The notes below the pieces were generated by a model. That model made no database searches. It was not told the origin of the DNA and saw nothing but the letters and a program-made list of their open reading frames with translations. A program made the translations under genes and the position numbers. DNA of 64,000 nucleotides from Acidobacteriota bacterium (GTDB taxonomy: Bacteria; Acidobacteriota; Terriglobia; Versatilivoradales; Versatilivoraceae), in assembly GCA_022826755.1 (NCBI GenBank), contig JAJDUG010000049.1, positions 62,001-126,000 on the forward strand, given 5' to 3'. Position 1 is the first letter of the stretch; each line of letters starts with the position of its first letter. Shown here one piece after another: positions 1 through 64,000 of the stretch.

Positions 1-1051
1 GGTGGAGCCGGTAGTGCCGGGCCAGAACGTCCCGGCCGAAGTCGCCGTCGAAGTCTCTCCAGACGGAGTGGCTGTGGTTGTTGTTGTTCTGGGTATTGTC
101 GTATTCGATCAGAAAGGAGGGGGCCTGCACCCGGTAGTAGTCGCCGGCTCCCGGCTTGACCGAACCGGCCCAGGCGAAGAAGAGCTGGTCGGGAGGGGTC
201 TTGCGGGCCTTTTGCATCCTCCTCTCGGCCACCTCGTCCGGAAGGATGTTGGCGTATTCGCCGATCAGGGCCATCAATTGGTCCCGCTGAGCGACGGTCA
301 TGTCGGAGGCCGGCAACCCTGAGGGCTGGCCCTCCAGCCTGGCTCGCGAGTCCGCCTTGGTGAGAACATCGGGGTAGGCCGTCTCGGCCACCACCGCCTT
401 GCCGAGCTGCCTGGCGTCCAGGGACCGAAGCAGGGCGCGTGCCATGTCTTCCTCCTTGGCCAAGGCCCTCATCCCCTGGTAGCGCCCCGCCAGCACCCGG
501 TGGGGGTTGGCTCCCAGGAAGGTGGGGCTGGCCGAAACCAGGCGGCCCTCCTTGAAGGTGAAGTTCAGGGAGATGTGGTGCCCCTCCACCCGGAAGCCCC
601 AGGTTCCCTCCAGCGACGGCTTGCCGAAAACACTGAAATAGTACTTGTCGATGTCCCGGTTTCCGGTGGTGTCCTTCTCCAGCACCCGAAGGATCTCCTC
701 CAGGGTCTGGACCGCCATCACCTTGGCGAAGCCCGCCTGGCTCAGTCCGGCTGCCAGCAAAGCATCTGCCAGGCGGCGCTGTTCCGGAGCCATGCCCTTG
801 TAGTTCACCCCTTTTCGGGCGTAGCCGTACTCCCTGGCGAATGCGCTGTCCGGGAAGAAGTGCCACACCGTCCGGGTCTCGTGGCTGAAGTCGTAGACCA
901 CCTTGGCCCGCTGCTCGTCCGAGAGCGAGTTCACGAACCGAGTGGCGGTTTCATAGAGGACCGTCTCGGTCCGGGTCCTGTTCTGGGCCGCCACAAGGGC
1001 CAAGGCGCAAACGGCCAGGGCGCAGAGTCGGAAAGTCGTGGGCTTGGTCAT
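1..1051 (-). CDS. DUF3500 family exported protein (partial, runs off left edge)
   Basis: The frame stays open from an ATG at 1051 to the window edge, so only the C-terminal tip is missing. An AGGAGG Shine-Dalgarno lies just before the ATG. The N-terminus is a short hydrophobic stretch resembling a signal peptide. Family-typical motifs are SPTFLGANPHRV in the middle and EYDNTQNNNNHSHSVWRDFD near the visible end, which match the DUF3500 family. The biochemical function of that family is unknown to me. It is the last visible gene of the leftward inositol cluster, 77 bp after the aldolase gene, so it may share the transcript. Confidence 0.85.
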   Translation of the reverse strand, partial: MTKPTTFRLCALAVCALALVAAQNRTRTETVLYETATRFVNSLSDEQRAKVVYDFSHETRTVWHFFPDSAFAREYGYARKGVNYKGMAPEQRRLADALLAAGLSQAGFAKVMAVQTLEEILRVLEKDTTGNRDIDKYYFSVFGKPSLEGTWGFRVEGHHISLNFTFKEGRLVSASPTFLGANPHRVLAGRYQGMRALAKEEDMARALLRSLDARQLGKAVVAETAYPDVLTKADSRARLEGQPSGLPASDMTVAQRDQLMALIGEYANILPDEVAERRMQKARKTPPDQLFFAWAGSVKPGAGDYYRVQAPSFLIEYDNTQNNNNHSHSVWRDFDGDFGRDVLARHYRLH

Positions 1052-1128
1052 GCCACCCTCCTGGTGTTGTCGGTTGAGTTTCCTGAATCATACTCCAAGC
1101 GGGACACCGATCCTAGGAAATGAGGCCC

Positions 1129-1890
1129 TCACTCCTTGGCCTGCCGGAGGTAGTTCTGGACCGCCGGGCCGAGCACCGACTCCAGGGAGATGGCGATGAA
1201 GCGAGCTCCCTTTTGCCGCCACTGCCGGGCCGTCTCCAGGTTGCGCACCATGAGCCCCAGGGCCACATCGGTAGGAGCCACGGCATCGGCGATGCGCTGC
1301 ATGGCCGCCTGGACTTCGGGGTGTTGGGCCTGACCCGGAAGGCCCAGCGACTGGGACAGATCGGAAGGCCCGATGAAGACCACGTCGATCCCGCCCACCT
1401 TCAGGATTTCGGGCAGGTGGTCCACCGCCCGGGCCGTCTCGATCTGCAGCACCACCAGGGTTTCGGCGTTGGCCTGTTCCGTGTACTCCCCCAGGGACTG
1501 GGTCTGTCCGTAATCGGCGGCCCGCACTCCCGCCAGGCCGCGGATCCCGAGGGGTTGATATTTTACCGAGCGTACGGCGGCCTCGGCCTCGGCCGCCGTC
1601 TGAACCCAGGGGACCAGCAGTCCCTGGGCTCCGGTGTCCAGAAATCGCAGGATGATGGGCTGCTGATTGGTGGTGACCCGAACGATGGGCGTCACCCCCC
1701 GCAGCTCCGCGGCCCGGGTCATGTTCTCGCAGTCCCGTGGCTCCACCGTTCCGTGCTCTGCGTCGAAGACCAGGAAGTCCCACCCCTGGTATCCCAGGAA
1801 TTCAATCAGTCCCGCGTCGGGATAACGAACGAAGGCCCCGAAGACGGTCTCACCGGCTTTCAACTTGGCTTTGGTTGTATTCTTCTGCAA
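1129..1890 (-). CDS. HpcH/HpaI-family aldolase
   Basis: A 253-residue protein of the HpcH/HpaI aldolase/citrate lyase family, metal-dependent TIM-barrel class II pyruvate aldolases. Visible hallmarks are FDAEHGTVEP near residue 45, the glycine/proline segment GAQGLLVPWVQTA, the metal-ligand region LQIETARAVDHLPEI, and FIGPSDLSQSLGLPG. The start is TTG (no ATG fits) after a G-rich stretch. It follows iolG by 66 bp on the same strand. In this context it may cleave a keto-sugar acid released by inositol breakdown, in place of the usual IolJ aldolase. That substrate is inference; the family assignment is strong. Confidence 0.88.
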   Translation of the reverse strand: MQKNTTKAKLKAGETVFGAFVRYPDAGLIEFLGYQGWDFLVFDAEHGTVEPRDCENMTRAAELRGVTPIVRVTTNQQPIILRFLDTGAQGLLVPWVQTAAEAEAAVRSVKYQPLGIRGLAGVRAADYGQTQSLGEYTEQANAETLVVLQIETARAVDHLPEILKVGGIDVVFIGPSDLSQSLGLPGQAQHPEVQAAMQRIADAVAPTDVALGLMVRNLETARQWRQKGARFIAISLESVLGPAVQNYLRQAKE

Positions 1891-1956
1891 AGGAGTACCC
1901 CCATTGATTTGTGCGAACTGGCCGGGCCTGGTTCATGAGGCCGGCCGCCACCGAGT

Positions 1957-2973
1957 TCATCCGGGGCTGCCGACGTCCACCGGACGGTTTTCCCGATAGG
2001 ACCTCCAGGCCGCCAACCCCAGTTCTACCGCCCGCCTCCCGTCCCGTCCGGTGACCGGCGGCGGGGAGTCCTCGATCACCGATCCGACAAACGCCTTCAT
2101 CTCGGCAAGGTAGGACTCCTGGTAGCGTTCCAGGAAAAAATAGAGGGGGAGTGGCCCGTGAACTCCCTGGCTGTTGCTGTAAACGGCTTGATGGGAGGTG
2201 CGGTTCCCCACCACCACCTGCCCTTCCGAGCCGAACACCTCCACCCGCTGGTCGTAGCCGTAAACGGCCCGGCGGCTGTTGTCGATGGCGCCCAGGGCGC
2301 CCTGGGCGAAGCGCAGCATCACCAGGGCCGTGTCCAGGTCGCCGGCCTGGCCGATGGCCGGGTCTATCAGGGTGCTTCCGGTAGCGTAGAGCTCCTGGAT
2401 CTCGTCGCCGGCCAGGTATCCGGCAATATCGAAGTCGTGGATGGTCATGTCCAGGAAGATGCCTCCCGAGGCCTCGACGTACTCGGCAGGCGGAGGTTCG
2501 GGATCCCGGCTGGTGACGCGGACCAAGTGGGGCGTTCCGATACTGCCGGCGGCCACGGCCTCCCGCGCCTGGCGAAAGCTGGGGTCGAAGCGCCGGTTGA
2601 ATCCGACCTGCAGCTTCACTTCGTAGTCCCGAACGGCCTGCAGGGCATCGTCGATCTCCTGCAGATCCAGGGCCAGCGGCTTTTCGCAGAAGATGTGCTT
2701 GTCCGCATAGGCCGCCTGGCGGATCAACTCGGGATGGGTGGGCGTGCTGGAGCAGATGAGGACCGCGTCGATGGAGGGGTCCTCCATGATGCGCGCCTCT
2801 TCCTCGGCGAATGAGAGAATCCCGAAATCGGCGGCGCAGCGCTTGGCGGCCTCCCGGGAAATGTCCACCACCACCGACAGGTGGGCTTCCGGGATGCTGC
2901 GGGTCAGGTTGTGGGCGTGGATTCGCCCGATGCGGCCTGCACCGACCAGGCCCAGGTTGAGCTGAGCAACCAA
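1957..2973 (-). CDS. iolG: Inositol 2-dehydrogenase / Gfo-Idh-MocA oxidoreductase
   Basis: A 338-residue NAD(P)-dependent dehydrogenase. The Rossmann motif GLVGAGRIGRIHAHN is at the N-terminus, the EKP catalytic lysine motif (HIFCEKPLALDL) is near residue 95, and the substrate-domain histidine lies in FLDMTIHDFDIAGYLAG. Length is normal for IolG, which oxidises myo-inositol to scyllo-inosose. The start is TTG, with GAGGT nine bases upstream. It sits 30 bp downstream of iolE in the same leftward operon, which supports the inositol assignment over other Gfo/Idh substrates. Related sugar dehydrogenases cannot be excluded from sequence alone. Confidence 0.85.
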   Translation of the reverse strand: MVAQLNLGLVGAGRIGRIHAHNLTRSIPEAHLSVVVDISREAAKRCAADFGILSFAEEEARIMEDPSIDAVLICSSTPTHPELIRQAAYADKHIFCEKPLALDLQEIDDALQAVRDYEVKLQVGFNRRFDPSFRQAREAVAAGSIGTPHLVRVTSRDPEPPPAEYVEASGGIFLDMTIHDFDIAGYLAGDEIQELYATGSTLIDPAIGQAGDLDTALVMLRFAQGALGAIDNSRRAVYGYDQRVEVFGSEGQVVVGNRTSHQAVYSNSQGVHGPLPLYFFLERYQESYLAEMKAFVGSVIEDSPPPVTGRDGRRAVELGLAAWRSYRENRPVDVGSPG

Positions 2974-3003
2974 GAATAGAACCTCACTGTCAACGGCGCC
3001 CGA

Positions 3004-3891
3004 TTATCCGATCCCGATGTCCCTCAGATACTCCCGGGTTCGCCTGGCGATGGGCAGGGGCTTGTCGAAGGGGGCCGGATACATGTCCTGCTCGACGATG
3101 GCATAGCCGTTGTAGTCGATTTCCTGCAGCACCCGGCACAGGGCCGGGAAATCCACCACTCCCTGGGACGGCTCGCAGAACAGGTCCATGCCCACCGCGT
3201 GAGCAAAAGGGATGTTCTCCTCTGCCACTTTCCTCTGCAGGTCGGGCCGGACGCTCTTGAGGTGGAGATAGGGAATCCGCCGGTGGTGGCGACGAAGAAA
3301 GGCGATCGGATCGCCTCCGCGGTAGGCATGATGGCCGGTGTCCAGGCAGAGCACCACTCGCTCGGGATCGGTCTGGCTCAGCAGCCGTTCGATCTGGTCC
3401 TCGTACTCCACGTGGGTTTCGGCGTGAGGATGAAAGACCACCTGCAGGCCGAACCGGTCCCTGACCAGGTCCACCACGTAATGGATCCGGTCGACCAGGT
3501 GCTTCCAGGCCTCATCGTCCAGCTTGCCGGGAGCGGTGGACTCGCCCGTCCAGAGATTGGTATAGGTGTCGTCGATCAGAATGAGGTATTCGGCTCCCAG
3601 ATAGGCCAGAGACTCCCCCGCGCCCAGCACCTGCTTCTCCAGACCCGGCCAGGCGGCCTCGTCTTCCAGGTGGCCCATGGCGAAGGTGCCCGATGCCCGC
3701 AGGCCTCGCCTGGCCAGCTCGTTTCGAAGAGTGGCCCGATCGGTGGGCAGATAGCCGTAGGGCCCCAGCTCGGTCCACTCATAGCCCGCTTCGGCGATTT
3801 CGTCCAGGCAGCGTTGCCAGGGAATCTGCTTGTCGTCGCTGGGAAACCAGACGCCCCAACTGTCGGGGGCACTGCCAATCTTGACGTCCAT
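3004..3891 (-). CDS. iolE: Inosose dehydratase (sugar isomerase/epimerase fold)
   Basis: A 295-residue TIM-barrel protein of the AP-endonuclease-2/sugar isomerase superfamily. It matches IolE, which dehydrates scyllo-inosose to trihydroxycyclohexane-dione. Key segments are GSAPDSWGVWFPSDD at the N-terminus, LCLDTGHHAYRGGDP (metal-binding region), PYLHLKSV and IVEQDMYP. I chose the ATG at 3891 because homology begins there; the open frame continues far upstream but only as antisense to iolD. It lies 26 bp after iolD and 30 bp before iolG, so the three genes are probably cotranscribed. Confidence 0.9.
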   Translation of the reverse strand: MDVKIGSAPDSWGVWFPSDDKQIPWQRCLDEIAEAGYEWTELGPYGYLPTDRATLRNELARRGLRASGTFAMGHLEDEAAWPGLEKQVLGAGESLAYLGAEYLILIDDTYTNLWTGESTAPGKLDDEAWKHLVDRIHYVVDLVRDRFGLQVVFHPHAETHVEYEDQIERLLSQTDPERVVLCLDTGHHAYRGGDPIAFLRRHHRRIPYLHLKSVRPDLQRKVAEENIPFAHAVGMDLFCEPSQGVVDFPALCRVLQEIDYNGYAIVEQDMYPAPFDKPLPIARRTREYLRDIGIG

Positions 3892-3917
3892 GGCGATTTC
3901 GGACCTCCCTGACCGTT

Positions 3918-5816
3918 TCAATAAAAGAAGCGCTGCAGCCGCGCCCTTTCGTTCTCGTACTCCTCCCGGCGCTTGCGGGTTTCCGGATCTTCGCTCACCT
4001 CGGCCGCGGCCACATCCCACCAGATGCCGGCGCCCGGAGGCGTCCTGTACTTTTCGGTATCCACCACGATGACGCAGGGCTGCGCCTTCTTTCTGGCCTC
4101 CTGCAAGGCCTCCCGGAACTCCTCGGTGGTGTAGACATGCATGGCGTGGGCCCCCAGGCTCTGGGCGTTGTGAGCGAAGTCGATGGGCACGAAGTCGGCA
4201 TCCAGGCGATTGGTCTCCCGGTCGCGGGCCCGGAACTCGTTTCCGAAGCTGTGTCCGGCCCGAGCCAGTTGCAGGCCGCGAATGCACTGGTAACCGTGGT
4301 TCTCCGAGATGACCAGGGTGATCTTCAGCCCTTCCTGGACGGCGGTCATCAGCTCCATGGGATTCATCAGGTAGGTGCCGTCGCCCACAAACACGTACAC
4401 TTCCCCTTCCGGCTGGGCCATGCGCACGCCCAGGCCGGCCGGGATCTCGTAGCCCATGCAGGAAAAGCCGAATTCCACGTGGCAGTTCTTCCCGCCGGTG
4501 GCATCCCACAGCTTCAGCAGATCGCCGGGGGGATTGCCGGCGGCGGCCACGATGGTATCCCCCTCACGGGCCTCCTCGTTGAGGATACCCACCAGTTGGG
4601 CCTGGCTCATGGCTTCTCCGGCAACCGGCTGATAGACCTCGTTTTCCAGTCGGCTCCGCCACTCCCGCTTCCACCCGGCCACTTCCCCGAGGTAGTCGGA
4701 CCGCGGCCTCACCCCGGCAGCCAGGGCCGCCTCGGTCAAGGCTTCCAGACCGGCCCTCGCATCCGCCAACAGCGGCACCGACCCCTGCTTGTAGGCATCG
4801 TGCGCCCCCACGTTCAGGCTGATGAACTTCACCTCCGGGTTCTGAAAGGCGGATTGGGACCCGGTGGCGAAATCGGTGAGCCGAGTGCCCACGCAAATGA
4901 GCAGGTCGGCCTGGCCGGCCACCTTGCCGGCGCAGGGATTCCCGGTCACCCCGTAACCGCCCAGGCCCAACTCGGATGCCTCCCGCAGCGCGCCCTTGCC
5001 CGCAAAGGTCTCTCCCACGGGAATGCCCAGCTCTGCCGAAAAGCGCTGCAGCGCCTCGCAGGCTTCCGAGTAGTGGACTCCGCCGCCGGCGATCACCATG
5101 GGACGCTTGGCCTGCTTCAACAGGCCGACCGCCTCCCGCACCCGGTCGGGGTCGGGAAGGCGCCGCTCAACCTGCCAGGTCCTCTCTTCGAAAAAAGCCG
5201 CCGGGTAGTCGTAGGCGTGAGCCTGCACGTCCTGGGGCAGCGAGAGGGTAACCGTTCCGGTCTCGACCGGATCGGTCAGCACCCGCATGGCCTCGGGCAG
5301 GGCCGTCAGGAGTTGCTCGGGCCTCGAGATCCGGTCGAAGAAACGGCTGACCGGGCGAAAACAGTCGTTCACGCTCACGTCGGCCGATACCGGGTGCTCG
5401 AGCTCCTGCAGCACCGGGCCCTGGTGCCGGGTCACGTAGTAGTCGGAGGGCAGCAGCAGGACCGGCAGCCGATTGATGGTGGCCGTGGCCGCCCCCGTCA
5501 GCATGTTGGTGGCCCCCGGCCCGATGGAGGAGGTGCAGGCCATGGTGGCCAGGCGGTAGTTGGCCTTGGCGTACCCGGCGGCCGTGTGCACCATGGACTG
5601 CTCGTTGCAGGGCTGATAGTAGGGGAGGTCGGCCCCGTATTCGTAGAGCGCCTGCCCCAAACCGGCCACGTTGCCGTGGCCGAAGATGCCGAACATGGCC
5701 GGGATCAGGCGGCGGGACCGCCCGTCGCGCCGGCTGAACTGCACCTGCAGGTACTTCACCAAGGCTTGCGCGACCGTCAGTCGAATCGTTTGCTGCGGAC
5801 TCTGTTGCAACATCAT
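3918..5816 (-). CDS. iolD: Trihydroxycyclohexane-1,2-dione hydrolase (ThDP-dependent)
   Basis: A ThDP-dependent enzyme of the acetolactate-synthase superfamily, about 632 residues. It opens the ring of 3D-(3,5/4)-trihydroxycyclohexane-1,2-dione to 5-deoxyglucuronate. The N-terminal cofactor domain carries FGIFGHGNVAGLGQAL and the glutamate in YYQPCNEQSMVHTAAGYAK. The C-terminal ThDP/Mg motif is VGDGTYLMNPMELMTA. The start at 5816 (ATGATG) follows a perfect GGGGAGGTGAGG ribosome site; the frame extends 13 codons further but without such a signal. It is the first gene of the leftward iol operon. iolB and iolC are not in the window. Confidence 0.92.
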   Translation of the reverse strand: MMLQQSPQQTIRLTVAQALVKYLQVQFSRRDGRSRRLIPAMFGIFGHGNVAGLGQALYEYGADLPYYQPCNEQSMVHTAAGYAKANYRLATMACTSSIGPGATNMLTGAATATINRLPVLLLPSDYYVTRHQGPVLQELEHPVSADVSVNDCFRPVSRFFDRISRPEQLLTALPEAMRVLTDPVETGTVTLSLPQDVQAHAYDYPAAFFEERTWQVERRLPDPDRVREAVGLLKQAKRPMVIAGGGVHYSEACEALQRFSAELGIPVGETFAGKGALREASELGLGGYGVTGNPCAGKVAGQADLLICVGTRLTDFATGSQSAFQNPEVKFISLNVGAHDAYKQGSVPLLADARAGLEALTEAALAAGVRPRSDYLGEVAGWKREWRSRLENEVYQPVAGEAMSQAQLVGILNEEAREGDTIVAAAGNPPGDLLKLWDATGGKNCHVEFGFSCMGYEIPAGLGVRMAQPEGEVYVFVGDGTYLMNPMELMTAVQEGLKITLVISENHGYQCIRGLQLARAGHSFGNEFRARDRETNRLDADFVPIDFAHNAQSLGAHAMHVYTTEEFREALQEARKKAQPCVIVVDTEKYRTPPGAGIWWDVAAAEVSEDPETRKRREEYENERARLQRFFY

Positions 5817-5916
5817 CCTCACCTCCCCGTCGTGTCTGAAACACCCCTGTTTCACCTTGTATCGGCGGACCCGTCACATGGAACGGCAGCGCGGCCAGGT
5901 GAAAAGTGAATAGTCT

Positions 5917-6161
5917 AGCCCGCATTTCTCACCAGGCTGCACTCGAAATTTTAAGAAACCATTTATTTTTAATGCGTTATCAGTCCTACTTTAAGGCGCG
6001 ATACAAACAGACGGTGCTGGGCATGCCCTGGCTTGTCTTTTTTCCCCCAGCGCGCACATGCTCCCTCGACCGTAGAAACCGCTACGCTCTTCGGTCGCGA
6101 GCACACGCTGGAGAAAAAAATCCTGCGCCATGATCATGCCCCCTGGTGAGAAATGCGGGCT
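5917..6161. mobile_element. 245-bp element with perfect 20-bp terminal inverted repeats (MITE-like)
   Basis: AGCCCGCATTTCTCACCAGG at 5917-5936 is repeated as its exact reverse complement at 6142-6161. Inside is a second nested inverted repeat (TTTTTTCCCCCAGCG at 6038-6052 against CGCTGGAGAAAAAAA at about 6106-6120). No significant ORF is present. No convincing target-site duplication is visible. This looks like a non-autonomous transposable element or a long hairpin-forming repeat. It occupies most of the gap upstream of iolD and touches the stop codon of the ABC permease gene. I cannot assign it to an IS family without a database. Confidence 0.75.
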
Positions 6162-6164
6162 CGC

Positions 6165-7451
6165 CTACTGCCAGCGGAACCACCGCAGGGCCAGCAGGAA
6201 ACTGGCACCTCCCCAGGCCGCCATCACCAACACATCCGGCAAGCTGGCGGCGAGGGGAAGTCCTTCATTGATGTTGGCCCGCAAGGCGTCGTTGAGCGCG
6301 GTCAGCGGCAGCACCTGAATGACCGGTTGCCAGAACTCGGGGAAGCGGGTGGCGGCGAAAAAGGTCCCCGAGAGCAGCCACATGGGCAGCATCACCAGGT
6401 TCATCAACCCCGAGACCCCTTCGATGGTCCGGGTGCGGGCAGCCACCAGCAGTCCCAGTCCCGCGAAAGACATGGACCCTACCAGCGAAATGACCCCCAG
6501 TTCCAGGATCGAGCCATGAACGGAAACGCCGAAGGCCAACCAACCGAAGCTGACCACGGCCACTACCTCCAGCGCCAGGAAAATCAGGCGCGACAGCATG
6601 AAGGACAGCAGGAAGTGGGTCCGGCGCATGGGCGTGGCCGCCAGCAGCTTCAGCAGCTTGCGGGTGCGTGCCTGCACCACCGCGAAACCCAGGCCCCACA
6701 TGCCGCTGCCCATCAGGTTCAACCCCACCAGCCCGGGAATCAGAAAATCGATGTAGCGGGCCCCGGGCTGGGCCACGGCTACGTCCCTGACCCGGGCGAC
6801 ATCTTCCCGTCCCATGCCCCGCTGCAGGGCGTCGTCCAGGACCAGCCGGGCAACCCGGCTGTCGGGTCGAGTCGGGTCGTAGCGGTAAACCAGGCCTTCC
6901 GAATCCAAATCGGTAAGGGGCCGAGGGGGGGAGCCAGTCTCTCCGGTCTCGGGGTTCCCGGTCGCCGCGGCCGCCGAGGGAGAAGGCTGCAGCACCAGCG
7001 CCACCCTGCCCGTGCGCAGCGCCCGCGCCGCCTCCTCCGGCGACAGCAGGACAGCCTCGATATCGGAACGCCCTTCCAGCCATTCCATCAGCCGGCCGGA
7101 GCTCGAGCCCGGCCCCTGGCGCCCGTCGGCTTCCACGGCCACCTGTACAGTTGCCGGACCCGTTTCGCGAAAGGCGATTCCCAGGGCGACGGCCAGCAGG
7201 ACGGGAAAGACGAAGACCCAGAAGACGGCCTCGGGCTCCCTCACGAACTCCCGAATCCTGGCCAGCGTGAGCTCCAGCAGCGGATTGACCGAACGGTAAC
7301 GGCTGGTCCCGGGAAGCGACGGTGCTCCGCCCGCGCCGGACGCCTCGGGACCGGGGGCGGCGCCGGTCAAGGGTCCGGTCTTCACCGCATCGGTGGGCGG
7401 GGGGGACTGCTCCAGCGAGGGGCGGGGCTTGGCGCCGATGACATCAGGCAT
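6165..7451 (-). CDS. ABC-2 type transporter permease
   Basis: A 428-residue integral membrane permease. A Pro/Gly-rich cytoplasmic N-terminus of about 55 residues precedes the first membrane segment (WVFVFPVLLAVALGIAF). A large extracytoplasmic domain of about 150 residues follows. Then comes a C-terminal block of about five membrane segments with family-typical stretches IPGLVGLNLMGSGMWGLGFA and MLPMWLLSGTFFAATRFPEF. This is the NatB/CcmB-like ABC-2 export topology. The ATG overlaps the stop of the upstream ATPase gene by 8 bp, so the two are translationally coupled. The exported substrate is not evident. Confidence 0.88.
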   Translation of the reverse strand: MPDVIGAKPRPSLEQSPPPTDAVKTGPLTGAAPGPEASGAGGAPSLPGTSRYRSVNPLLELTLARIREFVREPEAVFWVFVFPVLLAVALGIAFRETGPATVQVAVEADGRQGPGSSSGRLMEWLEGRSDIEAVLLSPEEAARALRTGRVALVLQPSPSAAAATGNPETGETGSPPRPLTDLDSEGLVYRYDPTRPDSRVARLVLDDALQRGMGREDVARVRDVAVAQPGARYIDFLIPGLVGLNLMGSGMWGLGFAVVQARTRKLLKLLAATPMRRTHFLLSFMLSRLIFLALEVVAVVSFGWLAFGVSVHGSILELGVISLVGSMSFAGLGLLVAARTRTIEGVSGLMNLVMLPMWLLSGTFFAATRFPEFWQPVIQVLPLTALNDALRANINEGLPLAASLPDVLVMAAWGGASFLLALRWFRWQ

Positions 7452-8406
7452 CTCGGAGCTTTCTCCCGGTGAGGGTCACAAAGACGTCTTCCAGAGTCGC
7501 CGTGTGGGTGGTCAAACCCACCAGCCTGGCCTGGTGAATCTCCACTTCAGCCAGCAGGGCCGGCAGGGCTTCAGCCACGCTGGAGACGGTAAGCAGGTAA
7601 TTTCCGTCGCGGCTCCGCACCCCGCGTACGCCGGGCAGCCGGGAGAGCCGGTCGTCGGCGACGAAACCCTCCAGGCTGAATTCCACGATCTCGTCGGCTC
7701 CTAACGATTCCACCAGGGCGTTGGGAGTGTCCAGCGCAATCACCTTCCCATGATCCATGATGGCCACCCGGTCGCACAGGCGGGACGCCTCCTCCATGTA
7801 GTGGGTGGTCAGCAGTATGGTACCACCCCGGGAACGAAACGTTTCGATCAGATCCCAGAGCTGCAGCTTGGCTTGAGGATCCAGTCCGGTAGTAGGTTCG
7901 TCCAGGAAGAGCACGTCCGGAGCCGCCGCCAGCGCGCAGGCGATGGCCAGCCGTTGCTTCTGCCCACCCGAAAGCTTTCCCACCCGGGCATCCCGCTTCT
8001 CCTCCAGCTCCACCAGTCGGATGACTTCGTCAGGCTCCCATCCCCGCTTGTACAGGCTGCGGAACATCGCAATGGTTTCCACCACCGTCAACCGATCGGC
8101 AAACTGGGTTTCCTGGAGCTGGACCGCCAGACGTTCCCTCAGAGCGCGGTCATTGCCTTCCCCCCAGCCCTGGCCCAGCACCTCCACCCTGCCGCCGTCG
8201 GGAATGGTGAGACCCTCGAAGATCTCGACGGTGGTGGTCTTGCCGGCCCCGTTGGGTCCCAGCAGGCCGAAACACTCTCCCATCCTGACTTCCAGGTGAA
8301 TGCCGTCCACGGCCACCACCTCGCCGTAGTGTTTCACCAGGGACCGGCAACTGAGGGCAACCTCTTCGGAGACGTTGGCGGGTTGCGTTGAGGCGGTTGC
8401 AAACAT
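7444..8406 (-). CDS. ABC transporter ATP-binding protein (ABC-2 exporter)
   Basis: A 320-residue ATPase of the CcmA/NatA/DrrA class. Walker A is GPNGAGKTTT near residue 50, the Q-loop falls around QLQETQFADRL, the signature is LSGGQKQRL, Walker B is VLFLDEPTTGLD and the H-loop is TTHYMEEA. The C-terminal 70 residues form the small accessory domain common in exporters. The ATG at 8406 gives the usual N-terminus; the frame upstream of it is antisense to the neighbouring dehydrogenase. It powers the permease encoded immediately downstream. Confidence 0.92.
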   Translation of the reverse strand: MFATASTQPANVSEEVALSCRSLVKHYGEVVAVDGIHLEVRMGECFGLLGPNGAGKTTTVEIFEGLTIPDGGRVEVLGQGWGEGNDRALRERLAVQLQETQFADRLTVVETIAMFRSLYKRGWEPDEVIRLVELEEKRDARVGKLSGGQKQRLAIACALAAAPDVLFLDEPTTGLDPQAKLQLWDLIETFRSRGGTILLTTHYMEEASRLCDRVAIMDHGKVIALDTPNALVESLGADEIVEFSLEGFVADDRLSRLPGVRGVRSRDGNYLLTVSSVAEALPALLAEVEIHQARLVGLTTHTATLEDVFVTLTGRKLRDA

Positions 8407-8498
8407 GGGAGATTGGAAGTCTTCGCCGACCGTTTCGATCCACCCGAGCGGCGAGCGGCAACCCGCTCCTCGCTGAAGGCTGAGACCGAGGGGCAGAA

Positions 8499-9494
8499 TT
8501 ACCGCCGTAGACTCCACTTGGGTGTGACGCCGGGATTGGCGCAGGCATCGGGCCAACGCCCCTCCGCCAGTCGAATCAGGGTATCCACCGACAGGCGCCA
8601 GAAGGAGTCCTTGCTGATGTCGGAACAGCCGGCCACGTGAGGGGTGAGGACCACGTTCTCCATTTCCAACAGAGGACTGGTGGGAGCCAGGGGTTCCGGT
8701 TCGAAGACGTCCAGGCCCGCCGCCGCGATCCACCCCTCCTGCAGCGCCCGGATCAGGGCCCGCTCGTCGACTACCGGTCCCCGGCAGGTGTTGATGAGCA
8801 CCGACTCCGGCTTCATCGACCGCAACTGCGTTTCACCGATCAGGTGACGGGTTCCCGAACTCAGGGGTGTGTGCAGGGAAACGAAATCGGATTGGGACAG
8901 CAGGCTTTCCATCTCGACCGGACGGACGCCCTCGGCCCTGATCACCTCCGGTTGCAGCAAGGGATCGCAGGCCAGGATCCGCAGCTTGAAACCCTGCATC
9001 TTGCGGGCCACGCTGCGGGCGATGCGCCCGAAGCCGATCAGACCAAGAGTGTTTCCCCGCAGATGCCAGCGATGAATGTGCTCGCGGCGTTCCCAGCGCC
9101 CCTCTCGCAGGGCACGATCGTGGGGCACGATCCGGCGGATCACGGCAAAGAGCAGTCCGATGGTATGGTCGGCCACTTCGTCGAAGACGGCGGTGGGGGT
9201 GTGGACCACGATGACGCCCTGCCGGGTGGCCGCCTCCACCGGAACGTTGTCGAAACCGCTGCCGGTGCGCAGGATGGCGCCGCAGCGCGGCAGCTTTTTC
9301 AGGCGCTCGGCAGTAATGACCGGATTCCCGTAGAGCCAGACGACATCGGCATCGGCCGCCGCCCCCAACAACTCCTCTTCGGAAGTGCAGGGCTGAATCC
9401 GCAGGTCCACCCCGCCCTGCTGCAGGTCCTGTTCGACCCAGGAGGGCACCGGAACTCCGTCCGCCTCCACGTAGACAACGGTCAACGGTTTCAC
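8499..9494 (-). CDS. D-isomer-specific 2-hydroxyacid dehydrogenase
   Basis: About 331 residues, NAD-dependent, of the phosphoglycerate dehydrogenase/CtBP-like family. The nucleotide-binding motif is LGLIGFGRIARSVARKM, the substrate arginine lies in NTCRGPVVDE, the catalytic glutamate region follows in LDVFEPEPLAP, and the catalytic histidine is in LTPHVAGCSD. I chose the GTG at 9494 because it lies seven bases after GGAGGAGGT; an in-frame ATG nine codons upstream would put that ribosome site inside the coding region. It is 92 bp from the ABC ATPase gene on the same strand. The substrate is unknown. Confidence 0.87.
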   Translation of the reverse strand: MKPLTVVYVEADGVPVPSWVEQDLQQGGVDLRIQPCTSEEELLGAAADADVVWLYGNPVITAERLKKLPRCGAILRTGSGFDNVPVEAATRQGVIVVHTPTAVFDEVADHTIGLLFAVIRRIVPHDRALREGRWERREHIHRWHLRGNTLGLIGFGRIARSVARKMQGFKLRILACDPLLQPEVIRAEGVRPVEMESLLSQSDFVSLHTPLSSGTRHLIGETQLRSMKPESVLINTCRGPVVDERALIRALQEGWIAAAGLDVFEPEPLAPTSPLLEMENVVLTPHVAGCSDISKDSFWRLSVDTLIRLAEGRWPDACANPGVTPKWSLRR

Positions 9495-10017
9495 GAAGCT
9501 ACCTCCTCCGGATAGAGCCAATTCGGGACTGGCGGCGCGGGCGTGCCATTGGGAAAGCCTGTTCCCGGTAGGGCATCGGATTCAACCCTGTTTCATCACT
9601 CGAATGATCCGCCCGGTCGCGGGGGCGGGGGCGGAACCAGCCTGAGACAATTCCAGGCTTGAAGGACCATCCAAGCGACTCATTCACCGGCATTGGCGGC
9701 ACGACTTATAGCATGATCACCCGGGAGGCTCAAGGTCTATCGGAGCAATCAATGAGTAAGCTGGACTGGAGGGGACGCTGTTGCTCATCGGGACAGTACA
9801 GACCGAATTCAACCTCGTCCCCTCTTTGGAAATCCACCGGAACAGCGTACAATGACGGGCCGTGGCCCGCGGGGATTGGGGAGCACGCCAGGTCCTCCGG
9901 GGTCGGAATAGTGTCCCGGGCAGGCACCCGTTCTCACAGGGCCGGACATGTTCGCACTCGCTCCGGCCTTTGGATGTCCAAATGCCCGGGTCAAGCCATT
10001 GGGGGTTGGAGGAAGCG
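9495..10017. other. Intergenic region between divergent genes
   Basis: No convincing gene. It contains a 47-bp solo copy (9586-9632) of the end of the dispersed repeat described at 13.8, 30.7 and 57.8 kb. Divergent promoters for the dehydrogenase and the FG-GAP gene must lie here, but I see no clear -35/-10 pair. Confidence 0.6.
9586..9632 (+). repeat. Solo end-fragment of the dispersed repeat family
   Basis: CCCTGTTTCA then CACTCGAATGATCCGCCC then a GGGGGCGGGGGC run matches 58.10-58.14 kb with few differences, and more weakly the ends at 30.97-31.01 kb and 13.79-13.83 kb. Confidence 0.7.
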
Positions 10018-12900
10018 ATGAAATCACCAAAGTCTTTCCGTTTACACGGCCGACTCGGCTTCGCCTGGTGGATGCTGGCCGGAGTTCTCATTGCAGTTCC
10101 CTGGTCGCTTTACTCCTCGGAGCCGCCTTCGGCGCTGGTGTGGCGGGAGCACACCTTTGAGGATTTCGCCGACGGCCGATTGGGAGACGGCGGGGCCAAT
10201 ACCTACGTCTCGGCTCGAGGCCGGGTGCAACTGGTGAACAGTTGGGACCTGAACCAGGACGGCTACCTGGACCTGGTGTTTTCCAACACCCACCCCCACA
10301 GCGAGAAGCTGGATGCGGCCATCTACTGGGGCAACGGGAAGGACTTCGACGGTTCGCGGCGCTCCTGGGTCCCCAACGACGGCGCCCAGAACGCGGCCGC
10401 CGCCGACCTGGACGGGGACGGTCAGATGGACCTGGTCCTGGCCAACTACACCAACGGGACCTGGGACGGCATGGATTCATACGTCTATTACGGCGGCATC
10501 CAGGAGCTCAAGGCGCGCAAGGACGCGTCCCAATGGGGCTTTCATCCCTTCGCCCGCAAGGTGACGCTGCCCAGCCGGGCCGCCCAGCACGCGGCCGTCG
10601 AGGATCTCAACAAGGATGGCTTCCCCGACATCGTTTTCGCTTTCTCGGCCGGTTTCTGGGAGTATCGGGCCGCCACCGGAGGGTATGAGTCTCCCTCCAG
10701 AATCTACTGGGGTTCGGCCAACGGCTACAGCGGCGACCACCAGACCGACCTTCCGGCCCTGGGCGCCTCCTCGGTCGTGATCGGAGACTTGAACCAGGAC
10801 GGCTGGCCCGACATCGTGCTGGCCAACCAGGGACGGGACGGCAATCCCGATGTCGACTCCTACGTCTACTGGGGCGGGGCCGAGGGGTTCGACGCCGCTC
10901 GCCGGACCGATTTGCCCACCCACCAGGCCAACTGGGTGACTCTGGGGGACGTGAACAACGACGGCCGTCAGGACATCGTCTTCGCCAACGGCAAGGGCTC
11001 CGTCTCCTTTGCCTACCTCAACGGCTCCGGGGGCTTCAAACCCGGCCGTCGGCTGGAGCTTGCCACCAGCAACGCCAAAGCCTGCGCCGTGGCCGATTTG
11101 AACCGGGACGGCCGCAACGACCTGTTCTTTACCAACCACCACGCCAGCAACAATCGTCTGACCCATTCCTACCTCTACTGGGGAGGAGAGAAGGGCTTCA
11201 GCGCCGACAACCGGCAGGAATTCGAGACGGTGGGAGCCTGGGGGGTTTCGGTGGCCGACCTGAACCACGACCAGTATCCCGAGATCATCGTCTCCAACTA
11301 CAAGGAGCACTTTTCCTTCGACGTGCCCTCGGTCATTCTCTGGAACTCGGAGGGGACCTTTTCCGACGTGCGCCGCACCTCCCTCTTCACTCAGGGCGCG
11401 GTCGGCAACCTGGTCTCCGACTTCAACCGGGACGGCCATCCGGACGTGCTGTTCATGAACACCGTGTCCCGCTCCCGAGGCGGCGTGGTCCCCACCTACA
11501 TCTACTGGGGCAACCGGGAGGGCCGCTATACGCCGGAAGACCGCCTCTCCCTCCCCTCGGTCGACCCTTACGAGTGGGCCGCCGCCGACCTCAACGACGA
11601 CGGCTGGGTCGACTTCCTGGTCTCCAACTTCGGGGAAACGGTCCGCTGGCGCCAGGAAAGCTATGTCTACTGGGGGAGCTCCCAGGGCTTCTCGGTCGAC
11701 AGCCGCTCGGCCCTCATGGGCGTGGGCAGCGCCGGGGCCTCCATCGCGGACCTGGACCAGGACGGTCACCTGGACGTCATCCTCAGCAACTCCCCCCGGC
11801 CGGAAGACGGAGTCAAGGGTGCTTTCATCTATTGGGGGAGTCCGGAGGGGTTCGTGGTGACCCAGCGGAGCGAAGTGCCCGGGGGCGGCACCTCCACCGT
11901 CGCCGATCTCAACCTGGACGGCCGGCCCGACCTGGTCTTCGGGGGCAGCGAGGGGGTGGGGATCTTCTGGAACGACGGCAGCCGCGAATTCTCCGAAAGC
12001 CGCAAGACCCTGATCCCCGACAGCAAGGGAATGCGCGGATCCGAGGTGGCGGACGTCAATCGGGACTCCTGGCTGGACCTGATCCTGACTCGGGGAGGCG
12101 AGCTGGGGAAACGCCAGACCACCGGCTTCGTCTATTGGGGAAACCCCGACGGGGAATACAAGAGCGAGGGGAGGCTCGAATTCGCCACCGAGGGACTCAT
12201 CACCCTGACGGTGGGCGACGTGAACGGGGACGGCTGGCTGGATTTCATCTGCCCCAGCTACAACACCGGCTCCAGCCGGGCCACCATGACCAAGGTCTAC
12301 CTCGGCGGACCCGACGGCATCAGCTCCGACCGCATGTTCGAGCTACCCAGCAACGCCGGAACCGGCAGCATGGTGGCCGACTTCAACCGCGACGGCTATG
12401 CCGACATCCTGATCATCTGCCACCGCTCCGAGGGCGATCCCAACCGGATCGGATCCTTCGGCGACCACGTGACCGACTCCTATCTCTACTGGGGCAGTCC
12501 GGAGGGCTTCCGGGCCGACCATCGCCTGGAGATCCCGGTGCTCGGCCCCCACTTCGATTCGGTGGTGGACCTCGGCAACATCTACGATCGACGCCACGAG
12601 TTCACCTATGTCTCGTCGGCCTTCAACTATGGCCAACGGCAGCCCGCGGACCTGGCCTGGGGGGGACAGACGCCTCATGGAAGCAGCCTTCGTTTTCAGA
12701 TTCGCACGGCCGCGGACAAGCAGGGCCTGGAAAAAGCCCGCTGGGAGGGACCTGCAGGACCCGGGTCCCACTTCGAGCACCCCAGCTCGCTGGCGGACCG
12801 TCCCGAGGGCCACGGCTGGATCCAGTACCGGGCTTTTCTGAATACCCCCCACGGCGCGGTCTCACCCATTCTGGAGGAGGTTGCCCTCACCTTTCGGTAA
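10018..12900 (+). CDS. Secreted FG-GAP/VCBS repeat protein
   Basis: A 960-residue exported protein. The start is the ATG at 10018 after TTGGAGGAAGCG. A basic then hydrophobic leader (FAWWMLAGVLIAVPWSL) looks like a signal peptide or membrane anchor. The rest is at least 14 repeats of about 55-65 residues, each with a calcium-loop motif such as DLNQDGYLDLVFSN, DLDGDGQMDLVLAN or DVNNDGRQDIVFAN. These alternate with a second motif, SYVYWGGAEGF or RIYWGSANGY. This is the integrin-alpha-like beta-propeller repeat class, so about two seven-bladed propellers are possible. The last 100 residues are non-repetitive and end in a beta-rich tail. No enzymatic motif is visible; adhesion or glycan binding is a guess. 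Confidence 0.85.
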   Translation: MKSPKSFRLHGRLGFAWWMLAGVLIAVPWSLYSSEPPSALVWREHTFEDFADGRLGDGGANTYVSARGRVQLVNSWDLNQDGYLDLVFSNTHPHSEKLDAAIYWGNGKDFDGSRRSWVPNDGAQNAAAADLDGDGQMDLVLANYTNGTWDGMDSYVYYGGIQELKARKDASQWGFHPFARKVTLPSRAAQHAAVEDLNKDGFPDIVFAFSAGFWEYRAATGGYESPSRIYWGSANGYSGDHQTDLPALGASSVVIGDLNQDGWPDIVLANQGRDGNPDVDSYVYWGGAEGFDAARRTDLPTHQANWVTLGDVNNDGRQDIVFANGKGSVSFAYLNGSGGFKPGRRLELATSNAKACAVADLNRDGRNDLFFTNHHASNNRLTHSYLYWGGEKGFSADNRQEFETVGAWGVSVADLNHDQYPEIIVSNYKEHFSFDVPSVILWNSEGTFSDVRRTSLFTQGAVGNLVSDFNRDGHPDVLFMNTVSRSRGGVVPTYIYWGNREGRYTPEDRLSLPSVDPYEWAAADLNDDGWVDFLVSNFGETVRWRQESYVYWGSSQGFSVDSRSALMGVGSAGASIADLDQDGHLDVILSNSPRPEDGVKGAFIYWGSPEGFVVTQRSEVPGGGTSTVADLNLDGRPDLVFGGSEGVGIFWNDGSREFSESRKTLIPDSKGMRGSEVADVNRDSWLDLILTRGGELGKRQTTGFVYWGNPDGEYKSEGRLEFATEGLITLTVGDVNGDGWLDFICPSYNTGSSRATMTKVYLGGPDGISSDRMFELPSNAGTGSMVADFNRDGYADILIICHRSEGDPNRIGSFGDHVTDSYLYWGSPEGFRADHRLEIPVLGPHFDSVVDLGNIYDRRHEFTYVSSAFNYGQRQPADLAWGGQTPHGSSLRFQIRTAADKQGLEKARWEGPAGPGSHFEHPSSLADRPEGHGWIQYRAFLNTPHGAVSPILEEVALTFR

Positions 12901-12931
12901 GCACGACAGGCACCGGAATCAATGGTGCTCC

Positions 12932-13723
12932 TCAGTCATCCCAGGTGCCGCGGGCGTTGATGCCGCCGTCCACGCAGACGTATTCGCCGGTCATGAACGA
13001 AGCCCGATCGCTCACCAGGAAGACCAGCACGTTGGCGATCTCCTCCGGACCGGCCGTTCGGCCCAGGGGGTGAGCCCGACCCAGCTTGGCTCTCAGCTCG
13101 GCCACGTCCCCTCCCGAGGCCTCGAAGGCCTCCTGCTGCAGGGGGGTGTCCACGCCGCCGGGACAGATGGCCAGCACCCGGATGTTGTCGGCGGCAAAGT
13201 CCAGGGCCAGGTTGCGGGTCAAGGAGAGAATGCCTCCCTTGCTGGCCGCGTAGGCCGGGACTTTCTTCATGGATTGCAGACCCTGGACGCTGGCCATGTT
13301 GACGATCACGCCTCCGCCCCGAAGCCTCATCTCCGGAATGGCGAACTTGGACATCAGGAAGAAGCTCTTGAGATTGACGTCGATGATCCGATCCCAGAGC
13401 ACCTCCGGGGTGTCCACGGCATTCACGTAGGAACTCGGCGGCTGGATTCCGACGTTGTTGACCAGAATGTCGACTCCCCCATAGGATTGGGCGGCATAGC
13501 CGACCACCCCGGCCGCCTCCCCGGAGTCGGAGACGTCGGCCGCCGCGGCCTCAACTTCCAGCCCCTCCTCCCCGACCATGGCCAGAAGTTCCCGGTTGGC
13601 GTCGCGATCGATATCGGCAAATACAACCGAGGCTCCCTCCCGGCCCAGGGCCAGCGTGCAGGCCCGGCCTATGCCCTTGGCTCCGCCGGTCACGATTGCC
13701 ACCTTGCCTTTCAACCCGTCCAT
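12932..13723 (-). CDS. Short-chain dehydrogenase/reductase (SDR)
   Basis: A 263-residue classical SDR. The cofactor motif is TGGAKGIGRA at residues 12-21, the structural motif NNVG replaces the common NNAG, and the catalytic Ser-Tyr-Lys triad is in NMASVQGLQ and YAASKGG. The C-terminal FMTGEYVCVDGG is typical. An aspartate after beta-2 (FADIDRD) suggests NAD(H) preference. The ATG has a strong GAGGAGG site. It converges with the FG-GAP gene with 31 bp between stops. The substrate (sugar, alcohol or 3-oxoacyl) cannot be deduced. Confidence 0.88.
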   Translation of the reverse strand: MDGLKGKVAIVTGGAKGIGRACTLALGREGASVVFADIDRDANRELLAMVGEEGLEVEAAAADVSDSGEAAGVVGYAAQSYGGVDILVNNVGIQPPSSYVNAVDTPEVLWDRIIDVNLKSFFLMSKFAIPEMRLRGGGVIVNMASVQGLQSMKKVPAYAASKGGILSLTRNLALDFAADNIRVLAICPGGVDTPLQQEAFEASGGDVAELRAKLGRAHPLGRTAGPEEIANVLVFLVSDRASFMTGEYVCVDGGINARGTWDD

Positions 13724-13785
13724 GGAATGCCTCCTCTCATTGTGAACTCTCCGCCGGCCGAAAGCTGGAATTCTCCCAGGTTGGC

Positions 13786-14112
13786 CCGCCCCCCGCTGCC
13801 GTGCGGATCATTCGAGGGGAAATACCCAATCGCCATTAAAGACGAACCACGAATGAACACGAATTTACACGAATACGAATGGATCTCTATCGGTTTTTCG
13901 TCGTGGCCTATCGGCAACAAGAACCTTGTCCCGTTGATCCGGTAGTCTACCTATTGAACATGGATACACAGGATTGACAGGACGAGACGCTGTGGCACGG
14001 GAAGCTGACTGGCTGCGTTTTCCCTCACCCGAACCCAAGGGACGTTCCCTTTGAGTGGGTCAAGAACATTGTCTTTCTTCGTGTGTCTTCGTGGATAACT
14101 CTTTTTTCTGTA
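13786..14112 (-). repeat. Dispersed repeat, copy A (inverted relative to B and C)
   Basis: Read on the minus strand it starts AGTTATCCACGAAGACACAC, continues through GTTCTTGACCCACTCAAAGG and TCCATGTTCAATAGGTAG, and ends CATTCGTGGTTCGTCTTT followed by CTCGAATGATCCGC and a GC-rich run. The whole stretch matches 57.80-58.14 kb almost throughout, and both ends match 30.65-31.01 kb. It is non-coding and fills most of the 414-bp gap between the SDR and thioesterase genes. Confidence 0.85.
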
Positions 14113-14137
14113 GTTTCAGGCAAGCCGCGCCCCCGCC

Positions 14138-14539
14138 TCACGATTCTTGGGGACGTTTGCTTTCCAGGTAGGAGGCAAAGCGGGGAACCGACACTCGCGC
14201 GCGCTCGTGCCAGCCTTCCGCGATCTTCTCGACTTCGTCGAAGGCTTCGAGCCGAAACCGGATTCTCCGCCCCGCGACCTCGACGATCCGGGTCTTGAGG
14301 GTGACTTTCATGCCCAGCGGCGTCGGGGCCAGGTGTTTCAAGTCCATGGCCGTTCCCACCGTCTCTTCGTCCTGTTGCAGCAACGGGGCGGCCGCCTGAC
14401 GGGAGGCCATTTCCAGCCACATGATCAGGGAGGGAGTCGAGAGCACCGGTTGCACCCCGGGACCCATGAAGCCGATGCAAACCGGCTCGGTGACCACCTG
14501 AGTCTGCTCCAACCGAATATCCTGATCAGGATTCGCCAT
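14138..14539 (-). CDS. FlK-like hotdog thioesterase family protein
   Basis: A 133-residue single hotdog domain resembling fluoroacetyl-CoA thioesterase-like proteins: VLSTPSLIMWLEMASR (helix carrying a catalytic-region Glu), VGTAMDLKHLAPTPLGM with the conserved His, and FDEVEKIAEGWHERARV near the C-terminus. The family usually hydrolyses small acyl-CoA esters. The ATG at 14539 starts the homologous region; the longer open frame upstream is antisense to the SMP-30 gene. The ribosome site is weak. The stop lies close to dispersed repeat copy A. Confidence 0.82.
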   Translation of the reverse strand: MANPDQDIRLEQTQVVTEPVCIGFMGPGVQPVLSTPSLIMWLEMASRQAAAPLLQQDEETVGTAMDLKHLAPTPLGMKVTLKTRIVEVAGRRIRFRLEAFDEVEKIAEGWHERARVSVPRFASYLESKRPQES

Positions 14540-14613
14540 GGCTTCTGGCCCTGGACCGGTGGGAATCACCCGTCCATGGGATGTCCGGTCTTCCCCCGAA
14601 GGCCCGTCCGGTT

Positions 14614-15630
14614 CTATTGGGAGGGCAAATGATATCCCGCTTTCCTGGTCCTGACCCGCTGGAGCTTGTCGCCCGAAGTGATGTAGAGCGTCTTGAGCTC
14701 CTTTCCGCGGCCGAAACCCACGTTGGTCGGCAGATCGGGCGTACGAAGATAATCGAGTTCCTTGCCCTCGGGAGAGTAGACGTAGATACCGGGACGAGTC
14801 TGATCCCGAACCGCCACATAGAGGTTCCCCTCCGCATCCACCACCAGTCCATCGGGTCCGTCCTGCGGGGTGTAGTCCACCAGCGTCTTCCTGAAAGTTG
14901 CCGTTCCTTCGGGACTCAGGTCGTAGGCCAACAGGGCCATCCTGCCCTTGTGGAAGGGAAGATCGGATGAAAACTGGAAGATGTCGAAGTTGCCGTTGTC
15001 GTTGGACACCACGTAGAGCGTCTTCTGGTCGGGCGAGACGCACACCCCGTTGGGTTTTCCCGCATCGGTGATGATCTGGTGAATCGATCCGTCGGGGTCG
15101 ATCCGGTAGACCGCCATCACTCCCTGCTCCATGGGCTCGTGACCGACATAGCGGGGATCGGAGAAGTAAATCCGGCCCTTGAGGTCGATGCTGATGTCAT
15201 TGGGAGCATTGAACTGTCGACCGTTATAGAAATTCCCGATGATCACGCTCTTGCCGGTCTTCATGTCCGTTCGAGTGACACGCCGCCCCCCGAAGTCCGC
15301 CCCTTCGGCCACGATCATGTTCCCCTCGGCATCGAACTTGATGCCGTTGGACATGCCGCTGGGGGATCGATAGACGCTGAGCTCACCGGTCCTGGGGTCG
15401 TACTTCATGATGTGACCCGCCTGCATACCCGCGGTCCGGGTAAAGGTGATGTCACTGAAATAGATGGTGCCGTCGGGCGCGGCTGCCGCGCCCTCGGTAA
15501 GGACCCCGCCGGTGAACAGGGTTTCCAGGGTGTCTGGCTCAAAATAGGCGGACTCGCCGGCGGCAACAACCCACCCGGCGCAATGCACCAAAGCCAGCGA
15601 CAAGAACAGAAACTGAACGGTTCGAAGCAT
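14614..15630 (-). CDS. Exported SMP-30/gluconolactonase family protein
   Basis: A 338-residue protein with a signal peptide (hydrophobic residues 5-23, cleavage likely after VVAA). It is a six-bladed propeller of the SMP-30/gluconolactonase/LRE family. The metal-site regions are LTEGAAAAPDGTIYFSD (Glu), FNAPNDISIDLKGRIYFSD (Asn) and GKPNGVCVSPDQKTLYVVSN (Asp region). The ATG follows GGAGGAAGG. It probably hydrolyses a sugar lactone in the periplasm; the substrate is unknown. It lies 74 bp upstream of the thioesterase gene on the same strand. Confidence 0.87.
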   Translation of the reverse strand: MLRTVQFLFLSLALVHCAGWVVAAGESAYFEPDTLETLFTGGVLTEGAAAAPDGTIYFSDITFTRTAGMQAGHIMKYDPRTGELSVYRSPSGMSNGIKFDAEGNMIVAEGADFGGRRVTRTDMKTGKSVIIGNFYNGRQFNAPNDISIDLKGRIYFSDPRYVGHEPMEQGVMAVYRIDPDGSIHQIITDAGKPNGVCVSPDQKTLYVVSNDNGNFDIFQFSSDLPFHKGRMALLAYDLSPEGTATFRKTLVDYTPQDGPDGLVVDAEGNLYVAVRDQTRPGIYVYSPEGKELDYLRTPDLPTNVGFGRGKELKTLYITSGDKLQRVRTRKAGYHLPSQ

Positions 15631-15850
15631 CGGCTTACCTTCCTCCAGGTTCGAAAAACCTCGTCACAGTGATCGAAACAGTGCCGGGTATTCTATCAGC
15701 CTCTGTCAAACGGTTCGGACAGTCGCCCCTGCTCTTCAAACGCCTCTCTTTTTTTGAAGGAAAGCTGCCCGGACGCGATAAAATAAGCAGCGGAATCCTC
15801 TGGCAGCAGTGTTCACTTTCTTACGGCTGGTCCTTTCCGAGAGGATCGAG

Positions 15851-16864
15851 GTGAGCTTGACCACTCGTCCCCCAAGATCAGCGGCTCTTGGAGTCATTCT
15901 GGCCCTCTGCCTTGGGGGCTTGGCAATCCCGGCAATGTGCAGTGCGGCGACTCTCCAGAGGTCGCACAAATCCTCGAAACCCCAACTCAAGCGGCGGTCT
16001 CGCCTGGAGATCCTGCAAACGCTCATCAAGTCGAGGCGCTGGGACCAGGCCGAGAGGGTGGCCACCCGGCTCCTGGCCGGCTCCCCCGACAATCCAGAGG
16101 TCTTGTTTCTGGGGGGGATGGTCCAGTTTCGCCAGGCCCGCTATGACCGCGCCATCCCCCTGCTGAAAAAAGCTCAGGACCTTCGACCCGAAGTCTCCGG
16201 TCTGGCCAAGACTCTGGCCATCTGCTACTTCTCGTCCAGGCAGCACCGGCTGTTCGAGTCCCAAATGGAGCACGCCTTCCTCCAGACCCCCACCGATCCC
16301 GAGCTTTCCTTCTTCTGGGGACTCCACCAGACATCGGTGAACGACAACCCCCAGGCCGCGGTCAGAGCCTTCGACAATGCTCTCCAACACAGACCCAGCT
16401 ACGTGCAGGCGCTCTACCATCGAGGCCGCGCCTTCCAGAAAATGGGTCGAAAGGACAAGGCTCGGAAAGACTTCGAGGCAAGCATCGCCCTCATCGAGCA
16501 GACCTTCTTTCGAGGCTACAGCTATCCCTACCAGAGCATGGCCCGTCTCTTGCTGGAAGACTCACCCAAGGGCGCCCTGCGCTTTGCCCTGAAATCGGTG
16601 GAGGTCCAACCGAGGCTGAAGAACACCCACATCCTGGTGGGAGAAATCCACTGGCGCCTGGGACAGTTCAGGAAGGCCGCCGAGGCCTTTGAGGACGCTA
16701 CCTACCTGGACCCGGAGGATTCCCGGCTGCACTATTGGCTACATCTCCTCTACCAGCGGCTGGGTAGAAAGAAAGCCTCGAAAATGGCGCTGTTGGAGTT
16801 TCGCCGGTTGAATCCTACCGAGAGCGGCGCCTCGCACCCTGCCACACCGGTGGCCACTCCCTGA
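15851..16864 (+). CDS. Exported tetratricopeptide-repeat protein
   Basis: About 337 residues. The N-terminal hydrophobic stretch (ALGVILALCLGGLAIPAMC) suggests a signal peptide. From about residue 55 the protein is a run of helical TPR pairs, for example LGGMVQFRQARYDRAIPLLKKA, ALYHRGRAFQKMGRKDKA and VGEIHWRLGQFRKAAEAF. The GTG at 15851 has GAGAGGAT upstream and gives a compact signal peptide; an ATG 14 codons earlier is the alternative. No catalytic motif. It converges with selB with three bases between the stops. Probably a periplasmic scaffold. Confidence 0.78.
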   Translation: MSLTTRPPRSAALGVILALCLGGLAIPAMCSAATLQRSHKSSKPQLKRRSRLEILQTLIKSRRWDQAERVATRLLAGSPDNPEVLFLGGMVQFRQARYDRAIPLLKKAQDLRPEVSGLAKTLAICYFSSRQHRLFESQMEHAFLQTPTDPELSFFWGLHQTSVNDNPQAAVRAFDNALQHRPSYVQALYHRGRAFQKMGRKDKARKDFEASIALIEQTFFRGYSYPYQSMARLLLEDSPKGALRFALKSVEVQPRLKNTHILVGEIHWRLGQFRKAAEAFEDATYLDPEDSRLHYWLHLLYQRLGRKKASKMALLEFRRLNPTESGASHPATPVATP

Positions 16865-16867
16865 AGG

Positions 16868-18778
16868 CTAGACAATCACCCGGTATTCTCCGGCCCGGCG
16901 CGTCACCCGCTCCCGGTCCAGGTGCTCCAGCAGCGGAATGGCGTACTTGCGGGTAACGCCGGCCAGTTTCTTGAAGGTGGGCACGTCGATGCGGTCCTGC
17001 TGCTTCTTGTACTCCCTCAGCTTTCTCTTGACTTCCTCGATGGAGTCGGTGTGGAAGAACAGCGTCTCGTTCACCTTGACCAGCTTCTTTTGGCGAGTCA
17101 GAAGGGCCACCAGCCGCCTGCCCTGATCCCGCGGGAGAGAGACTGTCCGAATGACCTCCTCGACCGAGGGCACCTGGAGACCCGTTCCTCGGAAGGCCTG
17201 TTCAATTCTGTCCAGAGCCCGGGCTTCGTCGCCGCTCAAGCGAACCCCGGAGCCCTTGAGCCGCACCCGGTCCCGGTCCAGTTCGACCAGGTCCCGGTCA
17301 CACAATCGGGCCAGCACCGACTTGAAGACGTTCTGGGAAACGCCGGCGAACAGGCTGGAATGGAGCTGCTCCCTCGGGAGCCCGGCCGAAAGGGGTTGGC
17401 GCTGCTGGTAGTCCCGGATGAGGGCCAGGGACTGACGGCAGAGGCCATCGAAGCATTTCCGCTCCATCACTTGCAGGGGATGTTGGGCCAGCCGGCATAC
17501 CTGGCCCTCTTGAACCAATTGAGACAAGAGCTTGTGGACGGCGGTCCTGGAAAAAGGCAGTTGAGAAAGAATCCGGTCTTCGTCAATGCCCCCGGTGGCC
17601 TCCCTGGCGGCCAGGCGCCCGATCATGGTTTTCGGATCGTCCGAATCCATGGCCTGAAGGAACTCCAGTCTCCGATCCAGATCCCGTTTTCGACGGCGTC
17701 GCGGCGGAAAGATATCCAGGACCACTCCCCCTCCAACGGTGATCATGGGCGAGGTCCGACGCAGGATGAAGGAATCTCCCACCAGGGCCAGCACCGGCTT
17801 CTCCAGCTCCAGGTGCGCCAGGCCGGTTTGACCGGGAGCCAGCGTCTTCGGTTCCAGGGGACGGACTTCGGCCAGGACCTCCGCGGTGCCCAGGTGAAAC
17901 CTCACCCGGCTGCGATTCCCGAGCGTCACCGGCGAAGACTCCAGCAGCGAGAGACGGCAATCGCAGTGCGAGACGGCCCGGTAACGCCCGCAAACCGAGA
18001 GTTGCACGCCTCTGTGGACTTCGCCGACTTCCACCCCTTGAAGGTTCAGGGCGGTCCGCTGACCTGCGTCGGCCTGATCGACCTCCCGGGAATAGACCTG
18101 GAGGTGCCGCACCCGAGACCGCTTTCCGATCGGATAGAGCTCTACTTCTCCCTCCTTTCGAATGGTGCCGCTCACCAGCGTCCCGGTGACCACCGTTCCG
18201 AATCCCCTGGAGCTGAAGCATCGATCGATCGGCAATCGAAAGGGAAGATCCCGATTGCGTGGGGGCAGCCCCTCACCCAGGTCGGCCAGGGCTCGCCGGA
18301 TGGGATCCAGCCCCTCTTGACTGGATGCGCTGAAGGGAATGACGGCGGCTCCTTCCAGAAAGGAGCCGCGCAGGTAGTCCTGCAACTCCAACTGAACCAA
18401 CTCGACGATCTCCCGTTCGACCAGATCGCACTTGGTGATCACCACCAACCCTCGCGGGATGGACAGGAGCCTGCAGATATCGAAGTGTTCCCGGGTCTGC
18501 GGCATGATGGACTCGTTGGCCGCCACCACCAGCAGCACCGCATCGATTCCTCCAACGCCGGCCAGCATATTCTTGACGAAGCGCTCGTGGCCGGGAACGT
18601 CCACGAAGCCCACTCTCAACCGGTCGCCGAGCTGCAGGCTGGCAAAGCCCAGATCGATGGTGATCCCCCGCTCCTTCTCCTCTTTGAGGCGGTCAGGATC
18701 CACTCCCGTCAGCACCTTGATCAGGGTGCTTTTGCCATGATCGATATGGCCCGCCGTCCCCACTACGATGTGCTTCAT
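16868..18778 (-). CDS. selB: Selenocysteine-specific translation elongation factor
   Basis: A 636-residue SelB. GTPase motifs are G1 [13 protein letters not shown] at residue 7, G2 in [13 protein letters not shown]3 [11 protein letters not shown] and G4 TKCD. EF-Tu-like domains 2-3 follow, then about 250 residues of SelB-type winged helices that bind the SECIS RNA. It delivers Sec-tRNA to in-frame UGA codons. I took the ATG at 18778 because the G1 motif normally lies within the first 20 residues; the frame runs further upstream. selA, selD and tRNA-Sec were not found in the window, so its partners must be elsewhere. Confidence 0.93.
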
Positions 18779-19131
18779 GGCCCGCCAAGGGTATTTGTGA
18801 TTTTTTTTACTTGACAGATAAGAAATATAGTTTACACTCAAAACCAATTCAGCTCGGTTTCCAGTGACGCCCATTTAGAAAGCTGTTAAACCCGCGCTGG
18901 GCGTGACAAGGGAATCTTCTGGTAGCAGAGGTTCCTGAAGGAAACAGGGCCCCTTTCAGTAACGAAGTCAGTCCATCTATTCGCTGTCCTTTCCTGGGCA
19001 GCCGACCAGTAATTTTTTTTCACTTCACTGCTTTGAGGCACACCTAGGCTTTCCCCCTCCCGCCAAGTGCGGGAGGGGCGAATCTCTCTAGTCGATCGCC
19101 AAACAAAACCCACGCTCCTCAGTCTCGCTTC
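18779..19131. other. Intergenic region with GC hairpin
   Basis: No convincing gene; I looked for tRNA-Sec here and did not find its anticodon arm. The stretch is AT-richer than its surroundings. It includes a perfect hairpin at 19054-19078 and a TTGACA at about 18811 that points rightward to nothing obvious. Confidence 0.55.
19054..19078. repeat. Perfect 10-bp-stem hairpin
   Basis: CCCCTCCCGC and GCGGGAGGGG flank a five-base loop. It lies 54 bp past the galU stop. No U-run follows on either strand, so it is not a standard intrinsic terminator, though it may protect the 3' end of the galU transcript. Confidence 0.7.
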
Positions 19132-20010
19132 CTATTCGACCTGCAGTTGCCTCAGGTACTCCGCAAACTCCTTACCCAGGTCCTGTCGCTTGAGGGCAAA
19201 TTCGACGGTCGCCTCCAGAAAGCCCAGCTTGTCGCCGGCGTCATAACGCTTCCCCTCAAAACGGAGAGCGTGAATGGCCTGCCTGCGCAGCAGCCCCCGC
19301 AGCCCATGGGTGAGTTGAATCTCTCCGCCCCGGTCGGGAGCCGTCCGTCCCAGAACCTCGAAGATTTCCGGTGTCAGCAGGTAACGGCCGATGATGGCCA
19401 GGTTGGAAGGCGCCTGCTCGAAGGGAGGCTTCTCCACCAGGTCCAGCACCTTGAAGACTCCCGACTCGGCGACTCCCGCTGCCGCTTCCGGCTCAATCAC
19501 GCCGTATTGACTGATGGCGGGACCGTGCACCGCCTGAGTGGCCAGCACCGAAGTTCCGTATTTCTCGAAAACATCCATCATCTGACCGACACACGGCGTG
19601 GGCGCGTCGATGATGTCATCGCCCAGCAGCACCGCAAAGGGCTCATCGCCAACCAGTTCCCTGGCGGCCAGCACGGCGTGACCCAGTCCGAGCGCCTGCT
19701 TCTGCCGAATGAAGGAGACCGTGGCCAGATTGGAAGGCTCTCGAACCTGGCGCAGCAGATCGTCCTTCCCCCGCTCCTCCAGGGTTCTCTCCAGTTCGAA
19801 AGCCACATCGAAATGGTCCTCGATGGCGCCCTTCCCCCTGCCGGTCACGATGATCACCTGGTCGATGCCGGAGGCCACGGCCTCCTCGACCACATACTGG
19901 ATCAGGGGCTTGTCCACCAGAGGAAGCATTTCCTTGGGCTGGGCCTTGGTGGCCGGGAGAAACCGGGTCCCCAGACCAGCCGCCGGAATCACTGCCTTTC
20001 GAATCCGCAT
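19132..20010 (-). CDS. galU: UTP-glucose-1-phosphate uridylyltransferase
   Basis: A 292-residue nucleotidyltransferase that makes UDP-glucose from UTP and glucose-1-phosphate. The signature PAAGLGTRFLPATKAQPKEM is at residues 9-28; LVEKPP, IGRYLLTP and the lysine-bearing EGKRYDAGDKLGFL are also present. The ATG at 20010 follows GGGGAG. Length is normal for GalU. It lies 14 bp downstream of the aldehyde dehydrogenase gene, so the two are likely cotranscribed. It supplies UDP-glucose for envelope polysaccharide and sugar interconversion. Confidence 0.94.
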   Translation of the reverse strand: MRIRKAVIPAAGLGTRFLPATKAQPKEMLPLVDKPLIQYVVEEAVASGIDQVIIVTGRGKGAIEDHFDVAFELERTLEERGKDDLLRQVREPSNLATVSFIRQKQALGLGHAVLAARELVGDEPFAVLLGDDIIDAPTPCVGQMMDVFEKYGTSVLATQAVHGPAISQYGVIEPEAAAGVAESGVFKVLDLVEKPPFEQAPSNLAIIGRYLLTPEIFEVLGRTAPDRGGEIQLTHGLRGLLRRQAIHALRFEGKRYDAGDKLGFLEATVEFALKRQDLGKEFAEYLRQLQVE

Positions 20011-20024
20011 GGGCTCCCCGGCGT

Positions 20025-21440
20025 TCACTTCAAGTGCAGGACCACCATTTTCTGTTCCGTCATCTCCTGGATGGCGTACTTGGGGCCTTCCTTGCCGAAT
20101 CCACTCTCCTTCAGCCCGCCGTAGGGCATCAGGTCGGCTCGCCACTGGGGTCCCCAATTGACATGCAGGTTGCCGGAGTCCACCTCGCGGGCAAACTTCA
20201 TGGCCCAATCCAGGTTCTCGGTGAAGATTGCCGCGGAGAGCCCATAGTGGGTATCGTTGGCGAGCCTGACAGCCTCATCCACCGACCCGCAGGAACTCAG
20301 CGCCACCGCCGGGCCGAACAACTCCTCGCAGGAAATCCGCATGGCGGGGTCCACGTCCCCGACCAGAGTCGGCGAGTGCAGGGTCCCCTGGCGGTCACCA
20401 CCGGCCAGAAGGCGGGCTCCACCGGTGACGGCCTCCTGCACCCAGGACTGCACGCGCTCGGCGTCGGACTCCCGGATCATGGGCCCCATGCTGATGCCGT
20501 CGCTCAGCGGGTCGCCGAAACTCATGGACTCCACCTTGGGACTCAAGGCTTCGCCGAGTTCTTCATAGATGTCGGAAAGCGCCAGGACTCTCTGGGCGCT
20601 GATGCAAACCTGGCCGGCATTGCTGTAGCCGGTGGCCAGAATGGCCTGGCACACCTTCTCCAGGTCGGCATCGGGCATGACGACCAGCGGGGCGTTGCTG
20701 CCCAGCTCCATGGTGACCTTCTTCAGACCGGCCGTCTTGCAGATGTCTTCCCCCACGTCCCGGCTACCGGTAAAGGTGATCTTCCGCACCCGCCGATCGG
20801 CGCACAGGGCGCGGCCTATTTGCCCCCCGCCGCCGGTGATGCATTGAACGGCCGGCGGCGGGAACCCGGCCTCGAGCATGATCTCAGTGAGCTTCAACGC
20901 CGACAGCGGCGTGTCGCTGGCAGGCTTGATGATCACGCTGTTCCCCGCGGCCAGGGCGGGCCCCACCTTGTGGGCCACCAGGTTCAGCGGGAAATTGAAG
21001 GGTGTCACGGCGGCCACCACGCCGCAGGGAACCCGCAGGGTGAAGCCCAGGCGGTTGCCCGAGCCGGGTGCGCCGCCCAGGGGAATCATCTCGCCCGTCA
21101 CCCGTTTCGCCTCTTCGGCCGAGGCCTCCAGGGTCTGGGCGGCCCGCGAGGCCTCTACCCGGGCTTCCCCGATGATCTTGCCTTCTTCCAGGGTGATGGT
21201 CCTGGCCAGGTCCTCGCAGCGCTCCTCCACCAGCCGGGTGGCTTTGGCCAGAAGTTGGTACCGCTCGTAGGCGTCCATCCGTCTCATGATGTCAGCACCC
21301 TGCCGGGCGGTTTCCAGCGCGCTGTCCACGTCAGCCAGACTGGATCGAGGCACGGTATCTACCACGCTGCCGTCAAAGGGATTTCTTACTTCGATCTTTT
21401 CGGGTCTTTCGACCCATTGGTCCGCCAGGAACATTTTCAT
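20025..21440 (-). CDS. NAD(P)-dependent aldehyde dehydrogenase
   Basis: A 471-residue member of the ALDH superfamily. Cofactor segments are TPFNFPLNLVAHKVGPALAA and KPASDTPLSALK, the TGSRDVG turn is present, the general-base glutamate lies in VTMELGSNAP, and the nucleophilic cysteine is in YSNAGQVCISAQRV. ISCEELFGP is the conserved C-terminal motif. The glycine-asparagine pattern around Cys resembles non-phosphorylating glyceraldehyde-3-phosphate, lactaldehyde or succinate-semialdehyde dehydrogenases; I cannot choose. The ATG at 21440 lies behind GGGGGTG. It precedes galU closely. Confidence 0.9.
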   Translation of the reverse strand: MKMFLADQWVERPEKIEVRNPFDGSVVDTVPRSSLADVDSALETARQGADIMRRMDAYERYQLLAKATRLVEERCEDLARTITLEEGKIIGEARVEASRAAQTLEASAEEAKRVTGEMIPLGGAPGSGNRLGFTLRVPCGVVAAVTPFNFPLNLVAHKVGPALAAGNSVIIKPASDTPLSALKLTEIMLEAGFPPPAVQCITGGGGQIGRALCADRRVRKITFTGSRDVGEDICKTAGLKKVTMELGSNAPLVVMPDADLEKVCQAILATGYSNAGQVCISAQRVLALSDIYEELGEALSPKVESMSFGDPLSDGISMGPMIRESDAERVQSWVQEAVTGGARLLAGGDRQGTLHSPTLVGDVDPAMRISCEELFGPAVALSSCGSVDEAVRLANDTHYGLSAAIFTENLDWAMKFAREVDSGNLHVNWGPQWRADLMPYGGLKESGFGKEGPKYAIQEMTEQKMVVLHLK

Positions 21441-21510
21441 CTCGAACACCCCCAAGTCATGTCGATGGTGGAGGCCATTCTACACGCGGCCCGGGCGAAC
21501 GGCCAGAAGA

Positions 21511-21776
21511 CAGTGGAGAGTGAAGTGTGAAGTTTGAAGGGTGAAGTTTGAAGGGTGAAGTTCGAAGTTCGAAGTTTGGAGAGGGGTCAGCGGAGGGTCT
21601 TGGGAGCAGACAAGCGACGTGCTACGACGACGTAGCGAAATGAAGCCCACCCGGGAGCGCGGGCGTCCCGCCCGCACAATTCCTGGCACAGCCTCGGCCA
21701 TCCGGTGTTTGCTTGTTCCCGAAACCCTCGGCTGACCACCCCCCACTCTCCACTCTTCACTCTCCACTCTCCACTG
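21511..21776. repeat. 266-bp MITE-like stretch with GTGAAG/CTTCAC ends
   Basis: The left end CAGTGGAGAGTGAAG has an inverted counterpart in the right end (21755-21776, CTTCACTCTCCACT then CTCCACTG). The left arm continues as an imperfect tandem run of GTGAAGTTTGAAG-type units to about 21575. The middle carries a GC palindrome (21651-21680) also present twice near 61.7 kb. Non-coding. Confidence 0.65.
21651..21680 (+). repeat. GC palindromic repeat unit, copy 1
   Basis: CCGGGAGCGCGGGCGTCCCG followed by CCCGCACAAT. The same 30 bp occur at 61671-61700, and its core recurs inverted at 61856-61881. The GCGGGCG/CGCCCGC core can form a hairpin, as in REP-type repeats. Confidence 0.8.
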
Positions 21777-21861
21777 CAGTTTGGTTTATACTGGCTTACT
21801 CGCCGGCCCGCGAGGACTGGGGGCCGACGCGCAGACCGTCCCCATCGAAGAGGAACCCGGA

Positions 21862-22707
21862 ATGACCACCTCCAGGAACGTCGACATCTACGAAGAAATC
21901 ACCCGCCTGCGCCAACAGGGAAAACGGGCGGCGCTGGCCACCATCATTCAGATCCGGGGGTCGGTGCCGAGCTTTGAGACCGCCAAGATCCTGGTGCGCG
22001 AGGACGGTTCCACCCTGGGCACGGTCGGCGGCGGCTGTGTGGAAAACGACGTCTGGAAGGCTGCCCGCCAGGTGATGGTGGCGGAAAAGCCCAAGCGGCT
22101 GCTCTTCGACCTGACGGACACTTCCAACCTGGAGGCCGGACTGATCTGCGGCGGCAAGGTCGAGGTCTTTGTGGAACCCATCCTGGCCACTCCCACGGTC
22201 TACATCTTCGGGGCCGGCCACGTCTCCAAGTTCATCTCCAAGGTGGCGGTGCTGGCCGGCTTCAACTCGGTCATCATCGACAATCGCCCCCAGTACGCCA
22301 ACGCCGAGCGCTTCCCCGAAGCCAGCCGGATCTACTCGGAGAGCTTCGAGGCGGCCTTTGAAGCCATCCATCCCAACGAGTTTTCCTACATCGTGATCGT
22401 CACCCGAGGCCATCAGGAAGACCAGACCGTCCTCGGCTGGGCCGCGGGCACCCGGGCGCGCTACATCGGCATGATCGGAAGCAAGGTCAAGAAGAGGACG
22501 TTGTTTCGGAACCTGCGGGAGGAGGGCATTCCCCAGGAAGCGCTGGATCGGGTCCAATCCCCCATGGGGGTTGAAATCAACGCCATTCTGCCCGAGGAAA
22601 TCGCCGTGAGCGTGGTGGCTCAGATGATCGAGTACAGGCGCTTCAAACCGGGAACTCGGTCTTCTCGCTCCCCGGTGCGGGCCGCCGCAGTTGCCGCCGG
22701 CGCCTGA
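21862..22707 (+). CDS. XdhC/CoxI family protein
   Basis: A 281-residue protein with the two usual parts: an N-terminal XdhC/CoxI domain (AALATIIQIRGSVPSFETAK, GTVGGGCVENDVW, LICGGKVEVFVEP) and a C-terminal Rossmann domain (VYIFGAGHVSKFI, VIVTRGHQEDQTVLGWA, YIGMIGSKVKKRTL). XdhC-type chaperones sulfurate and insert molybdenum cofactor into xanthine dehydrogenase-family enzymes. No such enzyme is encoded nearby. The ATG at 21862 follows GAGGAACCCGGA; the open frame starts 27 codons earlier, inside repeat DNA. Confidence 0.88.
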   Translation: MTTSRNVDIYEEITRLRQQGKRAALATIIQIRGSVPSFETAKILVREDGSTLGTVGGGCVENDVWKAARQVMVAEKPKRLLFDLTDTSNLEAGLICGGKVEVFVEPILATPTVYIFGAGHVSKFISKVAVLAGFNSVIIDNRPQYANAERFPEASRIYSESFEAAFEAIHPNEFSYIVIVTRGHQEDQTVLGWAAGTRARYIGMIGSKVKKRTLFRNLREEGIPQEALDRVQSPMGVEINAILPEEIAVSVVAQMIEYRRFKPGTRSSRSPVRAAAVAAGA

Positions 22708-22743
22708 GCACGTCCCCGGGTCAGGACCTGAATGAGCCGCCGT

Positions 22744-23763
22744 TTACATGCCGCGCCCATCCACGCCCACATATTTCCTGACCCCCGCCATCAGGGCTTC
22801 GAATTCAGCCGGCAGCAGTGACTGAGGTCCGTCGGAGAAGGCCTCCTCCGGCTTGGGGTGAACCTCCACCAGCAGGCCGTGGGCGCCCACGGCGACTGCC
22901 GCGTTGGAAACGGGAGCAATGAGGTTGCGCTTGCCGGTGCCGTGGCTGGGGTCCACCACCACCGGCAGGTGGGAGAGCTGCTGCAGGGCCGGCACGGCCG
23001 AGATGTCGAGCGTGTTGCGGGTGTAGGTCTCGAAGGTGCGGATGCCGCGCTCGCAGAGGATGACCTGGGAATTGCCCTGGGAGACGATGTATTCCGCCGA
23101 CATGAGGAATTCCTTGAGCGTCGACATCATGCCCCGCTTCAGCAGGACGGGCTTCCGGGTCCTGCCCAGCCGCTTCAGCAGGGCAAAGTTCTGCATGTTC
23201 CTGGCTCCGACCTGGAAGATGTCGGTGTATTGGTTCACCAGGTCGACGTTCTCCGTATTGACGACCTCGGTAATGATCTTGAGTCCGGTGCGCTCCCGAG
23301 CCTCCGCCAGCAGCTTCAGCCCTTCCTCCTCCAGGCCCTGGAAATCGTAGGGAGAGGTCCGCGGCTTGTAGGCCCCGCCTCGGAGAACCTTGGCGCCGGC
23401 GGCCTTGACGCTTTCGGCCGTCTTCATGAGCTGTTCCCGGTACTCCACCGAGCAGGGACCGGCCATGACCACGAACTGGTCCCCTCCGATGGTGAAACCG
23501 TCCATCCGGATAACGGTGCGCTCCTGCTTCAACTCCCTGCCCACCAGCTTGAAGGGCTGCTGGATGGGAATGACCGACTCCACTCCGGGGACCGATTCCA
23601 TGACCGAGATGACCCGGTCCTTGTCTTTGCCGTCGCCGACGGCGCCGATGACCACGCGTTCCGCACCCTGGATGGGATGGGCGGCATAGCCGAAACTCTT
23701 GATTTTGTCGCACACGTAATCCACCTGTTGGCTGGTAGCCTGCCGGATCATGGAAATGATCAT
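22744..23763 (-). CDS. aroF: 3-deoxy-7-phosphoheptulonate (DAHP) synthase
   Basis: A 339-residue type I-beta DAHP synthase, the first enzyme of the shikimate pathway. An N-terminal ferredoxin-like domain (residues 1-75) precedes the barrel. Barrel motifs are [34 protein letters not shown] and [12 protein letters not shown]. The ATG at 23763 has AAGGAGTG nine bases upstream. An aromatic-rich leader ORF and a classic intrinsic terminator lie directly upstream, so expression is probably controlled by attenuation. The gene is divergent from folD. The symbol is by function; paralogue naming varies. Confidence 0.92.
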
Positions 23764-23781
23764 GAGACACTCCTTAACCGC

Positions 23782-23808
23782 AAAAAAGCCCGCCGGGGGG
23801 GCGGGCTT
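23782..23808 (-). terminator. Leader terminator (attenuator) upstream of DAHP synthase
   Basis: On the minus strand AAGCCCGCC, a five-C loop and GGCGGGCTT form a perfect 9-bp stem ending in a T6 run. It lies between the leader ORF and the aro ribosome site, 19 bases before the start codon, so it would stop transcription inside the gene's own leader unless an alternative structure forms. Confidence 0.85.
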
Positions 23809-23840
23809 GAATTCATTCCAAGGATCATCCTCAGCTCGAT

Positions 23841-23954
23841 TCAATCCGCCCGCCTGCCCCGAAAAACCCAGGACAGGCTGCTAAAGGAACCGAAGCTGGA
23901 ATAAGGCCGATTCTGGCACGGCGTCGGTCGGCGGACTTCAAAACCCGACCGCAT
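23841..23954 (-). CDS. Putative aromatic-rich leader peptide
   Basis: A 37-codon ORF ends 33 bases before the terminator stem upstream of the DAHP synthase gene. Its second half reads [14 protein letters not shown], so it has one Tyr, three Phe and one Trp codon within 14 codons, immediately before and over the 5' arm of the first leader hairpin. Ribosome stalling there when aromatic aminoacyl-tRNAs are scarce would favour the antiterminator. No clear ribosome site precedes the ATG; TCTAAA seven bases upstream could be a -10 element for leaderless expression, or the true start may differ. Confidence 0.6.
23848..23878 (-). promoter_or_regulatory. Competing antiterminator and anti-antiterminator arms
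   Basis: On the minus strand, GCCTGTCC (23878-23871) can pair with GGGCAGGC (23859-23852, one G-U). The overlapping GGCGGGC (23854-23848) is complementary to GCCCGCC of the terminator (23806-23800). The two pairings exclude each other, as in trp/phe-type attenuators. Base pairing is read directly; the regulatory role is inference. Confidence 0.7.
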
Positions 23955-24256
23955 TGTCAGTTTAGAGATGACAGTTTGCGAAGACACGGACAAGCTCCAT
24001 GGCCAATTCACCGTACCTGGCCTGCACAGCCATCATAGTCCATCCATGGGCATTGTCAATACGAAATGGGATCCCCGGGATTCGGCGCGCTCTCCTCTCG
24101 GGCCGCCACTACAGTCCGTCCCTCCAATCCCCGGAATCCATGCTACCATTTTTCCCTGGCGATCCCGGCCGTTGCCGCTGGTGCGCAAGGACGGCGCCGG
24201 CCGCCGATTTTCCTTCCAAGTTCCCGTCGACCCGGAGGTTGGCCCGACCGCTCGCC

Positions 24257-25192
24257 ATGACAGCCAAGATCATCGACGGCAAAAGAATCGGACAGGAAAT
24301 CAGGGAGGAAGTGCGCCTTGAAGTGGCGCACCTGAAAGACAGGGGGGTGGTTCCCGGCCTGGCCGCCGTGCTGGTGGGCAGCCACCCGGCTTCCCGCGTC
24401 TATGTCAGGAACAAGATCAAGGCCTGCCAATCGCTGGGCGTCTACAGCGAACTGGTGACGCTGCCGGAGGAGACCACCACGGCCCAACTCCTGGAATGTG
24501 TCTCCGATCTGAACCGGCGGGACTCGATCCACGGCATCCTGGTTCAGTTGCCGCTGCCGGGGCAGATAGACGAGCAGGCCGTGCTGCTGGCCATCGACCC
24601 CGCCAAGGACGTGGACGGCCTGCACCCCATGAATGCCGGAGCACTGGCTTTGGGCCGGGAGGGATTGCGGCCCTGCACCCCGAGCGGGGTCATGGAGGTC
24701 CTTCGCCGGGAGGGGGTTCCCCTCCAGGGCGCCCGCGCCGTGGTGATCGGGCGCAGCAACCTGGTGGGCAAGCCGCTGGGCCTGCTGTTGTTGCAACAGC
24801 ACGCCACGGTCACCTTCTGCCACTCCAGGACCCGGGACCTGGCAACGGTCGCCAGGTCCGCGGACATACTGGTGGCAGCCGTGGGTAGACCGGCCATGGT
24901 GACGGCCGATTTCGTCAAGCCCGGAGCCGTGGTCATCGACGTCGGAATCAACCGGGTCGAGGGGGACGGACTGGAAAGACTGCTCGCGGCAGACCCTTCG
25001 CTGCAGGCTCGATATGAACGCAACCGCAGCAGGGGAAACCACTCGGTCCTGGTGGGCGACGTCCAGTGGTCCGGCGTCTCCCGAGTGGCCTCCGCCGCCA
25101 CCCCGGTTCCCGGGGGCGTCGGTCCACTGACCATCGCGCTTCTGATGAAGAACACGGTTCAGGCCGCCGGACAGCAGTACTTCGGCAATTGA
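24257..25192 (+). CDS. folD: Bifunctional methylenetetrahydrofolate dehydrogenase/cyclohydrolase
   Basis: A 311-residue FolD, interconverting 5,10-methylene- and 10-formyl-tetrahydrofolate. The catalytic lysine region is SRVYVRNKIKACQSLG, then GILVQLPLPGQID, KDVDGLHPMN, PCTPSGVMEVL and the NADP motif VVIGRSNLVGKPLGLLL. ATPVPGGVGPLTIA is at the C-terminus. Length is slightly above the usual 285-300 because of an insertion around residues 240-265 (DGLERLLAADPSLQARYERN). The ATG at 24257 begins the conserved N-terminus; GGAGG lies rather far upstream (about 18 bases). Confidence 0.93.
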   Translation: MTAKIIDGKRIGQEIREEVRLEVAHLKDRGVVPGLAAVLVGSHPASRVYVRNKIKACQSLGVYSELVTLPEETTTAQLLECVSDLNRRDSIHGILVQLPLPGQIDEQAVLLAIDPAKDVDGLHPMNAGALALGREGLRPCTPSGVMEVLRREGVPLQGARAVVIGRSNLVGKPLGLLLLQQHATVTFCHSRTRDLATVARSADILVAAVGRPAMVTADFVKPGAVVIDVGINRVEGDGLERLLAADPSLQARYERNRSRGNHSVLVGDVQWSGVSRVASAATPVPGGVGPLTIALLMKNTVQAAGQQYFGN

Positions 25193-25272
25193 CGCTAGTC
25201 CGGATTTCTCGCCGGGTTGCTCAGCGGCGCGGCCACGCTGGTTGGAAATAGCAACTTCGACAGCCCTGAGCT

Positions 25273-25884
25273 ATGCTTAGAGTAGGCTTGACGGGGGGAA
25301 TCGCCTCCGGAAAATCAACGGTCTGCCACCGGCTTGCAGAGCACGGTTTCGACGTGATTGACGCCGACCGAGTGGCCCACGGCCTGATTCGGAAAGGGCA
25401 ATCCTGCTTCGACCCGGTGGTGGCCGCCTTCGGGACCCGGATCCTGGATGCGGATGGAGAAATCGACCGGAACCTTCTGGGCCAGGTGGTGTTCAACGAC
25501 CCGGCCCGCCTGCACGAGCTGAACGCTCTGGTGCATCCGGAAGTCATGCGGAGCATTCTGGAGCAACTCGACCGGATGGAACAATCCCATCCACCCTCGA
25601 AGGCGGTGGTGGACGCCTCGCTCATGATCGAGTCCGGCTTCCACAAGCAGTTCAAACACCTGATTGTGGTCAGTTGCGGCGCCGACCAGCAGGTGGAGCG
25701 CCTGATGGAGAGGAATCGGCTCTCCCGGGCCCAGGCGCTGCAGCGCATCGGGCTGCAGTGGCCCTTGCAGGCCAAGCTGCCGCTGGCTACGGTCGTGATC
25801 GACAATTCGGGGACCCTGGAGCAAACCCGTCGACAGGTGGACCGGCTGCTGGAGAGGCTGGAGTCGGAGAAGGCCAATTGCTGA
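25273..25884 (+). CDS. coaE: Dephospho-CoA kinase
   Basis: A 203-residue kinase for the last step of CoA synthesis. The P-loop GLTGGIASGKST is at residue 5, then DVIDADRVAHGL, the lid/CoA region FNDPARLHELNALVHPEV, VVDASLMIESG and ERLMERNRLSRAQALQRI. Length is normal. The downstream dsbD-like gene begins 7 bases before the coaE stop, so the two are translationally coupled. Confidence 0.93.
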   Translation: MLRVGLTGGIASGKSTVCHRLAEHGFDVIDADRVAHGLIRKGQSCFDPVVAAFGTRILDADGEIDRNLLGQVVFNDPARLHELNALVHPEVMRSILEQLDRMEQSHPPSKAVVDASLMIESGFHKQFKHLIVVSCGADQQVERLMERNRLSRAQALQRIGLQWPLQAKLPLATVVIDNSGTLEQTRRQVDRLLERLESEKANC

Positions 25885-27854
25885 ACCGTTTCACCATTCG
25901 ATCGGGCTGGATTTGCGGGCTCCTCCTTTGCCTGGCCCTGGCTCAGCCGCACCTTCCGGCCCAGGGCAGCCGCCGCGTGGTCGGCCTCGAGGCCTTTCCC
26001 TCCGTGGATGGCGTGCGAGTTGGAGACCCCTTTCAAGTTGCCATTGTTCTGGGCATCCAGCCGGGCTACCACATCAACGCCCATGTCCCTTCCCTGGACT
26101 ACCTGATTCCCACCCGGTTGACTTTCGAGACCTCCGAAGCCGTCCGAATGGCCGAGCCCCAATACCCCCGGCCCATCAGCCAGACGTTTGAATTCGCCCC
26201 CGGGCAACCCCTGGACGTCTACGAGGGCCGGGTCATCATTGCCGCCGCGGGAGAAGTCCTCCAGATCGATAACGCCGGGTCGATTCCGGTGCGCGGCACG
26301 GTGACGGTCCAGGCCTGCAGCCACAACCAGTGCCTGGCTCCGGTCAACCTCCCCTTCGCGGTTTCCCTCAACGTGCTTGAAGCCGGCGTCGCTCCCAACC
26401 CGATCCACCAGGAACTGTTTGGAGCACCGAGGGCCGCCCCCGATGCCTCAGGCTCGGAATCGGCTCCGCCGGGGGCGCTTCAGGAATTCGCCGGCGCCCG
26501 GCGGGAGGATAGGCTGTCTGAAACCATCGCTCGCCAGGGACTGCCGGTGACCCTGGGACTGGTGTTTCTGGCGGGACTGGCCCTCAACACCACGCCCTGC
26601 GTCTACCCCATCATTCCCATCACCATCGGGTTCTTCAGCAACCAGACCGAGGGACGGTTGAGCCGCACCTTTCTGATGGCTGCCGCCTACGTCCTGGGCA
26701 TGGCAATCACTTACTCGGTGTTGGGTGTGGCGGCCTCCCTGACCCAGGGGATCTTCGGAGCGGCGCTCCAACACCCCCTGGTGCTGCTGGGCCTGGCAGG
26801 CCTCATGGTGGCCATGGCGCTTTCCATGTTCGGACTCTATGAATTCCGACTGCCGGTCAGCTTCAATCGGCTCGTCCCCCAAAGTTCCCAGGGAAACCTG
26901 GGAGCGCTGATGATGGGGCTCACCATGGGCATTGTGGCGGCGCCCTGCATCGGTCCGTTCGTGATCGGATTGCTGGTCCACGTCAGCAACAGGGGAGAAC
27001 CGGTCTATGGATTCTTCATGTTCTTCGTCCTGGCTCTGGGTCTGGGACTCCCCTACCTGGTTCTGGGAACCTTCTCGGGAGCCCTGAAGAAGCTTCCCCG
27101 CTCCGGACAATGGATGGAGACCGTGCGGCGCTTCTTCGGCCTGGTTCTGCTGGGAATGGCTCTCTACTTTCTCAACCCGCTCATGGGCCACTACGCCGGC
27201 TGGGCGCTGGTGGCGTTCCTGGCCGCTTCGGCAGCCTATCTGATTCTGGTGGAGGCCCGGCGCGCCGCCACCCGGGTCTTTGCCGGGCTGCTGGTCTGTC
27301 TGGGAACGGGGATGGGGCTGGCGGCGGTGCTGCTGATTCCGGGTGAACCCAAGGAGGGCATTGTCTGGGCGACCTATTCGGAAGAGGCGTTGGCGCAGGC
27401 CCGCCAACAGGGCAAGTCGGTGATGATCGACGCCTACGCCGACTGGTGCCTGCCCTGCAAGGAGCTGGACACCTTTACCTTCACCGATCCCGCCGTCAGA
27501 AGCGCCGCCGAGGGACTGGTCAGGCTCAAGCTCGACCTGACCCTGATCGAGTCGGGCTCGGAGGCCGAGCGCGCCCGGGGGAGATTCGGCATCCTGGGAG
27601 TACCGACGATTCTCTTCCTGGACTCCGCGGGCCGGGAGCGCGCCGATCTGCGCCTGGAAGGGTATGAACCGCCGGACCGTTTTCTGACCCGGATCCGACG
27701 GATCGAAGACTCGTCCAACTCCGGCCGGGACAGCCTTTCCTCCCTCCGAGACGGACCGGACCCGAGGATGCCTCCCGTGGAATCTTGTGGGCCCGAGCGG
27801 GCAGCGACTACAATGAAGACTCGAATCGGACAGGGAACCTGTCAGGAGACCTGA
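25878..27854 (+). CDS. dsbD: DsbD-like thiol:disulfide interchange protein
   Basis: About 658 residues. A signal peptide (CGLLLCLALAQPHLPAQ) leads into a periplasmic immunoglobulin-like domain whose cysteine pair is in VQACSHNQCLAPV (near residue 148). About eight membrane segments follow, with the electron-relay cysteines in TTPCVYPIIPIT (near 240) and VAAPCIGPFVIG (near 355). The C-terminal thioredoxin domain has YADWCLPCKELD (near 522). It moves electrons from cytoplasmic thioredoxin to the periplasm. The start is TTG at 25878 with GGAGAAGG upstream, overlapping coaE. Its stop overlaps the tlpA-like start as TGATG. Confidence 0.9.
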   Translation: MLNRFTIRSGWICGLLLCLALAQPHLPAQGSRRVVGLEAFPSVDGVRVGDPFQVAIVLGIQPGYHINAHVPSLDYLIPTRLTFETSEAVRMAEPQYPRPISQTFEFAPGQPLDVYEGRVIIAAAGEVLQIDNAGSIPVRGTVTVQACSHNQCLAPVNLPFAVSLNVLEAGVAPNPIHQELFGAPRAAPDASGSESAPPGALQEFAGARREDRLSETIARQGLPVTLGLVFLAGLALNTTPCVYPIIPITIGFFSNQTEGRLSRTFLMAAAYVLGMAITYSVLGVAASLTQGIFGAALQHPLVLLGLAGLMVAMALSMFGLYEFRLPVSFNRLVPQSSQGNLGALMMGLTMGIVAAPCIGPFVIGLLVHVSNRGEPVYGFFMFFVLALGLGLPYLVLGTFSGALKKLPRSGQWMETVRRFFGLVLLGMALYFLNPLMGHYAGWALVAFLAASAAYLILVEARRAATRVFAGLLVCLGTGMGLAAVLLIPGEPKEGIVWATYSEEALAQARQQGKSVMIDAYADWCLPCKELDTFTFTDPAVRSAAEGLVRLKLDLTLIESGSEAERARGRFGILGVPTILFLDSAGRERADLRLEGYEPPDRFLTRIRRIEDSSNSGRDSLSSLRDGPDPRMPPVESCGPERAATTMKTRIGQGTCQET

Positions 27855-28402
27855 TGAACCGGATCATGCCCAGGGCCCGAAGGAGCCGCTTTCTTGCAGC
27901 CGCGCTCTGTCTTCTGCACGGATTCTCCTGGTCCTGTACTTTTCCCACCACGACCGGACCCGGGGCGCCGGGGTCTCGCCAGGTCTCCAGCTTGCCCGAT
28001 TTCTCACTGACGACGCTGACCGGAGACACGGTCAGTTCGCAAGACTTTGACCAGAAGATCCTGGTGGTGAACTTCTGGGCCACCTGGTGCACGCCCTGCG
28101 TGTACGAGATTCCGCACTTGAATGACCTCTACAGGGATTTTCGTTCCAAGGGAGTGGAAATCCTGGGCATCTCCATGGACTCGGGCGACCCCGAAGAGGT
28201 CCGGCGGTTCATCCAGCGGCACCGCATGAGGTATCCGGTGGTGGTAGGAGCCGGCTCGATGGGAGACGATTTCGGAGGGGTCCGGGCCATACCGACCACC
28301 TTCATCGTGGATCAGCAGGGAGAGATCGTCAAAAGGTACGACGGTTTTCGACCTTCCTATATGAAGGACACCCGACGGACCATCGAGGAACTCCTGGGGT
28401 AG
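27854..28402 (+). CDS. TlpA/ResA-like periplasmic thioredoxin
   Basis: A 182-residue thioredoxin-fold protein with an export signal (FLAAALCLLHGF) and a possible lipidation cysteine (SWSC near residue 28). The active site is NFWATWCTPCVYEIP, with GVEILGISMDS and the cis-proline segment RAIPTTFIVDQQG typical of TlpA/ResA. CAGGAGACCTG precedes the ATG at 27854, which shares one base with the dsbD stop. It is the natural recipient of electrons from DsbD; cytochrome c maturation or periplasmic reduction are plausible roles. Confidence 0.9.
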   Translation: MNRIMPRARRSRFLAAALCLLHGFSWSCTFPTTTGPGAPGSRQVSSLPDFSLTTLTGDTVSSQDFDQKILVVNFWATWCTPCVYEIPHLNDLYRDFRSKGVEILGISMDSGDPEEVRRFIQRHRMRYPVVVGAGSMGDDFGGVRAIPTTFIVDQQGEIVKRYDGFRPSYMKDTRRTIEELLG

Positions 28403-28425
28403 CAGAGGCCATTCCACTTCGCGCC

Positions 28426-29586
28426 ATGAAGCTGACCCTTCGTTTGTCGACGCTGGTGCTCCTGCTGGCCCTGGCATCCGCTCTGACCTGGCTGCTGGGG
28501 CGCCCCTCCCGCGAGGACCTGCGGCCTGCTTCCTTTCCGGCTCAATCCCAGGCCGTGGTGGCGTCCCCGCTTCCGGACGGCCCCCTCAGCCAGGACGAGT
28601 CGGAAAATATCGAGATCTACCGGCGGGTGAGTCCGGGCGTGGTCAACATCACCACCACCACCCTCGGCTTCGACTTCTTCTTCAGCGCCGTCCCCCAGCA
28701 AGGCTCCGGTTCCGGATCCATCATCGACGCCCAGGGCCACATCCTGACCAACTACCACGTGATCGAGGAGGCTCGACGCCTGGAAGTGACGCTGCTGACC
28801 GAAGAACGCAAGTTCGAGGCCAAGGTGGTTGGCGCAGATCCGCCCAACGACCTGGCCATCATCAAGATCGACCCCGCCGACGCGCCGCTTACCGTAGTCC
28901 CCTTGGGGACATCCGCCGACCTGCGGGTGGGGCAGAAGGCGCTGGCCATCGGGAACCCCTTTGGCCTGCAGGGAACCCTGACCGTGGGCGTGATCAGCTC
29001 TCTGCAACGGTCGATTCAGGACCAGGGCGGCCGGCTGATCGACGACGTCATCCAGACCGACGCCGCCATCAACCCCGGGAACTCCGGAGGCCCCTTGCTC
29101 AACGCCCGGGGCGAGTTGATCGGCATCAACACCCAGATCTTCTCCACCAGCGGCGGCAGCATCGGCATCGGATTCGCCGTGCCGGTGGACACCGCCAGGC
29201 GCATCGTGCCCGACCTGATCTCGACGGGGCGGGTGCGGCGCCCCTTTGCGCGCCTGGAGGGCTATCGCCTCACCCCGCGGTTGGCCCGGGTCCTGGATCT
29301 GCCGGTAACACGGGGAGTCCTGGTGGCCCGCACCGCCAAGGGAGACTCCTTTTCCGAAGCGGGCATCCGCGGCGGGAGACGGACCTATCGGGTCGGCAAC
29401 AGGCGGCTCATCCTGGGAGGGGACATCATTGTGGAAGCCGACGGTCAAACGGTCGACTCCATCGCGCGCCTGAGACGGATCGTCGGCAAGAGACGTCCCG
29501 GAGAAACGATCGATCTCGGGATATACCGCGACGGTAACCCCATGACCATCAGGGTGGCGCTGCTGGAACGGCCTCGCTACCTGTAG
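28426..29586 (+). CDS. HtrA/DegP-like periplasmic serine protease with one PDZ domain
   Basis: A 386-residue S1C protease. An N-terminal hydrophobic anchor (residues 5-24) precedes the trypsin-like domain. The catalytic triad is His in LTNYHVIEE, Asp in PNDLAIIK and Ser in NPGNSGGPLL. One PDZ domain occupies about residues 280-380 (GVLVARTAKGDSFSEAGI, GGDIIVEADGQTVDS). It degrades or refolds damaged envelope proteins. It follows the thioredoxin gene by 23 bp, forming a periplasmic quality-control run. Confidence 0.92.
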   Translation: MKLTLRLSTLVLLLALASALTWLLGRPSREDLRPASFPAQSQAVVASPLPDGPLSQDESENIEIYRRVSPGVVNITTTTLGFDFFFSAVPQQGSGSGSIIDAQGHILTNYHVIEEARRLEVTLLTEERKFEAKVVGADPPNDLAIIKIDPADAPLTVVPLGTSADLRVGQKALAIGNPFGLQGTLTVGVISSLQRSIQDQGGRLIDDVIQTDAAINPGNSGGPLLNARGELIGINTQIFSTSGGSIGIGFAVPVDTARRIVPDLISTGRVRRPFARLEGYRLTPRLARVLDLPVTRGVLVARTAKGDSFSEAGIRGGRRTYRVGNRRLILGGDIIVEADGQTVDSIARLRRIVGKRRPGETIDLGIYRDGNPMTIRVALLERPRYL

Positions 29587-29651
29587 CCCGTTTCCGTCCC
29601 GGTAGCGCCGGGCACGGCGTGGGAATTGCGGCTTCTCGACGGAGTGAATAC

Positions 29652-30050
29652 ATGGTGCAGTTGGGCAGGAACCGACTCTTGAAAACGCCCCTGATTCTGG
29701 CGGGCGCCTTGGTCTTTCTGGGGATCCTGATCTATTTCTTTGCCAATGTTCGGGAAGAACGCGCCGTGCAAGGGTGCTTCGAGGCTCTGCAACGGGGAGA
29801 CCTTGAGGCGGCCTATCAGATCTGGGGTCCCACCGAGGAGTACACCTTCAAGGACTTCCTGCAGGACTGGGGAGAGGACGGATACTACGGGCGGGTCCGC
29901 TCCTTCCGGATCGTCGAATCCGAGTCGCAGGGCAGCGGCGTGATCGTGAGAGTGCAAATCAGGACAGACGCGGGCCAACTCAGAATACCCATCCCCTTTT
30001 GGGTCGAGCGCAAGGACCGCAGCATCGGCTTTGCGCCCACGGATTTCTGA
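29652..30050 (+). CDS. Small membrane-anchored protein of unknown function
   Basis: A 132-residue protein with one N-terminal membrane segment (PLILAGALVFLGILIYFF). Its soluble part (EERAVQGCFEALQRGDLEAAYQIWGP) resembles the start of NTF2-like/DUF4878-type domains, in which a helix before AYQ is followed by a beta-sheet. The start at 29652 has GGAGTGAATAC upstream. It lies between the HtrA and nudix genes on the same strand. I do not recognise a function. Confidence 0.7.
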   Translation: MVQLGRNRLLKTPLILAGALVFLGILIYFFANVREERAVQGCFEALQRGDLEAAYQIWGPTEEYTFKDFLQDWGEDGYYGRVRSFRIVESESQGSGVIVRVQIRTDAGQLRIPIPFWVERKDRSIGFAPTDF

Positions 30051-30126
30051 AGAAACCCGGGCGCCCACAGGGGTGCCCTGCGGCTGGGCATGCGACGGGG
30101 CGCTCGAATCGTCGACCGAGGTTTCC

Positions 30127-30627
30127 ATGGAATATTCGTTCTGTCCCCGGTGCGGCGGGCCCCTGACCTCCAGAAAGCTGAAAGCCAACGAGCCGGAACG
30201 CCTGGTCTGCACCGTATGCGACTTCGTTTTCTTCCTGGATCCGAAGGTCGCCGCCGGCACCCTCTTCACCATCGATGGCAAGATCCCGCTGCTGCAGCGA
30301 TCCATCGAGCCCAGCTACGGCAAATGGGTGTTTCCGGGCGGGTTCGTGGACCGGGGCGAAGCCGTCCGGGATGCGGCCGTCCGCGAGACCAGGGAAGAAG
30401 CGCGCCTGGAGGTGCGCCTGGTCAGCCTGCTCAATGTCTATTCGTATACGGGGAGTCCGGTCATTCTGGTGGTCTACGCCGCCGAGGTCATCGGCGGCGA
30501 GCTTGAAGCCGGAGATGAGTGCCTGGACGTGAGGCTCTTCACCCCCGAGGAGATTCCCTGGCGGGAACTCGCCTTCCCCAGCACCCGGGAAGCCGTGCGC
30601 GAGTACGTCGAGAGGTTTCTTTCGTAG
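30127..30627 (+). CDS. NUDIX hydrolase with zinc ribbon
   Basis: A 166-residue protein. An N-terminal zinc ribbon (CPRCGG, then CTVCDF) is followed by a Nudix domain whose box is GGFVDRGEAVRDAAVRETRE plus EARLEV. This layout resembles NudC-like and ADP-ribose pyrophosphatase-like hydrolases of nucleotide diphosphate derivatives. The ATG at 30127 begins just before the first zinc-ligand pair; the frame is open for 32 codons upstream without homology. It ends the coaE-htrA gene run. Confidence 0.88.
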   Translation: MEYSFCPRCGGPLTSRKLKANEPERLVCTVCDFVFFLDPKVAAGTLFTIDGKIPLLQRSIEPSYGKWVFPGGFVDRGEAVRDAAVRETREEARLEVRLVSLLNVYSYTGSPVILVVYAAEVIGGELEAGDECLDVRLFTPEEIPWRELAFPSTREAVREYVERFLS

Positions 30628-30652
30628 GATGATCGATTGCGGCTTCGCTTGC

Positions 30653-31012
30653 CGGAAACAACAAAAAAAGAGTTATCCACGAAGACACACGAAGGACGAC
30701 GAAGGGCCACCAAGGCGTTGAGGTTAACCGCGACGGGATGCCAAGGAAAACGGCGAACCACCAATGGACACGAATGAACACCAATAAACGGATTGACGAG
30801 GTGTCGATTGGCGGGTGCGACCATCGATATCGAGCGGTTATCTACGAAGTCATTGCAGGGTAGCAACGTCGCGGAAGCGTTTCGGTGTCGCTGGTCGTTC
30901 GAGCGAGTCCACCCGTATTCGTGTGAATTCGTGTTCATTCGTGGTTCGTCTTTTTTGACGATTGGGGTTTTCCCTCGAATGGTCTGCCCCGTCATCTGGG
31001 GCGGGGGCGTTG
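30653..31012 (+). repeat. Dispersed repeat, copy B (divergent middle)
   Basis: It starts GAAACAACAAAAAAAGAG then TTATCCACGAAGACACACGA and ends TCGTGTTCATTCGTGGTTCG followed by CTCGAATGGTCTGCCCC and a GC-rich run. Both ends match copies A and C, but the middle (about 30710-30900) is unrelated to them. It fills the gap between the nudix and Rieske genes. Confidence 0.8.
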
Positions 31013-31071
31013 CCAACCCGGATTTCTTGCCGCAGGCCGGAATCATTGGTTCTCTGAGTTGGATTGAAACT

Positions 31072-32817
31072 ATGGCCAGCTTTGATCAAGAGGTTCACGT
31101 CGGGTCTTTGGCGGAGGTGCAGGCCAGGAGTCCGCTCGTCGTCTCGGACGGCCCCATCCCTATCGTACTGTTCCATCACGAGGGAAAGATCTACGCGGTC
31201 GACAATCGGTGTCCGCACATGGGATTCCCCCTTCACCGCGGCACGGCCGAGGATGGGATTCTCACCTGTCACTGGCATCACGCCCGCTTCGACCTGGCCA
31301 GTGGCTGCACCTTCAATCTGTTCGCCGACGATGTGGATGCCTATCCGGTCAGGGTCAAGGGAGGCGAGGTCTATCTGAGCACGGTCAGGCCGCAGCGGGA
31401 CCCGGTCACGCGTTGGTCGCGCCGGCTTCGGGAGGGGATGGAGCAGAATCTCAGCCTCATCATCGGCAAATCGGTCATCGGCCTCCTGCACAGCGGCGTC
31501 GCACCGGATGAGATCGCCAAGCTCGGTGCGCTCTACGGCGTGCGGCACCGGCAGGACTGGGCTTCGGGTCTGACCATCCTCAGCGCGATGGCCAACCTCT
31601 GCGATCACCTGGAGGGAGATGACCGGATCGCGCCCCTGTTTCACGGGCTTGTTCACGTTGCCCGGGACTGCGCCGGAAGGACACCCAAATTCGAGATCAG
31701 CCCCCTGGACAACGAGGAGATCCCCCATGAACACCTCAAGCGCTGGCTGCGCTATTTCGTCGAGGTCCGCAGTACGGAGGGGGCGGAGCGATGCGTGCTG
31801 ACCGCGGTGCGGAAGGGCATGTCCGGCGCCGACATCGCCGACATGATCGTGACCGCGGCGACCGACCATTTCTATCTCGACGGCGGCCACGTGGTCGACT
31901 TCATCAACAAGGCGTTTGAGCTGCTCGACCGTATCGGATGGGATCATGCGGACCGGATTCTGCCATCTCTGGTCGACCGGCTGTGCACCGCCGTCCGCAG
32001 CGAGGAGCGGAATGCCTGGCGCCATCCCATCGACCTTCTTCCGGTGTTGCGCGGCACGTTCGCGGAGCTTCCCGGCATGCTGGCTGAAGGCGCTGGGAAA
32101 ACCTGGGCCCGCGGGCCGGGTTTCGCCGATCGACTCCTGGCGGACGATCCGTTCGTCTGTCTGGACGCGCTCAAGAGCGCCTTGCGCGAAGGGGCCAGGC
32201 CGGTGCAACTGGCGCAGGCGGTCGCCTACGCCGCCGCGCTCCGGATCGTGCGCTTCCACGTCCAGAACGAGTTCGCGGACTGGATCGCGGCCCTCCACAC
32301 CTTCACTTACGCCAATGCGCTGCATCAACTGCTCAAGCGGACCGAATCGGCCGACCTCCTCCGCGGCGTCTTCCACGGCGCCATGCGGTGCTACCTCGAT
32401 CGTTTCTTCAACATCCCACCCGCCCGAATGCCATCGGGCAACGGCGAAGCGAGCACCCGCCCGGAGGCCTCTCTGCAGGAGCTGCTCGACCTGATGAACA
32501 TCCAGCAACAGACCGACACTGCCGGGCAAAGGGTCTACAGCTATCTGCACGGTCGGGGCGACAGCGCTGCGCTCTTCCGCACGTTGACGGAGAGCCTGCT
32601 CCGCGAAGACGCCGAGTTCCACAGCTTCCAGGTGCTGGAGGCTGCGATTCGCCAGCACGACGAGCTGGAGGATGAAGAAGAAAAGCGGCTGGTCATGGTC
32701 GCGGCGGCCCGATACCTCGCCGCCCACGCACCCACCCAGCGGGCGCTCAACCAGACCCTGAGAATCGCCGTTCGGCTTCACCGGGGCGATCCGGTGTACG
32801 AGGCGGAAACGCAATAG
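31072..32817 (+). CDS. Rieske 2Fe-2S domain fused to a large helical domain
   Basis: A 581-residue protein. Residues 1-105 are a Rieske domain of ferredoxin type: C47-P-H49 and C66-H-W-H69 with the normal 16-residue gap, so all four cluster ligands are present. The remaining ~470 residues are alpha-helical and rich in conserved-looking histidines and acids (LFHGLVHVARD, TDHFYLDGGHVVDFINKAFE, IGWDHADRIL), suggesting a metal- or substrate-binding helical bundle. It lacks the catalytic domain of ring-hydroxylating oxygenases. The ATG at 31072 has a weak ribosome site; upstream frame lies in repeat B. Function unknown; a redox role is inference. Confidence 0.75.
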   Translation: MASFDQEVHVGSLAEVQARSPLVVSDGPIPIVLFHHEGKIYAVDNRCPHMGFPLHRGTAEDGILTCHWHHARFDLASGCTFNLFADDVDAYPVRVKGGEVYLSTVRPQRDPVTRWSRRLREGMEQNLSLIIGKSVIGLLHSGVAPDEIAKLGALYGVRHRQDWASGLTILSAMANLCDHLEGDDRIAPLFHGLVHVARDCAGRTPKFEISPLDNEEIPHEHLKRWLRYFVEVRSTEGAERCVLTAVRKGMSGADIADMIVTAATDHFYLDGGHVVDFINKAFELLDRIGWDHADRILPSLVDRLCTAVRSEERNAWRHPIDLLPVLRGTFAELPGMLAEGAGKTWARGPGFADRLLADDPFVCLDALKSALREGARPVQLAQAVAYAAALRIVRFHVQNEFADWIAALHTFTYANALHQLLKRTESADLLRGVFHGAMRCYLDRFFNIPPARMPSGNGEASTRPEASLQELLDLMNIQQQTDTAGQRVYSYLHGRGDSAALFRTLTESLLREDAEFHSFQVLEAAIRQHDELEDEEEKRLVMVAAARYLAAHAPTQRALNQTLRIAVRLHRGDPVYEAETQ

Positions 32818-32887
32818 CAGAAACCGACCGGGCGGCGTGCACAACCCCGAGGCCTTGCAATCCCTGTGGTTGCGGGAACTGCCCCGG

Positions 32888-33535
32888 CTAGGGCAGGATT
32901 TCGACCTTCCGAATCACCAGCGGCCGGGTGGGCCGGCTCATTTCACCACTGCTGCTGCGAGCCGTCGGAACACTTGCCAGGGCATCCACCACCGGCAGGC
33001 CCTCCACCACGTTGCCGAAGATCACGTAGTTGGGCTGCAGCCGCGAATTGCCGTGCATGATGAAGAACTGGCTGCCGTTGGTGTCGGGCCCGGCGTTGGC
33101 CATGGCCACGATGCCGCGACGATAGCCCCGCCGGTACAGGGCGGAACTGCGATCGATGTCATCTTCGAAGGTGCCTCCCCAGGCGCTTTCGCCCCCGGTC
33201 CCATCCCCCCGGGGATCTCCCCCCTGGATCATGAAGCCTTCCACCACCCGGTGAAAGGTGAGCCCGTCATAGTAGCCATTCTCGGCGAGCAGGCGAAAGT
33301 TCTCCACTGCCGTGGGAGAATCGTCATCGTAGAATTCGATGGTGATGTTCCCCATTTCGGTTTCGATCCGGGCCTGCTTTCCACCCGAGCTCTTGGTCCC
33401 CTTGGGCACCTTCGGGTTACCCGGTCCAGAGGCGGAGCAGCCCATCAAGGCCGCCGCCACGAACCAAACCGCCATGATTTGCCAATAAAGACCGATTCCC
33501 ATTTCCGCCCAAAACGGTCGCAGGTTCATCAACAT
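32888..33535 (-). CDS. Cyclophilin-type peptidyl-prolyl isomerase, lipoprotein
   Basis: A 215-residue protein. Its leader ends in a lipobox-like ALMGC (Cys33), so the mature protein is probably lipid-anchored and extracytoplasmic. The cyclophilin domain spans about residues 55-215: FHRVVEGFMIQGGDPRGDGT, FEDDI, GIVAMANAGPDTNGSQFFI and FGNVVEGLPVVDAL. The catalytic Arg, Phe and Gln (FHR, QFF) are kept. It accelerates proline isomerisation in exported proteins. It converges with the Rieske gene. Confidence 0.9.
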   Translation of the reverse strand: MLMNLRPFWAEMGIGLYWQIMAVWFVAAALMGCSASGPGNPKVPKGTKSSGGKQARIETEMGNITIEFYDDDSPTAVENFRLLAENGYYDGLTFHRVVEGFMIQGGDPRGDGTGGESAWGGTFEDDIDRSSALYRRGYRRGIVAMANAGPDTNGSQFFIMHGNSRLQPNYVIFGNVVEGLPVVDALASVPTARSSSGEMSRPTRPLVIRKVEILP

Positions 33536-34041
33536 GGTGCGTCATTCCTTTCCCCGGGTTCCGGTGGCGCAACTGATAACAAGTAGTCCCTGATCCTGTT
33601 GACTTCGCGTCAGACTCTTTGATTGTACCCTCTGGAGGCAAGAGTCCTTAAGCGGTCCGTGGGCCGTGGCCCGTGGAGCAGGAAACCATTGAGCCGCACT
33701 TTCTCCGAGGACACTCTACTTTCGTTTGTGTTCTGCCGCGGCATGGTGTTAAGCTTCAGTTTGTGAGATTATTCACAACATGGCGCAAGGGGTGATGGTT
33801 TCCGTTGCCAGCCTTGAATTCCACTTACACTCGAATGTCGAAGTTCTCGATCAATGCTCCCGCCGCCGTCACAGCGGTGGCTGCCTCTCTCTGCCCGGCA
33901 CCGGACAATAGAGGAAACCGGACGGTTGATGGCGCCTCAACCCCATGAGTCGATTCCGGGAGGCTGCCCCGGACTGGTGGAGACCGCTCGACGGCTCCGC
34001 AGGCCGGGCCGGACTCTCCGGTGGACCCGCCCATAGGTCGC
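33536..34041. other. Intergenic regulatory region upstream of nqr operon
   Basis: No credible gene. It holds the CRP/FNR-type palindrome at 33761-33778. A weak promoter candidate follows (TTGCCA at 33805, TACACT at 33826, 15-bp spacer). The first half would also carry the cyclophilin gene promoter. Confidence 0.55.
33761..33778. promoter_or_regulatory. CRP/FNR-family-like operator
   Basis: TTGTGA-GATTAT-TCACAA is a perfect 6-bp-arm palindrome matching the TGTGA-N6-TCACA consensus of CRP-type regulators. It sits 264 bp before the nqrA start and about 226 bp upstream of the cyclophilin gene, so it could serve either divergent unit. No CRP/FNR gene is in the window. Confidence 0.55.
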
Positions 34042-35409
34042 ATGCTTCACAGGAACAGCAAAGGTCTGGATCTTCCAATCGCCGGGGAGCCCGAGCACCG
34101 GATCGAGACCGCCTCGCCGGCGCATCAGGTGGCCCTGCTGGCCGCCGACTATCCGGGCATGAGCCCCACCATGCACGTGCAGGTTGGCGACGAGGTCAGT
34201 CGAGGCCAACTCCTGTTCGAGGACAAGAAGACCTCCGGGGTTCGGTACACTTCGCCGGGCTCGGGCCGGGTGACCGCCATTCACCGGGGCGAGCGACGGG
34301 CCCTTCAGTCCCTGGTCGTTCAACTGGACGCCTCCGAGTCGAGCGGCCGCGCCGACAGCGTCAGCTTCAGCGCCTATACCGGGCGACACCCCGGTTCCCT
34401 CGCCAGGACCGAAGTCCAGGAACTGCTGCTCGAATCCGGCCTCTGGACGGCCTTGCGGGCTCGGCCCTTCGGCAAGGTGGCCGACCCGGCCGAAACGCCG
34501 CGCTCGATCTTCGTCACCGCCATGGACAGCAACCCTCTCGCTCCTCCTGCCCGCCTGGCGCTAGAAGGACAGGAGGCTGCCTTCGAGCGGGGATTGCAGG
34601 CCGTGGCCAAGCTCACCCAAGGGCCGGTCTTCATTTGCGAGAGTCCTGAAAGCGGGTTCCCTGTTCCGTCCGACTCCCAGTTTCGCCGGGAAGAGTTCAG
34701 AGGGCCCCATCCTTCGGGCACCGTCGGCTTCCATATTCACATGCTTGACCCGGTGGACAGGAATCGCCTGGTCTGGCACTTGAACTTTCAGGACGTGGTG
34801 GAAATCGGCAGACTCTTCGGTGACGGCCAGTTGCATCCGGAGCGGATAATCTCTCTGGCCGGCCCCTCGGTCAGGCGGCCTCGCCTGCTCAGGACCCGAT
34901 TGGGCGCCTCCACCGGGGACCTCACCCAGGGGGAGCTGAGCGAGGGGGAGTCCCGCGTTATCTCGGGATCGGTCCTGTCCGGGCGGACCGCTTCCGGAGA
35001 GGTCTTCGGCTTTCTGGGGCGCTACCATCAACAGGTTTCCGTTCTCCCGGAAAACCGCTCCAGGGAGTTCCTGGGATGGCTCTCACCCGGGGTGAGCCGC
35101 TATTCCACCATCAACACCTACCTGTCCAAGCTGATACCCGGCAGGAAATTCCGCCTCACCACCTCGACCAACGGCTCCTCCAGGGCCATGGTCCCCATCG
35201 GGATGTACGAGCGCGTCTTCCCCTTCGACATCCTTCCCACGTTCGTGCTGAGGGCCTTGCTGGCGGGCGACACCGAGAAGGCCGAAGAACTGGGGTGCCT
35301 GGAGCTGGATGAGGAAGACCTGGCCTTGTGCTCGTTTGTCTGCCCCGGCAAGGTGGAGTATGGCCCCCTGTTGCGACAGGTTCTGACCACGATCGAGAAG
35401 GAAGGCTGA
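34042..35409 (+). CDS. nqrA: Na+-translocating NADH:quinone reductase subunit A
   Basis: A 455-residue peripheral subunit. The N-terminus [14 protein letters not shown] is diagnostic, followed by a lipoyl-like segment ([19 protein letters not shown]). Later motifs are [27 protein letters not shown] and the C-terminal [19 protein letters not shown]. The ATG at 34042 aligns with known NqrA starts. It is the first gene of a complete rightward operon; its stop overlaps the nqrB start (TGATG). Confidence 0.95.
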
Positions 35410-36632
35410 TGAAGATCCTGCGCACCATTCTGGATTCACAGGCCAAACATTTCCAAAAGGGCGGAAAGCTGGAAGCCGCCTATCCCTTCTACGAAGCGCT
35501 GGACACCTTTCTGTTTACGCCGGGACAGGTGACCAAGGGCAGCTCCCACGTCCGGGACGGACTCGACCTGAAGCGCATGATGGTGACCGTGGTCATCGCT
35601 CTCGTTCCCGCGGTGTTCATGGCCATGTACAACACCGGCCTGCAGGCCCATCGGGCCATCTCCCAGGGCGCCCTTCCCCTGGAAACCTGGCAGACGGCGG
35701 TCATGATCCAATTGGGACTGGGCGGGTTCGACCCGGGCGACCCATTGTCCTGCATGCTGCACGGGGCGCTCTACTACCTGCCCGTGCTGCTGGTCACCTT
35801 CCTGATCGGGGGTCACTGCGAAGCCCTCTTCGCTGTCGTCCGCAAGCACGAAATCAACGAGGGATTCCTGGTGACGGGAATGCTCTTTCCCTTGACCCTG
35901 CCGCCAACCATACCCTTGTGGCAGGTGGCCCTGGGCATTGCCTTCGGCGTAATCGTCGGCAAGGAGATCTTCGGGGGGACGGGAATGAATATCCTGAACC
36001 CGGCGCTGACGGCCAGGGCCTTCCTCTTCTTTGCCTATCCCGCCGAGATCTCCGGAAACAAGGTCTGGGTGGCGGCCCAAACCAGCGCAGACGGCGTCAG
36101 CGGGGCCACCTGGCTGGCCGAGGCGGCCACCCTGGGGCATCAAGTGCTTCTGGAAGGACTGAGCTGGTGGGACGCCTTCCTGGGGTTCATCCCCGGCTCC
36201 ATGGGCGAGACCTCGACCCTGGGGTGCCTCATGGGAGCCTTGATTCTGATCGTGACCAAGGTGGGCTCCTGGCGTATCATGCTGGGTGTGGTGTTCGGCT
36301 CCCTGGCGGCCTCGACCCTGCTCAACGCCATCGCGTCCGACACCAATCCCCTGCTGGCAGTTCCCTTCGGATGGCACGTGGTCTTGGGGGGTTGGGCCTT
36401 CGGCGCGGTCTACATGGCCACCGACCCGGTCTCGGCCTCCCACTCCAACACCGGCAAGTACATATACGGTCTGTGCATCGGGATCCTGGCGATCCTGATC
36501 CGGGTGGTCAACCCGGCCTATCCCGAGGGAATGATGCTGGCCATTCTCTTCGTCAATCTGTTTGCCGGCCTGATCGATTACTTCGTGGTGCAGGCCAACG
36601 TCAAGCGCAGGAGGGCCCGCTATGCAGCATAG
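35409..36632 (+). CDS. nqrB: Na+-NQR subunit B
   Basis: A 407-residue polytopic membrane protein, one of the core sodium-pumping subunits. Conserved parts are [14 protein letters not shown] near the N-terminus, [38 protein letters not shown] and the covalent-FMN site [10 protein letters not shown] (Thr near residue 233). At least nine hydrophobic segments are visible. Start and nqrA stop share one base; the 3' end overlaps nqrC by 11 bp. ApbE, encoded downstream, would attach FMN. Confidence 0.95.
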
Positions 36633-37404
36633 CGTCGGCTACACCATTCTCTTCGCCGGCCTGATCTGCGTGGTCTGCGCCGTGCTGGTCTCTTCCTCGG
36701 CGGTCTCGCTCAGCGAAATGCAGCAGGCCAACGCGGCCCTGGACAAGCGCAAGAACGTCCTGCTGTCGGCAGGCCTGGCTCAACCCTCCGACAAACTGGA
36801 CGCCGCCCAGGTTCAGGAAAGATTTCGGGCGGTGAGACCGGTGGTCATCGACCTGCAGTCCGGAGAGGCGGTGCCGGACATTGACCCCTCCACCTTTGAC
36901 CAGAGGAAAGCCCGCAACGATCCCGACTCGAGCCGTCCGGCCCCACCCAACAACTCGAGCATCAGCCGTTTGCCCGATCACGCCGTGGTCTACCAGGTCT
37001 TCAGCGACGCCGGAGAATTGCAGATGGTGGTGCTGCCCATCGAGGGATACGGACTCTGGTCCACCCTCTACGGCTTCCTGTCCCTGGATGCCGATACCAG
37101 GACGGTGCGAGGGCTCACCTATTACCAGCACGGCGAGACTCCGGGGTTGGGGGGCGAAGTGGACAATCCCCGCTGGAAGGCCCGCTGGCCCGGCCGGGTC
37201 GCCTTCGACAGCGCCGGTGAAACGGTGATCGAGGTGGTCAAGGGTCAGGCCGGTCCTCCCGAGGAGGATCCTCATCGGGTTGACGGACTGGCCGGCGCCA
37301 CCATAACCAGCCGGGGTGTCACCAACATGCTGCGGTTCTGGCTGGGAGAAAACGGATTCGGACCCTATTTGAAAAGACTTAGAGAGAGTCGACAGTCATC
37401 CTGA
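36622..37404 (+). CDS. nqrC: Na+-NQR subunit C
   Basis: A 260-residue subunit with one N-terminal membrane helix ([19 protein letters not shown]) and a periplasmic FMN-binding domain. Typical motifs are [35 protein letters not shown] and the flavinylation site [14 protein letters not shown] (Thr near residue 226). FMN would be attached by the ApbE protein encoded in the same operon. It overlaps nqrB by 11 bp and precedes nqrD by 9 bp. Confidence 0.95.
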
Positions 37405-37413
37405 GGAAGCGAA

Positions 37414-38040
37414 ATGGCAGGTCCCGGGCGCAAGGCGCTACTCGATCCACTCTTTGAAAACAACCCCATCGCTCTGCAGGTGCTGGGGATCTGTTCGGCC
37501 CTGGCCGTGACCACCAAGATGGAGACCTCGGTGGTGATGTGCGGGGCGGTGATCTTCGTTCTGACCTTTTCCAACTTCTTCGTCAGCCTGCTTCGCAACA
37601 ATATTCCCAGCTCCATCCGCATCATCGTGCAGTTGACCATCATTTCGTCCCTGGTGATCATTGCCGACCAGTTCCTGAAGGCCTACCTCTACGACATCAG
37701 CAAGCAGTTGTCGGTGTTCGTGGGATTGATCATCACCAATTGCATCATCATGGGCAGGGCCGAGGCCTTTGCCATGCAGAATCGGCCCAGCCTGAGCATC
37801 ATGGACGGCTTGGGCAACGGCTTCGGCTACAGCCTGATTCTGCTGGCCACCGGCTTTTTCCGGGAACTGCTGGGATCCGGAAAACTCTTCGGCCACACGG
37901 TGCTGCCCCTGGCGACGGAGGGAGGGTGGTACTCGCCCAACGGGTTGATGACGCTTTCGGCCGGCGCGTTTTTCATTATCGGCGGCTTCATCTGGGCGCT
38001 TCGCGTCTGGAAGCGCGACCAGGTGGAAGAGGAGGGTTGA
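37414..38040 (+). CDS. nqrD: Na+-NQR subunit D
   Basis: A 208-residue membrane subunit with six predicted helices. Family motifs are [59 protein letters not shown] and [20 protein letters not shown]. NqrD and NqrE form the inverted-topology pair holding the intramembrane iron site; the cysteines in LGICSA and ITNCIIMG are in the expected places. It is normal in length and tightly spaced in the operon. Confidence 0.95.
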
Positions 38041-38046
38041 AACAGC

Positions 38047-38664
38047 ATGCTGGAACATTACCTCGGTCTGGCGGTCAAGACCATCTTCGTGGAGAACATG
38101 GCCCTGGCCTTCTTTCTGGGCATGTGCTCTTTTCTGGCGGTATCCAAGAAGATCAACACCGCTATCGGCCTGGGCCTGGCGGTGATCTTCGTGCTCACGG
38201 TGACGGTGCCGATCAACAACCTGCTGTTCAACTACGCCCTCACCGGCGGGGCTCTCTCCTGGCTCCATCCCGATCTGGCGGGCTACGACCTCTCCTTCCT
38301 GGGATTTCTCTGCTATATCGGAACCATTGCCGCCATGGTGCAGATCGTGGAAATGACCCTGGACCGCTTCGTACCCACCCTCTACGCGGCGCTGGGTGTA
38401 TTCCTGCCCTTGATCGCCGTCAACTGCGCCATTCTGGGCGCCTCGCTTTTCATGGTGGAGCGGGACTACAACTTCGGCGAGAGCGTCGTTTTCGGCCTGG
38501 GTTCGGGGATCGGGTGGTTCCTGGCGGTGGTGGCGCTGGCGTCCATCCGGGAAAGAATGCACTACAGCAACGTTCCCCCGGCGCTGAGGGGGTTGGGCAT
38601 GACCTTTATCCTGACCGGCCTTATGGCCATCGGGTTCATGGCCTTTGGAGGCATTCAGCTTTAG
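38047..38664 (+). CDS. nqrE: Na+-NQR subunit E
   Basis: A 205-residue membrane subunit homologous to NqrD with opposite topology. Motifs are [56 protein letters not shown] and [18 protein letters not shown]. The two cysteines (GMCSF and VNCAI) match the membrane iron ligands. It follows nqrD by 6 bp. Confidence 0.95.
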
Positions 38665-38745
38665 TGTCCTGCCTCAGAATACAGGCGGGACGGCCGGCCC
38701 GGAAGGCCGGAATCCGTTGAATCATTCTTGGAGGAACGGTTCGTC

Positions 38746-39972
38746 ATGACTGTGATTCTGGGCGTGATCATGTTCACCCTGGTGATCCTTTCGCTGGTGG
38801 TGGTGTTGATGATCGCCAAGAGCAAGCTGGTGGCCGGCGGCGAAGTCGACATCGTGATCAACGACGACGCCGACAACACCATCAAGGTGCCCGCGGGAGG
38901 GACCCTGCTGGGCGCCCTGGCAGCCCAAAAGATCTTCATCCCTTCGGCCTGCGGGGGCAAGGGGAGCTGCGGCGTTTGCAAGGTGGACGTCTTCGAAGGC
39001 GGCGGCGCCATGCTGCCCACCGAGCCGCCCCATATCACCCGCAGGGAGGCTCGGGAAGGGTGCCGGCTCTCCTGTCAGGTCAAGGTCAAGCAGGACCTGA
39101 AGATCGGTGTCCCGCCCGAGGTCTTCAGCGTTCGCCAGTGGCGCTGCAAGGTGCGGTCGAACCACAACGTGGCCACCTTCATCAAGGAGCTGGTCCTGGA
39201 GCTGCCTGCCGGCGAAGAAGTGCCGTTCCGGGCCGGAGGCTACATCCAGATCACCTGCCCTCCCCACACCGTCGGGTACAAGGACTTCGATATCGAGGAC
39301 GAGTTCCGCCAGGACTGGGACCGGTTCAATCTCTGGGAGATTCAGTCCACGGTGGAGGAGCCCGTGGACAGAGCCTACTCCATGGCCAACTACCCCGAGG
39401 AAAAGGGGATCATCATGCTCAACATCCGGGTGGCCACCCCGCCCCCCCGCAGCCCCAAGGGCACGCCCCCGGGAAAGATGTCCTCCTACACCTTCGGCCT
39501 GAAGCCGGGCGACGACGTCACCATATCAGGCCCCTTCGGCGAGTTCTTCGCCAAGGACACCCAGGCGGAAATGGTCTTCATCGGCGGCGGCGCCGGCATG
39601 GCTCCCATGCGGTCCCACATCTTCGACCAGTTTCGCCGATTGAACACCCAACGGAAGGTCAGCTTCTGGTATGGGGCCCGCAGCCTGCGCGAGGCCTTTT
39701 ACATCGATGACTTCAACCAGATCCAGGCCGAGAGTTCCAACTTCAAGTGGCACCTGGCCCTGTCGGAGCCCCTGCCCGAGGACCAGTGGACCGGGTACAC
39801 CGGTTTCATCCATCAGGTCCTCTACGACAACTACCTCGAGGACCACCCCGCCCCGGAAGACATCGAGTACTATATTTGCGGTCCACCCCCGATGATGAAC
39901 GCCTGCTTCAAGATGCTGGATGACCTGGGGGTAGAGCCGGAAAACATCGCCTTCGACGACTTCGGCGGGTAA
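38746..39972 (+). CDS. nqrF: Na+-NQR subunit F (NADH dehydrogenase component)
   Basis: A 408-residue subunit that takes electrons from NADH. It has an N-terminal membrane anchor (residues 2-24) and a 2Fe-2S ferredoxin domain with [10 protein letters not shown] (near 69) and the fourth cysteine in RLSCQVKV (near 109). The FAD domain has [11 protein letters not shown] and the NADH domain [14 protein letters not shown] and [10 protein letters not shown]. The C-terminal FDDFGG is typical. GGAGGAACGG precedes the ATG at 38746; the six codons before it are the ribosome-site region. Confidence 0.95.
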
Positions 39973-40023
39973 TGGCCCGTTGCTGGCCGCCGGCTCTCGA
40001 TCCACGATCGGGCACGAAGAGAA

Positions 40024-41172
40024 ATGAGGGGAACGCCCCCTGCAATCCGGTACAAGGTCGCTCCCACCTCGAGGTTGGCAGGCCGGCGACCGGGCGGGCC
40101 GGGATCGGCCGCCGGATTTCTTCTCCTGCTTCTGACAGCCGCAACGGCATGTCAGCCGCCCCTCTCCATCCAGGAATACCGATTCCAGGGAAGCAGCATG
40201 GGAACCACTTTCGAGGTGAAAGTGGTGGCGTCCCCGCTCCCGCAACAACGGCAGCAGGCGGTACGGGAGGCCATTCGGGCGCAACTGCAGGACGTCGACG
40301 GCAAGATGTCGACCTACCGGGAAGCTTCCGAAATCTCCCGCCTGAACCGCTCGCGGGAAACCATCCCCCGCCCGCTGTCCCGGGAAACCTTCACGGTGCT
40401 GGAGGAGGCCCAGAGAATCAGCCGGGTGACCGGCGGAGCCTTCGACGTCACGGTTGGCCCCCTGGTCAACGCCTGGGGATTCGGACCCGCGCCTCACTCC
40501 GCATCCCTGCCGACGGCCACCGAGATCGAGCAGTTGAAGTTGCGAAGCGGTTGGGCCAAAATTGAACTCAACGCCCGGGATTCCACGATTCTCAAGCGCG
40601 AGCCAGCCCTTTACCTCGACCTCTCGGCCATTGCCAAGGGGTATGCCGTCGACAGGCTCTCGGAAGTCCTGGCCGAAATGAACCTCACCAGGCACATGGT
40701 GGAACTGGGAGGCGAAGTGAGGACCAGCGGCCGCAACGCCGGCGGGAACGCCTGGCGAATCGCGATCGAGAAACCGGTATCCGGCGGCAGGGCTTTCCAG
40801 CGGATCCTTCCCCTGGAGAACCTGGCCCTTGCCACCTCCGGAGACTACCGTAATTTTCGCCGGGCGGAGGACGGACACCTCTCCCACACCATCGATCCCA
40901 GGACGGGTCGACCCGTGAGGCACGAGCTGGCCTCCGTCAGCGTGGTGGACGCTTCCTGCATGCGGGCCGATGGCTATGCCACCGCCCTGATGGTCTTGGG
41001 GGAAGACGAAGGCCATCGCCTGGCGGCAGCGCAGGACCTGGCGGCGCTGTTCCTGGTGCGGACCGGGGAGGGATCTTTGCGGGAGAGGGAGACGCCGGCC
41101 TTCCGGCGCCTATTTGGGGCCAAGCCGGCTACGGGGACAGACCTGATTCCGGAAAGGGAGCGTGGATCGTGA
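40024..41172 (+). CDS. apbE: FAD:protein FMN transferase (lipoprotein)
   Basis: A 382-residue ApbE flavin transferase that attaches FMN to Thr of NqrB and NqrC. A signal peptide ends in a lipobox-like TAC (Cys43), so it is probably anchored on the periplasmic side. Motifs are QGSSMGTTFEVKVV, SRVTGGAFDVTVGPLVNAWG, YLDLSAIAKGYAVDRL, ELGGEVRTSGRN and the Mg-site region CMRADGYATALMVLG. It lies 51 bp after nqrF, and its stop overlaps the nqrM start as GTGA. Confidence 0.93.
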   Translation: MRGTPPAIRYKVAPTSRLAGRRPGGPGSAAGFLLLLLTAATACQPPLSIQEYRFQGSSMGTTFEVKVVASPLPQQRQQAVREAIRAQLQDVDGKMSTYREASEISRLNRSRETIPRPLSRETFTVLEEAQRISRVTGGAFDVTVGPLVNAWGFGPAPHSASLPTATEIEQLKLRSGWAKIELNARDSTILKREPALYLDLSAIAKGYAVDRLSEVLAEMNLTRHMVELGGEVRTSGRNAGGNAWRIAIEKPVSGGRAFQRILPLENLALATSGDYRNFRRAEDGHLSHTIDPRTGRPVRHELASVSVVDASCMRADGYATALMVLGEDEGHRLAAAQDLAALFLVRTGEGSLRERETPAFRRLFGAKPATGTDLIPERERGS

Positions 41173-41366
41173 GTCTTTTCCTTGTCACGCTGGTTGTGGT
41201 GGGCCTGGTCATGGTCCTCATGGCGGTGGGTCTCTTCTTCAAGAGACCCTGCCTGCGCGGTTCCTGCGGAGGCCCCGACCTGTTCGACTCCCAAGGAGAG
41301 TCTCTCACCTGCGCCGCCTGCCCCCGCCGGCGTTCCCTCCACTCGGAAGAGGAACCTTCAGCTTAG
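41169..41366 (+). CDS. nqrM: Na+-NQR maturation protein NqrM
   Basis: A 65-residue protein with one membrane helix (TLVVVGLVMVLMAVGLFF) followed by a four-cysteine tail: CLRGSCGG then CAACP. This matches NqrM (DUF539), which is needed to assemble the iron centre of the NqrD/NqrE pair. The GTG start overlaps the apbE stop (GTGA). It completes the nqrABCDEF-apbE-nqrM set. Confidence 0.9.
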   Translation: MSLFLVTLVVVGLVMVLMAVGLFFKRPCLRGSCGGPDLFDSQGESLTCAACPRRRSLHSEEEPSA

Positions 41367-41397
41367 CCCCGCCCCCTGCGACGGGACGGTTCTTCTT

Positions 41398-43080
<1,683 letters not shown>

Positions 43081-43198
43081 GCGATACCTCCGGAATCAAG
43101 AGAAGTTCCGGCCGAAGCTGCCGGAATTGGGGTGAGGGCCCGACCAGGATCGAGATTCGAGCCGCGAAGCCGTTGTGCCGGACGGTTCCACAGCCGGA

Positions 43199-43849
43199 TC
43201 AGCGGCGCCGCAAGAGGATATAGAGGGCTCCGCAGCCGCCGTCCGCAAGACGAGCCGACGCGTAGGCGATCACCTGACGGCTCATGCGCCGCGTGTCCAG
43301 CCATTTCGTCAGCCAGTCCTTCAAGGTCGGCTGACCCTCCCGCGAGTGGTTTCCCCGCCCGTGAATCACGCGAACGCAGCCGTGGCCCCGCTTGAGGCTG
43401 GAACGGATAAAGTCCTCGAATGCTTTCCTGGCATCGGCGACGACCAGTCCGTGGAGGTCGAGGTGGGCCTGCACCGAAAAACGCCCCTTTCTCAGCCCGC
43501 CGATCCAACGGCGGCCCTCGGGATGGGGCGTCCCCTCCAGGTATTCTCCACTCATGGTCAAGTCGAAACGGCCTTTACCCGAAACGAATTCCTGCAACAA
43601 GCGCAATCCCTCTTCCTCGTCGTCTATGGTATCCGGAATCTCCAGTGCCGGAGTTGTGCGGGTTGGCGTGGCACTCCATCCCAGGGGAACCACATCCCGC
43701 ATGGACAGGGCAAACAGCTCTCCGTCGCTGAGAGTCTCGGGCAATCCACCCGGGGGCTTGGGTTTTTTCGGGACCGCCGCGGGAGATCGCGGACGAATCC
43801 GAGCCAATTCGGAAAAGGACTTGAAGGCTCGGAACTCGGGAGTCTTCAT
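43199..43849 (-). CDS. Smr-domain protein
   Basis: A 216-residue protein. The C-terminal ~85 residues are an Smr (small MutS-related) domain: AHLDLHGLVVADARKAFEDF with the LDLHG motif, then VRVIHGRGNHS with HGRG, then LPTLKDWL-like region. The N-terminal 130 residues are Pro-rich and charged, as in YdaL-like stand-alone Smr proteins. These are endoribonucleases or nicking nucleases involved in ribosome rescue or DNA metabolism. The start at 43849 is the best ATG; the upstream open frame lacks homology. It marks the left chromosomal flank of the AT-rich island. Confidence 0.83.
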   Translation of the reverse strand: MKTPEFRAFKSFSELARIRPRSPAAVPKKPKPPGGLPETLSDGELFALSMRDVVPLGWSATPTRTTPALEIPDTIDDEEEGLRLLQEFVSGKGRFDLTMSGEYLEGTPHPEGRRWIGGLRKGRFSVQAHLDLHGLVVADARKAFEDFIRSSLKRGHGCVRVIHGRGNHSREGQPTLKDWLTKWLDTRRMSRQVIAYASARLADGGCGALYILLRRR

Positions 43850-44190
43850 GACACCAACAGAACTCCGACGACCGGAGCCGGGCTGACAGCCGGCGCGATC
43901 TTCATGATCAGCGCAATCCTGCGCCTCTGAGGACAGAACAGGCACTGCGCGGGTTGGCTCAGCTCGATCATCGGCACCGGGACAGGAAGGGGGGCTCGAC
44001 CGGCGCCATTTTACGCCAGAACCGGACCGTGGGTAAACCGACCGCGGGATCACACGATTGGTAGGGTTTTCGCGGGGTATGTCGGGAGAGGCGCTACAGG
44101 ACGTGTATACTTGAGGGAAAAAGCCAACCGCAGGCAGATCGGGCACCACCTCCAGTCAGATTCGTCCAAACTTCTGCTACACTCTTTCTC

Positions 44191-44229
44191 AACGGCAGAT
44201 TCCTATATTCACGAATACGAATTGCCGTT
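44191..44229. repeat. Inverted repeat at island boundary
   Basis: AACGGCA at 44191-44197 and TGCCGTT at 44223-44229, with an inner TATTC-AC-GAATA palindrome. It lies at the composition change and could be a boundary or regulatory hairpin. Confidence 0.45.
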
Positions 44230-44388
44230 CAGTTGTCTAAGAAGACGGAACCAATTCAGAGGAGCCGTCAGGTGACTATTGTCACTGTTGAGATAATAGA
44301 TAGCTTGTATGCCACAATTGTCCCCAAGTACAACCTTCAGCAATCCGTGCGAGCACAGGGCATGGTGGCACTCAATTGCGGTAATTGG

Positions 44389-44402
44389 TCAGGTCAACCT
44401 GA
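44389..44402. promoter_or_regulatory. Short palindrome upstream of island gene pair
   Basis: TCAGGT-CA-ACCTGA lies 22 bp before the ATG at 44424. Its position suits an autoregulatory operator of the toxin-antitoxin kind; this is only positional evidence. Confidence 0.35.
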
Positions 44403-44423
44403 AACTGTTGATGGGAGATATCA

Positions 44424-45026
44424 ATGCCTACTTGTGCAGACTTAGGCAAGCACGAGAATTTAGAGATGTTGGTTGGTCAGCGGGGCATTAGGGGCAAACA
44501 CAATTCACTGGAACAGTGCACCTGGTTACGCTCGGAGGAGAATCCCGAAATTTCCTCTCATCTGCATGAACATGTCTTGATTGGCGTACCCGACATTTCG
44601 GTCGGTGTAGTTGATCGTGTTCGGATGCCGCCCTTTAGAAGAGGATCCTCAACCCGGCTGTCTGGGGTAATCCATGATCTTCACAGATGGCACTTCTTGA
44701 GATCAAAACAGGCTGAAGTTGAAATTAGCAGCGAAAATAGACTACGACGCACATTTCGCACACTTGCAGAACATTGGAGGAGAGATACCCGATTTGTGTC
44801 CCTTGCCAGAAAGAAAATAATGCACCCCGCATACCAGCGCATTATCGGCCTTGGCCCCCAGGCCCTTCCACTTATATTTAAAGAACTCAAGCAGCGACCA
44901 TCTCAGTGGTTCTGGGCACTGGAATGTATAACAGGAGAAGATCCCGCCAGGGATTCCTCGACATTTGCGGATGCTGTAGAACAATGGTTGGCTTGGGCTC
45001 GACGAAACGGATACCTTGATGAATGA
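44424..45026 (+). CDS. Uncharacterised protein with conserved MHPAYQRIIG C-terminal domain
   Basis: A 200-residue protein with AT-rich codon use unlike the flanking genes. The ATG follows GGGAG at good spacing. The first ~105 residues are unfamiliar. The last ~95 match a small uncharacterised family I recall from many bacteria, with FRTLAEHWRRDTRF, KKIMHPAYQRIIGLGPQALP, WFWALECITGEDPA and a Trp-rich end WLAWARRNGYLDE. No catalytic motif. It overlaps the next gene by 8 bp, so the two are made together. A toxin-antitoxin or defence pair is possible but unproved. Confidence 0.7.
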   Translation: MPTCADLGKHENLEMLVGQRGIRGKHNSLEQCTWLRSEENPEISSHLHEHVLIGVPDISVGVVDRVRMPPFRRGSSTRLSGVIHDLHRWHFLRSKQAEVEISSENRLRRTFRTLAEHWRRDTRFVSLARKKIMHPAYQRIIGLGPQALPLIFKELKQRPSQWFWALECITGEDPARDSSTFADAVEQWLAWARRNGYLDE

Positions 45027-45474
45027 TGAAGCTCACATTGGTTACTTGGAGGTTCACTTCCCTAATCTCAAGTCAGCAAAATACGCCGTCACCAGCCCAT
45101 GCGATCCGAGCTACAACTGTGTTGCTTTTGCGTTTGGAGACACCTCGCGTTGGTGGCAGCGAGACCATGTGAAGCCAAACTATTGGCCAGAGGGAATTGA
45201 AGAAGATGACACACTTCATTCCTGGATTAAAGTTGCAGCAACGTGCGGATTCAGAGACACTTCGAACAGCAACCCCGATCCTGAGCAGGATAAGATCGCA
45301 ATCTACGTTAAGGGCGAAGAGCCCCAGCACATCTGCTTTCGGAGCGGAAATGGCCCATGGATGAGTAAGCTTGGGGAGGATGTAGACGTTGTGCACGAAA
45401 CCCTACATGCCTTGGAAGGCAACGTCTACGGAAATGTCAGGATTTGCTTGTCCCGGCAACGAGATCACTTGTGA
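45019..45474 (+). CDS. DUF7689-like uncharacterised protein
   Basis: A 151-residue protein. Its motifs YNCVAFAFGDTSRWWQRD, YWPEGIEEDDTLHSWIK, EQDKIAIYVKGEEPQHICF and a C-terminal WMSKLGEDVDVVHETLHALE plus YGNV match an uncharacterised family (DUF7689-like, from memory). The NC-A, H-C and E-H elements resemble the Cys/His/Asp layout of papain-like or NlpC-like folds, but I cannot confirm catalysis. It overlaps the preceding gene and converges with the 642-residue gene, 27 bp apart. AT-rich like its partner. Confidence 0.7.
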   Translation: MNDEAHIGYLEVHFPNLKSAKYAVTSPCDPSYNCVAFAFGDTSRWWQRDHVKPNYWPEGIEEDDTLHSWIKVAATCGFRDTSNSNPDPEQDKIAIYVKGEEPQHICFRSGNGPWMSKLGEDVDVVHETLHALEGNVYGNVRICLSRQRDHL

Positions 45475-45501
45475 TCCAGCACTATGAACCAGCGTCTCCA
45501 T

Positions 45502-47430
45502 TCAACGACTGTTGAAAGCCACCAATGCTGCATCGGTTCTTGCACAGGAGACCCATAGTTCAGGCACAATATGACATAGGTATCTCACGCATGAATGGAG
45601 CACTTCCCCCTCATCACCCTCGAAATTACCAAATGCCAGTTCCATCAGCCAATTCCCTGAATATTCCCTCCAATCGTCCAGTTTTTCGCGGCTTGCAGCC
45701 GCCATTATGCAAATCCTCACAGTCTCTGTGATCGATAGAGCGCATTGAGCATCGAGCCTGTTTCTGCTCACCACAATTCGTAACTCGTCGGCGAGCGCAC
45801 TACTCCTCGTGACGGCTGCGACAATGGCCAATCCGTTCAATACATTCAGAAGCTGTGCCTTGCTCTCCACGTCTGCAATTCTATAACCGCCACGCTTTAG
45901 AGCTTTTGCCGCCAATTCGGCCTGCTTGGAGTTTACACTGAAGATTAACGCGGAATTGACAAGAGTCGCGAAAGACGATGTTGTAGTTCTTGCTAATCCT
46001 AACTGTGAACCAATTGCCGCCGAAACATCGGCAGGCATGTTGATCGGACACGCCTCAGCACCCTCCAGTGGCCCCGGAAGGTACGGACGGGGAAACTCGC
46101 TGAGAGAGTGAAGGCTTCCGGGACTGGTCCCGAGAACTAAGTCGTGTAATTTCCCTTCCTTGATATTTTTCTCACAAGTCTTGGCAGTGATCATGATGCG
46201 ACCGAAGAACTCCGCTTTCATTTGCGATGCCGTTCCAAAATCAGGACTCCAACGGGGTTCTAAACGCATATCAACGAGTGACTGCAAGAAATGATGGTGT
46301 TTGTGATTATTGGACACCCACTCGCAAAACGGATCAAACTCGACACCAGAATTTACCATCTGACGATTGATCAGAGCCGCCTGTGACAAAGCTGCCAATC
46401 TTCTATAGAAAGGGGGCTCTTGCGACAACAGTCGGAGTCTGGACAGTTCCCCATCTACAAGGAGAAACAACGCTGAGAAAAGCTTGAAATCGCTTGCATT
46501 AGTAGCAACATCGTCGTCACGAATTTCTTGAACGAGACGAATAACGTGCGGTTCAATTTCAGGCCTATCCTGAAGAATGCGAAAGGCTACCGCGATTGCA
46601 CCTAGTTGAGAAATCCTGTCACCATACTCTTCCAAGTATTCAAAGGCACGAACAAGGTCTTCACTTCCAACGTGTTCAACTCTGATTTCAGTTGTCAGCG
46701 CAGAATGTGATGACAGCAACAGGCTATATAAGAAGCCGTCATACGGTCGCCAAGCAGCCAGTTGGTTGAAAAATTGTCTTCCCCTCCCCTCGGCATAATC
46801 TGTGATGGACGTACTTCCGTCGTAGATCCCCACCAATCTCTCAAAATATCTCCGCGAAGGAGGAACAAGTGAGGATACGATGCCTTTTCCATTTGAGATT
46901 TCGTTACGTATTGTCCCTGCTATATGAACCGGTGTATCGCGAAAATCACTGTGAAACTCGTCAACTTCCTCATCTTCAAGGGCCCGTTCTGAAAGTAATT
47001 CCTGCCATACTTGTCGTGCACTGGTGGGCAAATTGACGTCAGATGTGGCCTCATCGAGGCCTTGCAGTCGTGTCTTTCTATCAGGGGAAAGTGCGGTAAA
47101 ATCAGGCAGCACAAGGCTCTGTTTACCATTAAAAATAGCAAGCGTCGGCCGTTCTCCCATATCGGCGTTGCTATTCAAATTCCACTGCCGGCCATCGGTA
47201 TCAGTGACCACGGTTTCCGACACACCTGAAAGAATTTTTCGAATAGCTTCGAACAGTTCACTACGTTGAATAGAAACGCCAGAATCACCGAACGCAAGAA
47301 AAGCGTCCGTCTTAAGTCCATACTCCTTCCGAAAACCAGAGTCCCTTAACAAGGTTTCGCGTAACAACGGAGGAGCAAGCTCCAAAGTCGCCTGCGCCAA
47401 AGAAGACCTGACGTCAGGGCTATTCCTCAT
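45502..47430 (-). CDS. Unknown 642-residue partner of the HNH/PIN protein
   Basis: I do not recognise this protein. It has no signal peptide or membrane segment. An N-terminal ~110 residues look alpha/beta (GYKTDAFLAFG-type stretch, TVVTDTDGRQWNLNSN, RPTLAIFNGKQSLVLPDF). The rest is mostly helical, with an HKHHHF cluster near residue 370. The ATG overlaps the stop of the upstream giant gene by four bases (ATGA), so the two proteins are produced together and may form a complex. Codon use is AT-rich compared with the flanks. No nuclease, helicase or NTPase motif is visible. Confidence 0.75.
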   Translation of the reverse strand: MRNSPDVRSSLAQATLELAPPLLRETLLRDSGFRKEYGLKTDAFLAFGDSGVSIQRSELFEAIRKILSGVSETVVTDTDGRQWNLNSNADMGERPTLAIFNGKQSLVLPDFTALSPDRKTRLQGLDEATSDVNLPTSARQVWQELLSERALEDEEVDEFHSDFRDTPVHIAGTIRNEISNGKGIVSSLVPPSRRYFERLVGIYDGSTSITDYAEGRGRQFFNQLAAWRPYDGFLYSLLLSSHSALTTEIRVEHVGSEDLVRAFEYLEEYGDRISQLGAIAVAFRILQDRPEIEPHVIRLVQEIRDDDVATNASDFKLFSALFLLVDGELSRLRLLSQEPPFYRRLAALSQAALINRQMVNSGVEFDPFCEWVSNNHKHHHFLQSLVDMRLEPRWSPDFGTASQMKAEFFGRIMITAKTCEKNIKEGKLHDLVLGTSPGSLHSLSEFPRPYLPGPLEGAEACPINMPADVSAAIGSQLGLARTTTSSFATLVNSALIFSVNSKQAELAAKALKRGGYRIADVESKAQLLNVLNGLAIVAAVTRSSALADELRIVVSRNRLDAQCALSITETVRICIMAAASREKLDDWREYSGNWLMELAFGNFEGDEGEVLHSCVRYLCHIVPELWVSCARTDAALVAFNSR

Positions 47431-50400
47431 GTCGTCTCCCCATTGTCCAACAGTTGATCAACGGCTACTGCGACCTGTCTTTTGTACTGGGCGACAATCA
47501 GCGCATACAGATCGGGAAATTGTTCTTTAACAGGGATCAATACTCTATCTTGTACCCAGTTCCAGTATGCATCTCTGACTTCTTTTGGGGCATTGAACTG
47601 CAGGATGAGCATCATCAGGATATGCACACTTCGCCCGCTCTTCACAATGTTGATTCCATTCTCCGGATCGAGGCTTTGAACCCAACCACGAATGTCCAAC
47701 TGGTCTACAAGCCAGTCAGAGCGGGCGGTTACACTGGAGAGATCATCGTCGGCCATCCAAATGGTCTGCAAGCTTCTGATGAATACTTGCAAGGTCGTAA
47801 CAAGCCAAGGAGCTTCTTTTGGAATTTGTAGCCAGTCACTCATTCGAACACGCAAAAGACTTTCGCGAATGGCTTTCAACTCGGCCGTTTCGATTACCCT
47901 ACCGTCCTGGATCTGCGAGGCTGAAAGATAAGACACGAGTTCAACCTCTCCAACAGGCACCAGAAAATATCCCGCACGACGAAGTTGTGTTCTGTACTCC
48001 AACTGGTTTTCAGCAGTAATGGCACGAGCGGACGTCAATGCAACTAAGAGATCCAATGTTGAATGCATCGGCACCTGTGAACCATCATTGTCAATATAAG
48101 CATGCTGATTGATGAACCTGTCGTCTGAAATAATTGCATCGCAGTCACCCACCAGAGCCAATATCCCTAAACAAGGATGCTCGGGCATCGATTTCTCAGC
48201 CAACTTGTCCGTATAGCGTTGTTTACCAACCTTGACTTTCCCAGATTCTATCCGGGACGCAAGACCAGATCGTATGCGTTCCAACGCATCGATGACCCTT
48301 CCAGAAGTATTTTCGTAAGTGATGAGTTGATCAGCTTCTGAAAGGCTTCTTGGAGAAACAAAGGGCCTGAAACCCGCAGCTTTTAGTTTTTCGAATATCC
48401 CGAGATGGAGAAAATAGGTTACAGCCAAGTCGCTCAAATACAGGATTGCGCCATCATTAATTCCAGGTTCGGTCGGCCAAGGCTTCTCTTGAAGCTGCAA
48501 GAAGGCAAGTGCTTTTTTCGCTTCTTCAATGGTGAGCTGACCTTTTTCTCTTAGCTTGGCGACAATAGATTGACAACTAAAAAGCACAGCAGAGTGCGCC
48601 GTCAAGTCGGCTTCTTCCTCCATCAGAGAAGACAGTCGATGAACCGGAGACGGACAGACAACGATGCGTTGGATGTCATCATCGGCATCGATTTCTGCTT
48701 CTGCGATAAACATAGCCAACTCATCGCCAACCTGGGCTGAAAGGTCACCATCTGCCACAGTCGTCGAAACGAATTTCTCCAGCAATTCATTCGCGAGCAG
48801 ATCGCGTAAGAGATTGGCGTCCCTGATGCGGCTCGGTTGGTGAAATTTGGTCTTTTGCTTCTCCTCAAACAGCCACGCCATAGTCGAGTGGGGTACGTAT
48901 ACCCGCTCGAATGCTTCGAATACTTTGTCCAACAGTCCTAGAAAACTCAAAGTGAACAACGCAGTAAGATCAATTCCAATACTCTTGCTGGAATTCCAAG
49001 AAACTAGTTGACGCTTTCCGCTGTACGCTGATAACGGTACCCTGCCTCTAGGGTCTCTCTCCGATAGGTTTGAATATGCAGGAAACAGCATTAAATATAC
49101 CAACGCCTTGTTGAGAGATTGAGCAGCGACAAACATGGGTACATCGCCACAGCTCAACAACTGCCACGTCTCAGATTCTCGACGATCCCATTCAATTTTG
49201 CGGTCAAAGAAATCCTTCAGAGTCACTCTTTGAATTGGGCCATTGTCTTCAGACAGCACATTGGCCCTTTGAATCCACTGAGAGACGGCAGGATTGTCGT
49301 CCCAACCAGCGCTCATGGCTAATGTGTATGCAGCACATAAGAGTTCGGCATCTTTACTACTCTTGCTTGCTGCGGCAAAGAGGAGTTCCTTGGCAAGAGG
49401 GGAATCTAACTGAAAGGCAAGTTGAGCCGTTCCCATCAAATCTTGAGCGCTCCTTGTGGATCTTTGCTCAAACTCTCTAGCAACATACTTAGAAAGGATG
49501 TTCATATCACCGAGAGCAACCCCGAGATGAACCTGCAAAGTCCGATAGCTTGGATCCTCCCAATACTCATCAAGTTTCGTCAGTTCGGAGCGAGCCTGAA
49601 GTAGAGCGCCTTCATAATATAGTGCCCACGCGTAAAGCAACTTCAGGCACTTGGATCGTTTCAGGAGACCAATGTTCGATTTGAGGAATGTGACAAGCTG
49701 TTCAGTTTGCCTTGCTTTATCTAGTGCGTTCGCAAATCGCTCAGCATCGCCGACGTAACTTGTCCTTTTGAACAGAATTTCTCCATATTTGCAAAGACCA
49801 TCCCAGTCTTGTGCGCTTTCGAGTTTTTCGACCAGAGCTTCTAGGTCGCTAAGCAAGTTCGTATTCTTGAAAAGCTCTTTGAGAGTCTCAATTGGATTCG
49901 TACCCTCTGCCTCCCTGATTCTAGTTCGGATACGTCGTTCGTCGGTTGGAGATAATCCATGTTCTAGCAGAAGCTCAAGACAATCAGTTGCGGTTTCAAT
50001 CTGTCCCGCATTTAGGTGTGTTTCGATCCGGAAAACGAGCAGCGACTTTGCATTTATATACTTGGATAGCTCGTCATAGTGCTGGTCAATGTAGTTAGCC
50101 GCGGCTTTCGGATTCTTCTGCCTGAAGCAGAGAGCAAAGCGAGCCTTTGCTGTGTCTAGTGTGATTCCCCCGTGCAACGCGATTTGTCGGTCGATTTCTT
50201 TCTCAACCGCTTCCAGATCCAACTTGATTCCGAATTGAACACCGAGGGGGACGAGGTGAAGAGCAGATTTGGGATCACGAAGACTGCTCTTAAGCCGTTC
50301 CCGCCCATGGGTGGCAGTTGCGGGGACTTTCAACTCAATCCACAGCGCGTACTCGTCAGCTACTTTCGCCGCCTCAGCGCAATTCAGTCTTCGGGCGACT

Positions 50401-51527
50401 TTGGCCGCGTCCATAAAGTGTTCGTATGCTTTTCGTTGGGCAGCAAGCGAGTGCGAGTCGGACGCCAGTGGAAAGTTTGCTGCAATCAACGGCAACTGGT
50501 TGCGCACAAGAGAACGAAACTCTTCTGGCACCGTACCCAATAGACGTGTCATCGCAATCATGTAATGAAGGATCGGCGTCTGAACAAAATCCTGATCGGA
50601 AACCGCATCAACTACTTTCCTGGCTTCGTCCCAATGGGAAATCTCAAGCAGAAGTCTCAAAAGAACATATTTGCCGTCAGCGTCTAAGTCACCAGCACCG
50701 AACCCGACAGCCTTCAACCACGCTACGGCTCCTTCTTCACGTTCATGTTGTGCGACAATCATGAGAGCGGCGGACCGCGAAAGCGGTGATTCAATGTCAA
50801 TAAGAACATTAAGTGCTGCTTTCTTATCTCCCTTCTGCGATGCAATAAAGGCACTTGCGATTTCGATGCCAGAGCCATTTCCTAATCTCATCGCAAGGTT
50901 CAAGAATTCTTCTGCTTTCTCCATTTCACTCGCAGAAGACAATAGCCGTGAGCACCAGGCTAGCGCCCATCCCCTTAGATCATCACTACCCCCGGAAAGT
51001 TCTCCTTTGATTAATTTTCTCGCAAGCATCAGTGAGGAGCGGACGTGGTCGTATCCAAAGAAGAACCGTGATTGACGGAGAGTTTGAACGTCATGTTTAA
51101 TTTTCTGGTCCACTAGAGCCGTGGGAAAGAGAGGAGAAAAAAACAAATCCTGCTTTATGGATGTCGAGTCGTCGGCGCGTCGCATCAACATTGCTGCTTG
51201 ATGTGTCTCTTTCCACTTTCTGAGCAAATCCGGTGGATAGTCTTCAGGTTGGCCGTCCACCAAAGCGTGATGATTCGGGCAAAGCAAAATCAGATTATCG
51301 GGAGAGTCGAGATCTTCTTCGGGAGGTTTGGGCTTTCCTCTTGGACCATACTGACTGACGGCATAGATGTGACATATTTGACCTGTAACGGTAGCGTGTG
51401 ACTTTTCCGAAGCGGGCGCAATGAGAGATATGGTGCAATTTGGATACGCGCACTGGTTTCCACTTAATGCGAATAAGGTCTTGATAGTTTTTACTGAGTA
51501 GTTTCGTGACAACGTTCTGTTCGACAC
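47427..51527 (-). CDS. Giant HNH nuclease / helical-repeat / PIN-like protein
   Basis: About 1366 residues. Residues 1-125 form an HNH endonuclease domain: zinc ligands in NQCAYPNC (C26, C31), ICHIYA (H53) and LILLCPNHHALVD (C83, H86, H87), then YPPDLLRKWKETH. A long helical region of TPR-like pairs follows to about residue 830. Near residue 850 begins IGIDLTALFTLSFLGLLDKV and YVPHSTMAWLFEE, and near 1130 CDAIISDDRFINQHAY with MHSTLDLLVAL; together these resemble the two halves of a PIN-type RNase fold with an insertion. The GTG at 51527 is my choice (GGAAACACGA upstream, no ATG available; TTG at 51608 is the alternative). Probably a nucleic-acid-targeting defence protein. Confidence 0.72.
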   Translation of the reverse strand: MSNRTLSRNYSVKTIKTLFALSGNQCAYPNCTISLIAPASEKSHATVTGQICHIYAVSQYGPRGKPKPPEEDLDSPDNLILLCPNHHALVDGQPEDYPPDLLRKWKETHQAAMLMRRADDSTSIKQDLFFSPLFPTALVDQKIKHDVQTLRQSRFFFGYDHVRSSLMLARKLIKGELSGGSDDLRGWALAWCSRLLSSASEMEKAEEFLNLAMRLGNGSGIEIASAFIASQKGDKKAALNVLIDIESPLSRSAALMIVAQHEREEGAVAWLKAVGFGAGDLDADGKYVLLRLLLEISHWDEARKVVDAVSDQDFVQTPILHYMIAMTRLLGTVPEEFRSLVRNQLPLIAANFPLASDSHSLAAQRKAYEHFMDAAKVARRLNCAEAAKVADEYALWIELKVPATATHGRERLKSSLRDPKSALHLVPLGVQFGIKLDLEAVEKEIDRQIALHGGITLDTAKARFALCFRQKNPKAAANYIDQHYDELSKYINAKSLLVFRIETHLNAGQIETATDCLELLLEHGLSPTDERRIRTRIREAEGTNPIETLKELFKNTNLLSDLEALVEKLESAQDWDGLCKYGEILFKRTSYVGDAERFANALDKARQTEQLVTFLKSNIGLLKRSKCLKLLYAWALYYEGALLQARSELTKLDEYWEDPSYRTLQVHLGVALGDMNILSKYVAREFEQRSTRSAQDLMGTAQLAFQLDSPLAKELLFAAASKSSKDAELLCAAYTLAMSAGWDDNPAVSQWIQRANVLSEDNGPIQRVTLKDFFDRKIEWDRRESETWQLLSCGDVPMFVAAQSLNKALVYLMLFPAYSNLSERDPRGRVPLSAYSGKRQLVSWNSSKSIGIDLTALFTLSFLGLLDKVFEAFERVYVPHSTMAWLFEEKQKTKFHQPSRIRDANLLRDLLANELLEKFVSTTVADGDLSAQVGDELAMFIAEAEIDADDDIQRIVVCPSPVHRLSSLMEEEADLTAHSAVLFSCQSIVAKLREKGQLTIEEAKKALAFLQLQEKPWPTEPGINDGAILYLSDLAVTYFLHLGIFEKLKAAGFRPFVSPRSLSEADQLITYENTSGRVIDALERIRSGLASRIESGKVKVGKQRYTDKLAEKSMPEHPCLGILALVGDCDAIISDDRFINQHAYIDNDGSQVPMHSTLDLLVALTSARAITAENQLEYRTQLRRAGYFLVPVGEVELVSYLSASQIQDGRVIETAELKAIRESLLRVRMSDWLQIPKEAPWLVTTLQVFIRSLQTIWMADDDLSSVTARSDWLVDQLDIRGWVQSLDPENGINIVKSGRSVHILMMLILQFNAPKEVRDAYWNWVQDRVLIPVKEQFPDLYALIVAQYKRQVAVAVDQLLDNGETT

Positions 51528-52044
51528 TCGTGTTTCCGTGTTTGCGTTCCAGTCTAACTCGCTTCCCGGTTCGTGCCAACCTACCCAACTATCTGCCAGA
51601 TCGAGCAAGCCACCGTGCGTACTCTTGTGCCACGCTAGTCAATTCTTTATTCGAAACAAGTGGCCGTTAGCTACCAATGGAATTTGGAGTTGTTCGTACA
51701 GCCGGAACTTTTCCGAGCTATCGGATACTGAACAATCAACTTGTTCCCGGAAAAACAATCCCCAACTCCGCTGGAGAGTCTGCACTTGAAAACAAGCGCA
51801 GGGGCGGGAGTCCGCTGTTTCGGATGGGCTGTACTATTGGGGGTCTGATGGGGTGAAGCGTGAGCTTCGCCTCTTGACGGCTTTGCGTTGGTTGGGGCCC
51901 AATTCTGTTTGGGGGCTGACCCCGAACTACTAACTTCGGCCAGAGTGTCCCAGCCCCTGCTAGCCTTAACCGGGTGGCTTTGCTTCCCGCGACTTAAGGA
52001 GAACCGTCGGGGCAGTCTTTACCAACCGTGCGAGTCTTCGTCGA
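51528..52044. other. Right flank of the AT-rich island
   Basis: No credible gene. Composition returns to GC-rich by about 51.9 kb. It must contain the promoter of the leftward HNH gene; TTGACT on the minus strand near 51640 is the only -35-like hexamer I see, without a matching -10. A small GAAGC/GCTTC hairpin lies near 51855. Confidence 0.5.
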
Positions 52045-52455
52045 TCAGGCTGCTTCCATGTCCTCGGAGATGACCGGCGACTCTCTCCAATGCGGACCAT
52101 AGAGTTGAATCAAGCGGGAGGTCGTCTCGTCGAACCCATTCAGGTAGGCGCCCTGGAGAAAACGGCGGTTCTGCAGAGCCCGGGGAACACCCAGACTCTC
52201 CAGGTAGTGGCTGCGGAGAATCCGTCGAATTTCCTGTCCCAGAAGTTCGGAAACTCCTGGGACCCGTGAATCCAGCGACCGCCCTTGTGATTCCCGAATG
52301 CTCTTCAACCGGGCTTCGATATCGCGGTGAATCTCGAAGGCCGCGCCGGCAAACCCCCAGGCGATCAGCATCCCAAGGATCCGACGCTCTCTGTGGACCC
52401 TATCTCGAAATCGGTCCAGCCATTCAGCCGTCTCCACCGGCAGTGTCGGTTCCAT
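52045..52455 (-). CDS. Small uncharacterised protein
   Basis: A 136-residue soluble or weakly membrane-associated protein. An internal stretch ILGMLIAWGFAGAAFEIH is hydrophobic enough to be one membrane helix. Charged helices follow (RDIEARLKSIRESQG, LLGQEIRRILRSHYLESLG). CCAGGAGGATTTC before the ATG at 52455 fixes the start; the TTG nine codons upstream would swallow the ribosome site. No family recognised. It lies downstream of lexA on the same strand (gap 88 bp), so SOS co-regulation is possible. Confidence 0.65.
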   Translation of the reverse strand: MEPTLPVETAEWLDRFRDRVHRERRILGMLIAWGFAGAAFEIHRDIEARLKSIRESQGRSLDSRVPGVSELLGQEIRRILRSHYLESLGVPRALQNRRFLQGAYLNGFDETTSRLIQLYGPHWRESPVISEDMEAA

Positions 52456-52543
52456 GAAATCCTCCTGGTAATCTTTCCTCAATAGAAAACTTCCTGAAAC
52501 CCCGCGAGGTCATTCGAATGCCGTTCCCCCACGGGTGCGGACA

Positions 52544-53152
52544 TCAGAATCGTCGGAACACTCCGATCACTTTTCCAGCGATCTCAACCTCATCCGCCCC
52601 CAGCTCAATGACCGGGTAGCGGGGGTTTTCCGGCTTCAGACGAATCTTTCCGTCCAATCGATAGAAGCGTTTCAGCGTGGCCTCGTCTCCGTTGACTCGA
52701 GCTACCACGATCTCCCCGTTTTCGGCCATGGGCTGTTTTCGAACCAGAACCATGTCCGCCGGCAGAATGTGAGCATCGATCATGCTGTCCCCTTCCACCT
52801 TGAGCAGAAAGACGGTTTCGTCCCCGACCCATTCGCGTGGCAGTGGAATCGTCCCCTCCCGGTTCTCCTCGGCCAGAATCGGGAGGCCGGCCTGAATGCG
52901 TCCCAGCAGGGGCAGATCCACCACCCGCTCATTCTCGGAAACCCCTGCCAGGGGCACGTTGGCCCGCGACTTGGAGGGCTGGTGATCCAGATAGCCCTTG
53001 GCCCGCAGAACCTCGATATGTTGCTGGATGGCCTGGGCCGACTTTCCCAGCGCCCGGGCCACCTCTCTCACCGACGGAGGCAATCCCTGACGGATGAAGT
53101 AGTCCTGAATATATTCGTACACCCGGCGCTGCTTTTCGGTTAACGCTCTCAT
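52544..53152 (-). CDS. lexA: LexA repressor
   Basis: A 202-residue SOS repressor. The N-terminal winged helix (RALTEKQRRVYEYIQDYF, PSVREVARALG) is followed by the S24 self-cleaving domain. The Ala-Gly cleavage bond is in GRIQAGLP, the catalytic Ser in VEGDSMIDAH and the Lys in DEATLKRFYR. AGGAGGGCG precedes the ATG at 53152. A palindrome inside its own promoter (53211-53228) is the likely autoregulatory operator. RecA-stimulated autocleavage would relieve repression after DNA damage. Confidence 0.95.
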   Translation of the reverse strand: MRALTEKQRRVYEYIQDYFIRQGLPPSVREVARALGKSAQAIQQHIEVLRAKGYLDHQPSKSRANVPLAGVSENERVVDLPLLGRIQAGLPILAEENREGTIPLPREWVGDETVFLLKVEGDSMIDAHILPADMVLVRKQPMAENGEIVVARVNGDEATLKRFYRLDGKIRLKPENPRYPVIELGADEVEIAGKVIGVFRRF

Positions 53153-53208
53153 TGGGCGCCCTCCTGAAGGCAGGCAACCGCCCCGTGCCCTGGATATAGA
53201 CAAGCGTC

Positions 53209-53237
53209 AGCATAGACATCCGTCTATGTTCTGTCAA
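53209..53237 (-). promoter_or_regulatory. Sigma70-type promoter of lexA
   Basis: On the minus strand TTGACA (53237-53232) and TATGCT (53214-53209) are separated by exactly 17 bases. Transcription would start about 50 bases before the lexA ATG. Confidence 0.75.
53211..53228. promoter_or_regulatory. Candidate LexA operator
   Basis: CATAGAC-ATCC-GTCTATG is a perfect 7-bp-arm palindrome lying between the lexA -35 and -10. A further TAGAC half-site is at 53197-53201. It differs from the E. coli (CTGT-N8-ACAG) and Bacillus (GAAC-N4-GTTC) boxes, so it may be the lineage's own SOS box. Confidence 0.7.
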
Positions 53238-53542
53238 GAGGAATTGTTGGACTATTTCCATTTGGGGGGCATGCGCTCCGGGACCGGAGCCAAAATCCAT
53301 CCTCGCCGCTACTGCCGCTTCCAGTTCCTCTCCGGAACCGTCATAATCATAAGGATCACTCCGCCGATGGCGCGAGAGCCCATCGGGGTTGCCGTCGGCC
53401 GGGAATCGAGAGTCGGGCCCATTCCATGAGCCGGCCCTGCAGAAGGGCCGGACGCCACCAAAAAAAAGAAACCGAAGCAGCCGCGGCTTCGTTGTAAACG
53501 TATGTTACAGGCAGCCGGGCTGCGGTCGGGAACGCCGCGACC

Positions 53543-54124
53543 ATGACGCCGCAGACCGAACTGGTTCGACGCAGCCAGCAAGGCGATGTGCAGGCCTTCG
53601 AAGAACTGGTCCGCAGTTGCCAGCAAAGAGTTTTCGGCCTGATCTATCAGATCCTGAGATCCCCGGAGGAGGTAGAAGACGTCGCGCAGGAGGTTTTTAC
53701 CAAGCTGTACTTTTCACTGTCTCAGTTTCGCCTGGATTCCTCCTTCCAGGCCTGGCTCTACCGAATCGTAGTCAACCAGTGTTATGACCATTTGCGGAAG
53801 CGCAAGCGCACCCCTCAAATCAACTACTCGGATCTTTCCGAAAGCGAGGCCGCGGCCTTTGAGAGTCTGCCGTCGCTCACGGAATCCAGGCTTCCCGATA
53901 TCGCCAAGACCGTGGAGTTGCGGGAGATCTCGGACCGCTTGCTGAGCCTGCTGCCGCCTGGAGATCGCATGCTGCTGGTGTTGAAGGAGATGGAGGACTT
54001 TTCGATCGAGGATCTGGCCGGTGTCTTCAAGATTTCCAAAAACGCGGTAAAGCTGAGGTTGTTCCGGGCGCGCCACCAGTTGCGGCGCGCCTATGAGAAG
54101 GGTAGGCTCTCTCGGAGGAAGTAG
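53543..54124 (+). CDS. ECF-type RNA polymerase sigma factor
   Basis: A 193-residue sigma-70 family protein. Region 2 runs from about residue 20 to 90 (FEELVRSCQQRVFGLIYQIL, VEDVAQEVFTKLYFSL, FQAWLYRIVVNQCYDHLRKR). Region 4 runs from about 130 to 185 (LLPPGDRMLLVLKEMEDFSI, LAGVFKISKNAVKLRLFRAR). Regions 1 and 3 are absent, as in RpoE-like ECF factors. It is followed within four bases by a membrane protein that is probably its anti-sigma factor. Confidence 0.9.
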   Translation: MTPQTELVRRSQQGDVQAFEELVRSCQQRVFGLIYQILRSPEEVEDVAQEVFTKLYFSLSQFRLDSSFQAWLYRIVVNQCYDHLRKRKRTPQINYSDLSESEAAAFESLPSLTESRLPDIAKTVELREISDRLLSLLPPGDRMLLVLKEMEDFSIEDLAGVFKISKNAVKLRLFRARHQLRRAYEKGRLSRRK

Positions 54125-54128
54125 CCAA

Positions 54129-54656
54129 ATGGGCCATCGAACCCTGCGGTCCCAACTGGAAGATTTCGCAGACTCCAAGCTGTCTCCGGATCAGATGCAA
54201 GTGGTTGAGCGGCAGGTGGCCGGTTGCTCCGACTACCGCCGGCACCTGCAGGCCCTGGGCTGGATACGAGCGCTGATGCGGGGAAGCCGGCTGACCGACG
54301 CTCCGGAACCCTCCCCGGGATTTGCCCAAAGGCTGGCAAGGCGTCTGGATAGCCACCGCGAAGTCTACCTGTTCTGGCTGCCGCTTCGCGCCATGGCCCT
54401 GAAGGCCATCCCGGTGATGGCTCTTCTGACGATTCTCCTGGGGGCCATGGCCTACCTTCAAGGACCATCGGAAGCGCCGGTCCTTGCCGCGTGGGAAGAT
54501 CCCCTGCTCGAGTCCTACTCGGAGCAGCAGGAAGTGGTGACCGAAGCCATTTTCTCGGAAGCCGTCGCCCGAGATCCGAACCTGGTGGTCCGGACATTGA
54601 TGGGAGACCCCGCGATTGGAATCGCGGAGGATGATACTTATGATGAATCTTTCTAA
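54129..54656 (+). CDS. Probable membrane anti-sigma factor
   Basis: A 175-residue protein with a cytoplasmic N-terminus, one membrane segment (AIPVMALLTILLGAMAYL, near residue 105) and a short periplasmic tail. The N-terminal region (LEDFADSKLSPDQMQVVERQ then VAGCSDYRRHLQAL) looks like the zinc-binding anti-sigma fold, but only one cysteine remains of the usual His/Cys/Cys set. It is encoded four bases after the ECF sigma gene; that position is the main evidence for its role. The next gene starts inside its 3' end. Confidence 0.75.
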   Translation: MGHRTLRSQLEDFADSKLSPDQMQVVERQVAGCSDYRRHLQALGWIRALMRGSRLTDAPEPSPGFAQRLARRLDSHREVYLFWLPLRAMALKAIPVMALLTILLGAMAYLQGPSEAPVLAAWEDPLLESYSEQQEVVTEAIFSEAVARDPNLVVRTLMGDPAIGIAEDDTYDESF

Positions 54657-55032
54657 ATTCAAGGCCCTGCTGGTCATTGCGGTTGTCTTCCTGCTGGGGG
54701 CGGTAGCCGGAGCCTCGCTCGGCCGGACCGTTCTCTGGTCGATTTCCGCCAGGGGACCCCACCACCACTCCCGCGGACCCTTTATTGAAAAACTTCAGAA
54801 GCGGCTCGACCTTTCGGGTGAGCAGAGGACGCAAATTCAAGCCATACTGGATGAATCCCACCAGCAGTTCGGCAAGCTGCACGAAAGCGTCAAGCCTCAG
54901 TTCGAGACCATTCGCCAACAGATGGCGGAGCGGATTCGCAATGAGTTGAATCCGGACCAGGCCCGGAAATTCGCGGCCATGCGCGCCGAGTACGAACAGC
55001 GCAGGGCCAAGCGCGAGAAGAAGTGCCGCTGA
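54640..55032 (+). CDS. CpxP/Spy-like periplasmic protein
   Basis: A 130-residue protein with an N-terminal membrane anchor or signal (ALLVIAVVFLLGAVAGASLG). The long-helix region includes LQKRLDLSGEQRTQIQAILD and RIRNELNPDQARKFAAMRAE, the paired L-x-L-[ST]-x-E-Q pattern of the Spy/CpxP/ZraP heavy-metal-sensor family. A PHHHSRG segment might bind metal. GGAGGATGATACTT precedes the ATG, and the gene overlaps the anti-sigma gene by 17 bp. It probably senses or chaperones in the periplasm for the sigma/anti-sigma pair. Confidence 0.8.
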   Translation: MMNLSKFKALLVIAVVFLLGAVAGASLGRTVLWSISARGPHHHSRGPFIEKLQKRLDLSGEQRTQIQAILDESHQQFGKLHESVKPQFETIRQQMAERIRNELNPDQARKFAAMRAEYEQRRAKREKKCR

Positions 55033-55034
55033 GA

Positions 55035-55811
55035 ATGCGCTTACTCTCCGCCAATCCCGCCCGCGTCCCGCCCACCGGCGTCCATCCAACGCACCCTGTC
55101 GTTACCCTGCTCCTTTCCCTGGCTCTGACGGCGACGCCGGCCTCGACACTCTCCGGCTCCGACTCGGACGGGAGCGCCCAAGGCCCGCCTCGCTACAAGG
55201 GGCGCATCATCGCTCCCGTGATGAGCGCTGCCGGGGCCGATTGGCTCAATCGTCCCGAGCGGGAGAAGACGGAGATGCCCGATCGGTTGCTGGACGCCCT
55301 GCAGATCAAACCCGGGATGACGGTGGCGGACGTGGGGGCCGGAATCGGCTATTTCAGTTGGAGAATCGCCCGGAGGGTGGGCGCCGAGGGTCGGGTCCTG
55401 GCAGTGGAAATCCAGCCTGAAATGCTGGAACGTCTAGGGGCGGAGATGAGGAAGCGGAACATCAGGAACGTCCGGTCCATTCTGGGAACGGCGGCAGACC
55501 CGAATCTGCCGGCCCAATCGGTGGACCTGGCGCTCATGGTGGACGTCTACCACGAGTTTCGGCATCCGGAGGCGATGGTTGCCAGGATCCGCCAGTCCCT
55601 CAAGGATGACGGCCGCATGGTCCTGGTCGAATACCGTGGCGAGGATCCGACGGTGCCCATCAGGCCCGAACACAAGATGACCGTCAAGCAGGTCCTGCTG
55701 GAAATCCTGCCCATGGGTTTCCGACTTCAATCCCGGCTCGATTTTCTTCCCTGGCAGCACGTCTTTGTGTTTGTCAAGGATTCGGCGAAGGCGCCAGGCC
55801 CCTCCGATTAA
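55035..55811 (+). CDS. Exported class I SAM-dependent methyltransferase
   Basis: A 258-residue protein with a class I methyltransferase core: motif I is VADVGAGIGYFSWRIA, the acidic loop is VLAVEIQPEML, and VDLALMVDVYHEFRHPEAMV is the post-I region. Unusually, the N-terminus (HPVVTLLLSLALTATPAST) looks like a signal peptide, which is odd for an enzyme needing cytoplasmic SAM, though such exported homologues are annotated in several phyla. It starts three bases after the CpxP-like gene; a GTG at 55023 is an alternative start. Confidence 0.8.
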   Translation: MRLLSANPARVPPTGVHPTHPVVTLLLSLALTATPASTLSGSDSDGSAQGPPRYKGRIIAPVMSAAGADWLNRPEREKTEMPDRLLDALQIKPGMTVADVGAGIGYFSWRIARRVGAEGRVLAVEIQPEMLERLGAEMRKRNIRNVRSILGTAADPNLPAQSVDLALMVDVYHEFRHPEAMVARIRQSLKDDGRMVLVEYRGEDPTVPIRPEHKMTVKQVLLEILPMGFRLQSRLDFLPWQHVFVFVKDSAKAPGPSD

Positions 55812-56701
55812 CGCCCCACCTGGCGCAGCCCCGAGAGCTGCTCCAACAGGGTGAAGATGACCGAGTGGTCCTTCTGTCCCTTGCCCTGGGCGCTGCAGGA
55901 GGAGAACAGCTCATGCACCAGGCCGGTGGAGGGCAGCGCCACTCCCAAGGCCTTGCCCGCCAACAGGGCATTCTTGACATCCTTGATATGCAGGTCCATC
56001 TTGAAACCGGGTTCGAACTTGCCCTCCACAAAGGCCGGTATCTTCATGTCCAGGGTCCGGCCGCCGGCCATGCCGCCGCGAATGGCCTCATACACCAACT
56101 GGATGTCCACGCCGGCCTTCTTGGCCAGGACCATGGCTTCGGAGACAGCCTGGAGCACCCCGGCCACGATGATCTGATTGGAGAGCTTGGCGAATCCTCC
56201 GGCTCCCACCTCTCCCACGCGCACCACGCTCTTGCCCATGCTCTCCAGAATGGGTTTGACCCGCGAGAACACCGATTCCTCGCCGCCTACCATGATGGAG
56301 AGAGTCCCCTGAATGGCGCCGATCTCGCCGCCGCTGACGGGAGCGTCCAGCATGGCGACGCCCCGGCCCTTCAATTCAGCGGCAATGCGCTGAGTGGTGA
56401 TGGGGGAAATGGAGCTCATGTCCACCACCACGCCACCCTCGGCGATGCCTTCAATCACCCCGTTGTCTCCCAATACGACCGACTCCACCTCCGGAGAATC
56501 GGACACGATGGTGATGACCACATCCGCACCGGCTCCCACCGCCCTGGGAGACTCGACTTGGCGCGCTCCCAATTCCACCAGCTCCGCGGCCTTCGAAGCG
56601 GTCCGATTGTAGACCACCAGCGAATACCCAGCCTTGATGAGATTCCTGGCCATGGGTTTCCCCATGATGCCCAGACCGATAAATCCGACCGTTTGTGCCA
56701 T
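55808..56701 (-). CDS. 2-hydroxy-3-oxopropionate reductase-type enzyme
   Basis: A 297-residue beta-hydroxyacid dehydrogenase of the GarR/GlxR/HIBADH family. The cofactor motif is GFIGLGIMGKPMARNL at residue 6, the substrate motif DAPVSGGEIGAIQG, the catalytic lysine in GGFAKLSNQIIV, and KDVKNALLAGKALG near the C-terminus. It would reduce tartronate semialdehyde to glycerate. CAGGAGAGTG precedes the ATG. It lies 25 bp after a Gfo/Idh gene and probably shares its transcript. Its 3' end overlaps the methyltransferase gene on the other strand by four bases. Confidence 0.88.
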   Translation of the reverse strand: MAQTVGFIGLGIMGKPMARNLIKAGYSLVVYNRTASKAAELVELGARQVESPRAVGAGADVVITIVSDSPEVESVVLGDNGVIEGIAEGGVVVDMSSISPITTQRIAAELKGRGVAMLDAPVSGGEIGAIQGTLSIMVGGEESVFSRVKPILESMGKSVVRVGEVGAGGFAKLSNQIIVAGVLQAVSEAMVLAKKAGVDIQLVYEAIRGGMAGGRTLDMKIPAFVEGKFEPGFKMDLHIKDVKNALLAGKALGVALPSTGLVHELFSSCSAQGKGQKDHSVIFTLLEQLSGLRQVGR

Positions 56702-56726
56702 AACACTCTCCTGTGAATTCCTCGCA

Positions 56727-57770
56727 TCAACCCGGCGGCAACTCCACCGGTCTTCTCTCTCTGGCTGAGCGATAGACCGCCAGAACAATCTCCAGGGCCT
56801 TGAGGCCCTCTTCGCCATCCACCAGCGGAGGTCGGTCCTCCCGAATGGCCGCCATGAAATCCCGGAACTGCCGCCGGTGGTTGGCCACTTCCGACTCCAT
56901 GGAAGCCGAGAACGGATCGGCGCCCTGCGACCCGGCTACCGTTCGGTGTGCCTTCCCGCCGCTCGTCCCGGGCACGTCCCAGCGGGCGATCTCATCCCCC
57001 TCCAGAAGCAGGCTGCCCTTCTTGCCGAAGATCTCCAGGCGCCGCGGGAACCCCGGCCGCAGGGAGGTGGCCCCTTGAAGCACGCCGAGGGCGCCGCCCT
57101 GAAATTCTATAACAGCCACCGCGGTATCCTCCGCCTCGATGGAGGCGTGCAGGAGGTTCTTGGCAAATCCGAACACCGACCTGGGCCGGCCTACCAGGTA
57201 TTGCAGCAGGTCGATGGTGTGAATGGACTGGTTGATCAGCGCACCTCCACCGTCCAGGGCCCAAGTGGCCCGCCAGGGCCCGGCCTGGAAATAGTCGGGT
57301 TTGCGAAACCACCTCACCGACGCTTCCGCCAGCAACACCCTCCCCAGGGCCCCGCCCTGGACCGCTTTCCGAATTCTTTGAACCGCCGGCAGAAATCGAG
57401 ACTGAAAAATGACTCCCAGTCGGACGCCGGCCTCCCGGCAGGCGGCGGTCAGAAGCCTGCCTTTTTCCAGGCTCACCTCAATGGGCTTTTCCACCATCAC
57501 ATGCTTGCCGGCTCGGGCCGCCCGCATTCCCAGCTCACCGTGAGTTCCACTGGGAGTGCAGACACTCACGGCATCCATTCCCGGACGCTCGAGAAAACGA
57601 TCCAGGTCCAGGTCCCACGGGACGCCATAGCGTTCGGCCTGCCGCTCGGCCCGAGGCCGGGTCCGATTGTGAAAGCCGATCAGCCTGGCGCCGGGAAGGG
57701 ATTGAATGGCCTGGGCATGCACATCGGAGATCCCTCCGCACCCGATGATTCCAAACCCGATTCCCGCCAT
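56727..57770 (-). CDS. Gfo/Idh/MocA family dehydrogenase
   Basis: A 347-residue NAD(P)-dependent sugar dehydrogenase-like protein. The Rossmann motif is FGIIGCGGISDVHAQA at residue 5, the EKP motif KHVMVEKPIEVSL near 93, and a substrate-domain segment DGGGALINQSIHTIDLLQYL supplies the catalytic His. The C-terminal beta-sheet domain completes the usual length. It is first in a leftward pair with the GarR-type reductase. Substrate unknown. Dispersed repeat copy C lies just upstream. Confidence 0.87.
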   Translation of the reverse strand: MAGIGFGIIGCGGISDVHAQAIQSLPGARLIGFHNRTRPRAERQAERYGVPWDLDLDRFLERPGMDAVSVCTPSGTHGELGMRAARAGKHVMVEKPIEVSLEKGRLLTAACREAGVRLGVIFQSRFLPAVQRIRKAVQGGALGRVLLAEASVRWFRKPDYFQAGPWRATWALDGGGALINQSIHTIDLLQYLVGRPRSVFGFAKNLLHASIEAEDTAVAVIEFQGGALGVLQGATSLRPGFPRRLEIFGKKGSLLLEGDEIARWDVPGTSGGKAHRTVAGSQGADPFSASMESEVANHRRQFRDFMAAIREDRPPLVDGEEGLKALEIVLAVYRSARERRPVELPPG

Positions 57771-57794
57771 GCCGTTTGTCCCGTCCAGGTGGTC

Positions 57795-58142
57795 TGAAAC
57801 AACAGAAAAAAAGAGTTATCCACGAAGACACACGAAGGACGACGAAGGGCCACTAAGAAAGACTATGTTCTTGACCCACTCAAAGGGAACGCCCCTTGGG
57901 TTCGCGTGAGGGGAAACGTAGCGAGCCGGCTTCCCGTGCGACAGCGTCTCGTCCTGTTAATCCTGTGCATCCATGTTCAATAGGTAGATATCCGGATCAA
58001 CGGGACAGGGTCCTTGTTGCCGATAGGCCATGAAGAAAAACCGAAACAGATCCATTCGGATTCGTGTTCATTCGTGGTTCGTCTTTATTGACGACCCCCT
58101 GTTTCACTCTCGAATGATCCGCCCGTCGTGGGGGCGGGGGCC
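57795..58142 (+). repeat. Dispersed repeat, copy C
   Basis: It starts GAAACAACAGAAAAAAAGAG, continues TTATCCACGAAGACACACGA, GTTCTTGACCCACTCAAAGG and TCCATGTTCAATAGGTAGAT, and ends CATTCGTGGTTCGTCTTTAT, CTCGAATGATCCGCCC and a GGGGGCGGGGGC run. It matches the reverse complement of copy A along nearly its whole length and fills most of the 442-bp gap between two Gfo/Idh genes. Confidence 0.88.
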
Positions 58143-58203
58143 AGACTTACTCGAAGGACTGCGCCGAGACCGACAAGATGCTTCGCGTGTCGATCAAGCA
58201 GCT

Positions 58204-58232
58204 CTCCACTCTTCACTCTTCACTCTTCACTC
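58204..58232. repeat. CACTCTT tandem repeat overlapping a gene end
   Basis: CTCCACT followed by three CTTCACT units, the same unit as at 21741-21776. It overlaps the last codons and stop (58213-58215) of the following leftward Gfo/Idh gene. Confidence 0.7.
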
Positions 58233-59238
58233 GATCCAGCCGAACCGCCCGCCCCGATTGGGCGGATCGGTAGGCCGCCTCCAGCAACAGGGAAGCTGTC
58301 ATCCCCTCTTCCCCCGGAACGGCTGGCGGGCGATCCTCCAGGATGGCGCCATTGAAGTCCTCGACCAGGGGCTGGTGGACATTCTCCGCCTTGGGAACCG
58401 AAAACGTCTTCCCGCCGGCTCCGGTCAACTCCAGGCGATCTCCGTTGAGGGGCGCCGACCTCAGACACCCCTCGGTTCCCAGAATCTCAAAATCGTCTCG
58501 CGGAGGCTCCACGCAATGGCTGGCGAAGACCATGGCGTGGATCCCCCCGGCAAAACGGATGAGCAGGCTTCCGGTGTCCTCGACTTCAATGGGACAGGCG
58601 CGGGTATCGGCGAGGGCCGACACCGACTCGGGAGTTCCGAAGAGCATGGCCAGCACGTCCAGCCGGTGGCTGGCCATGTCCATTAGCAGGCCGCCACCCC
58701 CCTGGTCCCGGACAAAGCGCCAGCCCGGATGGTCTCCCTCATTCAACCGGGCATGCTCCACCAGGGTGGACCGCACCAGAATGGGCCGTCCGAGCACCCC
58801 TTGACCCAGAAGTTCCTTCATCTTCAGCACCACCGGGTAGAAGCGACGGTAGTAGGCAACACCCAGCTTGACCCCGTTGCGACGGCAGGCATCGACCATG
58901 CGCCGGCACTCCCGCGAATTCATGGCCATGGGCTTCTCACACAGCACGTGTTTGCCGTTTTCGGCGGCCTCGATGGTCTGGGAGGCATGCAGCCACACCG
59001 GCGTCGCCAGGTAAACGGCCGCCAGTTCCGGGTCGCCGAGCATTTCCCGGTAGTCGGCATGGCCTTTGGGGATGGAATGGCGGGACCGGAACTCGGCCAG
59101 GCGTCGAGGGTCGCGGCGAGTGCAGCCCGCCAGCCTTCCCCGCTCCGATGCCTGAATAGCCTTCACCACCCGCTTTTCGGCGATATCGCCGCATCCGGCC
59201 AAACCCCATGCCACTTCCCGATTCGCGGTCACCGACAC
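58213..59238 (-). CDS. Gfo/Idh/MocA family dehydrogenase
   Basis: A 341-residue oxidoreductase with LAGCGDIAEKRVVKAI at the N-terminus, KHVLCEKPMAMNS near residue 95 and GGGLLMDMASHRLDVLAML supplying the catalytic His. The start is GTG, following AGGAAGGATC. The last residues (VKSEE) and the stop are encoded inside a tandem repeat, so its 3' end has been reshaped by repeat DNA. It differs clearly from the Gfo/Idh protein at 56.7 kb. Substrate unknown. Confidence 0.87.
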   Translation of the reverse strand: MSVTANREVAWGLAGCGDIAEKRVVKAIQASERGRLAGCTRRDPRRLAEFRSRHSIPKGHADYREMLGDPELAAVYLATPVWLHASQTIEAAENGKHVLCEKPMAMNSRECRRMVDACRRNGVKLGVAYYRRFYPVVLKMKELLGQGVLGRPILVRSTLVEHARLNEGDHPGWRFVRDQGGGGLLMDMASHRLDVLAMLFGTPESVSALADTRACPIEVEDTGSLLIRFAGGIHAMVFASHCVEPPRDDFEILGTEGCLRSAPLNGDRLELTGAGGKTFSVPKAENVHQPLVEDFNGAILEDRPPAVPGEEGMTASLLLEAAYRSAQSGRAVRLDRVKSEE

Positions 59239-59339
59239 GATCCTTCCTCATCCGCCAGTGTGGCGCACCGATCCCGATCCGAGACGCCCGGGGCCCCTCG
59301 GGCACTTTCCGGATTGCGGCGGCATTTGAACGGACACCT

Positions 59340-60026
59340 TCAGGACTGGCTGGCGCGGCTCTTCCCGAACAGATAGGCGCCCAAGACTCCACCCAAGGTG
59401 GTCAGAATCCCGCAAAGGATCAACTTGGTCAACAGGCTGACGATGACAAAAACAGGGTCGAGAGGATCGCTCATGAACTCCATCGCCTTCTCCAGGGCCT
59501 CCACGAACTCGGGTGGGAGACCCTCCATCCGGCCAATCCCTTCCTGAGCCTCTCGCAGATCCTCCGGCCCGGAAACCAACCTGACCAGAATCTCCAGGAA
59601 CTGCCAGACCAGGGAGCCGAACAGGCCGGTGAGCAGCCCCAGGCTGGCGCCGGTCCCGGAAGAAATCAACCCGGCTGTCTCGGTCCGGAGAAAGTAGACC
59701 GCCAGGACTCCGGCGCCCGCCACCCAGAGCAGACAGCAGGTGTTCACGTAGGGCATGGCGGACAGCACTCCCAGAAGAACTCCGGCCATCAGGGCCGGCT
59801 TGGTCAGGCTGGGACCGGGCGTGGGTGGAAAGGGGGGTGGTGAGGACGCCGGCGGCGGTGCGGGCTCGACGGGTTCAGGGGCATCGAAAGCCGATGGCGA
59901 TTGGTCCAGAGGAACGTTCACCGGCTTGGGCTTGGGATCGATGTGACCCACCGGGGCCCCGCAAATGGGGCACAAGCTTGCCCTGTCGTCAAGCATCTGC
60001 TGGCATCTGGGACACTGTTTGGGCAT
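59340..60026 (-). CDS. Zinc-ribbon membrane protein of unknown function
   Basis: A 228-residue protein. A zinc ribbon opens it (CPRCQQ and CPICGAP), followed by a Pro-rich linker (EPVEPAPPPASSPPPFPPTP). Then come about four hydrophobic segments (ALMAGVLLGVLSAMPYVNTC, LLWVAGAGVLAVYFL, GLLTGLFGSLVWQFLEIL, ILCGILTTLGGVLGAYLFG). GGAGGTTTTCAGGCC precedes the ATG at 60026. The layout resembles widespread small zinc-ribbon/DUF4190-like membrane proteins; function unknown. Confidence 0.78.
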   Translation of the reverse strand: MPKQCPRCQQMLDDRASLCPICGAPVGHIDPKPKPVNVPLDQSPSAFDAPEPVEPAPPPASSPPPFPPTPGPSLTKPALMAGVLLGVLSAMPYVNTCCLLWVAGAGVLAVYFLRTETAGLISSGTGASLGLLTGLFGSLVWQFLEILVRLVSGPEDLREAQEGIGRMEGLPPEFVEALEKAMEFMSDPLDPVFVIVSLLTKLILCGILTTLGGVLGAYLFGKSRASQS

Positions 60027-60100
60027 GGCCTGAAAACCTCCGGCCCCAAAGCTTGAAAGCAAGCAGACAGGTTGTCAAGCAGAAGAAAAGGCGGGTGAAG

Positions 60101-60133
60101 AAAAAGGGCGGGGAGACAACCAGGTCTCCCCGC
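60101..60133 (-). terminator. Intrinsic terminator
   Basis: On the minus strand GCGGGGAGAC, a six-base loop and GTCTCCCCGC form a perfect 10-bp stem, followed after two bases by TTTTTC. It lies 27 bp past the stop of the leftward exported-protein gene and ends that transcript before the zinc-ribbon gene. Confidence 0.85.
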
Positions 60134-60159
60134 GGCAGGTGGGATCGGCGGAGACTACC

Positions 60160-61542
60160 CTATTCCTCTGAGGGGGGAGGGTAAATGGCACCCACCCGGG
60201 TCAAGCTGAATTTTCCCTTGTCAGATTGGTCCGCTTCATCAAAGTAAATGGTATCACCCCTCATGATCTTTTCGCTGATGGAGGAGGCAAACAGCCGATA
60301 GCCAAAAAACACACAGGGAGCGCCCCGCCTGGAGCAGTCGTCAAAAAAATCTCGAACTTCCAGTTCATAGGTCCCGTTGGTGACTTGCCCTCTAAGCAAG
60401 AATTCTCGATTGACAGTGGGAAAGGTGCCGCTGAGAATCTCAAGGAGGCCGTAAAGCATGTCCCTTTCCTGAAAGAGCGTCACCCGGACTTGTGCCATCA
60501 TGATATCCCCGCTGACATTGCCCTCCCAGACTCCGGCGATGGCAGGGGTGTTGGACCGCGGCATGGCGAAGGCAGGGAATAACCCGGCAAATGGGCCGGT
60601 GGTGCTTTCCACCAGAGAGGTGGCGACGATTAGTGGCTCGCGATCATCCCGGGCAGGGAGGAGGTCCTCCACCTCAATGATGATCTGACCCCAGGTTCCG
60701 GGTACGGTCGAACGGATGTCGTTGTTCACGTGCATGCCGAACTTGCCGACATCGACGGGAGACAGAGTCCGTTGCAGGCGCCCTGTTCGATCAAAGAGCT
60801 TGATCCGGAGTCGTCCAGGTCCGCTGCCGATGTTCACCACCGCAAGACGAGAATTGAAGGATCCCGCCTTGACCGAAGACTGGATAAGCAGTGGGTTGGA
60901 GGGAGTTCCCGTGCTCTCTACGTAGGCGGCAGGTTTGTAGATCTGGTCCGCGATGGCCAGCTCCACGCCGGGGTCGTTGTTCACCTGATCCAGAATGACC
61001 GAGGCCCAGGCAGTTATGGGTTCATCCGAATAGATCAGAAGCCATCCGGTGGTTGCCGCCCCTCCTCCGTCAACCGCCGGCAGGGTCGTCATGATCCGAT
61101 TGACTTGACGCATTTCGTTCGATCGCACCGAAAAGACTCCCTCGCGGTCCAACCTTCCAGAGGGATCGCGTAGTTGGACTAACACACTGGCCTGTGGATT
61201 GGCGACGTCCTTTTGCACTGAAAACCGGCTGAAGTTATTGAGGCCCACGTTGGTGCGGGCCCCATTCTCGTTGGTAACCAGGGGAATCAGGCTGACGTAG
61301 TTGTCTCCCTCGAAGCCCGTCTGATTGGCTTGCTGCAAGTGGTGTTGCAGCTTCAGCAAAGATCGGGATGAGTTGGACCGGCCGAGGCGGATGGCCCTCA
61401 ATCGTTCCTGCATCACTTCCCTTGCCCCGACCGCCCTTCGCACGGCGGCTTCCCGCCCAACTCCGCGGTCTTGAGCCCAGCTCGCCAAGGACATCAGCGA
61501 TACTGCAGCCAGGCACCAGGTTGCCCGTTCAAGAGTTTTCAT
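60160..61542 (-). CDS. Exported protein of unknown function
   Basis: A 460-residue secreted protein. A clear signal peptide (CLAAVSLMSLASWAQ) is followed by a short helical, Arg-rich stretch, then beta-rich sequence with FVSLIPLVTNE-like, TNVGLNNFSRFSV, SVLVQLRDPSGRLDREGVFS and LAVVNIGSGPGRLRIKLFD segments. These read as repeated immunoglobulin-like or beta-sandwich units of about 110 residues. GVWEGNVSG opens a C-terminal ~110-residue domain with two cysteines (CSRRGAPC). AGGAAGGCC precedes the ATG at 61542. No family recognised. An intrinsic terminator follows. Confidence 0.75.
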   Translation of the reverse strand: MKTLERATWCLAAVSLMSLASWAQDRGVGREAAVRRAVGAREVMQERLRAIRLGRSNSSRSLLKLQHHLQQANQTGFEGDNYVSLIPLVTNENGARTNVGLNNFSRFSVQKDVANPQASVLVQLRDPSGRLDREGVFSVRSNEMRQVNRIMTTLPAVDGGGAATTGWLLIYSDEPITAWASVILDQVNNDPGVELAIADQIYKPAAYVESTGTPSNPLLIQSSVKAGSFNSRLAVVNIGSGPGRLRIKLFDRTGRLQRTLSPVDVGKFGMHVNNDIRSTVPGTWGQIIIEVEDLLPARDDREPLIVATSLVESTTGPFAGLFPAFAMPRSNTPAIAGVWEGNVSGDIMMAQVRVTLFQERDMLYGLLEILSGTFPTVNREFLLRGQVTNGTYELEVRDFFDDCSRRGAPCVFFGYRLFASSISEKIMRGDTIYFDEADQSDKGKFSLTRVGAIYPPPSEE

Positions 61543-61670
61543 GGCCTTCCTCCTTACTGATCGATTGGCTGGATCGAACCCCAAGGGAATGCTGGTTGTG
61601 ATGCCCCCGACGGCCAAAGGGTTGACGGTCGTGCCGCCGGTAGTCGCGCCCGGGAGGCCGCCTCTGCCCC

Positions 61671-61700
61671 CCGGGAGCGCGGGCGTCCCGCCCGCACAAT
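61671..61700 (+). repeat. GC palindromic repeat unit, copy 2
   Basis: Identical over 30 bp to 21651-21680. With the inverted copy at 61856-61881 it brackets about 155 bp of non-coding DNA between two leftward genes. Confidence 0.8.
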
Positions 61701-61855
61701 GCCTCCCGCGGCCTCGCCCATCTCCGCCGCTCCCATCGACCGGCAACGGCTCCGCGGGTCTCATTGGGTCTTGCCGTTGCGGTTCACGCCGGCAGAGTGG
61801 CTGCCTGACGGCATGGTCGCGCTGACGCTACGCAACCTCCAGCAAGGAATATGGT

Positions 61856-61881
61856 TGCGGGCGGGACGCCCGCGCTCCCGG
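61856..61881 (-). repeat. GC palindromic repeat unit, copy 3 (inverted)
   Basis: TGCGGGCGGGACGCCCGCGC then TCCCGG is the reverse complement of the core of 61671-61700. Confidence 0.8.
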
Positions 61882-61904
61882 GGGGGCGTGTTTCAGACTG
61901 AGGT

Positions 61905-63824
61905 TCAGAGTTGGGCGGAAATTTCGTCCAGGCGGGATTGGTTCACCAGGATTTCTCCCTGTTCCTGCATCCGGGTCCTGGTCCCTTCCAGGAAGGCATC
62001 GAAAACCGTCTGCCGCTTTCGGGTCAACAACCGGTTGCGTATCTCCTCTTTTTCCGCGGCAAACTCTTCCGCATCGATATCCTGCCTCTCGGTGAGTACA
62101 GCCACCACCAGCCGCCTGCCCACCCGGATGGGATCGCTGACCTCTCCTTCCTTGGCCGAAAAGGCAAACTCATCCAGCGGGGTGCTTGCGCCCAGATCGG
62201 GAATGGAACCATTGCGGCTGAAGGGATCGCTGAGCTTGACCTCGATACGGGCTCGCCGAGCCGCGGATGACAACTTTCGACCGGCCTTCACTTTCTCGAC
62301 CAGGTCCTCTGCCTGGGATTGAGCCGCGGCACTGCTCTTCTTGTCGAGCACATCCTGTTCCACCCTGCTACGGACTTCCTCGAATTCAGGAATTTCGGAG
62401 GGCTTCACCTCGACCAGGCGGGCCAGAACGAATCCGTTGGGGACGCGCTGGGGCGCGCTGATGGCGCCCTCCGTCATGGAGAACACCCTGGTTGACAGAT
62501 CCGGTGCGTTTCCGATGCCGGGAATCGCTGCTCCCGGAGAGAAAAAGGACGACGTTTCAGTCACCAGGTTCAACTCCTTGGCAATGTCTTCAAAGGAGCG
62601 TTCGTCCCTGGTTTGCCGATAGGCCTTGTCGGCCAGGTCTCTTGCCGCCACCTCGGCCTTTTCACTGGTCAGCGAAGACTCGATGAGGCCCTTCACCTCC
62701 TCGAAAGCCTGGGTGCGAGCGGCCTGCTTTTCAAGCACCTTGACGATGTGAAGACCAAACTGGGTGGTCACCAGATTGCTGATCGCACCCTTGGCCAGGC
62801 CGAAGGCCGCCCGTTCGAATTCAGGCACCATCCTGCCGCGGCCAAAGAACCCCAGGTCTCCACCGTTTGCAGCCGAACCGTCCTCGGAGTGCCGCCTCGC
62901 CAATTGGGCAAAATCCTTGCCCGCCTTGGCCTCCTCGAGAACCTTCTCGGCCTTCTGACGGATCTTCTGCACGGACTCGGGCGACTCGCCGGCGGTCTTG
63001 AACAATATATGAGAAGCCTGAACCTGTTCCTGAACCTGAAATTCGGACCGGTTCTCGCGGTAATAGTCCTGCATCTCCTCGGCAGTGGGTTCGAAGTCGG
63101 CCCTGAGCCGACCGGTGTCCGCCAGCAGATACTCGATCCGACGCCGTTCCGGGAGGCGGTAAGTCGGCTTGTTCTCCTCGTAGTGGGCCGTGATTTCATC
63201 CAGGGCGATGAACTCCGTTCCCTCGAACGAAGCCGGGTCGATGACCGCGTAGCGGACTCTGGCCTTCTCGTTCCGAAGCCGGTAGTCTTCCTCGGCCTCC
63301 CAGTCGGAGACATTCACATATTCGGTAACCAGGCCACGCAATTTCTCCTGCATGATCTCGTAACGAATCGATTCCTCGAACTGCTCCACCGTCAGTCCGT
63401 TTTGGCGCAGGATCGCCTTGTATCGTTGGAGAAAGAAGTTCCCTTCCTCGAGAAACGCCGGAACGGTCAGGATCTTCTCCTGAATCTCCTCGGAGGTAGC
63501 ATCCACTCCCAGCCGGCGTCCTTGTTGCAAGACGATTTCCCGGCTGATGAGCTGATTGAGAATCTGCTGTTCAATCCTCAACTGCCGCAATAACTTGCGA
63601 TCGTAGGGCACGCGGCTGCTGCGCAGGAACCGGAACAGGGCATCCCTCAGTTCCGCCGGCGAAATCTCGGCGCTCCCCACCCGGGCGACAAAGGGCACCC
63701 CGATCTCGTGTCCCCATAACCCGCCGGATCCGGGGATCAGGTAAGCCACCAGCCCTACCACCAGCAACGGCAGAAACAACCAGGCGAACAACCGCTTTCG
63801 CCGACGCATGAGATCCAGAATCAT
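61905..63824 (-). CDS. ppiD: PpiD-like membrane-anchored peptidyl-prolyl isomerase
   Basis: A 639-residue periplasmic chaperone. One N-terminal membrane segment (LFAWLFLPLLVVGLVAYLI, residues 12-30) precedes a SurA-type helical domain (VGSAEISPAELRDALFRFL, LNQLISREIVLQQGRRLGV). The central parvulin domain (ASHILFKTAGESPES, FAQLARRHSEDGSAANGGD, GFFGRGRMVPEFERAAFGL) lies near residues 270-365. A second, degenerate parvulin-like region follows (GIGNAPDLSTRVFSMTEGAI). Size and order match PpiD, which helps outer-membrane protein folding at the SecYEG exit. Confidence 0.9.
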   Translation of the reverse strand: MILDLMRRRKRLFAWLFLPLLVVGLVAYLIPGSGGLWGHEIGVPFVARVGSAEISPAELRDALFRFLRSSRVPYDRKLLRQLRIEQQILNQLISREIVLQQGRRLGVDATSEEIQEKILTVPAFLEEGNFFLQRYKAILRQNGLTVEQFEESIRYEIMQEKLRGLVTEYVNVSDWEAEEDYRLRNEKARVRYAVIDPASFEGTEFIALDEITAHYEENKPTYRLPERRRIEYLLADTGRLRADFEPTAEEMQDYYRENRSEFQVQEQVQASHILFKTAGESPESVQKIRQKAEKVLEEAKAGKDFAQLARRHSEDGSAANGGDLGFFGRGRMVPEFERAAFGLAKGAISNLVTTQFGLHIVKVLEKQAARTQAFEEVKGLIESSLTSEKAEVAARDLADKAYRQTRDERSFEDIAKELNLVTETSSFFSPGAAIPGIGNAPDLSTRVFSMTEGAISAPQRVPNGFVLARLVEVKPSEIPEFEEVRSRVEQDVLDKKSSAAAQSQAEDLVEKVKAGRKLSSAARRARIEVKLSDPFSRNGSIPDLGASTPLDEFAFSAKEGEVSDPIRVGRRLVVAVLTERQDIDAEEFAAEKEEIRNRLLTRKRQTVFDAFLEGTRTRMQEQGEILVNQSRLDEISAQL

Positions 63825-63963
63825 TGCTCTTCACGCTCTCCTGTTCGAGCACCGCCAAGGGTGCGACAGCCCTATGCCAACAACGGAAAACCCTCAAAAA
63901 TGCCATTATACCAGAGCCGGAAAGGCCGGCCGCCATTCCCCCGAACAGGTGCCGGTTAAGTGT

Positions 63964-63992
63964 TTGTAAATTAAGGGGAACTTTGCTATGCT
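63964..63992 (+). promoter_or_regulatory. Sigma70-type promoter at right edge
   Basis: TTGTAA (63964-63969) and TATGCT (63987-63992) with a 17-bp spacer, pointing rightward to a gene beyond the window and divergent from ppiD. Confidence 0.55.
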
Positions 63993-64000
63993 GAAGTGGA

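Follow-up and report, generated by a model that had tools for sequence, protein, structure and literature searches.

The two-gene operon and its insert

Two overlapping genes lie on the minus strand of the window, the whole stretch of 64,000 nucleotides that was analysed. Gene 1 (47427..51527, minus strand) was defined from its ORF, Pfam matches and 43 homologues. Read from its GTG start codon, it encodes the protein of 1366 aa that the initial annotation had described; starting instead from a TTG codon at 51608 would lengthen the product to 1393 aa. Its order is an HNH nuclease domain, TPR-like helices, a helix-turn-helix (HTH) domain, tandem PIN domains and C-terminal helices. Gene 2 (45502..47430, minus strand) encodes 642 aa, made up of a permuted GreAB-C domain and an all-helical tail, and is equivalent to the C-terminal third of a one-gene form found in some relatives. 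The ORF coordinates place an ATGA stop/start overlap at 47427..47430 (minus strand). The earlier description of an AT-rich operon of two genes joined by ATGA is therefore accurate in its coordinates, its overlap and its composition, as the GC content of both genes is 47–50 %, compared to 59–66 % (about 63 %) in the surroundings. The 4 nt overlap is also present in 10 homologous loci besides L071, and an overlap of 8 nt is found in nine.

Relative to the nearest homologue, L029, dN/dS is approximately 0.16–0.18 for both genes (pN 0.23 and 0.19, pS 0.68 and 0.61, respectively), and both are under purifying selection. On the basis of this ratio and the small number of deviant positions, a pseudogene or decaying locus was rejected.

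The operon is carried by an insert of 8.0 kb (44049..52037, no strand assigned) with a GC content of ~48 %, located between a gene for an Smr-domain protein and a LexA-like gene. Both flanking genes are present in all six same-genus genomes, none of which contains the insert, and where the two are on one contig they are close together. In five same-genus genomes, DNA homology to the window ends at ~44048 and restarts at 52022–52041, from which it follows that ~8.0 kb has been inserted in place of ~95 bp. Searches at the insert found no tRNA marking its ends and no long flanking repeats, and scans of the locus for Rfam RNAs, promoters and terminators returned nothing informative. Elsewhere in the insert, no known defence gene was recognised; a DUF7689 pair there has no recognised role.

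The two-gene cassette was acquired horizontally. The gene 2 product is 66 % identical to that of L029, a Methylomirabilis MAG from another phylum, but only ~40 % identical to those of the Acidobacteriota relatives L052 and L054, whose genomes belong to the host's own phylum, which fits horizontal transfer. Homologues are also found on conjugative plasmids, such as Agrobacterium pAtN33_94. Carriage by a phage or virus was rejected, as relatives are absent from phage records and viral contigs.

Domains of the two proteins

The HNH domain (aa 14–116; 51180..51488, minus strand) is of the Cap5-like type and was recognised from PF13391, PDB matches and motif conservation. HNH_2 (PF13391) matches aa 50–89 of the 1366 aa protein with 26.2 bits (cut-off 21), and the best PDB match is 9om4 (E 6e-19), with the Cap5-type structures 7rwm and 7rwk also matched. 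The motif consists of the catalytic H53 and N78, of C26, C31 and C83, and of H86/H87; H53, N78, C26, C31, C83 and H87 are retained in all nine aligned HNH-type members. An intact HNH motif set at the start of gene 1, as first reported, is thus correct. The subtype is that of Cap5, the HNH-SAVED effector of CBASS (PDB 7rwk and 7rwm), and the ICHI/AHI...NLILLC..HH motif is common to both. However, Cap5 carries a SAVED domain; none was detected in the gene 1 product with Pfam or NCBIfam, and the remainder of the protein is unrelated to Cap5. Matches to SAVED proteins in the PDB and PADLOC are confined to the HNH segment, and an identity as CBASS was rejected because the SAVED domain is absent. 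The PADLOC model PDC-M68A also matches the HNH segment (aa 7–116, E 7.8e-34), but this likeness is limited to positions 2–111 of the 253 in the model and a full-length match fails.

A TPR-like helical region follows (aa 165–769; 49221..51035, minus strand). Its TPR_19 match, at 24.1 bits, is slightly below the cut-off of 25, but the collinear homologue L019 scores 27.6 bits, above the cut-off, and the region aligns end to end in homologues. Next is an HTH_upstream_double_PIN domain (aa 770–839; 49011..49220, minus strand), matched by PF24407 (HTH_upst_double_PIN) with E 3.9e-20 and 72.4 bits (cut-off 27).

PIN1 (aa 843–968; 48624..49001, minus strand) and PIN2 (aa 1020–1192; 47952..48470, minus strand) were defined by conservation and by PF20698, which is found over PIN1 in 38 of 40 members and over PIN2 in all 40. 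In the gene 1 product, PF20698 (PIN-TPR-GreABC) matches aa 1033–1144 and a second stretch with 60.3 bits (cut-off 27.8), and the PIN2 segment alone gives E 2.1e-10. The initial annotation had noted two segments, IGIDLTALFTL and CDAIISDDRF, as the halves of one PIN fold. Both are present, at aa ~850 and ~1129, and their spacing of ~280 aa was also correct. However, each is inside its own PF20698-type module, and in an AlphaFold model of aa 750–1366 (pLDDT 88.5, pTM 0.84) each module has its own beta-alpha-alpha-beta start. The motifs therefore belong to separate domains, and a single PIN split into halves 280 aa apart was rejected. Comparison of the PIN1 and PIN2 profiles gave a weak signal.

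A complete acidic active site is absent from both PIN domains. In an alignment of 40 homologues, PIN1 has D or E at the position of D853 in all 40 and E889 in 39, and its distal Asp pair is missing. PIN2 retains D1135 (40/40), D1136 (39/40), R1137, D1159, E1083 and R1086, and its first Asp, present in 39 of the 40, is S1032 in the window copy, where the AGC codon is at least two base changes away from any Asp codon. An active site may be shared between PIN1 and PIN2. As neither PIN has the full acidic set, an RNase step is doubtful in the window copy, and any RNase activity of the pair is a matter of speculation.

In gene 2, the permuted GreAB-C domain (aa 48–97; 47140..47289, minus strand) was recognised by PF24388 (Permuted_GreAB-C) with E 6.9e-10 and 38.8 bits (cut-off 27). 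The statement that the 642 aa protein has no recognisable domain is therefore incorrect. The equivalent segment is beta-rich in a model of the fused relative L032.

The names PIN and GreA/B-C rest on Pfam and the literature, as neither Foldseek nor hhalign gave a confirming match. When the PDB was searched with Foldseek, neither the model of aa 750–1366 (best E 0.03) nor a 1195 aa model of the fused L032 protein matched a PIN or GreA structure, although a large multi-domain query may mask small domains. The matches to both models were alpha-solenoid or meaningless only. The PIN homology expected from a profile search did not emerge, since hhalign against 21 VapC-type PINs from relatives gave nothing convincing over reversed controls, and the same was true against 26 GreA C-domains from relatives.

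Homologous loci

A first scan of genome contigs with a single-protein query retrieved no loci. An alignment of the gene 2 product as query retrieved 47 loci in named genomes that span at least 11 phyla. Three loci interrupted by contig ends (L036, L043 and L067) were left out of the linkage count. The gene 2 homologue and the core gene are adjacent or fused in all 44 assessable loci, namely 37 split loci in which the core gene was found, six fused loci, and L048, where gene 2 is beside a fragment. The proposal that the two genes form one unit thus holds across the homologues. In the split loci, the core gene is directly upstream of the gene 2 homologue. The large gene is apparently frameshifted or broken in four loci (L042, L048, L062 and L071). 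In E. coli genomes, queried with the Klebsiella indica pair, a close relative was not found.

Genes 1 and 2 are fused in L032, L033, L039, L041, L045 and L047, and also in L020. In L032, the HNH, HTH, PIN and permuted GreAB-C domains are in a single chain of 2014 aa, and the 1195 aa model, which spans the PINs and the GreAB-C domain, has a pLDDT of 92.1 and a pTM of 0.86. In L020, the gene 1 profile covers aa 206–1387 and the gene 2 profile covers aa 1408–2020 (E 1.9e-32). As six homologous loci encode both genes as one polypeptide, gene 2 is the detached C-terminal third of what is one protein in the archetype. The initial annotation had treated the gene 2 product as a separate sensor or regulator, and this part of its interpretation has to be replaced with that of a GreAB-C-bearing C-terminal third. 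Its wider description of a two-component nuclease system stands in that the linked unit, the nuclease effector and the mobile insert were all found.

An overlapping gene pair in which one member has nuclease domains is also what a toxin-antitoxin pair would look like, with the 642 aa protein as antitoxin of the HNH/PIN protein. However, the supposed antitoxin is over 600 aa long and conserved across its full length, the gene order is toxin first, and the two proteins are fused in 6 of 43 loci, with at least five fusion/split changes on the tree of the gene 2 product. This explanation is hardly credible and was rejected, as several relatives have both proteins in one chain.

The N-terminal module of the large protein varies. 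The types found are HNH, alpha/beta-hydrolase (DUF676), PNP_UDP_1, calcineurin-like phosphoesterase (metallophosphatase), SMEK, two-TM-like, short, and two unknown types. On the same tree there are at least 10 effector changes across nine types, compared to a mean of 22.5 when the types are shuffled. Taken together with the fusion/split changes, this indicates a constant core with an exchangeable effector, and marks the split as a recurrent rearrangement. Only a short N-terminus with no recognisable effector is present in L033–L035, L064 and L046.

Several homologues are near defence-related genes. L023 has HsdR-like and SIR2 genes among its neighbours, L018 has a gene for an Eco57I-type methylase, and matches to DrmD-like, type I/IV restriction and methylase genes were found near others. 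As a raw tally, these neighbours favour an immune role. The nearby restriction genes, together with the HNH domain and the PF24407 HTH domain, could also be accommodated by a sequence- or modification-sensing restriction nuclease, in which the HNH domain would cut phage DNA directly and the remainder of the system would recognise the target. However, the same core bears hydrolases, phosphorylases and two-TM-like modules, which are incapable of cutting DNA, so recognition of a DNA target for cutting is unlikely to be the job that all these cores share, and we consider a restriction nuclease very improbable.

Relationship to the TPR–GreA/B-C–PIN system and possible mode of action

No named system with this pair had been identified in the initial annotation, but the predicted TPR–GreA/B-C–PIN conflict system of Kaur, Burroughs, Iyer and Aravind (2021; PMC8195603) matches it. 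That system has a constant TPR, GreA/B-C and PIN region joined to one of 13 variable effectors, HNH included, and is found mostly as standalone genes. A variable N-terminal effector, PIN, GreA/B-C and a wide, patchy distribution are common to it and to the operon in the window, and the TPR-like helices of gene 1 probably correspond to its TPR region. PF20698 is named after the system, and a PF20698-type PIN, a GreA/B-C domain and a variable effector on a constant core are all present here. The archetype is one protein, and the main text of Kaur et al. gives single standalone genes. In contrast, the window copy consists of two overlapping genes, has tandem PINs with an upstream HTH, and has its permuted GreAB-C domain encoded by the separate gene, ahead of a helical tail of ~500 aa. 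A single polypeptide is not encoded by the two ORFs in the window, but is encoded by L020 and, among 43 close homologues, by six. We regard the split as a matter of gene organisation and no ground to exclude membership. The kind of system is already known by prediction, and the two-gene organisation is absent from the main text of Kaur et al.

DS-3 from DefensePredictor (PMC13092281) resembles the system by description. The main text of that paper is silent on Gre domains. DS-3 provides PIN-dependent phage defence, validated experimentally, without an antitoxin. It differs in being one protein, with its PIN split between the N and C terminus, whereas the system in the window has two genes.

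A core that acts as sensor or gate for the effector best explains why the N-terminal domains are exchanged while the core stays constant. We therefore favour, with a probability of roughly two in three, a two-gene split TPR–GreA/B-C–PIN immune system in which the core gates the HNH DNase, which would be freed on a phage signal as an abortive defence. Gene 1 supplies an exchangeable HNH DNase effector ahead of the constant core of TPR, HTH and tandem PINs, and gene 2 supplies the part made up of permuted GreAB-C and helices, which is also constant. Most likely, the two products form a complex equivalent to the single chain of the fused relatives, in which the core would hold the HNH domain silent. 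A phage-derived signal, which following Kaur et al. would be met at RNA polymerase via GreA/B-C, would cause the core to free or cluster the HNH domain. This domain, as the probable killing activity, would then cut DNA indiscriminately and stop the infection. Points against this reading are that Foldseek and hhalign did not reproduce the PIN and GreA/B-C names, that PIN2 has S1032 for its near-invariant first Asp, and that the insert holds no other recognised defence gene. The role of RNA polymerase as docking site or trigger is speculative. A more specific version, in which the complex watches transcription, the GreA-like subunit docks on RNA polymerase, the degenerate tandem PINs serve as the gate and takeover by the phage releases the N-terminal effector, is quite improbable.

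Kaur et al. (PMC8195603) proposed that GreA/B-C docks at RNA polymerase and that the PINs cleave the transcript. According to this, the core would be the main weapon, with GreA/B-C in the secondary channel of the polymerase, the PINs cutting the extruded transcript and the effector as a back-up suicide device. Conservation of the acidic positions D853, E889, D1135 and D1136 is consistent with this proposal, as are the five loci with a short N-terminus. However, PIN1 is missing its distal Asp pair, the first acidic position of PIN2 is Ser in the window copy, and hhalign shows no similarity to GreA C-domain profiles. In addition, the effector has been repeatedly swapped rather than lost in most members. 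We therefore consider the core unlikely to be the main weapon, and favour the gated HNH DNase described above.

The prediction of the system dates from 2021, and it apparently has no experimental test, as a literature search found no experimental study of the family or of any member. The split form is useful in this regard, since deletion or mutation of the GreAB-C part, as a gene of its own, would leave the nuclease untouched. Should GreA/B-C truly make contact with RNA polymerase, the system would be a form of immunity that monitors transcription. Across the 43 natural pairs, one core is combined with at least nine types of N-terminus, and this set could reveal whether that core works as a universal trigger.

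Substituted residues in the operon and PIN genes in the genome

In PIN2 of gene 1, residue 1032 is a serine (codon AGC, window 48432-48434, minus strand), whereas 39/40 sequences in the alignment of gene 1 homologues have the near-invariant first Asp of the domain at this position. The adjoining D1033 is retained. Gene 2 includes two changes, E280A and R555S, both at sites that are conserved in 43/44. The host genome itself contains 31 matches to PIN (PF01850) and its genus mates contain 22-40, and these matches represent a large set of VapC-like genes.

Effectors that may be supplied in trans

In two loci, a separate HNH protein of 321 aa (L070:9940-10905 and L071:9940-10905) is encoded directly 3' of a hydrolase-type pair, as if it were a second effector encoded in trans. 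Members without a recognisable effector (L031, L033, L034, L035 and L064) start with a short conserved N-terminal motif, KQSISxGxxSxNxxxGxxI, which may serve as an adaptor for the recruitment of effectors encoded elsewhere.

The second unit of the insert and the surroundings of homologues

The insert that carries the operon also includes a two-gene unit (window 44424-45474, plus strand) that is convergent to it. One product, 200 aa, was not assigned to a family, and its gene is overlapped by that for a 152-aa DUF7689 protein (PF24738, E 3e-30). Relatives of the DUF7689 protein were not found in the plasmids searched. This unit is possibly another accessory or defence pair.

In locus L015, the pair with an alpha/beta-hydrolase effector is bracketed by two apparently identical, oppositely oriented transposase-like modules, each of two genes (417 and 258 aa; L015:142-2165 and L015:13496-15519), and an integrase-like gene adjoins one of them. 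The carrier is composite-transposon-like. In Leptolyngbya (L026:139-10281), a caspase-type one-gene relative adjoins multiubiquitin, ThiF and DUF6527 genes. An HNH-type pair in a Vicinamibacteraceae MAG (L066:9987-17901) is found in a DISARM-like neighbourhood: it adjoins genes for a DrmD-like helicase and for an Eco57I/N6-methylase protein of 1747 aa.
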